This document shows, in pieces, positions 1 to 64,000 of a stretch of DNA of 64,000 nt (positions are counted from its first letter, which is position 1; each line of letters begins with the position of its first letter). Both the position numbers and the translations under genes were made by a program. Location: NCBI GenBank assembly GCA_018873225.1, contig JAEILZ010000001.1, positions 8,432,001-8,496,000 on the forward strand, written 5' to 3'. The notes beneath the pieces are model-generated. The model was not told the DNA's origin and ran no database searches. It worked only from the letters and a program-made list of their open reading frames with translations. Origin of the DNA: [Phialemoniopsis] sp. UDSM-2020. Lineage: Eukaryota; Ascomycota; Sordariomycetes; Thyridiales; Thyridiaceae.

Positions 1-323
1 TGGGCGCCACTAAAGTACCAAAAAGCCGACTTTCAGCACTTAAGGGGATAAGTACATGTAAAACGAGGCTACCTGGGCAGTGTCCTTTCTCACCACTCCC
101 ACGCATCAACTCACAAACATAGCTGCTGGTCGAGAACACTTGGGGTTGTACAGAAACGTACTCTTCATGTGCAAATTGGTAAAGCATCTCCCGAGCTCGG
201 CCCTAGATGTTCTCAATCGAGTCAATGCATTCAATTGGTATCATGAACACTGCAATGCAATACATGTAAACGCCGTAAAAAGGTAACCCCGCAGGACCCA
301 GCCGGTTGATGAAAAGCAAATGA
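1..323. other. 3' flank of UTP23, no gene seen
   Basis: This stretch lies downstream of the minus-strand UTP23 stop codon and probably holds its 3' UTR. Short ORFs here have no recognisable composition or motif. Confidence 0.5.
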
Positions 324-1329
324 TCACGCCTCCCCCGCCACGGCTGTGGGCGCCGGCTGCTCCGTCGACTGCTCAGCCGCGTCCCCAGCGGTCTGGCCCG
401 TCGCAGCGCCGGACTTATGTTTCCTCTTCCTCTTCTTCTTGGCCGGCTGTTCTCCGCCCTCGCCTTGCTCCGCCTTGTCCACCTTCTTGCCGTCGCCCTG
501 CTGCTGCTTCCCCGCATCCGACTTCGTCTTCTTCTTCTTGACCGCTAACGGGTTCGGGCCCTTGGGTCCCTTGGCCTTCTTCTTCTTCGGCTTCTTGTCC
601 TCCTTCTCCCCGTCCTCGTCATCGCTCCCGTCTTCATCGTCGTCGCCATCATCCCCCCTCTTCCTCTTCCCTCCCTCGCCACCGCCAACCTTTTTGATCT
701 CGGCGCGGAACTTGGCCCGCTCGCCCCTCTCGCCCGCCCGCACCGTCCCCTCCGACAGCGGCTCCATGATCATGACGCTCCGGCTGACGTAGATGAGCGG
801 GCACGCGCGCACCTCGCGCAGCGCGCGCCGCACCTCGAGGTCCTGGCTCGCCACCACGTACCGGTGCCGGTTGTCCCCCTTCTTCTTGTCGTCGACGACC
901 GAGGTCAGGCACTCGAGCTCCGAGAGCGGCTCGGGGAAATCCTCGGGCCTGTGGCCGCAGCGCCGCCGCTCAAAGGTCTTGGCGTGGTCGATGACGGCCT
1001 CGAGCGAGCGGTCCTCGCGGCCCGCCGCGTAGAGGTGGCGCATGCAGCACTGCGTGATCATGGGCTTGACCTGGCCGTGCAGCGTGCGCTCGAGGGCGGG
1101 GACGAGGTCCATCTTGAAGCGGGCCGTGTCGCGGACAATTTCCGAGTCGACTGTTTGCGTGGATGTCGTGTCAGCATTGTTCAAGGCCTCGATCATGCGA
1201 GTCGTTCAAGAATCAGAAGTCTGGGGGTGAAAAACACGTACCGAGCACCTGGTACGGCTCGCGGAAGCCGAACCGGATCTCCAGCGTCTTCAGCATACGC
1301 CGGTACTGCTTTGACCGTTTGCCGCGCAT
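324..1329 (-). CDS. UTP23: rRNA-processing protein UTP23 (PIN-like, SSU processome)
   Basis: Two exons on the minus strand: 1329-1242 and 1150-324, giving 304 residues. The intron 1151-1241 (91 nt) starts GTACGTG, has a CTGAC branch and ends AACAG. The spliced start reads MRGKRSKQYRRMLKTLE and joins FREPYQVL to VDSEIVRDTARFKMDL, the conserved front of the Fcf1/Utp23 PIN fold. The CC.RH and CGH...C residues (QCCMRHLY, RRCGHRPEDF...LECL) match the Utp23 zinc-binding region. The last ~130 residues are a Lys/Asp/Glu-rich tail. By family knowledge Utp23 is a nucleolar SSU-processome factor needed for snR30 snoRNA release and early 18S rRNA processing, and its PIN active site is degenerate. An ATG at 1196 lies inside the intron and is not the start. 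Family and splice are both well supported. Confidence 0.93.
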
Positions 1330-1987
1330 TGTGATGGACTCCTGCGCTGTGCCAATCGAGCGTGATGTAGGTGGTGGGGATGAGGCCTTGCTCGATCTCG
1401 TGGAAATTTTTGGTACAACTTTTTTGCTCTTATCTTATCCTTATCGATTTCGGTGTCACCAAAATAACCTGGAAAAGAATCACAAGGGACTTGGCACTGG
1501 TCAATTAGAGTTTTTAGCGTGTGATTAGTTGACGACCCAGCCCGGAGGGGCACTGAGAAAATCGATTCGGCAGCCCCACTACCCAAAGATCATGCCGCTC
1601 AGAAGCCGTGTGCTCCGTTCAGGTCTGCAGGCTTAACTGTGTTGATCCATCGCCATTCGTCTATACGTTCTCCTCAGTGTTGTGCTCCAGAAAGCACGAC
1701 GACTATTCTATGTCTCCGAATCCCGAACGCCGTTAAGAATCAAAGCAATGGTGTAGAAACCTCCGGCCATGAAAAAATCATTAAAACGTGAACCTGTCCG
1801 CATAAAGTCAACCCTGCGTCCGGTGCCACCAAACTGCTCGACGCACACGCGTTCCTTAGCTGTCAGATCCATAGATCAAGTCGCACAACCTCGTGTCCTC
1901 GTAGACTGTAGATACTCCTTAAACGGTGGACCCGTAGAACCGTAGGCCGATCCAGGGCCTAGCCCACTGTGCTGTCATTACCCTCGG
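1330..1987. other. UTP23 promoter / PTC7 3' region
   Basis: About 660 bp between the UTP23 start and the PTC7 stop, both on the minus strand. It must hold the UTP23 promoter and the PTC7 3' UTR. I see no ORF or RNA gene in it. Confidence 0.5.
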
Positions 1988-3303
1988 TCACTGACCGTCC
2001 CAACTCCTATTCCGTGTGCACAGCGCAGCCACCACGCTGATATCATCAAGTTTGCCTGTGGGCATGGGTCAGTCACCTAAACACCACCACAAATAGCCCC
2101 CTACGACCAGGACGTACCTCCTTCACTCGGCAATCCCTCGTCAATGGCGTGTTCCATAAATGGACTCTCAGCAAACGGATCCACGGCAATCGCCTTGGCC
2201 GCCACCATGAGTTCCTCTGCCACAAATGACATCCCCCCGAGTCCCCCCGTCCGATCGCTCTTGTCGTGCGAGTTGCCCCCTTCGCCCGACTCCCATCGCT
2301 TGATGCTCTTGCTCACGTTCTCGACGATCTCGTGGGACCACAAGTTGTCAATGACGCCATCCGTCATGGCTAAAACGACATCCCCTTCACGGATGGGCAG
2401 GGTCGTGACCTCGGCGTTGTCCTTGGGCGTGTCGGGGCTGTTGGTGCCCAGCTGCCGTGGACAATCAAACCAGTGCCACTGCTCCTTGGTCTTGAAGACC
2501 ATCTCCTGCGCGCTCGGCCGCACCACCATGACTTGCGAGTCGCCCAGGTTCGTCACGTACAGCAGGGGCGAAACGTCCTTGTCCGCGTTCCTCTCCCCAG
2601 TGCTAGTCTCCTCGAGCTTGTAGTGCAGCTGCGCCCCCGTCGCCGTCGTCGTGCCTAGCCAGTCGTTGGGCTCACTCGTCGCCTCTATCGTCTGCTCGTA
2701 GGCGGTCTGCAGGTACCGTATCGGGTCGGGCGTGTATTCGTCGTCTGCCCCGCGCGGTCGCGTGGCGTCCTCGTAAATCGAGGTCGCCCAGAAGTGTAGG
2801 ATCAGGCGCGCCCACAAGCCGGCGTGTCCGCGCGGCCGGGTGGCCCAGGCGCCAACGCCATCGTTGGCGCCGATAAAGTAGTCGCTGGCCAGGACTGCAT
2901 CGTCGCCGTTGGTCCAGCCCTGAATCAGCTCGCCGTTGACAAAGGCGCGCCGGTCGCGACTACGGTGATGCGTGCTGAGCGGGTCGCTGAAAGAGCCGCT
3001 CGGAGGGGATAGAAAGGGCGGGGGAAAGGGCCGGGGCGCCCGCTTGGCGAAGAGACCGAGCCCCGTCTCGAAGCGGAAGGGCAGGTTCGGGTATAGAATT
3101 GGCGCGCCATTGAGCTGAGGCTCGCGCAGGTGGTCTTCGAGGCGCGGTGCGGGCGAGGAGATGGTGGGCGCGGCGGCGGAGGAGTAGGGAGGGTGAAAAT
3201 CACGGGGCAGCCATTTTCGGGGCCGCGAGAGGTGGTGGGAGGGGAGAGCCCGCCGCGATGGAGATGCGAGAGAGGCCTTGGACAGTGCAGGTAATCTCCT
3301 CAT
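1988..3303 (-). CDS. PTC7: PTC7-type mitochondrial PP2C protein phosphatase
   Basis: Two exons: 3303-2118 and 2055-1988, giving 417 residues. The intron 2056-2117 (62 nt) has donor GTACGT, a CTGAC branch and acceptor CACAG. PP2C metal-site motifs are in order: GANDGVGAW (DGxGxW type), NLGDSQ, MTDGVIDN, and KLDDISVV supplied only by the short last exon. The N terminus (MRRLPALSKASLASPSRRAL) is basic, Ser-rich and lacks acids, like a mitochondrial presequence. In the family Ptc7/azr1 dephosphorylates the coenzyme-Q biosynthesis protein Coq7 in the mitochondrial matrix. If the intron is retained, translation ends after about 400 residues and the final Asp-Asp metal ligand motif is lost. The start is the first ATG of the long open frame; an upstream non-coding exon cannot be excluded. 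Confidence 0.92.
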
Positions 3304-4256
3304 TCCAGCAGAAGCGACGCAGCGTGGACGGGGATCGGGCTGGCGTGCAGCATCTGGGGCTGGCTTTGCGGCTGGAGATGGGATGGAGAAAAAGAATCAA
3401 GAAAAAAAGAGGAGTGAGTCTTTCGGTTGAGCCAGTCGAGGACGGCCGCTGGACTGATGCGTCAGGGAGAGTGATAAGCCTTATCGGCGCCGCCGCAGTG
3501 GATTTGCAGGCAGGGGTGGCGTCATGGCGCCCCACCGGCCGGACCGTGGTCCCCTGTAGACCCTCACTAACCTTCCTATCAGGGGCTGTAAAGCCGCGAT
3601 TAGCCTTGCATCAGGACCCATGGCGTGGTATTACTCGGCCAAATCAATGTTGGGGAAGGTTGAGAGCCGTGCTTCTCAACTGCAGCTAGCTTGTACCGAA
3701 TCAACGGTTCGATAGAGTCACACATTCAAGTCACAAGTGACCACAGTTGACACCAGGCTTAACTCCCTCGTGAACATTCTTCACAAACGATGTTCCGAGT
3801 GCCTGGGCATTTCCACTCAATGTTTCTCAACACGATGGGGCCCCAGTATGCAAGCTAACATAGGAAGACTTCGTGACGCCTCACATAAGCTTGTCGTGGA
3901 GAGTATACACATGCAAAAGGTCGCATATACGTACAAGAGGCATAGCATCTCAACAATGTCACTTTTGCGAGGCATATTAGAACAAGGCAACTAAAGTAGT
4001 AGTTCTCTACTGCCTATGATGTTTTCCTCTAGGGAAAGTCAAGTTTGTTGTCTCTTATTGCTGAGACAACCCAAAAAGAAGTCCTGCCTGCTGGTGATGC
4101 TCCCATGATCCATCAAGCCGGAAACCCCATAACTTATATCATTTCGTGTTATTGCCATTGAACCGTCCAACCACTGGTTCTCCGTTCACTCGAACCTGAC
4201 CGCCATTCCGTGATGCGTTTGAGTTTTTGGTTTCAAAGATGGCGCTGTGCCATAGT
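3304..4256. other. PTC7 upstream region, no gene
   Basis: About 950 bp holding the PTC7 promoter and the 3' flank of the next small gene. Overlapping short ORFs on both strands look like chance frames in GC-rich leader sequence. Confidence 0.5.
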
Positions 4257-4484
4257 TTAACGGTGGCAGATGTTCTCGCAACAGTCGCACTTGCTGGTGA
4301 CGCAGGTGCAGTTGACGTTCTCGTGAACCCACTGGGAGGCGCCGCCGCCGCTACCGCCACGCGAAGCAGCGGTGCTATCCATCGGGGGGTTGGGCTTGGG
4401 CTGGTCCTTGACAGTGTCGTTGGAGGCGCTGCCGCCGGAGTTGCCGGTGTTGTCGGCGGACTGGTTGCTGCCACTAGAAGACAT
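4257..4484 (-). CDS. small Ser/Gly-rich protein with Cys-cluster tail
   Basis: Intronless ORF of 75 residues starting MSSSGSNQSADN. The first ~50 residues are Ser/Gly/Asn-rich and probably disordered. The last 17 carry six cysteines (NCTCVTSKCDCCENICHR). There is no signal peptide and no membrane segment. The Cys spacing (CxC, CxCC, C) could suit metal binding or clustered S-acylation; neither is shown. It does not match a fungal metallothionein I recognise. A TATTTAA element lies about 170 bp upstream of the ATG, which supports it being a real gene. The antisense ORF over this region (4227-4673) is Gly/Ala/Val-rich and looks like a shadow. It borders the accessory block that holds the MGxCxS proteins. 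Confidence 0.55.
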   Translation of the reverse strand: MSSSGSNQSADNTGNSGGSASNDTVKDQPKPNPPMDSTAASRGGSGGGASQWVHENVNCTCVTSKCDCCENICHR

Positions 4485-5606
4485 CTTGTCTTTGGTATGT
4501 TGGAGGTTATGTGGAAAACTTTGATTGTGCTTGGTGTGCAGCTGTTGTTTGCAAGGATCTTTGAAGATGTGCTTGAGTATTTGCAGTCCTGGAAAGGCTT
4601 GTTGCTGTTGATGATGGGTTATTTTTCTAGAAAAGCCAGGAAATCTACTCCCTTAAATACCCGGTATGAGTGATTGTGACAGCGTCTTTACTGAGTGACA
4701 ATGAAAGGTTGTGAGCTCACTGGCTGAATACACGAGAGGTTGTGACTGTGGTTTTCGTGATTCGAGAGGTCGGTGCGGTGATTGATAGCGGTAAGGGAGG
4801 AAGGCGCGACACTGGTTAATAACTGACCATCATGAAGTAATAGGAGCCTCGTATATACATGATTCGCATCCTGACCGCTAGTAGCTCACACGGAGACGAC
4901 GTGAGACAGTTCAACTACTTACGTGAATGTTATAAATACGATTAACGGACATGTTGGCGATCTTGAATGCTGCAGGCCACATTGTAGTATAAAAGTGCCT
5001 CATTAAGGCCTATCTACAAATTAATGAGCAGTGCTAGTATCTTCTAGAAAAGTAGGCCCTTATCTCTCTGGCTGATATGGTATGGTTTTGAAACGTTATG
5101 GGGAGAATGCAATTGAGTCCTGAACCGAGAGGCATGATAATGTTTGCAATGCTTCAAGCACCATTCTGTTACCTAAAGATAGACTCAGGATATAAACCGG
5201 ACGTGATGCTCATATGGATACTGGATGTCATTCCGAGGGGTGTTAGGCAACGTTGATCTAAGGACTTGGATTCAATATTTCGAGAACAACTACTATCTCT
5301 GGTCACCAAATAGAGTCACTCTTCTCATACAAAATATATGTTTGCTCGTATCTGTGAACCTCCAGGGGTGCTGTGAACTCATTTTGTCATGCCATACTCG
5401 ATTTTCAATATTCTTCTCCCGATAACTGGTCAAAAATGAGGCACTCTCCGCACAATCATTGAATCAGAACGTCCCTTGAGATTGACTGCGGCAAGTTAAA
5501 CCCGCACAACACGTACCCCAGCTGCAATTGACGGCAGTGGTCGTCACCAAATCTGTGGTTTGCCTGTCACGAGACATCTCTCTCCCATCAGGCACTGCAT
5601 CCTCAT
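4485..5606. other. intergenic, no gene seen
   Basis: About 1.1 kb, AT-richer than the flanking coding regions and dense in stops. It contains the promoter of the Cys-tail gene and the 3' flank of the MGNCFS gene. No repeat or RNA gene was recognised. Confidence 0.5.
4653..4659 (-). promoter_or_regulatory. TATA-like element upstream of the Cys-tail gene
   Basis: TATTTAA on the minus strand, about 170 bp upstream of the ATG at 4484. It is a plausible core promoter element; the transcription start is not known. Confidence 0.35.
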
Positions 5607-5990
5607 TCACGTGGCCGCAGCCCCAGACATGCTCGGACCCTCTCCGGCATTGCCATTGCTCGCCGCCACCGCTCCGCCAGAGCCCGTGTCCGCACCCGAA
5701 GCCGCCGCAGAGCTGGCGCGGGGAGCCGATCCCGCTGGTTCCGGGGGATAGAAGTCGCCGTAGCCGTAAGCGTCATCGTGAGTCCGACGCTTGCGCCGCG
5801 ACGGGCGGACAGCCTGGAGCTCGTAATCCTTGCTGTATTGATTGTGGTGCTTCTTGCGGATGTAGGTCTGGCCGTGCCGCTCGGGGTTCCATGGGTTGTG
5901 TTTGCGCCTGTCGCTCCGGGGCAGTCCGTTGCTGGAGCGCCTTCTATGTGAGCGGTGTCGCGGCTCTGGTGCGCTGAAACAGTTACCCAT
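5607..5990 (-). CDS. small basic protein with MGNCFS dual-acylation N terminus
   Basis: Intronless ORF of 127 residues. It begins MGNCFSAPEPRHRSHRR: Gly2 and Ser6 fit the N-myristoyltransferase consensus and Cys4 is placed for palmitoylation. The middle is rich in Arg/Lys/His (for example RRKHNPWNPERHGQTYIRKK). The C-terminal ~40 residues are low-complexity Ala/Gly/Ser. There is no signal peptide or transmembrane segment. The likely location is the cytosolic face of the plasma membrane or endomembranes, by double acylation plus basic charge. The N terminus resembles the protein at 14281-14676 (MG[N/S]C[F/M]S[A/T]P[E/K]PR), so I treat the two as paralogues. Function is unknown. The ORF at 5603-6013 in another frame is a shadow. 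Confidence 0.7.
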   Translation of the reverse strand: MGNCFSAPEPRHRSHRRRSSNGLPRSDRRKHNPWNPERHGQTYIRKKHHNQYSKDYELQAVRPSRRKRRTHDDAYGYGDFYPPEPAGSAPRASSAAASGADTGSGGAVAASNGNAGEGPSMSGAAAT

Positions 5991-6846
5991 ATTCGTAGCG
6001 TTCCGGCAGGCAATTGGACACCTTGTTGATACCGGTATTGTGTGGCAGGACTATTGGAAGTAAAGTTGTCTGGGCCCTCGTCAGGTTCGAGATCTCTCTC
6101 TTTGATCGTTGAAGAAGATGCTGCAATGCGAGAGAATAGTTCATATTTCCCACCAGGTCCTGCGGCTACAGGAAGGTCTGTTTCTTGCTACACGGTTGGA
6201 CTGGAACTCGCAGGAAGCTGTATGAGTCGACAACTAGCCGTTCACTGCCTTGACAGTGTCACTCGACATGGTTTAATCACCCTAGCGCCTGCTCGTCGCT
6301 TGATGTTGGCGACAATAGAGTCACACATAATCCAACTCGATTCCTTACCAACATATTGCTGCACTGAGAACGTCGTTCTTGGGTACAAGCACATCTCATC
6401 TAAAAGCTTGACAGTGATACAGTAGCCTATCTCTGACAATCGATGTTCTAGGTTTCACAAGGCCTTTCCTTCTCGCCTACCCGTTCCATTTCGATTGCAT
6501 ATGGTCTATTTCTGGAGCTGTGTTATGCTGACCCTTGTAATATATCGACGTGCTCTCAGGCAGAACATGCCTGCGAGATACTGGCTTGTCCGAATTTAGA
6601 TACTGATGAGAGAGCCCTCTATCCAGAGTCGATAGCTGTTCGAGGGCGAATTGCAAGCGTGCTACGATCTTCGTCTATCCCACGAATAGCAGCCTGATCA
6701 GCCGTAGCCAATCAAAAAAATCACGGTACCCATCATGATTCTCATCGCGGGGTCGCATCACAGCTAGAGTCGCCTCCTTTGTTACAAGCAGCACCAAGGA
6801 TAAGGAGCTCAGAGCCATAGGAAGTGCCGCAGACCTTGTCGCCAAT
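5991..6846. other. intergenic between MGNCFS and HET genes
   Basis: About 860 bp between divergent genes, so it should contain the promoters of both. No other gene or clear element was identified. Confidence 0.5.
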
Positions 6847-9095
6847 ATGAGCTGTGAATCATGCGCCTCCGCCGTTTTCCGGCCTATTTCACAGCTCGAC
6901 TCAAACAAGACGGGGCTTCACGCGCATCCGTTCCTGACTTCGTCCAGAATCGAGGAAGACGAAAACGACGGAGTCGGCTGGTATGGATGCATCCTCCACC
7001 AGAGCTTTGCGGAACTTGAAGCCTCAAGTCAATACTGCCATATCTGCCGCAAACTTCTCACTGGCATCAATCAGACCTTGGACATACACTCACCTCAAAG
7101 TGGAGGGTGGCGAGAGACTGTAGAATCAGATCCGGCACCGAGTGTCTGTCTATTCGTCCCCCTTGATCTCGATGAGTCACTCGACAGCATTGTGTCAATA
7201 AAAACGAGCTGTGGGCCTCTATATACCGAGCTCACCTTGCTGCCCCTCGACGAAGGTTGGTAATGCCCGGCCCAGCTCCAATATGTTCGGGATATATCAT
7301 CGTTAACGACTCCTCCGGGACTATCTACTCCGCAGATCTCAACCTGACCTCGTTTCCCGGAGCGGTAAACCATTGGGCAAAGCCTGCTCCTTCGGTTGAG
7401 GTGAACGCAGATACACTCTCCGCGGACAACATGGGACTTGCAAAATATTGGTTGCAACAATGTCGAGATCACCACATTTCATGCCAGCAAGCAAGCTCAA
7501 CGTCACATCTACCTCTTTTCATTCTAGACATTGCCGATCCGAGCCGTCCAATTCTTACCCATGGAGATGACACAACCGCAGCATACGCCACCCTGAGTTA
7601 TAAATGGGGGGAAGGGCCAAGGTTTCTCACTACGACACTCAACTTTGCATCGTTCCAACAGGGAATAGACTGCCGAGCCTTGCCCAGAACCTTTGCAGAT
7701 GCTGTGCAGGTGGCAAATACCCTGGGCTTTCGATATTTCTGGATAGATGCCCTTTGTATTCGGCATAATCTCCCCAATGAGCTCAACGAACAGATCTCGG
7801 CGATGGCCTCTATATACAGCAATTCTTCGCTCACCATCTTTGCCGCCCGTGGCGAGTCGGCCTCGGATAGCCTAGCCGCTCAACGAGACCCTTGGGTTAC
7901 CCGTCTGTCCAATTTCATGATCAGAGTGAACCGCGAGGATGGTCGGTCGGACGCCAGACGTGTGTTTTTGCAGCCTGCGGTCCCTGAATCACATGGAAAG
8001 CCTCCCCCGCCGCTGTACCAGCGAGGATGGGTCCTTCAAGAGCAGATTCTTTCACCCCGTGGCCTGGTTTTCGGAGCTGACGAGATGTCCTGGCAGTGCT
8101 CCACGCTGGGAACGATGATTTCCGAACGCTTACCATTTGACGAGGCCCCATCTGGGAGATTCGGCCGGTTTGCTGGACTAGAGTACTCTAAGAAATCCGA
8201 CTATCGCGGGTGGAAATTTGGGCACACCGTGGGGATGGGAATAGATGTGTTGGATGCGTGGTACCCTATGGTCCATAACTACTCGCATCGTCAATTGACG
8301 TATCCCTCGGACGCTCTGCCGGCACTGTCTGGCCTGGCAACTGTTGTGCAGGAATCGAGTGGCTGCAACTATCTGGCAGGGCTTTGGCGAGAGGACCTCC
8401 ATTACGGGCTCTTATGGTTATCGTGCTCCGTGGGCGAGCTTAGGAAGTGCGATAGGATGGTCTCACATCAAAGAGACCCTAACGCCTCCACCATCCACGC
8501 ACGCTCTCACCAAGACAATTTACGGCCTGTGCAGCCATCGTGGTCCTGGATCTCCAGATTCGGAGAAAGTCCTATAATATTTGCCCTCTCCTCGCTGGAC
8601 CGGGACCCACGCCGCTGTATGATCGAGGTCCTCGATGTTGCGATAACGCAGGCGTCAGGATACACCAATCCGTACGGAGAAGTGGTCGGGGCAACGCTCA
8701 AAATCAGGGCGCCGGTCAAGACTGTGGCAGTCACAGGTGCGTATTCGAGCTCCTCGGACAACGGCGGGTATAAGTATCACCTCGGAGACCCTGCGGACTG
8801 CAGCCCAGGCCGAGTGCTGGACAGCATTGGCACCATCTACTCGGACTCTCGAAAAGGGCCACCTTTGGATGATGGCACCGAGGTCCTCTGTGTGCTCTGC
8901 TCGAGAACAGAAAAAGACAGCAGGGCGCCAGTGTACGGTATTGCTGTCGCTCCAAGCACGATACCGAACCAGTACGTCAGGATAGGCCTAGTTGTCTTTA
9001 CAACAGTGTACAGGCAGGTGCTCGAGAGTGAAGTGCCTATGGTCTACGTGGAAGAGACCAAACCTGATGAGACGAGGGTTTTGGAGTTGATCTGA
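6847..9095 (+). CDS. HET-domain heterokaryon-incompatibility protein
   Basis: Best model is two exons, 6847-7255 and 7336-9095, giving 722 residues. The intron (80 nt, GTTGGT...CGCAG) is inferred because the first frame stops at 7261 while the HET frame runs through from 7257. The joined product reads LLPLDE-D-LNLTSF, then a W-L/C stretch (YWLQQCRDHHISC) typical just before HET domains. HET motifs: YATLSYKWGEG near residue 220 (HET block 1), ALPRTFADAVQVANTLG, and FRYFWIDALCI near 272 (block 2), then MASIYSNSSLTIFAA. The usual IQD after CI is replaced by RHN. HET proteins trigger vegetative incompatibility cell death through partner recognition. Donor GTTGGT is weak, so either an alternative splice or a frameshifted allele remains possible. 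No NACHT, ankyrin or WD repeats follow. Confidence 0.85.
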
Positions 9096-9846
9096 GCTGC
9101 TGTAGTATCGCATCATTCTTAAAAAGGATGGGATTATGCACCGGAAAGAGTCACCTCATTATTTCCGTTCAAGCTAGATGGTAATCTAGGTGACTGCAGA
9201 GGTCCTATATCGTAAATGTGTTTTCATAGTGTTTTCGGAGTATTCGGGCATATTGCTCATAGTGTTGTCGAAACAGTGTTGGATAATTAGAGTTGGCCTC
9301 GGTCGTCTCTTGAAAAGGATAGACACGAGACAATGGTGCTTCAAGGGGCCTTGCCATGTCTCGAGCCCGTTTAGAGAAGAAGCAAGCTGCAGGGTAGGCC
9401 CAATTTCGTCTCACAAGCATTGGAGAAGCATAGCATGACATAGGTAGTTACTACGTAAGTTCATACCGAGAGAAGTAATCGATTCGAGGCCCCATTTCAG
9501 ATCTTGGCATCAGCCTCCCGTCGATGGGACCCTGTCGATGTGCATAGCCGACATGCCGCTGGCCAGATCTGGCTCCTACTTCACAGGTCGGGGGTCGAAC
9601 TCGGAGGGCTATGAGTACGGCTACTCCGAATATACCCTATGCTCTGCTGAGATGGGGAGAACGGTCGAGGCGGCCCGGCCACGTTATCGCTGTCCGGTTG
9701 TGGGCGACGAGCTGTCATGAGACAACCAATAAAGAAGGCTAGTACTAAGGGCGCAGTAGAATTCAAGTTTATTGATTGTCTAAGGAACCAGAATCTACTG
9801 AGGATGGAGGGGTTCTCCACCGCCTCCAGGGCGTCGATGTGATTGA
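9096..9846. other. convergent intergenic, no gene
   Basis: About 750 bp between the converging HET and SnoaL-like genes. It probably holds both 3' UTRs. Frames here show no recognisable protein. Confidence 0.5.
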
Positions 9847-10320
9847 TCACTGCGCGCGCGGCAGTGCCTGCTGGTATAAGAACTTCACAGTGAGTTCCTT
9901 GATCCACCATTGCCCACCACGCTTAACCCACGTAGCATAATGGTGGCCTCCTCCAGCCATGTACAGGTCGAGACTAGGGTCCGTCCCAGCCTCCATGAAC
10001 CACATCGCACCCCAGATGACCTTGACTTCCTCCTGTGACACCTGTTCAAACTCTCCATGTCCGAAGATATGGATGCTCTGCTTACCAGCAGCTCTTTCGA
10101 GGAGAGTGGCAATCCACGCTTCACGGGAAGGTCGATCGATCGATTCTCCATTGACCAAGAGTGGCTTGCCTTGGGCGTCGAGCACCTTGATGGTGAACTC
10201 GGGAAGCACGACTTCTTTGAGCTCATCGTATTGGTGTTCATCGATGAGGCGGGACATCCGAGCATTCTGGCTTCTCAGCTCCTCAGCGAGACGAGGATCG
10301 ATTGTGGTTGACTGAGACAT
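9847..10320 (-). CDS. SnoaL-like (NTF2-fold) protein
   Basis: Intronless, 157 residues, starting MSQSTTIDPRLAEELRS. It has the layout of the SnoaL_4/NTF2-like family: an N-terminal helix with two Arg/Asp-rich turns (MSRLIDEHQYDELKEVVLPEF), a strand with VNGES, a helix SREAWIATLLERAAG, then HIFGHGEFEQV and the closing strands GGGHHYATWVKRGGQWWIKELTVKFLY. Members act as small cyclases, dehydratases or isomerases on polyketide/terpenoid substrates, or as ring-hydroxylase-associated folds. Substrate cannot be read from sequence and no biosynthetic cluster surrounds the gene. Length is typical of the family. It converges with the HET gene. A TATAAAAA element lies about 140 bp upstream. Confidence 0.8.
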   Translation of the reverse strand: MSQSTTIDPRLAEELRSQNARMSRLIDEHQYDELKEVVLPEFTIKVLDAQGKPLLVNGESIDRPSREAWIATLLERAAGKQSIHIFGHGEFEQVSQEEVKVIWGAMWFMEAGTDPSLDLYMAGGGHHYATWVKRGGQWWIKELTVKFLYQQALPRAQ

Positions 10321-12116
10321 TGTTGGGGATGGGTTGTTTTGTTTTGAAGACTTGACTTGTAGAATGAGTGAAGAGATTACTCTTCCTTGTAGATGAGAGA
10401 TGTTGGTTGATCAAGACAGACACTTACAACAGTCTGAGGGTGCGGATATCTCTAGCTTTTTATAATATTTCCAGTGCATGGCATTTCGTCAGAGACGGAC
10501 GTCTAACCCAAGCCCTCATACGAAGACAGCTCAGCAAAGGCGTGAAAGGATGCGATCAATGTTCAAGGTTACGGGAGGTTTTAGATGCCAGATCTACAAT
10601 GTTGACTTCCTAATTAGGAATAAACTTGCGCGATGTTGCAAAAGGGTTATACAGGACTTCAATACGCAATCGAAGCGCAATGGCTAGTACCATTCTCCAA
10701 TCACCATCGTTACCGACCCGATTCGAAGCGTTGTAGATTGTTTCCGGTGGCGGATAGATGGCAGAGTACGAAGTATTCTGTGTGCTGTCCATGTCAGTCA
10801 TTTGTGACCTGTAATGATTGGGTACTTCTGTAGCCTCGGATCAGCTTGCCCCTGGAGCACCGGACGTCGAAACCATGAGAACACTGTCCCCCACCTGAGT
10901 GCCAGCGCGTCACTGCGAGTTTATGAAATTGTTTGAGGGCATAAACGCGCGAGTAACCTCGCAGATGTTACATGATGCATCACCAACGAAAGCATAGGTT
11001 CTCCAAAGAACAGACGAAAGCTGGCACGATGCTCGACTCGCCAAGATCTCCAACTAGGTACGAAGACGCAGGAGCTTCATGTTGCCGGGTTTGAGCACAC
11101 TCGAGAGCCCCAGTCCCCAAGACTCCGTCTGCTCTCGGTGTAAAAGTCCCGAGGCCCTCCCAACCTGCTAACAGACGCGCATTCCTGCGGCATTCATACG
11201 GCGTCCTTGATTTGAGGCACCTGTACACTGCAGGGATCTCGAAACGAGGCCCGCTGGGTGTCCTCGATAAGTCTAGTGCTGCTTGCCATTTCCCCAATAT
11301 CATTCATCAGTTTGCATAGCCTGGGGTGTCTGGCTGTTGTATGTCTGTACACCCACACCCTTTCAGTTCCCGAAACGGAACACTTTGAAACAGTTGCCTA
11401 AATAGTCAACACCGAAACAGAGACATAGCTATCATGCCCGGGCCTGGCGTCGCCACCACCGCAAAGCCGTGCCCCATCAGAGCTCCGGCGCCAGGTGGGC
11501 AAGCAGTTCACCTCGCTATACGAGAATGGCAAACTGCCCGGGCCAACGGGGGAAAGAGATCTTGATGGGGCGAGTGAATGTGCTGCTGTGACTGAAGGGC
11601 TTCTGTACCATTAGTGTGCTGACTTTGCCATGCCTGCAGTAGGCTGAGGTATGGCGTGTACTCTGGATCACCATACATCAAGCTGTCCGTCTGAAATGCC
11701 CACGGGACATCACGCCCTACTTTCCGGCGAGCCACAGCGCCTTCGGACATGTTGAGAGAGACATAGGTCGGTGAGTTCTTCGGCCCCTCCTAGACAACGC
11801 ACTGGTCCAGATGCGCCCTCACACTCGCCGAGCCGCCGCCCCGCGAGAGAAATGCCTTGGAGGTCAATACAGATTTAGATTCATCGATCTGGTGTAGCTT
11901 TCAGGGCTTGGGCATAATTGACATTTATATTTGACGATTTAACAAGCTACTTGCGGTCATTTGCCGAAGATGGAAATGAGTCGATTCACAACGAGAGTTA
12001 CGTGGAATAAGAATTACAAAATGAATGGAATGAATAGCGCTCAATCACATCTTATAGGAGGAGTCCTCAACCTTAGCGAACATCTTGTTGTAAGGGCGAT
12101 GGTATCTCGGCATCTC
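10321..12116. other. intergenic, no supportable gene
   Basis: About 1.8 kb between the SnoaL-like and DUF1996 genes, both minus strand. A short stretch near 11430-11590 has GC-rich frames on both strands that look vaguely coding, but I could not build an exon chain or recognise a family. Possibly a decayed gene remnant. Confidence 0.4.
10457..10464 (-). promoter_or_regulatory. TATA box of SnoaL-like gene
   Basis: TATAAAAA on the minus strand, about 137-144 bp upstream of the ATG at 10320. Good match to consensus and spaced plausibly for a short 5' UTR. Confidence 0.45.
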
Positions 12117-13623
12117 TTAGAAAACCATGCCCGACATGGCCTCGCCCTGGCCCGGGAGCTTATCGAGCCCTATTTCAACTTGTCAGCATTCCTTCTTCCA
12201 TGCCCCCCACGCGAGTGAGAAGAACTTACATCCGTCCATGTTCTCGCTGACCAGAGACTTGAGGGTGCACTTGTTCGCGGCAGGGAATGCCTGAGTCTTG
12301 AGACCACTGCAGGTGGCCCCGACGCATTTCCCATCCATAGCCTTCTGGAGACTCTGGTCTTTCCAGCCGAAGACGTAGTCACCGTGCTGCGAGTAGCCGG
12401 TACTACGGTCGTGTTAGCAAAGCCCAAAACGTGCTCGGAGATAGAGTGGCTAATACGTACGTATCGCCGTTGCTAAGAACAAGTGGCTGGGATCCATCCT
12501 CGGGCCAGTCAGCCTTATTGGCGAACGCCCTGGTGTCCCAAACGATCTGTGGAAGGCATCGGGTGAGCAAGGATCTCTAGATTCACATACAAATCAACTG
12601 CCTACCTCGTAGTGGACCTGAGGGATCTTGACCGGGTGCGTTGATGGGCACTTGCCGTCGACCACTGCGAAGGATGCTGGACCACCAACGGGTGGGGAAA
12701 CGTGGTCGATGTGGTTGGGGCTGTCCAGGTTCTTGCCATCCCAGCAGCTGAAGTATAGATTAGTTCATGTTTTATTTATATCTGAGTTTTCAAGGTAGGG
12801 CAGTGTACTCACAGTGGGAAGATGACACTAGATCGGATACCACCCGGGCAGGGAGTCTTAGGAAAGTCCTCGGTATCGATCTTGGGGTCCATGCAAGGCG
12901 ACTGGGTGTTGCCCTGGAAGTTGGGGCCCGGGAAGCAGCGGTAGCAGCTCTGCATGTTCTTTCCGAGACCAGCCGACTTCTGCCTCATGGCATCACCGCT
13001 GAACATGCGGAAACCCTAGGAGAGGAGACTGTCAGTCACTGGCGTCACACTATCTAATATTTCCGGACTAGCAGAGGATGACCTACGGGCTTGAATGCAG
13101 TGACCTTCTCAGTTGCAGTGTAGTAGACGGTTACACCACCGTCTGAGTTGCCTATCTGCTGGTTGGGCATCTGTGGCACGCGCTTGTAGGTGCCATTGCG
13201 AGCTCTGAAGTAGATGGCAGCCGTCCAGTAGTTGGAGAAGTCCTCGGAAAACGTGCATGTAGTGCAGCTAGCCAGGCCCGAAACATCGGTCGATGCCATG
13301 CTTGCGTTGAAGGCATTCTAATAGTGAACGAGGTACGGTTAGACAATGAAAGCATATTATAGGGTGGTGATGTCTGCACATACTCCTCCAACGACCTGGT
13401 GCACGTGCGGAGATGGGATCTTGCCTGGATCGACGAGGCTATTCGTTCGCAGTGAGCTCTCCACTCTCAAGAAACGTTCTTCGCGATGGGTAACTTACGG
13501 GTCGATACGGTCGATGACGGACTGGGCACAGCCGAATCTCAACATGGACAGGCCACCCGCGCCACCACGCTGTGGCACTGCCTGGACGGTAGCGCCAAGG
13601 GAGAGAAGCGGAAGCCAGAACAT
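12117..13623 (-). CDS. secreted DUF1996-domain protein, eight exons
   Basis: Spliced model: 13623-13499, 13438-13384, 13317-13087, 13015-12813, 12747-12606, 12546-12461, 12402-12230 and 12169-12117. These give 355 residues with every junction in phase and GT-AG borders. The N terminus MFWLPLLSLGATVQA is a signal peptide. The mature part follows the DUF1996 pattern: MLRFGCAQSVIDRIDPLVDPG, SPHVHQVVGGNAFNASM, CTTCTFSEDFSNYWTAA, YFRARNGTYKRVPQMPN, TVYYTATEKVTAFKPGFRMFSGD, CFPG, CWDGKNLDSPNHIDHVS, CPSTHPVKIPQVHYEIVWD and GYSQHGDYVFGW. DUF1996 proteins are extracellular or wall-associated and their biochemical function is unknown; some carry a C-terminal WSC domain, absent here. Upstream lies a non-coding leader of uncertain extent. 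The model is complete from signal peptide to stop (MSGMVF). Confidence 0.93.
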
Positions 13624-14280
13624 CTCGTAGGTGATGCGAGGTAGTAACTGCGATCTTACAAAACAAGTCTCGAGGATCGACGAGATAGGAAGTGGAGAAA
13701 CAGAAGGGATGCCACCGGTCCCATGCACGGGACGTCTTTATAAACATGCCGACTTGGCAGCCCACCAGCTACCCCAGACTCCGACCGCTCGAGCCTTGGC
13801 CTCGTCCAGGGCACAGCTCAAGTACCGAACCAGAGATCACCGGAATGACGGGGCGATATTGTGTTAGATGTAAAATATGCAGAAGCGAAAGCTTGATTGG
13901 ACTGCCGGCTAAGAAGGTTAGTGTTGGGTTATTAACTTACATTGGTAGCCGGCAAATGTCAGCAAAACTGCGTTCTGACGGCTGCCGCTTCTGCTTAGCA
14001 CGCCGATACCGAGGCCCTGCGAGACTTGGTCACGCCAAGGACTACACAAAATAAGTTGTCTGCTACTTCACGAGACTGTGGCGTTCAGTCTAGACATCTT
14101 TCCCGGCGTGGCTTGGCTGGCGTGGCTCAAATTGTGATTTCCTGATAACTTCAATATGTTTCGCGCGAATCTTGGATAATAAACATGTAGACCCTTGCCT
14201 TATCTCCCCGCGACCGTCGCCCTGACCACCTGTAAATTGCTACTTCAGCTCATAGATTCCAAACATGCTGAGGACCCCGG
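13624..14280. other. upstream region of DUF1996 gene, no gene
   Basis: About 660 bp between two minus-strand genes. It holds the DUF1996 promoter/5' UTR and the 3' flank of the MGSCMS gene. No other feature seen. Confidence 0.5.
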
Positions 14281-14676
14281 CTAGGTTGCTACTCCCCGTT
14301 GCCACTCCTCGATGCTTCGCCTCGCAGCTCGTGATAGGGTATCCGTACTCCTCCTGGGCGTTGCAGGTGCGCGACTAGGGCCTTGCCCATGGCCACTGCG
14401 CTTCGCCTCATGTGATTTGTGTGATGCTTTCCCCGATTTGCCTCTGCGAGACTTCTTGCGGACCATATAATGCTGCTTCTCTCCCGACTTGCCCTTGCCC
14501 TTGCTTTGCTTCTTTCGAGAATCCTGCGTTTTACTGCTCCTGTGCTTCTTTTTGCCTCTCTGCTTCTTGCTGGAGTGTTGACGTTGTGGCTGTTTGGCGC
14601 TTCGACGATGTCCCCCAGACGTACGAGCAACAGGTCTCTTGCCGCGTGGCTTTGGTGTGCTCATGCAACTACCCAT
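14281..14676 (-). CDS. small very basic protein with MGSCMS dual-acylation N terminus
   Basis: 131 residues when started at the MGSCMS methionine (14676). The frame stays open upstream to 14778, but the MG start is preferred because only it exposes Gly2 for myristoylation. Gly2, Cys4 and Ser6 fit myristoylation plus palmitoylation. The body is extremely Lys/Arg/Ser-rich (SSKKQRGKKKHRSSKTQ, VRKKSRRGKSGKASHKS) and likely disordered, binding acidic lipid or nucleic acid. The C terminus, LSRAARRSIEEWQRGVAT, matches that of the next gene (LSREQRRNVAEWSHGVHR), and the N terminus MGSCMSTPKPR matches the gene at 5607-5990. It is therefore the link that ties the three genes into one family. No known domain; function unknown. 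Confidence 0.7.
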   Translation of the reverse strand: MGSCMSTPKPRGKRPVARTSGGHRRSAKQPQRQHSSKKQRGKKKHRSSKTQDSRKKQSKGKGKSGEKQHYMVRKKSRRGKSGKASHKSHEAKRSGHGQGPSRAPATPRRSTDTLSRAARRSIEEWQRGVAT

Positions 14677-15485
14677 CGTGATGGATCCTGACGATGACTT
14701 TTGTGGTGATGATTCAAAATGAGAATTTGGGTAAGTACAGAGGGTTCTTTCGAGAGGAAAATAAGGGTAGGTAGTCAACTTCTAGGTTCATTACTGTTCT
14801 TTGTCAAGCAATAGGTCTTCACTGGGATGATGATGGTAGTGTGGAAGGTGACGAGGAACAGCTCGTGTACGAAACAACAACACTGCTCATACTCAAGTTG
14901 CAGACTCGGTCAAGTCGACCGTAATGCATTTCGTAACAACTCAAGTGGTATACAGACGATGACTTACGGACTGCACACCATATGCTGTGAGCATTACAGT
15001 CACACCTTTTTGATGATGCAAACTATGTGTGGATGCTTTCTCATGGGAACAGCCAGCAGCCAGCGAATGTAGCTCAGGTTGAAGCCGAGCCAGAAAAGGC
15101 AACAGTCCTTTGGAGAATGTAGTAATTGCTACAACTGTTTATATTTCTCTCAAAAAGGACCTTAGTACCCCTTTTAGTGAGTGAACTAACAACAAAGACG
15201 CTGGCTGGACATTTTGTTAAGTACAGCTGGCTACATTTCAGGGGTTCAGGGGCTCCGCAAAGTCAACCTCGCAAAAGCGTCACTCGTCAATTTGCACTAA
15301 ACAATTGTAGATGTGCCAATTCAGATATGCTGTTCTGTCTCCTTAGATGGATCATAGCCGCCAAAGGGGCTGATCAATCGATGAAGCAAATCCCAACGCG
15401 CGCTGTATCACGCCGACATGATGTAACTCCAGTTACCGTACCCCGGAACTCCTCCCGAATCGCACGACGGTCGCTCAAGCCACGA
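14677..15485. other. intergenic between two MGSC genes
   Basis: About 810 bp holding the promoter of the MGSCMS gene and the 3' end of the MGSCLS gene. It is AT-richer than the genes and I see no other feature. Confidence 0.5.
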
Positions 15486-15851
15486 TCACCTGTGCACTCC
15501 GTGAGACCACTCCGCCACATTCCGCCTCTGCTCCCGCGACAGGTCGCCCCTGGCGTCCCCCGCCGGGTAGTACTCCCACAACGTGCGCACGCGGCCAGGC
15601 GTCTCGTGGTAATTGATCCGCTGCCGCCAGTTGCCCTCGTCCCTGGCGGAAAGTCCGTCAGCACAGCGCCGGCGCGCCCCGTCCACGCGCCTCCTGTGGC
15701 GCGGATCTCCTTGGGAATTGCCCGAGATGTGATGCCGCGCGTCGTGCGCCCGGGTGGTGGCCCTGTCGTCGTCGCTGCTGTCGTAGTAGGTGCGCAGCTC
15801 GTACACTCTCCGCGTGCGCTTCTCACCGCCGATAGAAAGGCAGCTACCCAT
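15486..15851 (-). CDS. small basic protein with MGSCLS dual-acylation N terminus
   Basis: Intronless, 121 residues, starting MGSCLSIGGEKRTRRVYEL. Gly2, Cys4 and Ser6 again fit myristoylation and palmitoylation. It is rich in Arg, Asp and His (YYDSSDDDRATTRAHDARHH), less Lys-rich than its neighbour. The C terminus LSREQRRNVAEWSHGVHR shares the pattern LSRxxRRx[IV]xEWxxGV with the protein at 14281-14676. It lies 0.8 kb from that gene in the same orientation, as expected of a tandem duplication. A TATTTAAA element lies about 195 bp upstream. The long plus-strand ORF 15126-15893 and the minus-strand ORF 15374-15922 in another frame are shadows. Confidence 0.7.
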   Translation of the reverse strand: MGSCLSIGGEKRTRRVYELRTYYDSSDDDRATTRAHDARHHISGNSQGDPRHRRRVDGARRRCADGLSARDEGNWRQRINYHETPGRVRTLWEYYPAGDARGDLSREQRRNVAEWSHGVHR

Positions 15852-16044
15852 GACTGCTCAATTTTCTTCCTTCTTCTTTCTGGTAAGTTTTGATTTGGGG
15901 TTTGACTGTCTTTGATTATCAAATGCTTCTTCCTTTTGTGATGTTGTTATGATGATGCCAGCTTGAAGGTGTTGGTGTTGGATGCTGAGAAAAGAGCTAA
16001 TTTTGATATCACAGCAAGATTGAAATTTGACGGGAGAGTCCTTG

Positions 16045-16052
16045 TTTAAATA
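16045..16052 (-). promoter_or_regulatory. TATA-like element of MGSCLS gene
   Basis: TATTTAAA on the minus strand about 195 bp upstream of the ATG at 15851, similar to the element in front of the Cys-tail gene at 4653. Confidence 0.35.
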
Positions 16053-16783
16053 CCTACTTCTTTTCGAATTCACCAGTTTGGCAGTGACTTGGTGACCTTG
16101 TCAAGACCCCGAGTCTCGATTCACCGGTGTTTGCTGGTTGTGTAGTGAATATTACCGCCCTTGGTGACGAGGCAGCAAACACTCGTTGGACAAACTGACA
16201 AGGACTCACTGTCTCCACGGGCATTCACTTGCAGAGACAGACATGGAGGGCCAAAAGTACTGGGGATTCCATTCTGATCGTCTCCCAGTTCCAACTCTCC
16301 CAGTTCCAACAAGCCGAGCTTTGACACAGAAACGGCGCCGCGGATCACAGAAGTGAAAGTGAAGCCTATCAGGGTAGCAAGTCGTTCAACCATGAGAAAA
16401 TCTTTGTCCTCCTTGACCCAATCCTCCAGCAGGGGGCGAAGAGCGTCCATTGCCGCGGGAACTCATGGCAAGACCAGGGGGACAAAGCCATACTGACAAC
16501 AGGGCCGGACTCAACAGAAACACCGTAATAGCGAGCAAGTCGACTCGAGTCAACGACATGCAACACTCAGCCTGTACCTTGAGTATGAACAAGATCCAGC
16601 CTGCAATTCCTCCGTCCGTCTCCCTCACTCCGGCCGAGACTGCACACACACACACGCTGCTACGGACCCACTCTACTCCCTTCCACAGCCAATCAAATTA
16701 CACGCACCACACGCGAGAATTCCAAGGGAAGAAAAAAAATAGGAAGATGAGGAGATGGCCAACACACCAAGCAAAAGAATTCC

Positions 16784-16800
16784 AAAAAAAATCCAAAAAA
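16784..16800 (-). terminator. Pol III T-run terminator of tRNA-Lys
   Basis: On the minus strand T6 (16800-16795) and T8 (16791-16784) follow the tRNA 3' end by about 42-60 nt. A perfect 7-bp palindrome (CCAGATT-G-AATCTGG, 16813-16827) lies in the trailer. Confidence 0.6.
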
Positions 16801-16878
16801 TAATGGTCAAGTTCCAGATTGAATCTGGAGTACCGGGAATTGAGCCCGATACGGGGGTCGAACCCGTAACCTTCAGAT

Positions 16879-16934
16879 ATTTCTTAGTGCCTTCAGGTCT
16901 CAAGATTTTTGAAATTCTTGATCCTTACGCGCTG
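16879..16934 (-). other. canonical anticodon-loop tRNA intron
   Basis: 56 nt inserted one base 3' of the anticodon, the normal eukaryotic position. TAAG within the intron can pair with CTTA of the anticodon, as in standard pre-tRNA substrates of the Sen endonuclease. Confidence 0.85.
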
Positions 16935-16953
16935 TAAGAGTCTGACGCTCTAC

Positions 16954-17012
16954 CTGCAAATCTTGCCGTTAGCATGATGCAAACCATGGTGATGGATGCA
17001 GGGAATACGAAC
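16954..17012 (-). other. 59-nt spliceosomal-type intron inside tRNA D-loop
   Basis: The insert starts GTTCGT, has GCTAAC (16968-16973) about 14 nt before the end, and finishes TTTGCAG. Excising it GT-to-AG restores AATCG|GTAGAGC, the standard D loop, exactly. Length, branch site and acceptor match this genome's mRNA introns. It also has a 6-bp inverted repeat (CCTGCA/TGCAGG) near its ends, so an endonuclease-type bulge-helix-bulge should be considered as an alternative. Confidence 0.75.
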
Positions 17013-17030
17013 CGATTGAGCTAACCGGGC

Positions 17031-18558
17031 TGTACTGGTTGTTCATTGGTATCGTTATTCAGGCTTATTGAACGAATGTGGACGGGTGGGCTGAAGGGGA
17101 TCCGCATTGGAGCCCTAGCTTGCGAGATGGTTGGACGTCGAGGGTGCTTCCCGGCATGAACCAGGGAAAAATTTTCAGTAGCAGCACTGGTGTTACGACA
17201 AGTGGGCGGCCATGACTCACTCATTCGGTGGCCGGGTTGCTGTCTGCGAGACACCGCACTAGAGAGGTTCGGTATGGTAGTTGTTGTCACTGCGTCTCAA
17301 AGACCCCTCACCAGGGAGGGTGGTCGAAGACGTGCTGTTGCTCAAGACCATGGAGTAGGATATATATGGGAGACATTACAGCTTGCCGGGGTGGAAGACC
17401 GTCACGAAACCAGTGACATCTAGTCTAGACGTACGTTATCACTGTCGCAAAGGGCTTCTCAGCAGGCAGCATGGCCGAGAAGGCATGGCAACACTCTCCT
17501 CGCCCATCTAAGTCTTGCCCAGGTTGGTATTTATGCCCTTCAGCTCGGGCAACACACCTCGCCATCGGCTATGACTGACTTGGATGCCCGGCCGAACACA
17601 CGAGTGATACACCGAGCCGGATGTAAGATGCCACACGGCTCACGGCACACAAAAGTGCAACATCAAAGAGTCCTCACGGGACATAGGCCAGCGGGGGGTT
17701 GATTCGTTGTACCGCTGCCCAAGCCCGGTCTCACTTACACAATAGAGTCACGGGCAGGACAAGTGCAACTTGTCGACTGGATAGAATTCTGTACAAGCAG
17801 AGTGGAAGCATGCTGATTGCGTCTCGTGACCTCGAAGACGAGCTGGTACTCATCCCACGAGTGGCAGAAGACGACACATGTGCCGTACAAACAGCTTCAT
17901 GAAGCCTGGTGCCATACCCTACTGAGGCAACACCGGGGTAAAGGCAACCCCACTCAACGCAGTCTGGCAGTGAAACGGGATGTCTTTGGTATGATTCAAT
18001 GCTAGTGATGAGCACATGTGGGTGTGCTTCGATATGCAAAGGTGATTCCAGAAAAAAACAAACCGCCCCTGAACCTGAACCCCTGAAACCCCAGCCAAAA
18101 CTTTCTAAGCACATATGGGAGGCAGGCAAACAAAGTTGAAACATGATGAAGGAACAGTAAAAATTGGTTGAATAAAGGTAATGAAAAAGCCCGCCTTGCC
18201 AGGCACCAGGGCAATGTTGGAGACCGTTGTCTATAATCCAGGTCTTTCTTCATCATATAAAAGAAACGCAACACATGAAAAGAACAAGAGAGCCATGTCT
18301 CTGTGTGACAAACAAAATAGTCGATGTCTGCATGCAACCCAACCGGACCAACCCTATATGCAAATGGTATTTCGAGTTCCGCTCGCTTCTTTACTCGCTC
18401 CTTCGATCCTTGCTCGTGGATAATGATGACGACGAAAACAGCCGCGGCCGCTTCTTCTTCACCAGCTTGGCGCCCTGGTCCAACTGTGGAATATCCCCCT
18501 TCTTTTCCCTGTTCATACGCTGTTCCTCCTCTTTCCAATCAGGCCACTCGGGCCTCTC
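17031..18558. other. intergenic between tRNA-Lys and CAF120
   Basis: About 1.5 kb containing the CAF120 3' UTR and the tRNA 5' flank. No ORF here shows recognisable protein features. Confidence 0.5.
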
Positions 18559-21500
18559 CTAGAAGGCCTGTCCGTGGAACTGCTGCTGCTGCTGCTGCTG
18601 CTGCGGTGGCGGGTGCTGTTGTTGCATCTGCCTTGCCATGCTTCCCGGTGTGCCGGGCCTCTGTGGAGCGCCGTAGCCCGGGTTAGGGGACGACACAAAA
18701 CCCTGCTGCGGCGCGGCGATGAATTGCGGATCCATCTGCTGCGGCGTGCCCGATCTTGGCCCTGGTCTTGACCAACCGCCTGGCGGCGCCCGCTGCTCGT
18801 ACATACCCGGTCCAGGCGACTGTCTACCCGAGTTAGGACCGGCCGGACCACCCATCCACGGCCGCTGCTGCTGAGGTGGACCCTGTCCACCTGGAGGCAT
18901 CGGGAAGCCGCCTCGGCCACCCATCGTCGGCGACGGCATGCCCATTCCGCCGTTGTACATCGACGGCGACGGCGGACCCATGGGCGTCGCCATGCCGTAG
19001 ACCTGCTGTTGAGGTGGTTGTTGCATGTACTGCTGCTGCATGTGTTGCTGCTGGCGCTGGTTGATAGCGTGCTGCACTGCCTGAGAGCTCACACCGTCCT
19101 TCATCTGCTGCTTCTCGCGCTCCCTCGCCGCGATCGCGCCCACAAGCCCTCCGCCGGCCTGAGGGGCGCCGCGACCTCCGCCAGCCATGCTGATGAGGGG
19201 CTGGCCGGTCACGCGGGCCAGGTGCTCCTGCTCTCGGGCGGACAAGTGCGAGGTGCCCAAGTCGCCCATGCCCTGCGAGTTGGGTCGCGAGCTGAGCATC
19301 TCGCTCGAGCTGGAGCGCGAATGGCCGCCGCTGCCGCCGGGATTCAGCATGTCGTAGCTCGAGTTGCGCTTCAGAGGAGGCGTAGGCGTGGTGTTGCGGC
19401 CGCCCGAGACGAGGTTGCCCTGTGACGTATTTCTCTGGTGTGCATATGGCGCGGCAGCCGCTGCACGTTGCTGAACAAACTGCTCGGGAGAGATGGAACC
19501 AGACCGCTCGTGCGAGGCACCGCCGACGGTAACACCGCCCGGTTGCCAGGCCACGTTGCGGCGGACATTTTCGTCCGAGTTCTGACGGTACTGGCCCATG
19601 TCTACGGGCCGCTCGTTGGGCGACCGCATACCGGGGCCAGGCGAATACGACCGGGGACCTCCAGCAGCAGGCATCGGTGGTGGCGCACCTAAGGCGACCG
19701 GGCCCTTGTTGCTTGCGTAGTTGTACGTCGGGCCAAAGTTGATCTCGGGAATGTCAGGCTTGGGCGGGAGAGGATGCTGGTTGACGTCTCCGACGGTCCT
19801 CAGCACACCAGCCCGTGGCCTCTCGATGGATTCCTGGGTCTCTGAAGACTTGCGCGTGCTCGCGTAGTCGGGGCTGACAGTCGAATCGGCGTCGTCATAG
19901 TGGCTGCTCGCTTCGCTGCGCTGCGTCGGTGCTCTGCGGACCCTGCGATCGGAGGCGTCGTCTGGCCTCGGAGGGTGTACCATGGCAAGGGCTGGCTCAT
20001 CCATCATGTGATTTCGGAAGCTGTTGGCACTCGAAGTCGACGTGGCGGACTGCGGCTCTCCCTGCTGGTCACGCGCCAGGCTGCTCGTTCGGGCTGGGAG
20101 GGGTTTTCTGTTGATAGGAGGTGATGTGTTTAGTGGTGGAGGTTGTTGACGTGGAGGAGGGGTACGGCGTCCGTGAGAAGGGGGCCCCTGAGAGGGAGGT
20201 CCATACGGGCCCGGAGGTGGCGGACCGCGATATGGAACGCCCTGGAACTGGCCGGGATGCCCGGGTGGTCCGGGAGGCGGGCCTCGAGGGGGTGCGCCCG
20301 GAGGTGGCGGGCCTCTCCTGGCATCCTGCGGAGGGAAGGGTCCTTGGCGGGGGTCACCTGGAGGAAATCGCGGCGACCTCATGCTGTCGGGTGTCCCGGG
20401 ACGCGAGCCGCCGGGGCCACCGGCGAAGGGCGGACGAGGGGAAGGACCCCCCGGGCCTGGGCCTGGACCTGGGCCGGGACCGGGACTCATAGACTGGTTG
20501 AGAGGAGACCGGGAACGTTTCTGATTTAGGCCAAAGTCGGGCGGGGGCAGTCCTGGCGACCTCTGCGGAGGGTTGGGTTGGTGGGGAGAGTTCAGAGCTT
20601 CACGAGACCCATTTGAATTAGCAGTCATTCCTACGGGGCTGGCGTGTGTATGTACCGCTGGACCCCGTGGGTCTGGTTGCCCATAGGGGGGCATGTTCCT
20701 GGCGCTATCCTCGCCGCTCGGTCTTCCTAGTTCGTCCGGGACGTATTCCGGGGCGACGCCGCCGGCCTTGGCCAGCTGCGCCAGGGTCGTGCTCGACAGA
20801 CGGCTGTTGGCCCGCCTTAGCTCGGGAGAGTGGTACGCCTTGCCACCGGGCCGGGACTGGGGTCCGTGGGAGAAAGTGGGCGGGGCCTGGACGGGCTCGG
20901 GTGTGCGCATCCGCTGCATGTTCTCAAAGTCCCGGACTGGGGGTGTGGTGTTCTGGAAGGATCGCTCGTCCTCCGAGCTCAGGCGATCGGGCGTGCCAGA
21001 GTAGTCGCTCGCGGCGAAGCCCCTGACTGGGGTAGGACCGCGCGACTCGTCCATCTGCTGCTGGCCGGGCCGCAGAGCGATGGGGCCGTCCAAACGGGTG
21101 TCCGACGCATTTCGGGAGTGTCCCATTGCGGTGGCCATGGCCGAAGGAGGAGGGGCGCGGTGCTCTGTGGGCGGTGCCGAGTCGTTGCGAGCGCCCGGTC
21201 TGGTCAGAGACATGGACCGCGACGTCCGGACCGACGGCGCGTCACCAGAGTCGGCAAAGTTGACCTTGGGCCTAGCCAGGTTCGCTCCGGCACTGGGACC
21301 GAAGCTGAGCCTCTTGCTGCCCCGGCTTGAGCTCCTGCCGTGTGTCCTTACGGCTCCATCCTCCATGGCGTTCATCCTCTCGCCTGTGAGCTCCTTCATC
21401 TTCTTGCGCCAGTCGCGTTCCGACCAGCCGGCGCTACCATCCTGATGGATCAGGCCAGATACGTCGAGAATCTCGAGGTATCCGTATCTCTTGTGTTTGG

Positions 21501-22966
21501 GCATGGCGAACATGAGGGACCGGGGGTCCAGAACGCTGGCCACGAGACGGCTCGGGCGACCATACAGGCAGAAGGTGTCCCAGGTGGGGAACAGGAAGCG
21601 CAGCAGCATCTCGAAGCCGCTGACGGCCGGGTGGACCTCGGGCATGATGAAGACGAAGCCCTCGGTGGACGACGGCGGGTCGGAGTGGATAGTGATGTTG
21701 CCCTCGATTTTGACGAGCGTCGACGCGTCGATCAGCGACTTGGCCTGAGGGTAGATGGCGTATGCTGAATAGGCGTCCGTCATAGAGGCGATGGGCTTGG
21801 CTTTCTTTTGTTTCTTGCCCTCTTTGCGCGTGTCGTAGAACTTGATGTCGCCCTTGAGCATAATGGGGCTCCGGTCGTAGGCCGACTTCTTCTTGGCCTC
21901 CTTCTGCGCCTTTGCGTACTCCTTCTCGTCGGGAGGCGAGATGACGCACCAGCAGCGTCTCCAGGGCACACCGGCGCCGAACCGGACACGCACCCACTCC
22001 TCCGTCTTGAACCGCGAGCGCTCCATAATGACGTTAATGTTGTTGAGCGTCTTGCCCTTGCCGGCAATCAGGGCGCCGGTGTAAGCCTCCTGCAGGGTCG
22101 AGTGCTCGAACATGGCGAGGCGGATGCCGGCAGTCCATTGGATCAGCGAGTGATGCGAGTTGAAGTGCAGCAAATAGCGATTTCGGCCAGCGGTCGAGAT
22201 ACTCAGGATATTCTGCAGGGGTTGTTCATCATTGGATCGCGTAGGCAAAGACTCGATCTGGGCAATTACGTCAGTCTCTAACCATCTTCCGTCGTGAGCC
22301 CAGCAGAGTGGGGGGTTCAGCGTTCTAATTACCATTTTGATTGAAGCATCGGTCAAGTTGATGAATTTGGGCAAAACCTCGCCATCCTCGCCTGCGGCGT
22401 CGAGCTCGGCGGCATCCCACAGCGAGAGGACGGTGCCGACGAGCTGCGCGAAGCACTCGGTCCACGTCCTATCCGGATTGGGCTTTCCATCTGCAATCAC
22501 GCGACCACGAGTTAGCAAGAAATTAGGGGAGAGGCAAAAGTCAAAGGCAGAATTAATAAAAATTGCACATACGGCTGTTTTGATCGTCTAGTTTCAAAAA
22601 GTAGCCTTCTTGGTAGAGCTTGTTGGCGTGGCTGTTGAGAAATGTAAAGATGGGCTGCAGCTCCGGGATGGTGTCCTCGTTGACGTCCATGAGGGGCGGT
22701 TGGTAGGCCTGGACCATGGACAAAGGCCTGGAAGAGCTTCGTCGGGGGCTGCTAGAAAGAGAGCCGTCTAGAGAGTTGGATGAAGAGGCATACTCTGCGC
22801 GAATGGGGGACGAAGGGGGAGGTGTCGAGTCTTGGAAGACGTGACGGTTGGGCGGAGGCTGGAACGAGTCGCCGGTATCGATCTTAAGTGGGTTCTGGGA
22901 TTCGTGAGGAGGCGATGATGTAGGTGAGGCGTCCCTGGAAGAGTCCCTGTGGGAAAACTGGGACAT
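18559..22966 (-). CDS. CAF120: CAF120/SKG3-type PH-domain protein (CCR4-NOT associated)
   Basis: Exons 22966-22573, 22490-22333 and 22257-18559 give 1416 residues. Intron 1 (22491-22572) has GTATGT...TTGCAG. Intron 2 (22258-22332, 75 nt, GTAATT...CCCAG) is in frame without a stop; excision joins DASIKM to IESLPTRS, as expected for the family. Family signatures: YFLKLDDQNSHGKPNPDRTWTE, FAQLVGTVLSLWDAAELDAAG, then a PH-like region with VRVRFGAGVPWRRCWCVI, LKGDIKFYDTRK and FVFIMPEVHPAVSGFEMLLRFL. After about residue 450 the protein is disordered, Pro/Ser/Gln-rich, ending in a polyQ tract and FHGQAF. Yeast Caf120 is a CCR4-NOT complex component and its paralogue Skg3 sits at sites of polarised growth. 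The gene has a very long upstream region, which often goes with complex regulation. Length fits filamentous-fungal orthologues. Confidence 0.9.
18574..18602 (-). repeat. CAG/CTG trinucleotide tract (polyQ of CAF120)
   Basis: Uninterrupted CTG repeats on the plus strand, reading CAG and encoding the C-terminal polyglutamine run of CAF120. Likely length-variable among strains. Confidence 0.8.
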
Positions 22967-25900
22967 AAACGAGAGGACTGTTTTGGGTGCGCAGGATTAT
23001 GGGGTCAGCATAACGATCATTATTTAACAGCGTAATTGACCCTTGTAGGGAGAGCCGACGGGGAACGGGGACTGGGATTGTGGTCTTGTTGCTTTGTCTG
23101 CCGGGACCAGCACCAAATAAAATGTAAGTGCAGTGCTAAAAAGAGGGCCAAGGAGACAACGTAATGCAAAATGCGCGCGCGCGCGCAAAGTACGTGTTCT
23201 CTTCCGTTCTCTGTCTTTTCTTGGACCTCTTTTCCCCTCAGCCCAGTAAATCCAGCCCACACATAACTGGTGAGCCAAGTCAATAGGGCCGGAACGGACT
23301 GAAGCTGGCCTGACTGGGCTGGCTGGCTTTGGTATGGAAGCCAGAAGCTAGACGGTTCTGGGCGGCAGACAAGGACGGACAAAGGCCAAAGGGCAATTGG
23401 GGCACTGGGGACAAATCGACCGACTGGGGAGGGGCAGGACAGGGGTGTGAGGGCGTGCGTGCGTGTGCGATGGATTGAACTGCTGAATATGAAGCCAAAA
23501 GGCGAGGAGGGAATGAGTGCCACGAACCGCGATTCCGACCCATTTTTGCTGCTGGTGCTGCTCCTGCTGTGTTTCCCTCTTGTTCAGTCTTTTCTTCCTT
23601 CTCTGGCCTTTTTTCGAATATGGCGGCGGCCTCTGGACCGGGCGGTCTTGGCTGCTGCTGTGTGGAATGGACTTCTCTCTTCAGCGCAGGATCGCTCGGG
23701 GCAGATTCCAACCCTTGCTTGCTTGCTTTTCGGCCTGAGAGTGAGTGGGTGTGAGACTTCTGGGATCGGAGGGCGCTGTCTCTGGTCGGGAAATGCTAAG
23801 AAGCGACTTGACCGGGGGGGCGTGCGAGTAGTAGAGGGGGAAAGAGAGAGAATTGAGTGCTTTCCGCCTTCTCTCGAGGGGATTTCAACAAAACAAAAAG
23901 AACAAGAAAATGGGCTCCGACGACGATGCAAGACACACACAAAAAAAGATAACGAGAGAAAGAGTAGTAAGCTTCCGGATAGCAAGGGAAACACTCAAGG
24001 TTGCGACCCGTATGGGTTTGCGAGGTGGGCGACGCAATGGGTTTTGTATCGCATGCACTTCTTCGTATCGCCTGGATTCTGCGACAAGGTTATTATGTCA
24101 GGAAACTGGCCCGGTCCCTCTTTTCTGGAGCTTGGTGCTTGCGCAGACACGAATCGAAAAAAACAAGCACGCACAGGTGAGGTCAGGTCAGGTACCTTGA
24201 CAGACAAGAGCTGGTGCGGATGCACCGGACGATGCAAAAGGGTTAGCTGGGACAAGGTAGCCCGGGGAAAATGGGGCGGCCTGGTCAAAGATAGAAGCTC
24301 ACAGCTCCTTCGTGTCAGCTTGAAGCGAGTATTGGAGCTGGCGATGGCGGCGGTTCATGACACGAGCGGGTAAAGTATACGATTCGGGGAGATGCGACCT
24401 GGCTGGCTGGTGTTTTGGGAGCACATTCATAAATCGAGACGAGACTCGATGCAGTTCTCAATGCTGAAGCATATCTACACGACCGCGCCAAGTCGGAACA
24501 TACGCAGAGTACCTATCCTATTACCGTTGCATCTCCAAAACAAAAGACTGGAATACTTGTGGCCGGTATGGAGTATGTACGAATGCGATTTGCGAGTCGC
24601 CGCTCTTGGCTCGACTTGGCGCTGCTACCAGAATCCCGTGCTCACCGTGATTTGCACCCATGTTACCGATTCAGACCCGGGCGCCCGCCTTGTGATTTCT
24701 GGGCTGCTGACTCTAGTAGATAGTAGACTTTTCCCACTAGCCAAAAGACAGGTTTTTGGAATTCTTCTGTGTAGCAGTGTGTGAGTGTGTGTGTTCTCTT
24801 GACATGGCTTTTTCCATTTCCCTTCCATGATGCACCTTATGACTTCACCAGCTGGCTGGGTCCCCACCAAAAAGCTGCAAGCCACTTCCTGGTTCCAAGG
24901 CCTGCAGGGGTGGTCTAGGTATCTTTTTTTTTGGGCAGCACACGCGCTGGAACGAACTAGCGACTACTTCTAAATCTCTAGAGCTGTCAAAGATTCACGG
25001 AACAAGGAAGACGAAAAACGTGCTCATGCCAAAGTCACTCTCGCATCTGGGGGGGAGGCTGAGGGGTACTGAATGCATTAGAAAAGTCAATTACCGTGAG
25101 GCCATATCGACGCCCAGCCAAGCCCGAGTGAGACGTGTCAGAGGTTTCTGTCTCGGGCCATCACACAGTCTGGTGCATCGTTATTGGAGGTCCTCCCTTC
25201 CTCTGCACTGCTCAGAGCACTACGTCTCGACAATTGCCCGTGCAAAGGAAGTAAATAGATGCAATAAATGGGATAGGCAAAACTACCTAATCCAATATTT
25301 ACTTGGGCAAGGTACCTCCGGAGTTGGCGACACAGTCCACACCCCAGCCACATGCGGTGTGGTCTAAGGCGCGGTTCGCATCACCAGCGCCCGGGAATGC
25401 CAAGAAGGGCATGGTAAGCTCCAGGTGCTTCCCGCCGTGGTACCGCCCAAATGGTTGCATCAATTGATCCGTGACCACCACACCAGCCCAGAACAAGCCA
25501 CGCGCCGCGTACGCCTGCTGCAAGAGGCAGAGCTGGTACGAGCCATTCGTGGCCAAGAGGAAGGCTCCGCGGACGATTCCTGCGTTTCGACTACTCTTGA
25601 AACATTTGGCCTGACTGGTCTGTACTGGCCATTGGCAAGATGACGCCCCGTGTTCCCTGAGCAGCTCAGTGATATGGACATCATGGCATCACTGGCTGTG
25701 CGTGCCGGCAACGATTGGCCGACAGATTGCATGTCAACAACTGGAGAATCCCGTCCAGCGTGGGGTCTAGAAGGACGATTCTGCGCAAGCGTCTACATAG
25801 TCGACTCTTCTTGGAACAGATCGAGAAGGGTCCCCGCTTTGTCGTACGCTGGCTTGCTAGAGAGACTCACCGCCATTGAAACACATCTCGGCGGTCCTCA

Positions 25901-28486
25901 TCCTGACGAACTCAGGCTCCCGTTCGATGAAACCTCGTCCAGTCAGCAGCGCTTGCCGGACGACTCGGAACGGAGATGAATCCCCAGTCGGAGGCCGCTT
26001 CCAGGGCAGGCGAGCAGGAGCACAATTGCCATTACCCGGCCCGTCATCTCGACCTTCACGCAGGGTCCTGACAGGGGTTGATTGTCACGTCTCTGAGTGT
26101 GCGAATAGCACCACTTTCCGAGCAACAAGAACTATTGTTTGGCGGCTCCATATGCCCGCAACGCTAAACGCTCTTTCACTGCTACCCATCTCCAGTGCTC
26201 TCCATGCTGACTTGACTGATCTTTTTGGCGAGTTGGTACCTCTTCAGCAAGGGTCGTCTTATCTACCCCTACCGCCCTCGTAAGCACTGGAACCCCATCG
26301 TCCGTTATTGCCAAGGGCTGCGGCAAGATAGCCGGGTGCATTGTTGGCTGAACCAGTGCCGTGGACATGCACAACAAGCACCGCGAATGCAAAAGCTTGT
26401 GCATTAATTGCATGCTGACTACTGTCATACATTTCCGAGAACAGACATATGAATCTGTACGGACACGGACACGGACACTCATCCGAATTGCTAGCACACG
26501 ATGTTTTTCCCACGCCTTGTCCTCACAGATGCTCCATCAATGACGTCCAACCGCGGCCGAGCTGAAAAGAGCTGCCTGCCCGGAAGACGGCTCGCGCTGA
26601 TCTGCCGCACCACCTGCGATCTCCCTCTCGGCGCCCTGTGACGCGTACGCACCACCCACCCGGGCAAATTACAAGGTCCCCATCTCTAGCGAGCACGACA
26701 CCCAAGAGCCCAGCGCTAATACCTAAAACTGCCTTTTATTAGCGCCCACGCGTCAACCGGACGTCCATAGGTCTTGGCTCCTGGGTAGGGCGGCATTCCA
26801 GCAGATGGATAAATGGTGGTGTTCATCGATGGGGAGCTAGATCGACCTGTCACCAGCCACGACCGGAACGGCAGATGCTGCTGATCACTGGGTCTCTTTT
26901 ACTAAGTGAAGAAGAATGATTGTCGCTTCCTGGCGCCTGCTGGCACTGGTTGGTCCCGCATGGCCCCCTCCCAAACATGCGACCAGAGCCAGATGGCTTG
27001 TTTCGAAATCAAGAAAAATATGGAAAATAGAATTGATATGCCACAGGCTACCTTAGTTAGACGTGTTTGACGATCGCCCGCCCTTGCTGTTCTGTGACGG
27101 TTACGTCATTCATCCTTCCCTCGTAAAGAGATACGTAAAATCCATTATTGGAGAAAGAGTGAACCCTGTTGTCGAAGAAGGGATCTGAAAGCGGTAAGCT
27201 AGGCGAGAGAGCGCTCGCTCCATGCCGAGATTGCACACTTTGCGCAAGGCTGGGGGGTTGGTTGTGCAGTGACGTCGTATTTTGATACGCGCCTCTCTCT
27301 CTGACCTGAGAACAGAACACCACACACAATGCACTGCAGGCATTACTGAATGCCGATCGCGCATGGGTCGTAGCCGAAAGTCTGTCGCGTCGCTCCCTTC
27401 CCGCTGCTATTTTGGAGCACAGCCTCCCCTCCCGGATCCGTGGGGGCGTGCTGGGCGGCCATATAGATGCATTCTTTGATTTCTACCAGAGAGACTGCCG
27501 TGCCATCGATACAAAAAGGCGATGAGTGAGCGCCCAGCCCCGGGTTATCGGGACATGGGTCAAACACCTCCGCGCCTTGCTTACTGACCTAGGTCTTCTG
27601 GTAACGAGCGCTGACACATGAGCGTGTCCTGAATATTTGCGCTGCGGCAATCTTTGCTACATCCGGGCGTATTTCTTTGATGCGTAAGCCAGGGCAAGTC
27701 GTTATTCTTGATTTCAGACATGCCAACATCGGAGCCCGCCCAAATTTGACAGATGTGGATGTATGTACGAAGCACTCATATGTTCCTGCGCACGACTGCG
27801 CGACCCAGAAAGGCCAACTCCAGGCGAGGAATTACCAAGGAAGGCTGTGCTCGCCTTGTCTCAGCCGGGTAAGCCAACGACCGGTGGGCTTTGAACGGGG
27901 CAGATTGCCTCACCTGCTTGGCATTCCGCGGGCGGGTATCGATTTGAGGTCGAGAGATTGATGAATGGCCTGAGCCGCAAAGTGCGGGCTGGGGTTTTGA
28001 TAACGGCACGGGCTAGGTGGGAGTAGTCAGGGATGCCAGTCAGTCTTGAGGACTTTGTTCATGATGTCGAAATGCGCGGTGATTGCATGTGGGCATCAAT
28101 TTGACCCTCTCGTAGGACCGCATCATTGAAGAACTTCGCCGCTGTCTCCCTTCATCAAGCACCAGCTGGTGGCTCCTGGCTGTTGTGCAAACTGATTCTC
28201 TGGTGTTCGAATCCTTCACAAGCTTATAGGAGGACGGACGCAATTGCGGATGAGCTGTAAAATATATCTTGTAATTGTATACTCATGCTTAATGTTCTTC
28301 GTAACCACTTCTTTACCTTGCCACAGTCATAGACTGCACGGCAGGCAGCCTTGACATGCCCTCCTTATACCATATACCAAAAATACATGATGACCTTCGT
28401 GTCCCAAACGCCGTCGCAGTGATATAACGTAAAACAACAAACCAGAATCATGCCTCCTCTCTCGGGAGCGACAAGCCCTTCTCATG
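22967..28486. other. 5.5-kb gene-poor region upstream of CAF120
   Basis: Covers the CAF120 promoter/5' UTR and the downstream flank of PPN1. The 308-residue plus-strand ORF 23447-24373 has leader-like composition and no family, so it is not called. Minus-strand frames at about 25300-26130 look weakly coding in pieces, with a signal-like start (MTGRVMAIVLLLACPGSG), but the frames are broken by stops; see findings. No transposon, tRNA or 5S gene was recognised. Confidence 0.45.
23173..23186. repeat. (GC)7 dinucleotide tract
   Basis: Fourteen bases of alternating G and C upstream of CAF120, able to adopt Z-DNA. No known role. Confidence 0.7.
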
Positions 28487-30698
28487 CTAGTGGTCAAGCT
28501 TCTTCAACTCCTTGCGCTCGACCGTCTTGACAAAGGCGTGCGAGAGGAAGTGGAGCCACACCTTATTGTGCTTTTTCCGTTTGTGCTTCTTGCCCTTCTT
28601 CTTGTGCTTCTTGCCGTCCGCCTCGACCTCGTCGTCGTCGTCCTCCGAGTCGACCTCATCCTCATCATCCGTGTCAAACTCGTCGTCGTCTTCGTAGTCC
28701 TCATCTCCCTCTTCCAGACCAGCAGCCTTCTTACCGCCGCCCCGGGCATCCTTGCTCATCCGCCACGCCAGCTCCGCGTAGCTGCCCACCGTCAGGTCTG
28801 TTAGGTTGTACAGTGAGTCGTTGAACGTGCTGTACTCGACCTCGTACGCAAACTCGCGCGGCTTGGCCGGCTTCTGCTTGGGATCCTTCCCGCCGTGCTT
28901 GCCGCGACGCCACCGCAGCTCATCAGCTTCACCTTCCTTGCCCGTCATGTCGTTGTTGATGTGCGTCAGGTTGGCAAAGTACTGCGTAAAGCCCGTAAGC
29001 GTCAAGGGCTGCGCCGAGTACGCCGGACCGGGAGGGGTGTGTGCGGATGGCGGGTCCGGGACGACCAGGTTCGGGTCCTTAGGTTTCTTGGGCTTCTTAG
29101 ACTTCTTGCCCTTTTTGTTCTTCTTGTCGCCTTTCTTTTTCTTGTACTCTTCGGCGGGGACATCGCGCAGCTCGAGAATCTCTTGTTCCTCCTCCTCCCC
29201 CGTGGCGGGCACGGCAACCGGGACAGACCGCTGTGCGTCCGACCAGACAGGTACATCCTCCAGTCCGGAAATGTTGTACTCAAAGACACGCAAGGTGGGT
29301 AGGTAGTTGGGCACGACGCTGGGTCCGACGAGTGTGAGTTGGTACCTCTCGCCCCAGCGGCCTCCCTTATGGCCCTTCTTGCCCTTGTCCTTTTTCCCCT
29401 TCTTCTTTTTGTGCTTCTTGCCGCCCTGCTCGTCCACATCGGACTCTTCCTCGGACATGAATGCCTGCGGCTTGGGCAACTTGGCCCAGCCCTCGCGCAG
29501 CTCCTGCAGGTAGTCGGCGGTCGACGTCAGCGACAGCTCGTCCTCCATGGCTTCGCGCACAAACACATCGGCGGGTGGGTCGGCGCCGAGGATGTCGTAG
29601 TTGATGTCCCTGGTGTCCTGGAGCATAAAGTGGTCGACGTTCATGTGGCCGTAGACGCCGCCCACGACCACGTCGCGGAACTGCTTAAGCCACAGCGTGT
29701 ACTTTTGCCAGCACGACTCGTCCCAGAGCTGCTTGCTGTCGGTGCGCGCGGGGGGCACGTGGCCCATGAGGATGGCCTTCATGCCGCGGCGGCGCATGAA
29801 CTGCAGCTGGATGCGCAGCCACTCCATCTGCTTAAAACCGGGCTCGGCGGGGTTGACGCAGTCGTCGACGGCGGCGTTGCGGTCGAAGAAGTACATGGTG
29901 TTGAGGCTGAAGACGGCCAGCTTGCCGGGGATGACCTCGACGTAGTACCAGCCGCCAAACTCGAACGAGTGCCGCTGCTCCTCCGGGATGAAGGGCGCCC
30001 ATATGTCCGTATAATATCGCAGCCACTTGTTCGGCCCGGGCAGCAAGATGTTGTGCGGCAGGATGTCGTTGTTGCCCAGGGTCGGGATCACGGGTATGGC
30101 CAGCTGGCGGCCCGTCTTGTCGGCAAAGGTGTCGGCAAACTTGCGGGCGATGTTGCGGTTGGAGCCCAGGACCTGGGACTGGGAGCGAGGAATCTTCTCG
30201 TCGCTGTCGTGGCGTGCGCTGTCGCCCGTCCAGATGACAAAGTCGACCTGGTCCTTGAAGTTCTTCTCGATGTAGTCGAAGGTGGCGTTTATGAGCGTCC
30301 AGGGCGTGTCGCAGTCGGACGTCTCTGCGCCGTAGGTCCCCGCAGGGCCGGAGCCGCGGTGGCACGCGTCGTCCTCTGCCGTCGAGGAGTGCACCTTGTA
30401 GAACTCATCTGGATGGAGGTCTGTTGCCAGGGTGTTTACGCCGTCAGCAGATTTTGCGCCACGAGGGGGGGAAAGTCAACTACCCCAAGCCATTGGATGG
30501 AGCGGCACACGAAAAAAGAAGAAACATACCTGTAATATGTAAGAACCGACCTTGCAGCTTGCGCGTTGCTTGCTGCTGGCCTTCAATCTCGCGATGGTCG
30601 CCAGTGAGGACGTGCTGTTGCTCGAGCCTCACGGCTGGGCTGGCGATGACGCCATGGTACAGTAGGGCGGCCAGCACCGCCCGACGTGCAGAAAGCAT
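28487..30698 (-). CDS. PPN1: vacuolar endopolyphosphatase PPN1
   Basis: Exons 30698-30530 and 30420-28487 give 700 residues. The intron 30421-30529 (109 nt, GTATGT...AACAG) joins GRFLHIT to DLHPDEFYKVHSS, restoring the D-x-H metal motif. Other metallophosphatase motifs are all present: TGDSARHD, TLGNND, MGHVPP and YGHMNVDHF. The N-terminal hydrophobic segment (MLSARRAVLAALLYHGVIASPAV) is a signal anchor that would deliver it to the vacuole lumen. Ppn1 cuts long inorganic polyphosphate chains internally and is matured by vacuolar proteases. Two Lys-rich blocks (about residues 385-400 and 490-510) and an Asp/Glu-then-Lys/His-rich C-terminal tail extend the fungal form. The ATG inside exon 2 at 30394 is not the start. 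Confidence 0.95.
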
Positions 30699-33600
30699 AC
30701 TTTCGGACCTGACAGGCCAGGGGCTAGTGGCGAAGAAATGACAATGAAAAAGCTATTGTTTGTCTAAAATATGATCGAGGGTGTAGAAGACATGAGGATG
30801 GATGCTGATCCGTCGTAGGAGTTGTGTCGATGGACGAAAAGACGTTGGAATTGTCTGGTTGAGGAGGCGTTTCGAGAAGGTAAATCTTTTAGTGGCGTCA
30901 GTCCGCAGTCATTTAGAGTTGTGTCGGGAGGCTCTCGGCGTTGTGCATTGCCCTTCAGGGCTGTGGATCTGCAAAAACAGGGTCCTTTCGGGGAAGGCAG
31001 CCACTAATGAGGGACGCTGGCTTGAAGAACGTCATTCAAGAGCCGAGAAACCATAAAGAGAACAAACGAAAGAGAAGATATCAAAACATCACGAACTCGC
31101 AGGAAAGCAAAGTCTCACGCGACATCTAGTCCCTTATGAAAGATGACCGCCCCTCCCCATCCCGCCAAGGCCCCCTCGCATCCCTTGTCGACGACACTCA
31201 CTCGCAACAGCTAGCGGCGAGGCTGATGTGGGCTGGGGCGAGCCAATATCGGTCCAGCACGATTGCACGTGTGGCCAACTCGGCGACATCATGGGCCTAT
31301 TTAAGGTTGGCCATCAGCCCGCTACACCGCGCCTCGGTGATAGTTAGCAACCTTGAGGGTCAGAAGATGGCACACGCGCGCGGGGGTCGTCCCTCTCAAA
31401 TGCGATCCTGAGCACCTTGATTGGAGAGATACACACCGTGTGTTCGTCAATCACTTGAGGACCAACACATTGGACCAGTCCGGCCAGCCAGCTCGAGGTT
31501 TCAACCAGCTTGCTTCGAAGCAAGCCTCCATCTCGGTCCTCTTCAAGCGGTGAAAGTAAATAGGGTTGGTGATGAAATGAGTCTGGGTGCATGCTTTGGC
31601 TACATGAGCGAAACACCGGCCCCCATCGATGGATGCACACCCAGTTGAGTAGATCTGTCGGATGACCAGGAGCATGTGCTGTGTGTCGGAGGCACAGCTG
31701 CCTGCCACGACATCTCTGGATCTTGGGTAATAGATCTCTCTGACGTATGGTCTGGAAGTTGTGTAATCCATGGATGTCGTGAGCTTGGCTGATGTGATCA
31801 AGATCGCACTGCATCTCTCGTGGTCCACCACAGCGTTCAGTCATCCATCCTGGGCCAAGATTAGAACTCACACGTTGCACGCGCAAAGCACTCATTAAGC
31901 AGTCAGACCCGTCGTCATGTCACAAGTCAAGTCGCACTAAAGGATGCACAAGAGGCTCACATGCACCATGTATGCTGCCAGATCTGGTCCATCCATCCTC
32001 GTCCCCAACCAACCACGCATCGAAACCCTGGTGATCTCCTACCCGCTGACACCAGCTGGAGCCAGCCAATCCCGGGCCCCCATCCCTCCCGCCAACTAGC
32101 GCTAAACCACAGCTCGCTAGCCGCTGCACTGGCCAACACACCTTTTCTTACTGGCGAGAATTTCGTTTCGCTTCCTCTTCCTCTTCCTCTTTTCCTTTCT
32201 CCTCACATTCGACCGCAACGTCTTCTTCCCGCATAAACCCACACCGTCTCTTCCGATCGTCTGGAAACTTCGGGATACTTTTGTCGGAGGAGGTTGCTAG
32301 ATTAGCTCATAGGCCGCTCGTTTGAGGGAAGTCAGAGCCGGTTTCACATCCTTCGGGGGGATGCTGGCTGTGATGGCTTCCTATGGTTTTCTGCCGGCTA
32401 CATTTCCCCCCCATCTCGTGAGATACAACTCACATCTGGTTTGAGGTGATAATTGTTGTTCTCACTGCAGAATTCCCTGAATCACTGCACTGTACAGACG
32501 GGAAGCCATCTGCGCAACCGCATGCCCGTCATATGCCCCATGCCATGTGTTTCCCCGGCATGCAGCCCTCCGCACAGACTGTTTGACATTCCGACGAGGA
32601 TGCTACCGCATGAACCTATTAAAAGCAACCACTCTCTGTCTGACCAGAGTCCCACCAGGACGGTGTTTGGAACAAAAAGAGAAACGTCATATTCGCAGAG
32701 AAAAACACTTCCTGCAGAGGTGCTGGAGCGGGGGGACCGTGCTTCCGCATTGCATGGATGGCGAGAGAAAGCCAAGAAGCATCGAGTGTGGTGAGATGCC
32801 AACATGCCTGGCTCGTAGCGAGCATGCCAACCTTGCCTCGGAGTCTGCCACTATCACATATGTTGCGCATGACCATACCTGACCACTTTACCTTTCTCGA
32901 TAGATGGTTCTCCTGCGATGGCGGGCATCAGATATACTACCGCTCGTCGGTCCCAGATATGCGTTGTCGTGCGACCAGACCGGCAATCTCCTCCGCTGCC
33001 CATATACACACAATCAGCCTGAAATGCAAGCCAGCCAATGAACCCTTCCCCCAACAGAGACAACAAGCTTTAGCAAGCATCTGTTATACCGTCCTCCATT
33101 TGCGGAGGAGGGGCAAAAGAGGCGAAAGGCGCAATCAATCAATAAGACCTTGGTTCCATGCATCTAGAACAAGCATCCACAAGCATGCGAATCATATGGG
33201 AGTGTGGGGTAACTCATGAGGGAGAGATTTTGATTCTTTTCCTCTGTTGGTATCTCTCTAGGTTGCTATGCGGTACATCCATACTACACACACAAGCAAG
33301 TAGACCACGGCCTCCTCCACCAGGCACATGGCAACATCCTCCGTAGCCTCTTCTCTCCATCATAGTCCCTGCCAATCCGCCACAAGCTCAATGCGAGCAA
33401 GTACGTGTGAAAACTTCCACCACCTCAATGATTCGAACAGTGTCGAGAGAAGTAAAGAGAAGAAAATGGTCTCTGTAAGTAGAAGTGAAAAAGTGAAGAA
33501 AGAATGTAGAAAGTTGGGGATATAAACGAATGTGACAAAGATATGTTCCTGCTATAACATCGTCTTGTCTTGGTATGTCCGACCTGATGGCGAGAAACGC

Positions 33601-33893
33601 CCCTGTCCCCCTTCGTGTCGAACCTTGTTTGAATGATAAAACGCCTCCCTGATGTATGTTGGTATGCACCGTTCCCGCTTTCCAGACCCGGTGCCCCTGT
33701 GTAGACAAAAGAACTCAACACAAAATGAAGAAGCGAGGGCATGTTTATCGTGTGAAACATGACCTCTTCTATGCCGACCCAAAAGAACCCGAGGGCCTTT
33801 TTCCCCAATCCAACGAAGGGTTGCTGTTGATGTTTGGGAAAAGAAGAAGCCCGAATATGTACAGAAAGAATTCATCGCGACCTGCTCTCGGCC
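30699..33893. other. 3.2-kb region upstream of PPN1, no gene
   Basis: Holds the PPN1 promoter and, at its far end, the 3' UTR of the next minus-strand gene. A 183-residue minus ORF (31344-31895) has no recognisable family or conserved composition. CT-rich tracts near 32165-32215 resemble a fungal promoter pyrimidine stretch on the plus strand. Confidence 0.45.
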
Positions 33894-34856
33894 TTAGATC
33901 CACAGCGCGGCAACGGGTTGCTGCTGCGGCTCGTCTTCAGCAAAGAAGGTGTTGAAGGCGGCCTGGATCTCGCTCAGGTAGTCGTTGGCGGTGAATTTAC
34001 GCAGGCCCTTCTGCTGCAGCACTTGCTCCTCCTCGTCGACAACAGGGAGGCGCTGGCGGTCCGACGAAGTCGCAGCGACGGCGTACTCCTCGGCCAGCTC
34101 CGAGACCTGCGCCAGCTCGTGACCGAAGGGGTGCGAGTCCGAGTACTCCTTCTTGTGGTGGGCCGAGACGGGCGGGCTTGAGACAGCCATCGGCGACGTG
34201 GGCGAGGCGAGCGGTGCGATCTGGACCTTGGGCGGGTGGAGCGGTGCTGAGGCGTGCGAGATGGACGAGGCCGTGCTGGTCGTGGTCGAGCTCGACGAAG
34301 ACCGCGAGAAGCTGAAGCTGGCCTTGGTCGAGTGGGAGCGGGCAGACTGATCCGACATGCGCGAGATGGAGCGTTGGCGGGCGAGGCCCTCGGAGTGCTT
34401 CTTGGTGTGGGATGGCGACCGCTGCGGGATGGCAGGTGCGTTCGCGTTGACGGCGGGGGCCGGCTTGGCCGTGGCCATGGCCTGCGCGGGCGGGGTGAAG
34501 TAGCAGGACAGGTGGTTGGGTTCCGGGGACATGGAGCGCTTGTCGGGGAAGGGCGAGTCCGGGCTGGTCGGCGGGGTCGAGGCGGCCGTGTGCATGGTGG
34601 CGTCCGAGTCATCATCGGATCGGGACGAGGCGGACGACGAGGCGGTCTTGGGGAACAGGTCCGGTGCGTTGTACGAGAGCATGTTGGTCGTGTGTACCAG
34701 CTCTACGGGGCCCGAGATCTTATTCCTTATCGAGGCCGAGGCCTTGAGCCCGCCGGCCTTTGTGGTGTTGCTGCGGGCGGGTATGCCTTCGGCGGCATCT
34801 CTGAGCTCCAAGCTCTGCTTGACCCTCCGGGTGGTGAAAGCTCGTGCGATAGACAT
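33894..34856 (-). CDS. conserved Ser/Thr-rich fungal protein of unknown function
   Basis: 320 residues when started at MSIARAFTTRRVKQSLEL (34856). The frame is open to 34952, but the upstream part reads like leader. The N-terminal ~70 residues (ISGPVELVHTTNMLSYNAPDLF) and the C-terminal ~40 (QQKGLRKFTANDYLSEIQAAFNTFFAEDE...AALWI) look constrained. The middle 200 are low-complexity Ser/Thr/Pro/Ala with many SP/TP sites (TPPTSPDSPFP, SMSPEP), suggesting a phosphorylated, disordered linker. I know this two-ended architecture from uncharacterised Sordariomycete proteins and cannot assign a function. No signal peptide or membrane segment. Intronless. Confidence 0.8.
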   Translation of the reverse strand: MSIARAFTTRRVKQSLELRDAAEGIPARSNTTKAGGLKASASIRNKISGPVELVHTTNMLSYNAPDLFPKTASSSASSRSDDDSDATMHTAASTPPTSPDSPFPDKRSMSPEPNHLSCYFTPPAQAMATAKPAPAVNANAPAIPQRSPSHTKKHSEGLARQRSISRMSDQSARSHSTKASFSFSRSSSSSTTTSTASSISHASAPLHPPKVQIAPLASPTSPMAVSSPPVSAHHKKEYSDSHPFGHELAQVSELAEEYAVAATSSDRQRLPVVDEEEQVLQQKGLRKFTANDYLSEIQAAFNTFFAEDEPQQQPVAALWI

Positions 34857-37800
34857 CTTTGTTGTCGTTGTGTGAGAAGTTTCTGTCAAGAACAAGGAAT
34901 GGCGAAGAATGAGTCTTCTTTGATAAGGCTGCTGGCAACCAAAAATGAGCAAAATACCTCTCGGAGGCTGCTCAAGAAAAGAGAAGATAAAAAAGACACC
35001 ACTGGTTGTGGTGTGAAGAAGAAAGTGGACGAGGGGAGGCCAAAGTGAGTCCCTGGTAAGACGTGAGTGACGATCTTAAGAGACACGGCTTGAGAGGCGG
35101 TAGGCGATCAATAAGCACAGTCCTGCGAAGAGGCGGCAGGTCTGGCTGAAATCGAACGGCGAGGGGTGTGTGTCCCGGTGATGCGGAGCTGCGACTGTGT
35201 ACTTGACTGCCGTCTTTTGCCTCAGACGGTGATTGGGTGCAACGTCGCTCTTGTGAGGGTGATGGTGCAGAATCGCGCGGCGTCCAAGCTCTTTGCGGAA
35301 GGTGACCGTGCGAGAACAGATGACCCTACCAAATGGCGGTGCTGCTGTTTGCCCTTGTGATGCGATACCACTCTGCGTCAAAATTCGGCCAAGCGCCTCC
35401 GAAACAACCTCAGACAGGTATGACTAGTAAGTTGGCTTATTGAACTTTGCAGGTGCTCCGAAGTGCCAAAAGGGTCGAGATGGCGCTGATGGTGCCAACG
35501 AAGAAGTCCAGTTCCGTGTGGAAAGGAGAAGAAAAAAAATGTGAGAGAAATCTGCGATGGGTGCAACACAGAATTCAATCACAAAAAAAGAAGTTAAGAT
35601 TTTGTCCAAGTGCGACAAGGCGTGTGGGTGCTGGCAGAATGCGACAGGCGACCGACCGATCTGGTGAGATGCCGTTGTTTGGCGTCGTACGTGACTTGAG
35701 GGATGCGGTCCTTTTTTGGTGAGACGAAGGTCGCTGTGGTAGCTGCGGTGATCTGCGCGCGCAAGACCAGAGTTGGGATGAATGAATGGAATGATGAGTC
35801 TTTGTGCGTCCGTTGATGTGAAACCGGGTTCCAGGTGAAACGTGAGGTGCGAGTGATCTGAAGAGAGAGTCACTGTTTTCTTGGGTTTCTGGGTTGAGAA
35901 GATTGGGCGCGGTTTCCGGTTAAAATCCAGAGACGTCTAGACAGTCGGGATGACTTTTGGTGGTTTTTAGTGTGGTTGAAGGAAAGTAAGGGATGCGAGT
36001 CCTCTACTGCTTTTGGATAAACAGCCTTTCGAGCCTGTCGATGACGAGGAAAACAACAAGATCCCGGGTGGGAAGATTGACGATGTCGCGGTCGAAGGAG
36101 GGACTGACCGAAAAAGGTTGAAGGGAAGGGGAAGGGTGTGTGAAAAGAGCACGATGAGGAGAGGAGATATTGAATGAATGAACGAATGTGTTTTCCTGGG
36201 GAAGACAAACCCGGGCAGCGAAATCAAGCAGGACTGGGCCGGGATGGGAGGGATTTTGGCATCCACTTTGGGGGGGGAGAACGGCACAACGGGTCTCCAC
36301 TACCTTGTCTGGCAGGCAAAGATGCTGGTGATGATCGGGTAGAGGATACACAGCAGAGGCGACAAGGGGGCAGGGGGGACCGCTGAAGAGATCAATGGAT
36401 GAACGCATAGTTACATGCATCAACACCCATTCCTTGCGGAGGGAGCAAGTCTCTTTTCCTCTTCTCTTTTCATGTTTCCCACCCTCCATCGTCTGCTGGA
36501 TAAAGGCCCGCGATTGCCACGCACCCACAAAGGGTTGAGAGAGAAAAAAAAAACACACACACGCTTTCCATCTCCACCGGAGGGTGGTCTTGGTGTGGTG
36601 CTGTCTCTGCCTGTTCATCCAGCATATCATCCCTCATCCCTGCCATCTGGCCCGAGCTTGTTCCTGTAAAAGCGGATAACCCGTCCCTTTCCCAAGAAAT
36701 CATTGGGCAGAAGAGTCGAACGGGCTGCAGGGATGGCGGATGACCTAGCCAATGGCGTGACTGCCATGATCCGCCCAACTCTTGTTCCGCCCAAAGGGAG
36801 GACCATGTGGGCTCTGCTTTCTCTTCTTTTTTGGATCCCCCTTTTCTTGTGGTTGGTGGTGATGATGGTGACGAGCCCGACGAACAGCTGTGGCTGCATG
36901 CCAAACATAGAGTCTTTCATTACAGGAAGACTGACCATGGCCACCCCCTCAAAGAGTCATTCACTGTGCTACCCAATCTACTCGAGACCTTCCTCCATGA
37001 CGGAGCCATCGCGACGAGTGTATCAAACGCCCCATTTTCCAGTCCTTAGCCCTCTGATCAGCATTCGCCCCCAAAAGCAAAAAAGATCTCACCAGCCGGG
37101 GGATACTGTGTCTCTGATAGGCCGATAGCTTCTCTCTCATTCTCTCAAGTGAGCAGATACCACACCACCCACCACTAGAAAATAGCAGCAACGCTAGGGG
37201 AGCCGTTCCTGCGTCTTGAAACGGACCAGGCTCAGGGGTCCGCGATTTGGCCGTTTCCCGCCGTCGATTGGTCCGCTGTTTTGGCCCTCTGCCCCCACCG
37301 GCTTCTGGCCCCTGCGAGAAAAGAGGGCGTTGTTTCACTTCTGAACTTGCTCGCTGGTGCAAAAAAAGGGCCCCGACCTTTTCGACTTGAAAAGGCCTGA
37401 CTCGGCGTTGCGCATTGTGGGTTGGAGATCTTCGCCTCCCCGGCTTGGATTGGCCGCGATTGCGCGGTAAGGGATGGAGGCTCTGCTGGCCCTGACCTAC
37501 GACTCTGCCTGGTGGCGCGCGCCAGCAAGAGAGATCTCGGGGCAGTGCTCCTCTCTCCAGACCATATTCGCCAGGCCCAGCAGGCATGCAAGCCAGTCGA
37601 TCAGTTCTTTACCAAACGCAGAGCCGCGCGTTCGGCATCGGCCCTGCTTCACATCCACTGCTGATGCCGGCGATGGCAGGTCAAGAGAGGGGAAGAGAGA
37701 CTGCAATAATGGAGGCTTTCAAGGTCACGTCACGTCACGACGAAACGCGCGCGCGCATTGACTGCTACGCTACCTATCCAGCAGAACTTCTTCGACGTGC

Positions 37801-38741
37801 CATTTTTATGCGGGGTTACACCATCACTCCCCATTGAGGATCCTCCCATCCCGTCCCATCTCAAAACCGGGGATGTTCGTCTCATCATGCTTTCCTTTGT
37901 TCGTCCCATAATTTGATCGGACGGCAGACTCGCAGTACGGCGCGGGCAGCCCGTTGGTGGTAAAAAGGCACCTCTAACAAAGCCCGATTCTACCGGTCAA
38001 TGCCGCCAAAACCCCGTCCTTTGATGTTCCGTCATGCCCTTTGTACAGCAGTGTGACATAGAACCTTTGCGCGATCCGGGTTCCTCGTGGTTTCTAGACG
38101 CGGCGTCTAGAAAGGGATCTCCATTCCATTCCAATGCGCCCTCTACCAACCTCCCGGGGACAGGGAGAGACACAAAAGAGCTGAATGACGATGATGCCAT
38201 GAGGGCATGCTATCATGATGCCCCGCGACACCATTCCAGTCGCTGCCCTACGCCCCGGCATGCCCGTAAAACCCAACGACCAACCCCCCGCACATATGGG
38301 TAGAACACCCGAGACGCCGTTGCGCATTCCAGATCTTTTTTGGGAGAGACCGACGCGCCGGGCGCGTTCTTGGTTTCCCTAATGATCTACGGGTCCGGCT
38401 TTTTCCTTTCTCCTTTACGTGTACTGGCGTGATTCCCCAGACGTCTCCGGCATTTGACATCGCGTCGTCGTGTTTCTGCACTTTACCCGGGCGACACTTT
38501 GTTGCGCACATCCTCACTTGAAACTCACGGGATGTTTTGACAGAGACTGTCGAACCTGGTAATGGACCTGTCTGATATCGCTAGATTTCCCAGGTAAAGC
38601 CTCATGTACTAGATGTATGATCATGTATGGTCTGATGCTCCTCCATAGAAATATCCCGTAGCGAAGTTTCGCATCCGTAAAACAATAGGTATTAACGCCT
38701 AGGCATAACATAGCTCTATACGTCCATCCCGTGACCACCGT
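34857..38741. other. 3.9-kb intergenic region, no gene
   Basis: Upstream region of the Ser/Thr-rich gene plus the 3' flank of PWP1. Many pyrimidine-rich stretches on the minus strand suit a long spliced 5' UTR. All ORFs are short and unconvincing. Confidence 0.45.
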
Positions 38742-40479
38742 TCAAGCCTCGTCCATGGACTCGTCCTCGTCCTCGCCGACGCCCGCGCCCCCTTGCCCGT
38801 CCTCACTGTCCTCCTCCTCGTCATCCTCGTCGTCGTCGTCACTGCTGCTCTCGTCGTCCGCCACGCCGACGAGCCGCTCCTCCACCTCACCCTCAGGCCG
38901 CTGGGGCACTTTGGTGGCAAAGGCCTTTCGCACGGCGGCGTTGGTGCTCGTGTCCCACACCGTCAGCGTGCCCTTGCTGCCCGCGACGGCGAGCCGGAAC
39001 GCCACCTCGGCGTCGGGCGCGAAGCTCGTCGAGAACACCTTGCCCACGTCGAGGTTGCGCGAGACCACCATGGCCGGCCCGGTGCCGGGCTGGATGTTCC
39101 ACAGCTTGACCGTCTTGTCGGTCGATCCCGTCACCATGTAGCCCGGGATGACGGGGTTGATGTCGAACGACGAGACGGACTCGTCGTGCGCCTGCAGCGT
39201 CCACACGGCCTTTGTGGCGGCCGGGTCGGCGGGCGCGGCGCGTATGTCGTGGTAGTGCACGACGCCGTTCTCGGTCGACACGAAGAAGAAGTTGGGGTCG
39301 TGCGGATCCCAGCGCACGTTCTCGACGTCGCTCTCGACGCCCCAACGCGGCGCCTTGGCCTCGGGGGCGCGCATGTCGGAAGCGACGACGGTGCGGTCGT
39401 AGCTGCCGCTCAGCAGCACCGTCGACTCGGTCGCGTGCCACGCCAGCGAGCAGACCTTGTCGGTGTGGTACGTGTACGACTTGGCGCACTTGCTCGTGTG
39501 CAAATCCCACAGTTTGACCGTCTTGTCGGCCGACGCCGAGGCGAGCAGGTTGCGGTGCTTGCGGTTGGCCGCCAGCGACAGCACGGCGTCGACGTGGTAC
39601 TCGTCGTTGGCGCGCTTCGTCTTTTGCTTCTTCTTTTTCTTCTTCTTCTTGTCCTCGCCGGCGCCGCCGGCGCTACCGCCCTGGCCTAGGATCGCGTTGG
39701 GGTACATGCAGTCGACCGTGTCGAGGTCCCAGATCTCAATGTCCGGGTCCATGGTGCCGACGGCGACAAAGTTGGCCGTCGAGTCCTGGGCCACATCCGA
39801 CTTGCCCACGGGGATGTCGAGCCACTCGAGGCACAGGGGTATCGCGGGCAGCATGATGTCGTGGTGCACATAAAGGTTGTCGGCCGCGTCCTCGTAGACG
39901 TAGACTTCGAGGTGGGCCATCTCGTCCTCGACCTTGGACGCCAGCACGAGATTGTCGGTGGCGAGGATTTGAAGCTCCTCCCGGTCATCGTCCTCATCGT
40001 CGTCGGCGCCATCCTTGAGAGTGATATATGGGTCATCCTTGTTGGAGTCGTAGTATGCCAGCGACTTGATGTTGCCAAACATGCCTAGCCCCTGTGCAGC
40101 CGCGGGAGTATCGTCCTCGTCGTCGTAGTGCTCTAGATCGTACTCCTTCAGGTCGTCGTCTTCCTCCTCAATGCTATGCAGCTGGTCAGATCGTCTGTTG
40201 CGAGAGTCCTAGGATTTTCAATGTCACCTACTCCTTTTTGCTCTTCTTCTTTTTCTCCTTCTTCTGTTTGACATCCTCGCCTTCTGCCTCTACCTCCGCC
40301 TCCATACCCTCGCCGTCGGCCTCAGCCTGGGCCTCCTCGAGGTCCTCATTCGCGTCGTCGAGCTGCAACTTGGCGAGCTCCGCTATCCTCTCGAACTCGT
40401 CCTCGTCAAAGTCGTACTTCTTGGGGAAGGGTGCCGCAAAGCCCCGCGGCACCCACGTCGTAGATGTGATCATAGACAT
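38742..40479 (-). CDS. PWP1: PWP1, WD40 ribosome-biogenesis protein
   Basis: Exon 1 40479-40232 encodes MSMITSTTWVPRGFAAPFPK and the acidic/Lys-rich linker, ending in KKKSKK. Exon 2 runs to 38742. The donor GTAGGT at 40231 is clear. The acceptor is either TAG at 40174 (58-nt intron, CTGAC branch, 559 residues) or CAG at 40195 (37-nt intron, 566 residues); I prefer the first on intron length. The conserved DDDLKEYDLEHYDDED precedes the WD repeats. Repeats visible: VLSLAANRKHRNLLASAS, TVKLWDL, VCSLAWHATESTVLLSGS and VTGSTDKTVKLWNI. The C terminus is a long Asp/Glu/Ser tail. Yeast Pwp1 belongs to early pre-60S particles and is needed for 25S/5.8S rRNA maturation. It shares a 498-bp divergent promoter with PRP16. 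Confidence 0.93.
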
Positions 40480-40977
40480 GGCAAAGACTCCTGTGACGGC
40501 AAAACAAGAATCTCTATGTCTGATGTATGTGTCCGGGACAAGCAAGCTTTCACCGTCGTCGAGGCGGGGCCGAACTTTTGGTAGTAGAATAAAAAATTGT
40601 CCTGGAAACTTTTTAGCGGGGCCGCGGGGCTTATCTTATCTGGCTACGGGTCTGGCTGTTATGATTCCAGTCCTTAGTACAACTACTCACTCTCTGAGAG
40701 AGGGCAAGGACCAGATATGGAGGCGAGATAATTCAATTGTATATCTCCAAATAGAGATTCAATGGCAAAAGAGCGAATGGTTTTAATTTGATATCTCGAT
40801 AGCTTGGTGTTTAGGCCGCCGTGTTGAAATCCCCTATCTAGGTAGCTACCAGTAGGCCCATGCACTACATGCAGGAAGCCTCTGCTACAAATATCATCAT
40901 CCGCACCCGTCCTCCTAAAACCTCCACCTGGCACTACCACACCGCCGCCAGATCAGAACCCGCGCCCCCATTGCGCC
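40480..40977. promoter_or_regulatory. bidirectional promoter PWP1 / PRP16
   Basis: 498 bp between two divergently transcribed RNA-metabolism genes. It must hold both promoters; no single element stands out. Confidence 0.6.
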
Positions 40978-43956
40978 ATGGCTCGGGACAGAGAAGAGGA
41001 CCGCGATCGGGCCCCGAGCCCTAGCAAACGGCGGCGCCTGAATTTCGTCCCCAACCCGCTGCGCAACGACGACCGCTTCGGCGCCCTCCCATCCCGTGGC
41101 GGTGCAGCTTCTCGACACAACCGCGACCATGCCCCCAGAAATCCGGACATCGTGCCGCCCGAGGCCGGCCTTCCCGACGAGGAGAATGACGCGCTCGACC
41201 GCGACTGGTACACGGGCGACGAGTTCGGCCACACCTTTGGCGACGACTCACACAACCCCTTTGGCTCCTTCGACACGTCGTGGGCCGAAAAGGAGGAGCG
41301 CGAGAAGCAGCTCATCGAGAAGAAGGCCGGGCGCTTCGACCGCATGAGCGCGCGCGCCATGCAGAAGCAGCGCGACGTCGACGCCTGGGAGACGAACCGC
41401 ATGCTGACCTCGGGCGTGGCCCAGCGGCGCGACATGGGCGACGATTTTGGCGACGACGACGAGGGCACGCGTGTGCACTTGCTCGTGCACGAGTTGCGCC
41501 CCCCCTTTCTCGACGGCAAGACCGTCTTCACCAAGCAGCTCGAGCCCGTGCCCGCCGTGCGCGACTACCAGAGCGACATGGCCGTCTTCAGCCGCAAGGG
41601 CAGCAAGGTCGTCAAGGAGCGGAGGCAACAGCGCGAGCGGCAGAAGCAGGCGCAGGAGGCGACCAATATGGCCGGCACCGCTCTCGGCAATCTGATGGGC
41701 ATCAAGGATGACGAGGTCGACAGCGCGTTGGGGCCAGATGAGAAGGAGGGCGGAGCGGCAGACAAAGTCGGGGAGAAGTCCAACAAGTTCAGCGAGCACC
41801 TGAAGAAGAACGAGGGGGCGAGCAACTTCAGTCAGAGCAAATCGCTTAGGGAACAGCGCGAGTTCCTTCCGGCCTTTGCTGTCCGCGAGGACCTGATGCG
41901 GGTGATCCGCGACAACCAGGTCATCATCGTCGTTGGAGAGACCGGGTCCGGCAAGACGACGCAGCTCACGCAATTTCTGTACGAGGACGGCTACGGCCAG
42001 CTGGGCATGATCGGCTGCACGCAGCCCAGGAGAGTGGCTGCCATGAGTGTGGCGAAGCGTGTGAGTGAGGAGATGGAGGTGAAGCTGGGTAGCACTGTCG
42101 GCTATGCCATCCGCTTCGAGGACTGCACCAGCAAGGAGACCCTCATCAAGTACATGACCGACGGCGTGCTGCTGCGAGAGTCGTTGAACGAGCCCGATCT
42201 CGACCGGTATTCGTGTGTCATCATGGACGAAGCCCACGAAAGAGCGCTCAACACTGATGTGCTCATGGGTCTATTCAAGAAAATTCTACAGCGACGAAGG
42301 GACCTCAAGCTCATCGTTACCTCGGCGACCATGAACTCAAAAAGATTCTCCGACTTCTTTGGCGGCGCGCCCGAATTCATCATCCCCGGCCGAACGTTCC
42401 CCGTCGACGTCATGTTCCACCGGTCACCCGTCGAGGACTACGTCGACCAGGCTGTTCACCAGACCTTGTCGATCCATGTGTCGATGGGCCAGGGAGATAT
42501 CCTTATCTTCATGACCGGTCAGGAGGATATCGAGGCGACCTGTGAGCTTCTGCGGGAGAGGCTCGACGCGCTCAACAACCCCCCAAAGCTTAGCATCCTA
42601 CCCATCTACAGTCAGATGCCCGCAGACCTGCAGGCAAAGATTTTTGACAGGGCGGCGCCCGGCGTGCGCAAGTGCATCGTCGCGACCAACATTGCCGAGA
42701 CCAGTCTGACGGTCGACGGCATCATGTACGTGGTGGACGCCGGCTACTCCAAGCTCAAGGTCTACAACCCCAAGATGGGCATGGACACGCTGCAGATCAC
42801 GCCCATCTCGCAGGCCAACGCCTCACAGCGCTCCGGCCGCGCCGGCAGGACGGGGCCCGGCAAGGCGTACCGCCTGTACACCGAGAAGGCGTTCAAGGAC
42901 GAGCTATACATCCAGACCATCCCCGAGATCCAGAGGACCAATCTGAGCAACACGATCCTGCTCATCAAGTCGCTTGGCGTTAAAGACCTGCTCGACTTTG
43001 ACTTCATGGACCCGCCGCCCCAGGAGACCATCACCACCTCACTCTTCGACCTGTGGGCACTCGGCGCCCTCGACAACATGGGCGAGCTGACAGAGCTAGG
43101 CCGTAACATGAACTTCTTCCCCATGGACCCGTCGCTGGCCAAGCTGCTCATCACGGCCGTCGAGTACGGCTGCAGCGAGGAGATGATCACCATCGTGTCG
43201 ATGCTGTCGGTGCCCAACGTCTTCTACCGCCCCAAGGAGCGCCAGGAGGAGTCGGACGCCGCGCGCGAAAAGTTCTTTGTGCCCGAGTCGGACCACCTGA
43301 CCTACCTGCACGTCTACACGCAGTGGAAAGCCAACGGCTACTCGGACGGCTGGTGTATCCGGCACTTCTTACACTCCAAGTCGCTGCGGCGCGCCAAGGA
43401 GGTGCGCGAGCAGCTCGTCGACATCATGAAGGCGCAGAAAATGGACATGGTGAGCTGCGGCACCGACTGGGACGTCATCCGCAAGTGCATCTGCTCCGGG
43501 TACTACCACCAGGCCGCCAAGGTCAAGGGCATCGGCGAGTACATCAACCTGCGCACGAGCGTGACGGTGCAGCTGCACCCGACGAGCGCGCTGTACGGCC
43601 TCGGCTTCCTGCCCGACTACGTCGTCTACCACGAGCTGATCCTGACGTCCAAGTCGTACATGTCGACGGTCACGTCGGTGGACCCGCACTGGCTGGCCGA
43701 GCTCGGCGGAGTGTTCTACTCGGTCAAGGAAAAGGGCTACTCGGCGCGCGACCGGCGCGTCGTCGAGACCGAGTTCAACCGCAAGATGGAGATTGAGGCG
43801 CAGATGGCCGAGGACAAGCGGCGGCACGACGAAAAGCTGGTGGCCGAGTCGCAGAGGGTTGTCAAGAAGGACGCCGGCGCATCGGCGGGCAAAAAGGTCG
43901 TCACACAGGGGTCGGTGCGCAGGCCCGTTATCAAGAAGCGCGGAAGGGGGTTCTAG
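40978..43956 (+). CDS. PRP16: DEAH-box splicing helicase PRP16
   Basis: Single exon, 992 residues. The N-terminal ~300 residues carry RD/RS-like and Prp16-typical text ([57 protein letters not shown]). The helicase core follows: Walker [10 protein letters not shown] near 317, [16 protein letters not shown], motif II DEAH near 415 ([16 protein letters not shown]), motif III TSATMN near 449, and motif [20 protein letters not shown] near 617. HA2 and OB regions complete the DEAH layout. Prp16/DHX38 hydrolyses ATP after the first splicing step to remodel the spliceosome for exon ligation, and proofreads branch sites. Length fits filamentous fungi. The 3' end converges on the acylphosphatase gene with only 157 bp between stop codons. 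Confidence 0.97.
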
Positions 43957-44113
43957 GTCCCTTGGACGATATGTATATAGCATGGGCACATTGTGTTCAT
44001 AGGGTGTACGGAGCTATTTGAATAGGATTTAGACCTTAGTGGTGTTCTGGGTACACGAAGGGTATTCCATGCTGGCTATGCGAGATGTCAAGTGACCTGG
44101 ACTTTCCGGTCTT

Positions 44114-44638
44114 TTAATGCCTCACGTGGAATCCCGATTCGTCTTCGACGACGTCCCGCTCCTCCTGATCCAGCTTGACGACCTTGGAACCCGACGGACC
44201 CTTGTCCACATCCTTGAGGAAAGCGGCGATGGCTGCCTCATCGCCCTGCGCCTCTCCCTCGACCTTGTTAAGTCGTAAGTAAGTGCGTTTTCGGGCTGAT
44301 TTAGCTCGAGATGGTACATGCCTTGTTGTTTGGCGTATTGCGGACCCAGCCTGTGACCTGATGGTGCGTAGCTTGCTTGCGGGTGTAGTAGCTGTTGCGT
44401 ATTAGTCAACTGGACCTGTGGCGATGCACGCAAGACACTTTCTCACCGGAAGCCGACACCTTTACAAACAAAAGTCAGTATATCAGGGTTATTTCTTCTA
44501 TTATCTTTGCTTTGAATGGGGGACTTACCTTGGACCATGCCACCGTGGGCAAGAAAATAGACCTATTGTATTCATTGTTAGTTTAGATATTTCAAAAAGG
44601 ATATGCAGCATGTGATCCGCGCGTACTCGTTTGGCCAT
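44114..44638 (-). CDS. ACYP: acylphosphatase, five exons with micro-exons and a GC-AG intron
   Basis: Hand-spliced: 44638-44627 (12 nt, MAKR), 44562-44529 (34 nt), 44459-44447 (13 nt), 44391-44322 (70 nt) and 44263-44114 (150 nt), giving 92 residues with all phases consistent. The product has GGMVQGVGFRYYT with catalytic Arg20, GWVRN with catalytic Asn38, KVEGEAQGDE, and a typical short C-terminal region ending GFHVRH. Acylphosphatases hydrolyse carboxyl-phosphate bonds of small acyl phosphates in the cytosol. Intron 4 (44264-44321) can only be removed with a GC donor (AAG|GCATGT) and an AAG acceptor; no GT choice keeps the conserved NNK-VEG frame. Introns 1-3 are GT-AG of 64, 69 and 55 nt. 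The gene is divergent from Hep59/Tls1 across 381 bp. Confidence 0.9.
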
Positions 44639-45019
44639 ATTTGTAATCGACTTGTAGGTTAAGCCTGTCACTTTGAAGTATCAGGTATATCTCATATGGG
44701 TAAAGACAAAATTACAGCAGCCATGTGTATTGTGAGCTCTCAGGAGTCCAGGACCTCAGAATGTTAAACAAGGCGATGTCGTCACACTGAGTGCAGTTGA
44801 GGGCGATAAGATAAGCCTGGCCAAATCTGCCGAGGTTTTGCCACGCGACAAACATTGAGCCAACAACATTGAACCACCATCCATCGTCAGCAAGCGAACA
44901 TTCAACAACATCTAACGGTTTGCCACACCCGCCGAAAAGCCAAATAATCGAAACCGTCGAGCTCTCCAGGCCCTTCTGCGCCCACGCGCATACAACCCAC
45001 CACCCCAGACTCTTGTGCG
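44639..45019. promoter_or_regulatory. bidirectional promoter acylphosphatase / Hep59
   Basis: 381 bp between two divergent start codons, serving both genes. No distinct element identified. Confidence 0.55.
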
Positions 45020-46248
45020 ATGGAAACGTCAGAAGGGGCCGCCCCGGAGGTGCCACAACAGGTCTTCTTCCGGGCAAACAAGCGGAGAAAGGTCTACCGC
45101 CAACGCGACCGAGAAGAAGACGACACGCAGACGCCCGAGGCCACGCAGAAACCCGCAGCAGACTCGACCGAAGCAAAGCCAAAGACCGACCGGCAGTCCT
45201 CACCTGATGAAGAAGGGCTCTCGGTCGCCGAAGCCCTGCGCCTGCGCAATGCCCGCAAGGCAGCCCGCCTCCGAGGCGTCGAGTTTCGAGCCGGCCGCGA
45301 GGGCTCAGCGCAGGACGACGACGCCAACCCCGAGCGGGCCCTCGTACCAGCCGATCCCGACCCCCTCGCCAGTGGAGGGGCGAAACGCTTCGCGCCGCAG
45401 ACGGGACTGGTTGGGGAGCTGGTGAACAAGCATATGTGAGTGTGCCGCCTTTCCGCGGAACCCTTCCCCCCAATATCGTTACTGATCGGGTAGGGAGGAA
45501 TACATAGAATCGCAGCTGGCTAAGCGGCACGCCGCCGAGCAAGGAGCGCTAGGGAATGGGCCGGACGGCCACGGCGGCGAGGCCTCGGGCCCCGGGGGCG
45601 TGCCCAAGGAGCTGCTGCCGGCACTGCCGCCGGCCAAGGCGGGCAAACTGCAGGAGATTGACTTGGGTGACGAGGCCCGCGCGCGCAACGTGGCCATGAC
45701 GGAGATGGCGCGACGCCGGCTTGAGGGCCTCGGGGCTGACGACGAGGCGGGCTCCTCGCGGCCGCAAAAGCCCAGGCTGGGCCCCGACGGCAAGCCCTGG
45801 AGGGGCAGGAAGCGGCGCGGCAGCGACGACATCAAGCGCGACAGGCTGGTTGAGGAATTCTTGCGAGAGAACACACGTGAGTGGCCCTCCGTTCCCAGAC
45901 TTTGCGATGCCCTTGCGTTGATGATGATAACTAACATGCGCATGTTACAAAACAGTGGACGTCTACGACCTCGAGGCACAGAGGCAAGGCACGCAGGCCC
46001 TCGAGGGCGAGGAGGACGGCGCGGCGGACGACCGGATCGCCGAGGAGTTCCGCCGCGAGTTCATGGAGGCCATGTCGGACCGGGTGCGGCGCCGGCGGCC
46101 GGCGGCGCAGGCCAGCAGTAGCAAGCCCGGAGCCAAGAAGGACGAGGAGGTGCTCCGGGGCCCGAAGCTGGGAGGCAGCCGCAACGTGCGGTCCGCCATG
46201 CGGGACCTGTTGCTTCAGCAGCAGGAGGCTGGGAAGAAGAGGAGGTGA
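45020..46248 (+). CDS. Hep59/C9orf78 (Tls1) family splicing-associated protein
   Basis: Exons 45020-45435, 45494-45876 and 45956-46248 give 363 residues. Introns are 58 nt (GTGAGT...GGTAG) and 79 nt (GTGAGT, CTAAC branch, AACAG). Signatures: QVFFRANKRRKVYRQRD at the start, GLSVAEALRLRNARKAARLRGVEF, then KHMEEYIESQLAKR across intron 1, and DVYDLEAQRQ after intron 2. The protein is charged, rich in predicted helices, and ends basic (LLLQQQEAGKKRR). Family knowledge: human C9orf78 binds the spliceosome helicase Brr2; fission yeast Tls1 affects splicing of shelterin transcripts and telomere silencing. Nuclear location is likely. No catalytic domain. Confidence 0.88.
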
Positions 46249-47623
46249 TGATGCATTTGGCTTGTCTGGGTTGTTTGGGAGCGCCGGCGTTTTCGCATTC
46301 GTATATGGGTAGCATTGCATAATATCAAAAGGGCAGCACACCTTTGGCTTCAAAGTCCTCAATCTGCTGGAATGAGCATGTTGTTAAAGCGATGTTACTT
46401 GCAATCGACGTTTGATATGTATTTCCAAGTCGATTTCGTATTCTACGTGAGGATTATTTGGTTACGCAAGTGCTTCTTTCACTCTGCTTTTCTTTTGACA
46501 CCAGTACAAGAAAACATTTGACATTAACATCAGGTCAAAAAGACCACTGTAGATGCTTTCATGTTTTCTTAACTCTACCATAGGGCAAGAGAACATCTCA
46601 GCTTTGACCAATGAACATGTCGGCAATTGCGATTAGAGCTCAACATGGATACCAGTCTTCTTCGTTCCATGGACCTTAGAGTGCTAGCAAGTCAGCATCC
46701 CGCTTGTTCTCTTCCAAACCCATGGATCGTCGACATCAATGTGGCTCGAGAACGGTCAGCTTCTGAATTATCGAACTTATTCGCATCGACGGGAAGAGTA
46801 TCAGGGTCAACACTTGATAACTATCGTTCTATCTGGGCGACAGTGCACCGAGCTCGAGCAGTACGTACGGTGCAGAGAGGCGAGGTTCCCTCTTCAGGCA
46901 TTCTCTGGGACCGGCTTATCTTAGCGCACGCGCAGCACATGAAAAGCAGCAACGACAGAAGGGAAAAAGAAGCAGAAGAAGCGAGGGAAAAATTGGGGAC
47001 GGGACCCAGCGAAAGCGGAGGCACCGACGCCCTCTCAGTGCCCATTGAGCTTAGCTGGAGCTCCAGAGCCGATGACGCCTGTCTGCCCCACAGCATTAAC
47101 AGCTTTAGCTCTGCAAACCCTTGCTGTACATTCGTTCCAGGGTCTTTTCTTCTCTCCTCCCCTGGTCCCTTTGGCGCATGATCGAGGGGAGCAGGACTGA
47201 GGATCCACTTCTTCACCTCTCAAAAGAAGGCCAAGACTGCAAAGCCTGAAGAATCCTTCGTGCTTTTCTCTGTCAAGCGCTTTACGGAGTACGGAGACAA
47301 GTACATTCCAGCGGAGGCGACCCGGCCCAGCATGTGACTCGAGCTGTGTGGGCTAAATGGCCGGACCGCCTGGGACCAAGTTGACCCGTGACCCAGTCCA
47401 GTCTCAATCATTTTAATTGTTGCAGAAGCTTGCTTTAATGCCATTTTCCCCATTTGTCGACGGAGCAAAGCAGGTAAAGCAAGGTTTAATTGAGGGGAAC
47501 GCAGACATAAAAGCTCTTATCCAGCGATAAGATATGGAGGCACTGGCTGGAGGGGTGTGGTTTGTAGCTCGGTAAGCTCCCAAGCTCCGACAATCATAAG
47601 AAAAGATCCGCGAGAGTCGCCAG

Positions 47624-47639
47624 AAAAAAAAAAAAAAAA
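47624..47639 (+). repeat. poly(A)16 tract
   Basis: Sixteen consecutive A followed by GAAAAG; a simple homopolymer, possibly a nucleosome-depleting element. Confidence 0.7.
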
Positions 47640-48776
47640 GAAAAGAGAAATCGAATCAAGGCCGGGCTTCTCGATGTGATGTTCGGACATCCTAACTCGA
47701 AGCAGCTTTCCAAGTTGCCACCCAAAACACACCGTTCTTTGCTGCTCAATCCCCACCCCTCCAACTCGCCTCCGACAGCTTCTCGTCTTTTGCGCTGATC
47801 GAGTCAGGCTAGCCATGGCCCGTCCACTCAGATGACTGGTCTCTGTCCGAGACTGATGAGCTTCGCCCAATGGCTCCGGCCCATTGAGTCAAGAGTCAGG
47901 ACGCTGGAGCTCGACAAGCTCTCCCTGTGAAGCTCTCCATGTACTGCCCTGGGCTGGATGCTCTGATTGGCATGTACCTGGCACACCCACTGTTGCTTGT
48001 GGCAGTACTTGTACCTCCATCCACCATCTAAGCTGGCTGGCCCTTCTCAGCTTACCTGCCATCAAATACGCAAATGCTAATTCTTACTCGTTCCCTCTCG
48101 AAGCAATCTTTAGCTCCTCCCAGCGCCGCGCCGCCGGCGCAGTGAGTAGTGCAGGCCCAAAGGAGCGGGCGTGTCAGTCTCCTGATCCCGACATGATGCC
48201 TCGATTCATGATAAGCATTCGAGTACCTGGACACAGCTTCCAAGCTGCGCGAGGTTCCCAGCTTGATAGCATAGCATAACAAGCTTGCCCAGACTGTCGG
48301 GGCATGTCTAGCTTTTTTCATGTCCTGTCATAAGCTCATAATGGCCCTCTAATCTATCTAGATCATCTTCCACTTCTTGTATCCTTCCCAAAACAACCCT
48401 GCTCTGATCACCTCTTGAACCTCCAAGACCTCTTATTCGGCCCAGGCCTGGCAGACGCAAACCCCTGCCTACCCTCTGACGACATCCAAGCTTCCCCTTG
48501 CCTCCCTCCGTCCACACCCCTCCTTTCCTTTGGGTCTGAACAAGACCCTTTGGAGGCAACCTCTTAGTGGCTGCTGTGTGTCGGCGCAGCTACGTACTGG
48601 TCTGGTGGGAGTCAGAGAGAGACCGGCCTGCCCGCTTTGCTAGTCGCATCCTCTCGAGCCTCTGTCATTGCTTGCATTGATGGCCCCAGATATTATTAGC
48701 CTGCCGACCCCCTTGCAATCTTTCTCCAGGACCTGTTCCTCGAATTCATTCCCCCACCCAGAAGCGTCGACGTAGC

Positions 48777-48804
48777 ACGCCCACGCCCACGCCCACGCCC
48801 ACAC
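48777..48804 (+). repeat. (CGCCCA)n hexanucleotide repeat
   Basis: About four copies of a CGCCCA-type hexamer, then CACACA. Minor satellite upstream of the zinc-protein gene. Confidence 0.7.
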
Positions 48805-49140
48805 ACGGAGTATCGTGCGTGCTGCCGTTTGTGATTTGACCAAGGCCAGACCTGTCATTAAATGGGCGGCGGTGCTTTGAACACAACAAATTGAAGCACG
48901 GAACCTGTTGATTACATCCATATCCCCTCCGTGGGAAGTACAGCTGTCGACGGGAAATGGAAGGATTGAGAGCCTCCTCTTCTTTGGTACGGTACTCAGC
49001 GTCGCCCACACCCACACAGCAACCCACACCAGCTGCGGCACCGCCTCTAGACTCGCGCTCCTCAATCCAGCTATTTTACCTCGTACCGGCCGCCGGCCAG
49101 ACCAGAACCAGTACCTAGAATCCAGAATCAGACCCAGACT

Positions 49141-49168
49141 TTGCTTGCTTGCTTGCTCTGCTCTGCTC
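49141..49168 (+). repeat. TTGC / TCTGC short tandem repeats
   Basis: Four TTGC units followed by TCTGC units in the CT-rich leader. Confidence 0.6.
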
Positions 49169-49421
49169 TAACTTGACTCTGGCTCGGGGATCTGCTCTGC
49201 CTACCTTCCAGTCTTCACTTCTTCTACCGAGTCTTTATCGCTGCTTTTGGTCAGCAGATCTACCCCCTCTTTCCATCCTCTTTTTTAATTCTTCCGCCAC
49301 GGTCGACTCTGTTGATCCCTAGAGCTTGACTCCGTTATCTTTTCTTTCTCTTTTACTTCTCCTCTTCCCACCTGGGATCTTTCACGAGTCCACTCTCGTC
49401 CCCGCTCGAGCTCGCCCACAG

Positions 49422-49450
49422 CTATCTAGCTATCTATCTATCCATCTATC
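49422..49450 (+). repeat. (CTAT)n microsatellite
   Basis: Imperfect CTAT/CCAT tetranucleotide repeat in the presumed 5' UTR. Confidence 0.65.
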
Positions 49451-49763
49451 TCATCGACGAGCCACCCTCCTCCAGGACAGCTTTTTCCGAAACGCATCTT
49501 GTTACAAGCAGTAGGAGCTCGAGCTTCAATTTCCTGGATTCCCTTTCAATACAACTCCGTCCAGCTCTAGCTTTCCCCAGCTTTTCGATTATCGCCGTCG
49601 CCATCAAATGCAACAGCTTCGACCCCAGCTTCTCGATTACCATAATCTGCCAATTGACTGATTACCACCAACGCTATCGTTATCGACAGCTCCTTTATCG
49701 CACCTCTTCCTTCCTTTCCCCGCCAATTCACACGCCCTTTGAGCATCGCATGGTGGGGTCAAG

Positions 49764-51417
49764 ATGCCGCCCAGATCTTCTTTGACGTCGTCCTTTTCAA
49801 TCACGGACTCGAACAACGAGGTCGTCTGTCCGCTGCGAAACCAAGATGGCTCCAGCTGTCGCAAGCGCTGCATTGGCGTAAGTTTTTTTCTCGTCTTCTT
49901 TTCTATGCTGTCGTCTACCAAATTCGCAACTTTCTGGCTCGGCGCACGCTTGGATTCGGGGGATGTCTCTCAATCAAGACAAGACGAGGCAGAGCAGCAT
50001 AATGTGTTTTCAGATGCAAGATAGCTGACGAGTTGTAATTGATGCAACAGGAAAAAAGATATCGCTCGATGCAAGAGCACATCCGGCGGGCGCACCCGGA
50101 GCATTACATATCCAAGCTCCCCGCGACCGAGGAGAGCTTCCTGCTCATGATCAATACCCCGCCCAGCGAGCGGCCCCAGACCCAGCAGAGCTCCGGCCCG
50201 AGCCCACACCAGCACAAAGGATACCTACATGACAACGCATTCCACCGAGATGCATCCAGCGGCCCCGGCACCCCGCGAAACTCGGACGAGTACGTCGGCG
50301 GGAACATGCTGCCAGCCGCCAGTGCTGCAGCCGCCCTGGCCCAGTTGCACAGCCATTCCCAGGAGCCCGGATGGGACCCAGAAGCTGTAAGTCGTCATCC
50401 CGCCGCGTCGTCCGTTGATGGTCGTCGTCCTCGTCATTCATCCATCATTTCTTATTTCTTTTCTGGACAATATGATTGACTTTTCATCTCCTGCAGGACT
50501 GGCACTCTGATACCGACAAGGGAAGGATACCCAGGTCGTCAATTGAACTTCCGCCTCTCCATCTCGCCAATGCAGACATCACCAGCGAACCATTCCCCGG
50601 CCTCAACTCGGGCCGGACGAGGGATCTACTACCCTCCATCCTCAATACCTCACCGCCCGGCCGGTCGTCCACCCTGCCGCCTCTGCAGCGCCTTGGACCC
50701 AACCGGCCGAGGAAGCAGTCCGTTACCAAGAGGGGACGGGAGGCGCACCACAAAAAGCAAAAATCGCGAGGCTCGACGGCGGACTGGGTTCGCCGCCTCC
50801 AGAACGACACCCTCGGAGACCGCCTCCGACCCGGCGGGCCCATCAAGGCCATGTCGGCGGAGCCGTCGGCCGACTACGGCAAGCGCTGGGAGGACCTCAT
50901 CGACGCAGCGACCTCTGCGACCGAAGACATTGACGAAGACCGGACGCCGGTAGGTCCACGCAGCCCTTACTTTGACCAACCGGCCCTGACGTATCAGGTC
51001 CCGCAATCACCAGTCTCCATCCACCGCGCCTCGCTGCCGCCTTTCCCCCAACAGCCCTTCCACAGCTATCAGGCGTCGCCGCTGCAGCAGGCCCTCACGC
51101 CGCCCCCCTACGCACAAGAGATTCCCGAGCCATTCCCCTCGGTGGAGAGCGCCGACAGCGGCGGGGTGTTCAATATAGACGGCCGCGGCCTGTCGGACTC
51201 GTCGCCGAGCTTCTCGCAGCAGAATCCCCAGATCTACTGTGCTGCCTGTCAGAGCATATCATACCTCAAGGAGTCCTACGCCTGCACAGAGTGCATCTGC
51301 GGCCTGTGTCAGGCGTGTGTGGACATCCTGATGGGCGAGCAGGGCGCCAGGAGAAAGTGTCCCAGGTGTGGGACGATTGGGGGCCGGTTCAAGCCCTTTC
51401 AGCTGGACATTCGATGA
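49764..51417 (+). CDS. zinc protein: N-terminal C2H2-like finger plus C-terminal RING-like motif
   Basis: Exons 49764-49877, 50051-50386 and 50497-51417, all phase 0, give 456 residues. Introns have donor GTAAGT and acceptors AACAG and TGCAG. Residues ~20-60 form an atypical finger (VVCPLRNQDGSSCRKRC...MQEHIRRAHPEHY), interrupted by intron 1. The middle is disordered, Pro/Ser/Gln-rich, with a basic patch (KRGREAHHKKQKSR). From about residue 397 nine cysteines in CxxC pairs (YCAACQ, YACTECICGLCQAC, RKCPRCGTIGGRF) make a RING-like/zinc-ribbon end. A role in transcription or ubiquitin transfer is possible but not shown; I do not recognise a named orthologue. The long pyrimidine-rich leader upstream suggests a regulated or highly expressed gene. 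Confidence 0.82.
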
Positions 51418-53341
51418 TCGCTTCGTCTTGTCTGGCCCGCCCTCCCGGCTCCTTCATTTCTACTATTTTCTTTATTGTTTTTGGTTATATGGCATGAGAT
51501 GGCGTAATAATTTGGGTCTTGTTTTGCATGGTAAACGATGCTCGGCTGCAGGCATCGGGAGGCCCAACACCACATGAGTCGGCGTACAACGGGTTTCTAC
51601 TTTGATAAGGGAGGCCGGCCTGCTCTACTACCATCTGCATACACACACATGCACACACTCCAGTATTCGATTCTATACCCTCACTTGCATACCGTAGGGA
51701 GTATTCGCGGCTTTCTTTCCTTTTTTCTTTCTTCCTTTATTTATAAACTGGCCGACCGACGCCAGATCTTGGACTAGCAATGGGCATGGGAATCTTGGGA
51801 CTTTATTGGATTGAAAATTGGCTGGCGTTATTTGCTTTTTCACCCTCGCTGCTCGACACACATGAGCTAGCCCTTTCTGAGGATCTATCGCATCCTTTTG
51901 ATCAGATGCACGTTGTTTTCATTGGTGCGTATGCATCTCATTTTGGACCATGACCTTGCTCTGCAAGACGCTCCTTGCGCTCTGTCGCGCTGGGGGGCAC
52001 TTGGTTCCCTTTCTTTACCTAGACCTGCATTATTGCCTTTGCAGTGATTTGACAACAGCTCTCAGTTCTGCAGGTAGTCGATTCGAGACTATAGATCTGC
52101 CATTTTGATCTTATGATGATTGGGCTCACCCGAATATGAAGTGTGATCGCGGTTGTGAATCAGACTACCAGACCCAACGGCACGGTTCTTGATTGAATGA
52201 CATATGCTGGTTTGACGGGGATGCACGATCTAGAGCAGAGCACAGCAGCCCGGCTACGCCCATCTAAGACATCTGAGCCGAACCCGAGTAAGTTGGGTCG
52301 TGCATAGTTACTTTACGAAGAAAAAAAGCAAGTATCACATCCATCCATGATCTTTTGAAGTTGGAGGGGGGAGCGAAGCGGAAATCATAGCCGATCCAGG
52401 CATGCATGCAACTGTACAATCTGCCCTTGCAGAGCGAGCGCTGTGATTCAGTGATGTCGAACAGCGCCAAGGGACACTAAGACATGTGTGAATGCGCTAA
52501 AAGGCCGCATCCCAGCACCGCTACCGCGTCGACTTACCGCCCGATCCAGCGATGTCCTTTAGTGCGTTAGGCCGCCTGTCCGATGGGGATCTGGCAGGTT
52601 TGGTGCGCCATCGTGCCTGCTGGTTGGGGATCCGGGAAGGGAAGATGCGGGAAGGAATAACCGCGCTGAAAAGGACGCTATCAAAAACTCCCTGTCTTGT
52701 CTCGTCTCTGATGGTGTGAGCAGGTATGAGTGAAGCCCCAAGTCATGAAGTAAAGTGAGGTGTGCTTCGTCATATGTCAATATCTACTCCTTTTCTCCTC
52801 CTTTGCATTTAGTCCTTCTCTTTTTTCATCGTTGCTCTTTAGAAAAGCCAGTCTGTGCCTTACATTTGCGATTGCGAATGACTGCGCCTTCTTCGAGACA
52901 CCGGGATACACGAGACACGAGCGCCCCAGAGCGAGAGAGCCCGTTTCAAGCTTTTCGCATCCGTCCCACGCACAGTCTTGCTGCGGTGACTGGATTGCCG
53001 TTTCGTTTCATCGCTGAGGCGGTCCGCAGCTTGGCTTTTTCATGCGCCGACGAGAAAGGATCTATTTTCGAGCAAAAGGTCCGGCTTCTGCTGAGGCCCT
53101 GACAAACATCATTGTGCGATTGACGACGACGACCACGGTGTTTCTTCTCGGAGGTTGATGAGGGAAGGATTCACTGAGAAGGCCGAACCGTCGCATCCCG
53201 GACTGCTGTGCAGACATAGAGACAGATCTTGTCGTCAGTGGGATCGCCCATATTCCTAACAATATCGGAACTTCGCAGACGTGGAGAAGCAGACGCCGCT
53301 GCAACCGGGGCCGGCGACTCACACATCAGACAGCCAACAAC
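51418..53341. other. intergenic, no gene
   Basis: About 1.9 kb between two plus-strand genes, with the zinc-protein 3' UTR and the promoter of the metallo-hydrolase gene. No supportable ORF. Confidence 0.5.
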
Positions 53342-54733
53342 ATGTCTCTCACGATCCAGCATCTCAACGCCGATGCCTCGTTCCTTCTCACATTCTCCCC
53401 GTTGCCATCCCCATTGCCTTCGTCACCCACTCAACAGCACTTCCGCATTCTCCTGGACCCCTGGCTCACGGGTGCCTCCCAGATCTTCCATCCCAAGATC
53501 TCCACGTCTACGCATATCCAGCCGCCCTGCATTTCCTCCCTCGTCGACCTACCTGGTGGCCCGCCGGACGTCGTGATCATCTCGCAGCACCGCAGCGATC
53601 ACTGCCATGAGGAGACGATGAGGGAGCTGCCAGCCGGCGGCAAGACGTTGATTTTGGCCGAGGCCAAGGCGGCCAAGGTAGTACGAGGGTGGAGGTATTT
53701 CGACTCTAGCAAGGTGAAGGCCATCCCGCGGTGGGAGGAAGGGAAGAGGGCCCTGGTCAGGATACCAGTCGGCCTCGACGGAGAGGTGACGGTGGCTTGG
53801 ATACCGCAGCGGAGAGACGTGGGCGGCATGCACGGCGCCGTGGGCATCACGTACCGGCCCCCCGGGGTCCCGGCACCCACGTCGGAGGGCAAGCCGATGC
53901 CCGACCCGCCCGTGCAGGGCGTGCTGAGAGTGCGTAGGTCCCTCGCGCAACTCCCCAGCCTGCTGTCGCCCACCAAGAGGCCCTCGACGTCGGACAAGGA
54001 CGCCTTTCCCTCGCCAACCCTCTCCACGGACCGCACACCAACGACGCCCGCGTCCCCGGGACCGTCCCTCCGCTCCGCCCGCTCGACATCATCCCTGCCC
54101 TTCTCGCGGCAGACGACCCTCACCTCCTCGACCGGCGTACCGCCGTCCTCTTGGCCCAAGGCGGCGCCGCAGCAAAAGACGCTCTCGGTCCTCTTCTCCC
54201 CGCACGGCATATCCGCCCCCTCGCTGCAGTCGTACGCGGCGCACCACCTCGGGGAGGCCGCGGGCGCCCTGCCCCTCACGGCGCTGCTGCACTGCTTCGA
54301 CGCCGTCGACAACCCCTGGTGGCTCGGCGGCAACGTGCTGCTCGGCGCGCCCGAGGGGCGCAAGACGGCGCGCGGCTTGCGGGCGCGGTGCTGGGTCGGC
54401 GCGCACGACGGGGACAAGGACGTGCGCGGGTGGGGCACGCGGATGCTCCGGACGAAAAAGTACGGCGACGAGCTCGCGCTCGGCAGCGGTAGCGATAGAG
54501 AGGAGCTCGAGGCGACGGAGGTGCTCAGCCTCGCTGTCGGGGAGGAGGTCTCGGTGCGGGCCGAGGGCGTCGTCGGGGCGCGCGCGGGGGCACGGAGGAC
54601 GCGGCCGCCGCCGCCGGCGCGGAAGCATGATGGCAGCGCGGGGATGAAGGGGGCCGGCATGTTGCCTGTCATGGAGCTGCGGCATGCCGAGAGCTTCCAG
54701 GTCGACATGACTGCTTTGGTGGGGAGGGCTTGA
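53342..54733 (+). CDS. metallo-beta-lactamase-fold hydrolase-like protein
   Basis: Single exon, 463 residues. The start MSLTIQHLNADASFLLTF leads into ILLDPWLTGASQIFHP, the UlaG-like strand-turn, and then PPDVVIISQHRSDHCHEETM, a variant of the HxHxDH zinc motif (here QHRSDHCH, lacking the first His). GGKTLILAEAKAAKVVRGW and ITYRPPG follow. A Ser/Pro/Thr-rich insert spans about residues 195-275, and LSVLFSPHGI near 280 resumes the fold. The C terminus has a Gly/Arg-rich loop. Members are Zn-dependent hydrolases of unknown substrate in fungi. The variant motif leaves open whether two metals bind. No signal peptide. The 743-bp antisense ORFs in this GC-rich gene are shadows. Confidence 0.85.
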   Translation: MSLTIQHLNADASFLLTFSPLPSPLPSSPTQQHFRILLDPWLTGASQIFHPKISTSTHIQPPCISSLVDLPGGPPDVVIISQHRSDHCHEETMRELPAGGKTLILAEAKAAKVVRGWRYFDSSKVKAIPRWEEGKRALVRIPVGLDGEVTVAWIPQRRDVGGMHGAVGITYRPPGVPAPTSEGKPMPDPPVQGVLRVRRSLAQLPSLLSPTKRPSTSDKDAFPSPTLSTDRTPTTPASPGPSLRSARSTSSLPFSRQTTLTSSTGVPPSSWPKAAPQQKTLSVLFSPHGISAPSLQSYAAHHLGEAAGALPLTALLHCFDAVDNPWWLGGNVLLGAPEGRKTARGLRARCWVGAHDGDKDVRGWGTRMLRTKKYGDELALGSGSDREELEATEVLSLAVGEEVSVRAEGVVGARAGARRTRPPPPARKHDGSAGMKGAGMLPVMELRHAESFQVDMTALVGRA

Positions 54734-55540
54734 TCGGATGGGCGTCTTCAGGCATGGGAGGGTGTAGACTAGTCTTGTTGCTGCCGTTGGAGAGATCCTA
54801 TGGTGGACGAGAGGATCACAAGGTATATATGGCATTCTGGATATATGGGTTTACAGGGCTTGGGACTGGGACAGGATTATAGCAATGGTAATGGGCGGGC
54901 AAGCACGTTGGATTTTATATTGATACCACGGCGGTAATATCCTTTCGCGTAGGGCGGGAAAAGAAGCCTTTCTTGCTTCAGCATCATAATATACCACGGT
55001 TTACACGGGGGTCATTTGTTGGAGGAGGGCATGTCATGACGGCTAACTCGACAGGCTCCATGGTACTCTTTTCCCCAAAAGGCAAACACACGGGGTATCT
55101 GTTATTCACCTTTCTCGCCAGTCTCTGATCTCCTCTATCTATGTCCACCTACGGTAAATAGGTTGGAGGGGGAAAAATGCAGGGAAAATGAAAAAGAGAT
55201 GTCCGCCTTCCGCATAGTACCATTACCGTAGACCAAATTTTCCATCAGTCGGCGAGGTTTCTGATCATGAATGGAGAGCTCTGCTCTCACATGCTTGCTT
55301 ACTTTTGCCTCTCACACCTTTCCCTTCCGCAGCTTATGCCCGCTTACAGTCGAGGGCCCCCCTCGCGGTTCCTGATTTTCATTCAGGGCGGCCGCCCAAT
55401 TGATGAGTCTGTATGGGTGCAAGAGAGAAACGCGAGCCGCGTCCTGCCCTGCGTCATCAACCACTCTTATTTCAACACACCTCTCGTCCATCTCGAACTG
55501 CCTCCTATTCTTTCTTTGGGCCATCCTCTGCTATTTGCAT
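54734..55540. other. convergent 3' region, no gene
   Basis: About 800 bp between the converging metallo-hydrolase and PEF genes, holding both 3' UTRs. Nothing else recognised. Confidence 0.5.
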
Positions 55541-56699
55541 CTACCTAAGCTGCCGCAGGATCTCGGTCAAAAAGTCCTCAAAGCTGAGCGTGATGTAGCC
55601 GTCGCGGTCGTCGTCGTACTTTTTGAACACGTCGGTCATGCGCTTGAGCGAGATGCACGCCTGCACAAAGAGGTCGAAGCTCATGACCCCTTCGCCGCGC
55701 TTGTCGTAGGTGCGGAACAGCGTCTCGACGAAGCGCTCCGACAGGCGGTAGCGGAAGGCGACGAGGGCGTTGGAGAACTCGTCGAGGCTGATGTTGCCGG
55801 AGCGGTCGGCGTCGAAGCGGTCAAAGAGGGTGCGCCACGAGGCGAGGAAGGACCAGAGGCCGCAGAACTCGTCGAAGCCGATGGTGCCGGAGCGGTCCGA
55901 GTCGAACATGCGGATCATCATGCGCACCGTGTGCGGGTCGAAGGCGGTCCAGTCGCCGTTGACGAGGGCGGCCGAGAGCTCCTTCTCCGAGAGCTGGCCC
56001 GTGCCGTCCTTGTCGACGGCGCGGAAGAGCGGCAGCAGCGTGGGGTCGGCGGCGCTGTTGGGGTCGACGGGCGCCGGGCTCGGCGGGGGCCGGCTCGCGG
56101 GGGGCGGCCGGTTCTGCTGCTGGGCCGAGGGGCGCGGGCCCGTGGCGGTCGGGGGAGGGGACATGGTGTAGCCGGCGTGCGGGGAGTGGCCGGGGGAGTA
56201 GCGCTGCTGCTGCTGCTGAGGCGGGGGCTGGTGGTACTGCTGTTGCTGCGACGAAGAAGAGGTGCGGTGGGGGAGCTCTTGTGGCCGGTGTTGTTGCTGT
56301 TGAGGTGGCGGTGGCCGGCTGTCGTAGCGCGGGTTGTGGGATGTCGTCGGGGTTGGAGGTTTAGCACCGCCTTTCTGGGAAGAAGAGAAGTGAGGTTAGA
56401 GATAGTTAAGGGACAAGCTCAAGGGAGGTGGAAGGGGGCGGAGGAGAGAGGAAGTGGGATTGCTGGCCGCGTCGTCCTCCGGGGGGAGGGGTAGAGAAAG
56501 GAGGGGCCCGGCGATCCGTTAAAGGGGTGCTCCTGCGACTTGACTTGACTTACGGGTTCGGGTTCGGCGAATCTGCGATATCTGGTCAGAACAATTGATT
56601 TCTTTTCTCTTTGCTCGAGTCTTCGAGGCTCTTGGCAATTGTAAGTTTGGGAGCTCACCTGGGCAGCTCGTCCGGGTTGTATGGCCTGTTGTACGCCAT
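55541..56699 (-). CDS. PEF1: penta-EF-hand calcium-binding protein
   Basis: Exons 56699-56659 (41 nt), 56572-56554 (19 nt) and 56374-55541 (834 nt) give 297 residues. The start is MAYNRPYNPDELPR, continued by FAEPEP from the 19-nt exon and then KGGAKPPTPTTS. Residues ~20-120 are Pro/Gln/Ser-rich and disordered, with CAG-coded Gln runs. The C-terminal ~170 residues carry EF-hands: DKDGTGQLSEKEL, DSDRSGTIGFDEF, DADRSGNISLDEF, a degenerate YDKRGEGVMSFDLF, and DDDRDGYITLSFEDF. This is the ALG-2/Pef1 layout. Yeast Pef1 is a cytosolic Ca2+/Zn2+ sensor with roles in polar growth and cation homeostasis. The internal ATG at 56164 would lose the N-terminal region. A G29 tract lies about 200 bp upstream. 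Confidence 0.93.
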
Positions 56700-56890
56700 C
56701 TTTGCTGTGTGTGCTGGACCGTGGGCTTGCTGAATAACTGGTCACAAGTGGCCGCCCCAGTAAAGAAGGGAAGAAGGGCGAAGGAGTTTGTTCGAAAGAA
56801 GTGATGCAGCAGTATCGAGGGGTTGCGCTATCGGGGGTTGCGTGTCGCAGGTGTGTCTGATGGACCTGTCGTTGGGCCAGAAAGTAGGGG

Positions 56891-56921
<31 letters not shown>

Positions 56922-58485
56922 AGCTGGAGCTGGACTGGAGGGGATAACCAGAGAGAGAGAGGGGATCCTAGTTCCGGATAGCTTTGTTCGTATTTGCAAG
57001 GGCGCTGACTGCAGTCTTCGACTCCCAAGGTGTTGTCTTCTTGATCAGAAGCAATGATGTTTTCAAAGAGAGTTGGAGAGAAGAAGAGGAGGAGCAAGAA
57101 GTATGTCACACTTCCAACCTCTTCCTACTTTCTTTGACAAGAAAAACGTGTCGAGGCTGGCGCTTGGCAAAGGCTTGGCCTCGTCGAGGAAGCGAAGAGG
57201 GGCTTTGAAGGGGGGGCTTTGAGGGGACTTCGTCAGGAGCTGGCGGGGTTGAAATAGGTAGTTAATGCGCGAAAGCCTGACCCCAGTACAGCGCTGTGGA
57301 TCCCCTAATGCTAGCATTTCGTAGTCACCGGGCCTAGTCGGTACAGGGCTGACAGGCTGTGTGTATTGATCCATCTTTCTCCTGTCCTGTCCTGTCCCTG
57401 TCGCAGACGAGGCAGTGCCACATGCCGCTTTCCGAGAGGTGCAACTCGGTCTTCTCAAAACACATCACCGACGTAGTCTACGCCTCTGAGGAATGCTGGC
57501 GCCTAGACCTTGTGTAAAAAGCCAATTGGGTTTGTTGCTACCCAACCCGCGACGCCTCGGCCGCGGCTGAGATGCAGGCGAGAGCGGCTGAATTGCATTC
57601 ACAACGACGAACGAGTCAAGCTTGCTTGTTTGCATGCATGCGCCCCGGGCCTCTGTATTGGGCGTCACCGTGCCAAGGTGCGAAGAGGCCAAGGCACAAA
57701 CTCAATTACGATGGCTTGAAGCCAAATGTGCTCTACGAGAAGCGAGCCTAGCTTTCGAGACAAATGAAAACATGATCATGCTATCTATCACTGCCTGCTT
57801 GTGACGAGTGTCTTTTCACTACCGTGCCATGACGTTGGAACAAAGACCACACCGCCGACCATACCAGGCACACAAGCCCTGCCCTTCCTTCCGCCCATGC
57901 CTAGTGGACCGCCGCCGTTGTTCCCGAGCTGCAGTGTCCCCGTGTTGAGCCAAAGCCGTTCCGTCTGTCTGGTGGGGCGGGAGAAAAGGAGTGGACTGGA
58001 TCCATGAATGGACCACCGCATCAGCACGCAACCGGGTTGACATCAAGCGCTTAATAATGACAAACCCGCAGCACGACATACGTGCATACAAACGGATGAG
58101 CCTCACATAACAGTACCTCGTCTCTTGTAGTCTAGGCCCGTGATATTTGAAACGCCTATCATAACGACATTTGCAAGAGCGCCCGCTGTCCTGCGAGACT
58201 GTGAACAGCTGGCCGGATCATCATCTGGCTTGAGACGAGCCCCTTTTGACATACAAGAAACCTCAGCATTTCCGGCGATAGATCAGGCTCCCGGAACAAG
58301 GAGAGCCTCCTCTTTTTCTAATAACACAAAGTCTCTCGCCGCCAACCCGCCAAGCACCGCCTGTCACGCACAGTCCGCCTCGGGAGCTGCCGGATCCCGT
58401 CTCATCTGCGCAGATCCGGGGTTGATCTCCAGTGTCAGGTTCTAAGAGAACAGACGCACCCCTTTATATTGCTCTCAACAACAAA
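56700..58485. other. divergent intergenic between PEF1 and ChaC gene
   Basis: About 1.8 kb with both promoters. Apart from the G29 tract and purine-rich flanks no feature was recognised; ORFs are short. Confidence 0.5.
56893..56921 (+). repeat. poly(G)29 tract upstream of PEF1
   Basis: Twenty-nine consecutive G on the plus strand (C on the PEF1 sense strand), about 195-220 bp upstream of the PEF1 start codon. Strong potential for G-quadruplex or triplex formation. The exact length may be a sequencing estimate. Confidence 0.85.
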
Positions 58486-59902
58486 ATGTCTGTAGACGAG
58501 CATCATCTACCGCCTCCAACGGAGGATGAGGAGTTCTGGCTCTTTGGCTACGGGTGAGTGGTTTCTCCTTTCCTCACGTCCGCTCGACACAGCACTAAAT
58601 CTCTTCATGCAGGAGCCTCATCTGGAAACCTCCACCGCACTTCGGTAAGCCACTCATTTATGAATGATAAACCCACCCCGTCTGTTCATAGCAAACAAGT
58701 GGATTTGTTGGACCTGTGTCGGGACCCGGCCCAGGGGAGAGCGAGGACAACGTTCATGCATGTCATATCGCATATTCGAACCCCCTCGTCCCAGTCTCAA
58801 CCCCAGTCCCAGTCATCCTCGTGTCATGGTCGGCAGTCTCGGGAAGAGAAAGAGACACCCCCTTGCTGACCATCGTCCCTGGGTCGAACCAGACAGGAGA
58901 ATCCCCGGTTGGGTGACGGGCTACGTCCGGAGATTTTGGCAGGTATGAATACAACCTTGTACCCATACCCCCTTTTCACGCCGCGCGTCTCTTTTGGATG
59001 CCTTTGCTATATCGTGTCCGTTGTCGTTTGCAGGCGAGCTGACATGTGACCCCATTATAGGCAAGGTATTGTTCCCTCTACCCATCTCCATCTCAGCCCA
59101 ACAACCAACCCCTACCCCTTGAGCAGCTAAAGCTTTAATCAAATCCACATCCTTCTCACCCGCTCTCCCATGAACGGGACGGATACCCCGCTTCCCCATC
59201 CATCAACATCCATGGCAGCGGGAACACGCGTCTCTCCTGCACGTCACACCCGCGCGCCGTGTTCCGTCCAGTGCAAGGACCTAACTAACACCCCCAACCC
59301 ACAGCGAGGACCACCGCGGCACCCCCGCGGCCCCAGGCCGCGTCGTGACCCTCATCGACCGCGCCCACTGGCACACCCTCGACGACAGGCACCACTCGGC
59401 CCCGGACCGCGTCTGGGGCGTCGCCTACCGCATCGAGCGGGCCCGCGTCGCCGAGGTCAAGGAGTACCTCGACATCCGCGAGATCAACGGCTACACGATC
59501 CACTACACGCCCTTCCACCCAGCGGCTGATGACGGCAGTGATGACGATAAAACGATACGGACGCTCGTCTACATCGGCACGCCCGACAACGCCCAGTTCA
59601 CGGGGCCCCAGGAGGTCGGCGCGCTGGCCGAGCACATCTACCGCTCCGAGGGCCCCAGCGGGCTCAACAGGGACTACCTGTGGGGGCTCGAGAGGGCGCT
59701 CGACGAGCTGAGCCCCGAGAGCGGCGACGACCACGTGACGGACCTCTCGGAGCGGGTGCGCGCCGTGGCAAGGCGCGTCGAGCAGCAGGACAAGAAGAAG
59801 CAGCAGCAGCAACAGCAGCATCAGGACGGGTCTGCTCACCACCACGAGTTCCACCGTGTCACTAGTGTAGAAGAGTCCGAGGAGACGGAAAAGGTAGACT
59901 GA
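58486..59902 (+). CDS. GCG1: ChaC-family gamma-glutamylcyclotransferase with a 5-nt exon
   Basis: Exons 58486-58553, 58613-58644, 58893-58942, 59061-59065 (GCAAG) and 59305-59902 give 250 residues, all in phase. Introns are 59, 248, 118 and 239 nt, GT-AG. The 5-nt exon is required to encode the conserved Q-A-S-E-DHRG: exon 3 ends FWQ, GCAAG supplies A and two bases of S, and exon 5 supplies EDHRGTP. ChaC motifs: GYGSLIW (21-27), WVTGYVRRFWQASEDHRGTP, RVVTLI, VWGVAYRI, and LDIREINGY with candidate catalytic Glu111. ChaC enzymes cleave glutathione to 5-oxoproline and Cys-Gly in the cytosol. The C terminus is Gln/His-rich and disordered. It converges with the RRM gene. The introns are longer than elsewhere in this window. 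Confidence 0.92.
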
Positions 59903-60645
59903 AGCCAAGGGGAAACAGACAACGGCAAGATCAGACAAGACAAGCCAAAACATGACAAGACATAGAAGCATCATAGGAGTGACGACATCAAGACAAGACA
60001 ACAAGTTTTTTGTTTTTATTTCCCCCCTTTTCCCCTTTCTCCATACATCTCTCGGAGTTGGCGCCTCTCCTGCTCCAACTCCTTTTCCCCTTTTTAACTT
60101 CCTCTAGAATCCTTTCTTGATACGATGCAGGACCATACACACCTCATTCGACAGACCTCCCATGAATGGGAAAGCCTTTACATACTGGACCCCTGACTTT
60201 TTCTTTTCCAGACGCCTCTCATCTCACAAGGGGGGTTATAATCCAGACATCATCATCAGCATCTCCTCTACTGACGACGGGGCGCGCTCAGTGGCGGGCC
60301 AAGATAAACGAGGGTGTTTAGACGTTCGAACCAAAGAAAAAAAAAGGTAATAACATAGGGGGAGAAAGAAGAAAGGAAAAAAAAAGTCCGCATCGACGAA
60401 ATATTCAAAGCCAGTTCGACTGATCTATTTCGTCGACCACCCTGGGTATCATCGTGCCGGCCGTTGCGTTCGCGCTCGCTCGTACACACAGATATCAGAC
60501 GTGCACCAGCACGCTTGATCAGACGACCCGGGGAAAAAGGTGCGTCCGTGAACCCCTTTCTTTTCGGTCTTGAAGCCCCGGTCTCTGCGGACATGAAAAG
60601 ATCAGATCGTCAGACAGATGGGCGGATCAAGTGTGTCGCACTTCG
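59903..60645. other. convergent 3' region, no gene
   Basis: About 740 bp between the converging ChaC and RRM genes, with T-rich and A-rich tracts typical of 3' UTRs. Confidence 0.5.
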
Positions 60646-61486
60646 TCAGTAGCCCTGACCACCGCCGCCCTGAGGAGGCTGGTGAGGAGGCTGCTGCTGC
60701 TGTTGCTGCTGATTGGGGTCGTAGGCGTACGCATTACCGCCTTGTGGCCACCCTGAAAGAACGTCAGCTCGTCACCGTCTCTTAGACGAATTGCGTGAGT
60801 TGGTGCCCACCCTGTTGCGGAGGTGTTCCGTATTGAGGCATGGGCTGAGCGTAGCCACCCCGGCCGTACGCCGCCTGCTGTCCGTACATCTGCGGCGCCG
60901 CTACCGGATAGCCCTGCTGCTGAGGCATGCCGTAGCCCATCTGGGGCATCTGGGGCGCGCCACCGCCGAAACCACCTCGCCCGAAACCGGAAGGACTTGC
61001 ACCTCGGCCGCCGTAGCCGCCTCGCGGGCCAGTGTCGGAGGCCTTGTCTACGCGGATGGTCCGCCCGTCAAATCTGCAAGACGCAACACAGGTCAGGACA
61101 AAAGGTACGCAGCAAGTTTAGCGCTCTCTGCTCACTCAATGTTGTTCATCGCCGTGATGGCCTTTTGCGCGTCCTCGTCATTGGTGTAGCGCACAAAGCC
61201 AAACCCTCGGCTGCGGCCAGTGTCGCGGTCCTTGACCACAACCTTTTGATTTATTCTCCCACGTCAGACCACTCTCCATTCGTTCGCTGGGGGGGCGGGA
61301 AGGCTCTTGCACACGACCCAAAAAGGTTCACTTACGGCTTCTTCCACCACGCCAAACTCCTCAAATTTCTGGCGGAGGGTACCTTCCTCCGTGTGCCAGG
61401 CCAGGCCGCTGGGAAAGAGGTCAGTTCCCTGTCCTTCGAGATTTGGTCTCTCCCAAGGTGACTCACCCGATGAATAACTTTGACAT
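60646..61486 (-). CDS. glycine/glutamine-rich single-RRM RNA-binding protein
   Basis: Exons 61486-61467, 61408-61336, 61242-61136, 61073-60811 and 60752-60646 give 189 residues, all in phase with GT-AG introns of 58-93 nt. One RRM covers about residues 1-80: RNP2 KLFIGGLAW and RNP1 RGFGFVRY (43-50), with [19 protein letters not shown] and [15 protein letters not shown]. Gly/Arg/Tyr-rich and Met/Pro/Gln-rich repeats follow ([35 protein letters not shown]), ending in a polyQ run and QGGGQGY. This is the plant GRP/fungal glycine-rich RRM type that binds mRNA and often responds to cold or stress. The low-complexity tail may support phase separation. The five-exon split of a 189-residue protein is typical of fungal small RRM genes. 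Confidence 0.93.
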
Positions 61487-64000
61487 CCTGATGGGGTTGT
61501 GTCCTTTTGATGCAATCGAAACTAAACTTCAGACATTTAGCCATCTGCCTACTTTCACTTGATCCGGAGGGTTGCAAAGCAAGGCAGCAGTGGAGCAGCG
61601 GCGTGGTAGGATTGACATGGGGAGGAGGGAATAAGCACTACTCCCTAGCCCTAGTGACCAACAGCTCGCACTTGAGCAGGTGTTGATACGAGTGCCAAGG
61701 AGATGCGAGGTCATGAAGAGGAGGCAACGGGATCTCGTGATGACACGAAAATCGAGGACTTTGGAGTGATAGGAACAGCGGAGCTCAAGGGATGGGGCAA
61801 CCGACATTGTGCGTTCTTGGGCCTGCTCGGATACTGGTGATGATGACTGGCGAGAGATGGTTTGGTCGATGAAGGAAAAGGGTTGCTTTCTTCTGAGCTG
61901 CCTTTGCGATACTGTCACGAATGATATCGATCGAGGTTGACGTGATGACAGAGAGCAGGTGTGGGGAGAAAGGTGGCCCGGGGAATGGATCAGATATAAA
62001 AAAGCGAAAGGTGACGAGCGGCGTGCGGAAGGGCGGGAAGCGTGCTTTGGTGTAAGTTACGTTGTAAGGATCAGGGATCCTTCGATTTGTCCTTCTTGCT
62101 ACTGGTCAGGCTGCTAACGGTCGTTGCTAAAGGTGCAATTTACGGAGAGACGACGAGCAATATCACGCTGATGCTGGACATCTTATATCCCAGGGCCCGG
62201 CAGGGGAATGGTCTCGGCGGCGGGAGCAACCCTAGGGGGGGGCCCGACTTGGTAGGCGTCCGTCCACTCTCCGCAAGAGACTGCCGCTGTATGCATCTGG
62301 CGGAACAGGGTAGGGCGATGCCCACCCAGATGTTTCGACTGGCATGAGTGTGGCAGCAGGGACAGGGCCCCAAACAAGCATCAAACAGACGTAGCCTTAT
62401 CCAGGACTTTTGACCGTGGGTCTCCACCGGTTGAATGGAGCGCCTTCGAACCTGGTGCGTACGGAGGAGGTTCGCGGTGGGTTTTGTGATCGATAACGTC
62501 AGTTGGGAAGATCCAGGAATGGGAAGCTCCCCGCTATGCGCGAACCCCTGGGTGCCCTGGGTGCTAATCCGTGTGGGATTCGCGAGCTAAGATTGCTGCT
62601 CGCCAGAGATCACCCTCGAGATGATGAGCAGACCCCACTCCAGGACTGGCGTAACTCCTGACTAAAAAGCAGGACTTGGGAGAGCAGGAGAGGTGTGGCC
62701 AGTCCAGCTTTGTCTCAGGAAACGCAAGAGAGGCCGCGGCGACGAGAGAGCAGATGCGAGTGAGGGCCATGCCCACCTTGCCCACCTATGTACGTACCGG
62801 CTCCATCTCGCCACTGCGCGTGCGCCGTTGCGGATCAATCACTTGCTAGACGTGGACAAACCACCCGGTGAAGCTATCCGGGGAGAGAACCAAGTATCAA
62901 CCCTGGTTTTTCGTCGCCATTTCCTGATTCCATTTGTGTGCTGTGGGCTGCTGGTGGTCAATAGCAATGGTATTATGTTCAAAGGCATAGACGCTGGCTT
63001 TTGCCGGCATTGGTGAATTGCTAAGCTGGGTTTATGCAAGGGCTGCCCTTCTGGGAAAGCGACTTACAGGGGCTCGAGTAACACTGGTCCAACCCCGCTG
63101 TCATCCATCGTTCCGATCCAGATTTCGCGGCAAGTGGTTGCGACTTGTGTGGAGATGAAGCCGCGCGATATATTGTCAAAGGCCTTAGCGGCCCGGTCCA
63201 GGAGAGCATTGTGTGTCAGTAGCCCGGTATAAACCAGGCGTAGTAAGCGGAAGTGACCTCGTCCTTCTCCCCCTCCTCGCCGTGGTGGTGACGACGTTGG
63301 CGTGCAAGCTAACACCCTGGCGTTGATCACTGTGTACGATACGCCAGAAGGTGATCCACAAGGCCCGACTAACACGGAGCTCTAGTCCAGGATGAGCTGC
63401 AGGCGGCCCCCTTTGCAGGCCCTCCAAGGCATACGTCGAAGAAACGAATTAAAAAAGAACAATTAGCTGTTTCCAAACGCGGCCAGCCCAGGACCAGGAT
63501 CTGTTTATGTGACCCAAAAAGGGCTGCGCCGAGCTGAGGACATGGTTATTTGACAACGTCAAACAAGGCGGCGGTTCCTCCTGGGTCGTGTTTCTTACGT
63601 GCTCCCCACTCGCTGGGGGGAATCTTGAGCAGACGCTAACGCACTGAAAATCGCCGGGGAGAGCTTCTGCAATTGGGATTAACAAGGGAGGGGGTGCCAT
63701 CCTCGGCATGAAAGCCGTCACGTTGCTTGGGGCATCCCTGTTCGAGGCAAAAGTGACAATGGCTCTGGTTCTCGCTGCATTCTCCCACGGCACTGGAGAT
63801 GAAACTTGCTGCGCCTACCGATCTAACGAAACCAGGACCCCAAAGAGGCCTCGTGCAGCGCGGTCCGTCACAGGCTTGACCCCGGGCCGACCTGTTGGAG
63901 GTCGCCTGCTGGAGATGGTGATGCGCCTCGTGATCTGAACCGCCGTGAAGGCAGTTGATCGGGTGACAGACTTCTGGAAATGGTTTGGGAACTCGCGATG
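61487..64000. other. terminal 2.5-kb region, no gene seen
   Basis: Contains the promoter/5' UTR of the RRM gene. Frames beyond 62 kb are short and interrupted; none reads as a known protein. A gene may start beyond the window. Confidence 0.45.

Follow-up and report, generated by a model that had tools for sequence, protein, structure and literature searches.

Inserts with the signals of mRNA introns interrupt 17 tRNA genes in the genome of this fungus, and judging from the sequence it is very probable that they are spliceosomal introns residing in genes of RNA polymerase III (Pol III). For the window, i.e. the whole 64,000-nucleotide stretch of DNA analysed here, the preliminary description had claimed a single tRNA-Lys(CTT) gene with a 59-nt D-loop insert (GTTCGT, GCTAAC, TTTGCAG) besides an ordinary 56-nt intron, and both were located on the minus strand (Table 1). 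When the two introns were taken out, a 73-nt tRNA with 21/21 cloverleaf pairs and the anticodon CTT was left. The claim that a GT-AG cut restores the tRNA D loop was thereby confirmed, with the qualification that 6 of 24 shifted D-loop cuts scored equally well, the D loop being tolerant of shifts. As the intron opens with a G that takes the place of G19, the A box is uninterrupted in the DNA. No tRNA was reported in the window by ARAGORN, or by Rfam at gathering score. The proposed reading, an mRNA-type intron in a tRNA, is supported, and what had been described for one gene now extends to a U6 gene and no fewer than 17 tRNA genes.

Table 1. Features of the interrupted tRNA-Lys(CTT) gene of the window and insert sites in the tRNA genes of the assembly
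Feature	Position	Strand	Remarks
tRNA-Lys(CTT) gene	16843..17030	-	3 exons and 2 introns; G1 = 17030, T73 = 16843; 3' half recovered with 0 mismatches
Exon 1	17013..17030	-	tRNA positions 1-18
D-loop intron, mRNA-type	16954..17012	-	59 nt, GTTCGT...TTTGCAG, between G18 and G19; site and signals shared by 4 paralogues
Branch-site motif CTAAC	16968..16972	-	14 nt upstream of the D-loop intron end
Exon 2	16935..16953	-	tRNA positions 19-37, anticodon CTT
37/38 intron, ordinary	16879..16934	-	56 nt, tRNA endonuclease type
Exon 3	16843..16878	-	tRNA positions 38-73
A box	17012..17023	-	TAGCTCAATCGG; final G is the first base of the D-loop intron
B box	16854..16864	-	GGTTCGACCCC
3' trailer	16801..16842	-	CCCGGTAC complementary to acceptor/T-stem 3' strand (8 bp), then CCAGA...TCTGG hairpin
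T6 run	16795..16800	-	likely Pol III terminator
18/19 inserts			Lys(CTT) x5, Arg(CCT), Gly(TCC), Glu(TTC), one Gly(CCC)
19/20 insert			Leu(CAG)
21/22 insert			Trp(CCA)
25/26 insert			Arg(CCG)
31/32 insert			Cys(GCA)
33/34 insert			Initiator Met
34/35 inserts			Gln(CTG), Ser(GCT)
48/49 insert			Second Gly(CCC)

The assembly searched comprised 44.2 Mb in 11 contigs, from one genome. Going by a single protein, the Prp16 of the window, the fungus is probably a Thyridium-like sordariomycete. The 17 interrupted genes represented 12 anticodons and 10 amino acids, and their inserts, 48-72 nt in length, occupied eight sites (standard tRNA numbering, taken from our cloverleaf parse), none of them the canonical 37/38 position, at which 12 of the 17 genes had an additional intron. 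Ten inserts lay directly after G18 or G19, where the A box survives, and the A-box pattern was kept in the DNA of 16/17 genes. This placement has the look of selection for sites at which an intron can stay.

A scan for the pattern CTAAC...AG...B box at one spacing gave 11 matches as compared to 16 in the reversed control, and at another spacing 5 matches (4 of them interrupted tRNAs) as compared to 9. Since the reversed controls matched at least as often, the counts alone prove nothing, and the strength of the matches is in their tRNA context: of the 11 matches, seven were interrupted tRNAs, two were not tRNA-like, and the others were an anomalous Leu gene and an ordinary tRNA whose D arm contains CTAAC. 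Further genes were obtained by listing B boxes followed by a T run, fetching the flanks and reading by eye the loci that ARAGORN left without a simple explanation; this recognition had GT-AG in mind, and unlike inserts were possibly passed over. Among the loci examined, tRNA genes for Pro, Phe, Tyr and elongator Met were not recognised, being missed by the patterns or otherwise interrupted, and the genome may hold more interrupted genes. The genome-wide Rfam RF00005 list included 2 of the 17 interrupted genes and is no census, because just 63 of 930 candidates had been scored.

All 17 tRNA inserts began with GT or GC, had G at +5 and a CTRAY motif 9-14 nt before the end, and finished with AG; one was of the GC-AG type (GCAAGT). 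The CTRAY count was 8/17 under a narrower range of branch distances and 17/17 after widening. The motif was present in 11/11 inserts found without its use, the other 6 of the 17 having been found through CTAAC. Ordinary 37/38 introns of the same genome were compared, where 5/26 began with GT or GC, 1/26 ended with AG and 0/26 did both; the ends of these introns were set by an automatic parse, which may be 1-2 bases off in some cases (two loci, L037 and L099, showed a shifted anticodon). The loci L015 and L090 were left out of the 26 as doubtful, and the mitochondrial L005 was dropped from the tRNA lists. When the inserts were shuffled (17 genes x 3,000), G[TC]NNG...CTRAY...AG appeared in 3 of 51,000 sequences, and even after multiplying this rate by about ten to allow for shifted cuts, a chance origin of the signals stays well below 1%. 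A T4 run, a possible brake on Pol III, was found in 2/17 inserts as compared to 1.3 in shuffles, and no depletion of T runs was visible in the 17 inserts against the shuffles.

Since the boundaries had been chosen by eye, an excision scan was run on 76 B-box loci (71 listed and 5 added by hand, known interrupted genes included), in which cuts of 45-110 nt had to have donor, branch and acceptor, the resulting tRNA was scored, and decoy signals were run likewise. With GT-AG, 14 genes gained at least 2 to reach a score of at least 27, as against none with the decoys. The Gln, Met and Ser genes tied, because in them the insert can be taken for a long intron at 37/38. That long-intron reading was rejected for Gln, initiator Met and Ser, as it gives Thr, Tyr and Thr anticodons, respectively, which mismatch the tRNA bodies. 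In these three genes the insert lies in or beside the anticodon, and only the GT-AG cut yields an anticodon that matches the body.

The lysine genes were compared in detail. A search of the assembly with the Lys(CTT) 3' half, allowing up to 3 mismatches, revealed a Lys(TTT) gene and five genes for Lys(CTT), six places in all. Intact Lys(CTT) copies, named beforehand as a finding that would count against the reading, were looked for in this search and none were found: all five genes carried the insert at one common site, and it was absent from the Lys(TTT) gene. The inserts started with GTTCGT, GTCCGT, GTAAGC, GTAAGC and GTATGT and all had CTAAC 10-14 nt from the end. Absence of the insert signals in orthologues had been named beforehand as another finding against the reading; it was checked in these paralogues, where the signals were kept in 5/5 despite differing bodies (pairwise identity 0.47-0.82, as compared to a mean of 0.44 and a 95th percentile of 51% for shuffled pairs). 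The spliced tRNAs were 90-100% identical to each other, and the 37/38 intron was absent from two of the five genes. Pair 28-42 was seen as C-G, A-U, G-C and U-A, and pairs 29-41 and 49-65 also changed on both sides. In a small sample of four distinct rows, 84/84 cells of the cloverleaf paired; slid controls gave 30-49%, and shuffles gave 94% and were as high in 1/500. The number of pairs changed on both sides (n = 3) was reached by 59/500 shuffles, and the other covariation measures by 1 to 21. In six ORFs of the window, AAG was used for 190 of the 228 Lys codons. Scans for interrupted Lys genes by exact pattern gave 0 in virus contigs and 0 in bacterial and archaeal contigs, and are uninformative on fungal relatives.

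Insert-free genes, with which the spliced products could be compared, were present for Leu(CAG), Gln(CTG), Cys, initiator Met, Ser and Arg(CCG) (the last being L088). Spliced Leu(CAG) was identical at 81/81 positions to an insert-free gene that has an ordinary 37/38 intron. Spliced initiator Met agreed at 69/72 with an intact copy starting 227 nt away, and the corresponding values for Gln, Cys and Ser were 69/72, 70/72 and 73/81. Compensatory differences from the intact copies were seen at pair 7-66 of initiator Met and 29-41 of Cys. Searches of the assembly for intact copies, which tolerated at most 3 mismatches over the 3' part, found none for Glu(TTC) (four Glu places, three of them intron-free Glu(CTC)) and none for Gly(TCC) (one place). 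For Trp there was one interrupted gene and one degenerate copy, and probably there is no intact one.

The same type of intron was found in U6. There were three U6 matches, and one of them (L121:1310-1600; G000:C9, near 709155) is a U6 snRNA gene cut by three introns of 55, 58 and 57 nt; without them it reads as the conserved TTTGAAACGATAC-AGAGAAGAT-TAGCATGGCCCC. All three U6 introns had a GT or GC donor, G at +5 and AG, and two of the three had CTRAY. Intron 3, which is without CTRAY, contains the B-box-like TGTTCGATTCC. The other two U6-like sequences (L119 and L120) were uninterrupted and diverged, and are possibly processed copies of spliced U6. It had also been claimed that size and signals of the insert equal those of the mRNA introns of the genome, and this agreed with a small hand-chosen sample of six proteasome and two window introns. 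Proteasome genes were used because intron calling in the window gave just two trusted introns (82 and 91 nt) among 19 unsupervised candidates. In seven proteasome-gene regions, the six introns measured 54-171 nt, all had CTRAY, and their donors were GTAAGT, GTAAGC, GTAAGA, GTGAGT, GTAAGC and GTATGT; they were picked by protein continuity out of many frame-compatible candidates, and in one case a GTGAGC donor (58 nt) would fit the frame as well.

With A box, B box and T run in place, with donor, branch motif and acceptor, and with a coherent tRNA after GT-AG excision, the interrupted genes would be transcribed by Pol III, and the spliceosome, acting in the nucleus, would excise the mRNA-type intron of the pre-tRNA. 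Once this intron is gone the cloverleaf would form, and tRNA endonuclease and ligase would then take out the 37/38 intron where present. We infer this order because tRNA endonuclease in eukaryotes takes its measure from the body of the folded tRNA. If the spliceosome does remove the inserts then, no intact copies having been found, the cell is likely to rely on it for its tRNAs for Lys(CTT), Glu(TTC) and Gly(TCC), and probably for Trp. As to origin, insertion into transcribed RNAs by reverse splicing followed by copying back, which has been proposed for the U6 introns, appears most likely; it suits the data because introns occur in both U6 and tRNAs. The introns would survive where the internal Pol III boxes stay intact.

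The inserts could instead be ectopic tRNA introns cut by a tRNA splicing endonuclease of altered or relaxed specificity, as in red algae and archaea. Such introns are known in archaea, Cyanidioschyzon merolae and the Guillardia theta nucleomorph, in the last often without a defined bulge-helix-bulge (PMC3978253, in the part drawn on here), and the frequent co-occurrence with a 37/38 intron (12/17) would suit such an enzyme. We consider this very unlikely, as a strict 4-bp central helix was seen in 0/20 inserts (2/20 reached 4/4 in the loosest register of a simple complementarity test), and as the GT/GC-AG ends and branch motif of 17/17 inserts and the same-type introns in U6 would be left unexplained.

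That the interrupted genes are pseudogenes or recent insertions, the work being done by intact copies, is still less probable. Insert-free genes do exist for the six tRNAs named above and three loci (L015, L086 and L100) appear decayed, but searches allowing 3 mismatches in the 3' part gave no intact gene for Lys(CTT), Glu(TTC) or Gly(TCC), and for Trp the second copy has degenerated. Moreover, compensatory changes maintain the cloverleaf of the interrupted genes, and the insert signals are kept while the bodies diverge. The resemblance to mRNA introns would also be expected if RNA polymerase II transcribed these loci as spliced non-coding transcripts from which the tRNA is released. The A-box pattern in 16/17 genes, the presence of the B box, and T runs close behind many of the tRNAs, right after position 73 in Arg(CCT) and Gly(TCC), make this the least credible of the alternatives.

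Introns of the mRNA type are known in the U6 snRNA genes of fungi, Schizosaccharomyces pombe and others. These likewise are spliceosomal introns in a Pol III transcript, and the U6 of the present genome has three, but here the hosts are also tRNA genes, at least 17 of them with inserts at eight sites, and 12 of the 17 have a tRNA-endonuclease intron too. Group I and group II introns occur in bacterial and organellar tRNA genes and, like the present inserts, lie outside the 37/38 endonuclease system, but inserts of 48-72 nt are far too short for either ribozyme. To our knowledge, the known tRNA introns are removed by tRNA endonuclease or by self-splicing. Nuclear tRNA introns are given as exclusively 37/38 in the portion of a review used here (PMC3978253); the 26 such introns counted in this genome are also intervening sequences in nuclear tRNA genes, but differ from the inserts in site, in ends and in presumed machinery. 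The ectopic introns of archaea, C. merolae and the G. theta nucleomorph resemble the inserts in that they are found in the D arm and at further non-canonical sites, with two or more in some genes (PMC3978253 and PMC8450103, as far as used here). In the same portion of the review, those of algae and archaea are described with bulge-helix-bulge motifs, or in Guillardia often with no defined motif (PMC3978253), whereas the present inserts have spliceosomal signals and no strict central helix. Among the matches listed in a search of open-licence papers by titles and abstract starts, there was no report of spliceosomal introns in nuclear tRNA genes. Such genes may have been missed because tRNAscan-SE 2.0, in the part of its description used here, limits eukaryotic tRNA genes to one intron and handles non-canonical introns in archaeal mode (PMC8450103). 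The window gene, missed by both tools applied, illustrates that tRNA finders can miss needed genes. If our reading is true, a spliceosomal class would be a further kind of tRNA intron, tying translation to the spliceosome. It would also test whether the spliceosome can act on Pol III RNAs other than U6 that are short, uncapped and structured, and the set of intron gains at defined sites in abundant RNAs would make it possible to test reverse splicing as the way in which introns arise.

The 3' trailer of the Lys(CTT) genes was a further feature. Complementarity of 7-8 bp to the acceptor/T-stem 3' strand was present in all five genes, and the pairing covaried among them (GTATCGGG/CCCGGTAC and GCATCGGG/CCCGATGC); the second hairpin, CCAGA...TCTGG, was read by eye in four. 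Complementarity of at least 7 was found in 2/66 other B-box loci, both with wobble pairs. Length favoured the Lys genes in this comparison, since four of their trailers exceed most others and so offer more chances of complementarity. We speculate that the trailer may delay tRNA folding until splicing. A joint reading, which we offer tentatively, would be that spliceosomal introns invaded the Pol III gene set of this lineage, that decoding of AAG, GAA, GGA and UGG became spliceosome-dependent, and that the Lys trailer may keep the precursor from folding as a tRNA before the spliceosome has acted. If true, the trailer would be a switch ordering two splicing machineries on one small RNA.

Some other loci came to notice. 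L015 (around 1430-1600; G000:C1:2349182) is Leu(TAG)-like and has GTGAGT...CTAAC, but its tRNA sequence picks up again ahead of the AG, and no GT-AG excision restored a tRNA in the excision scan. L086:730-830 and L100 are degenerate Trp-like and Gly-like tRNA copies and, like L015, have a decayed look. Two related tRNA-like loci, L036 and L090, possess B boxes and T runs, and their isotype was not assignable. At 40978-43956 on the plus strand, the window also encodes the spliceosomal helicase Prp16 in a single ORF; the protein shares 95% identity with one of Thyridium curvatum and 83% with one of Phaeoacremonium.
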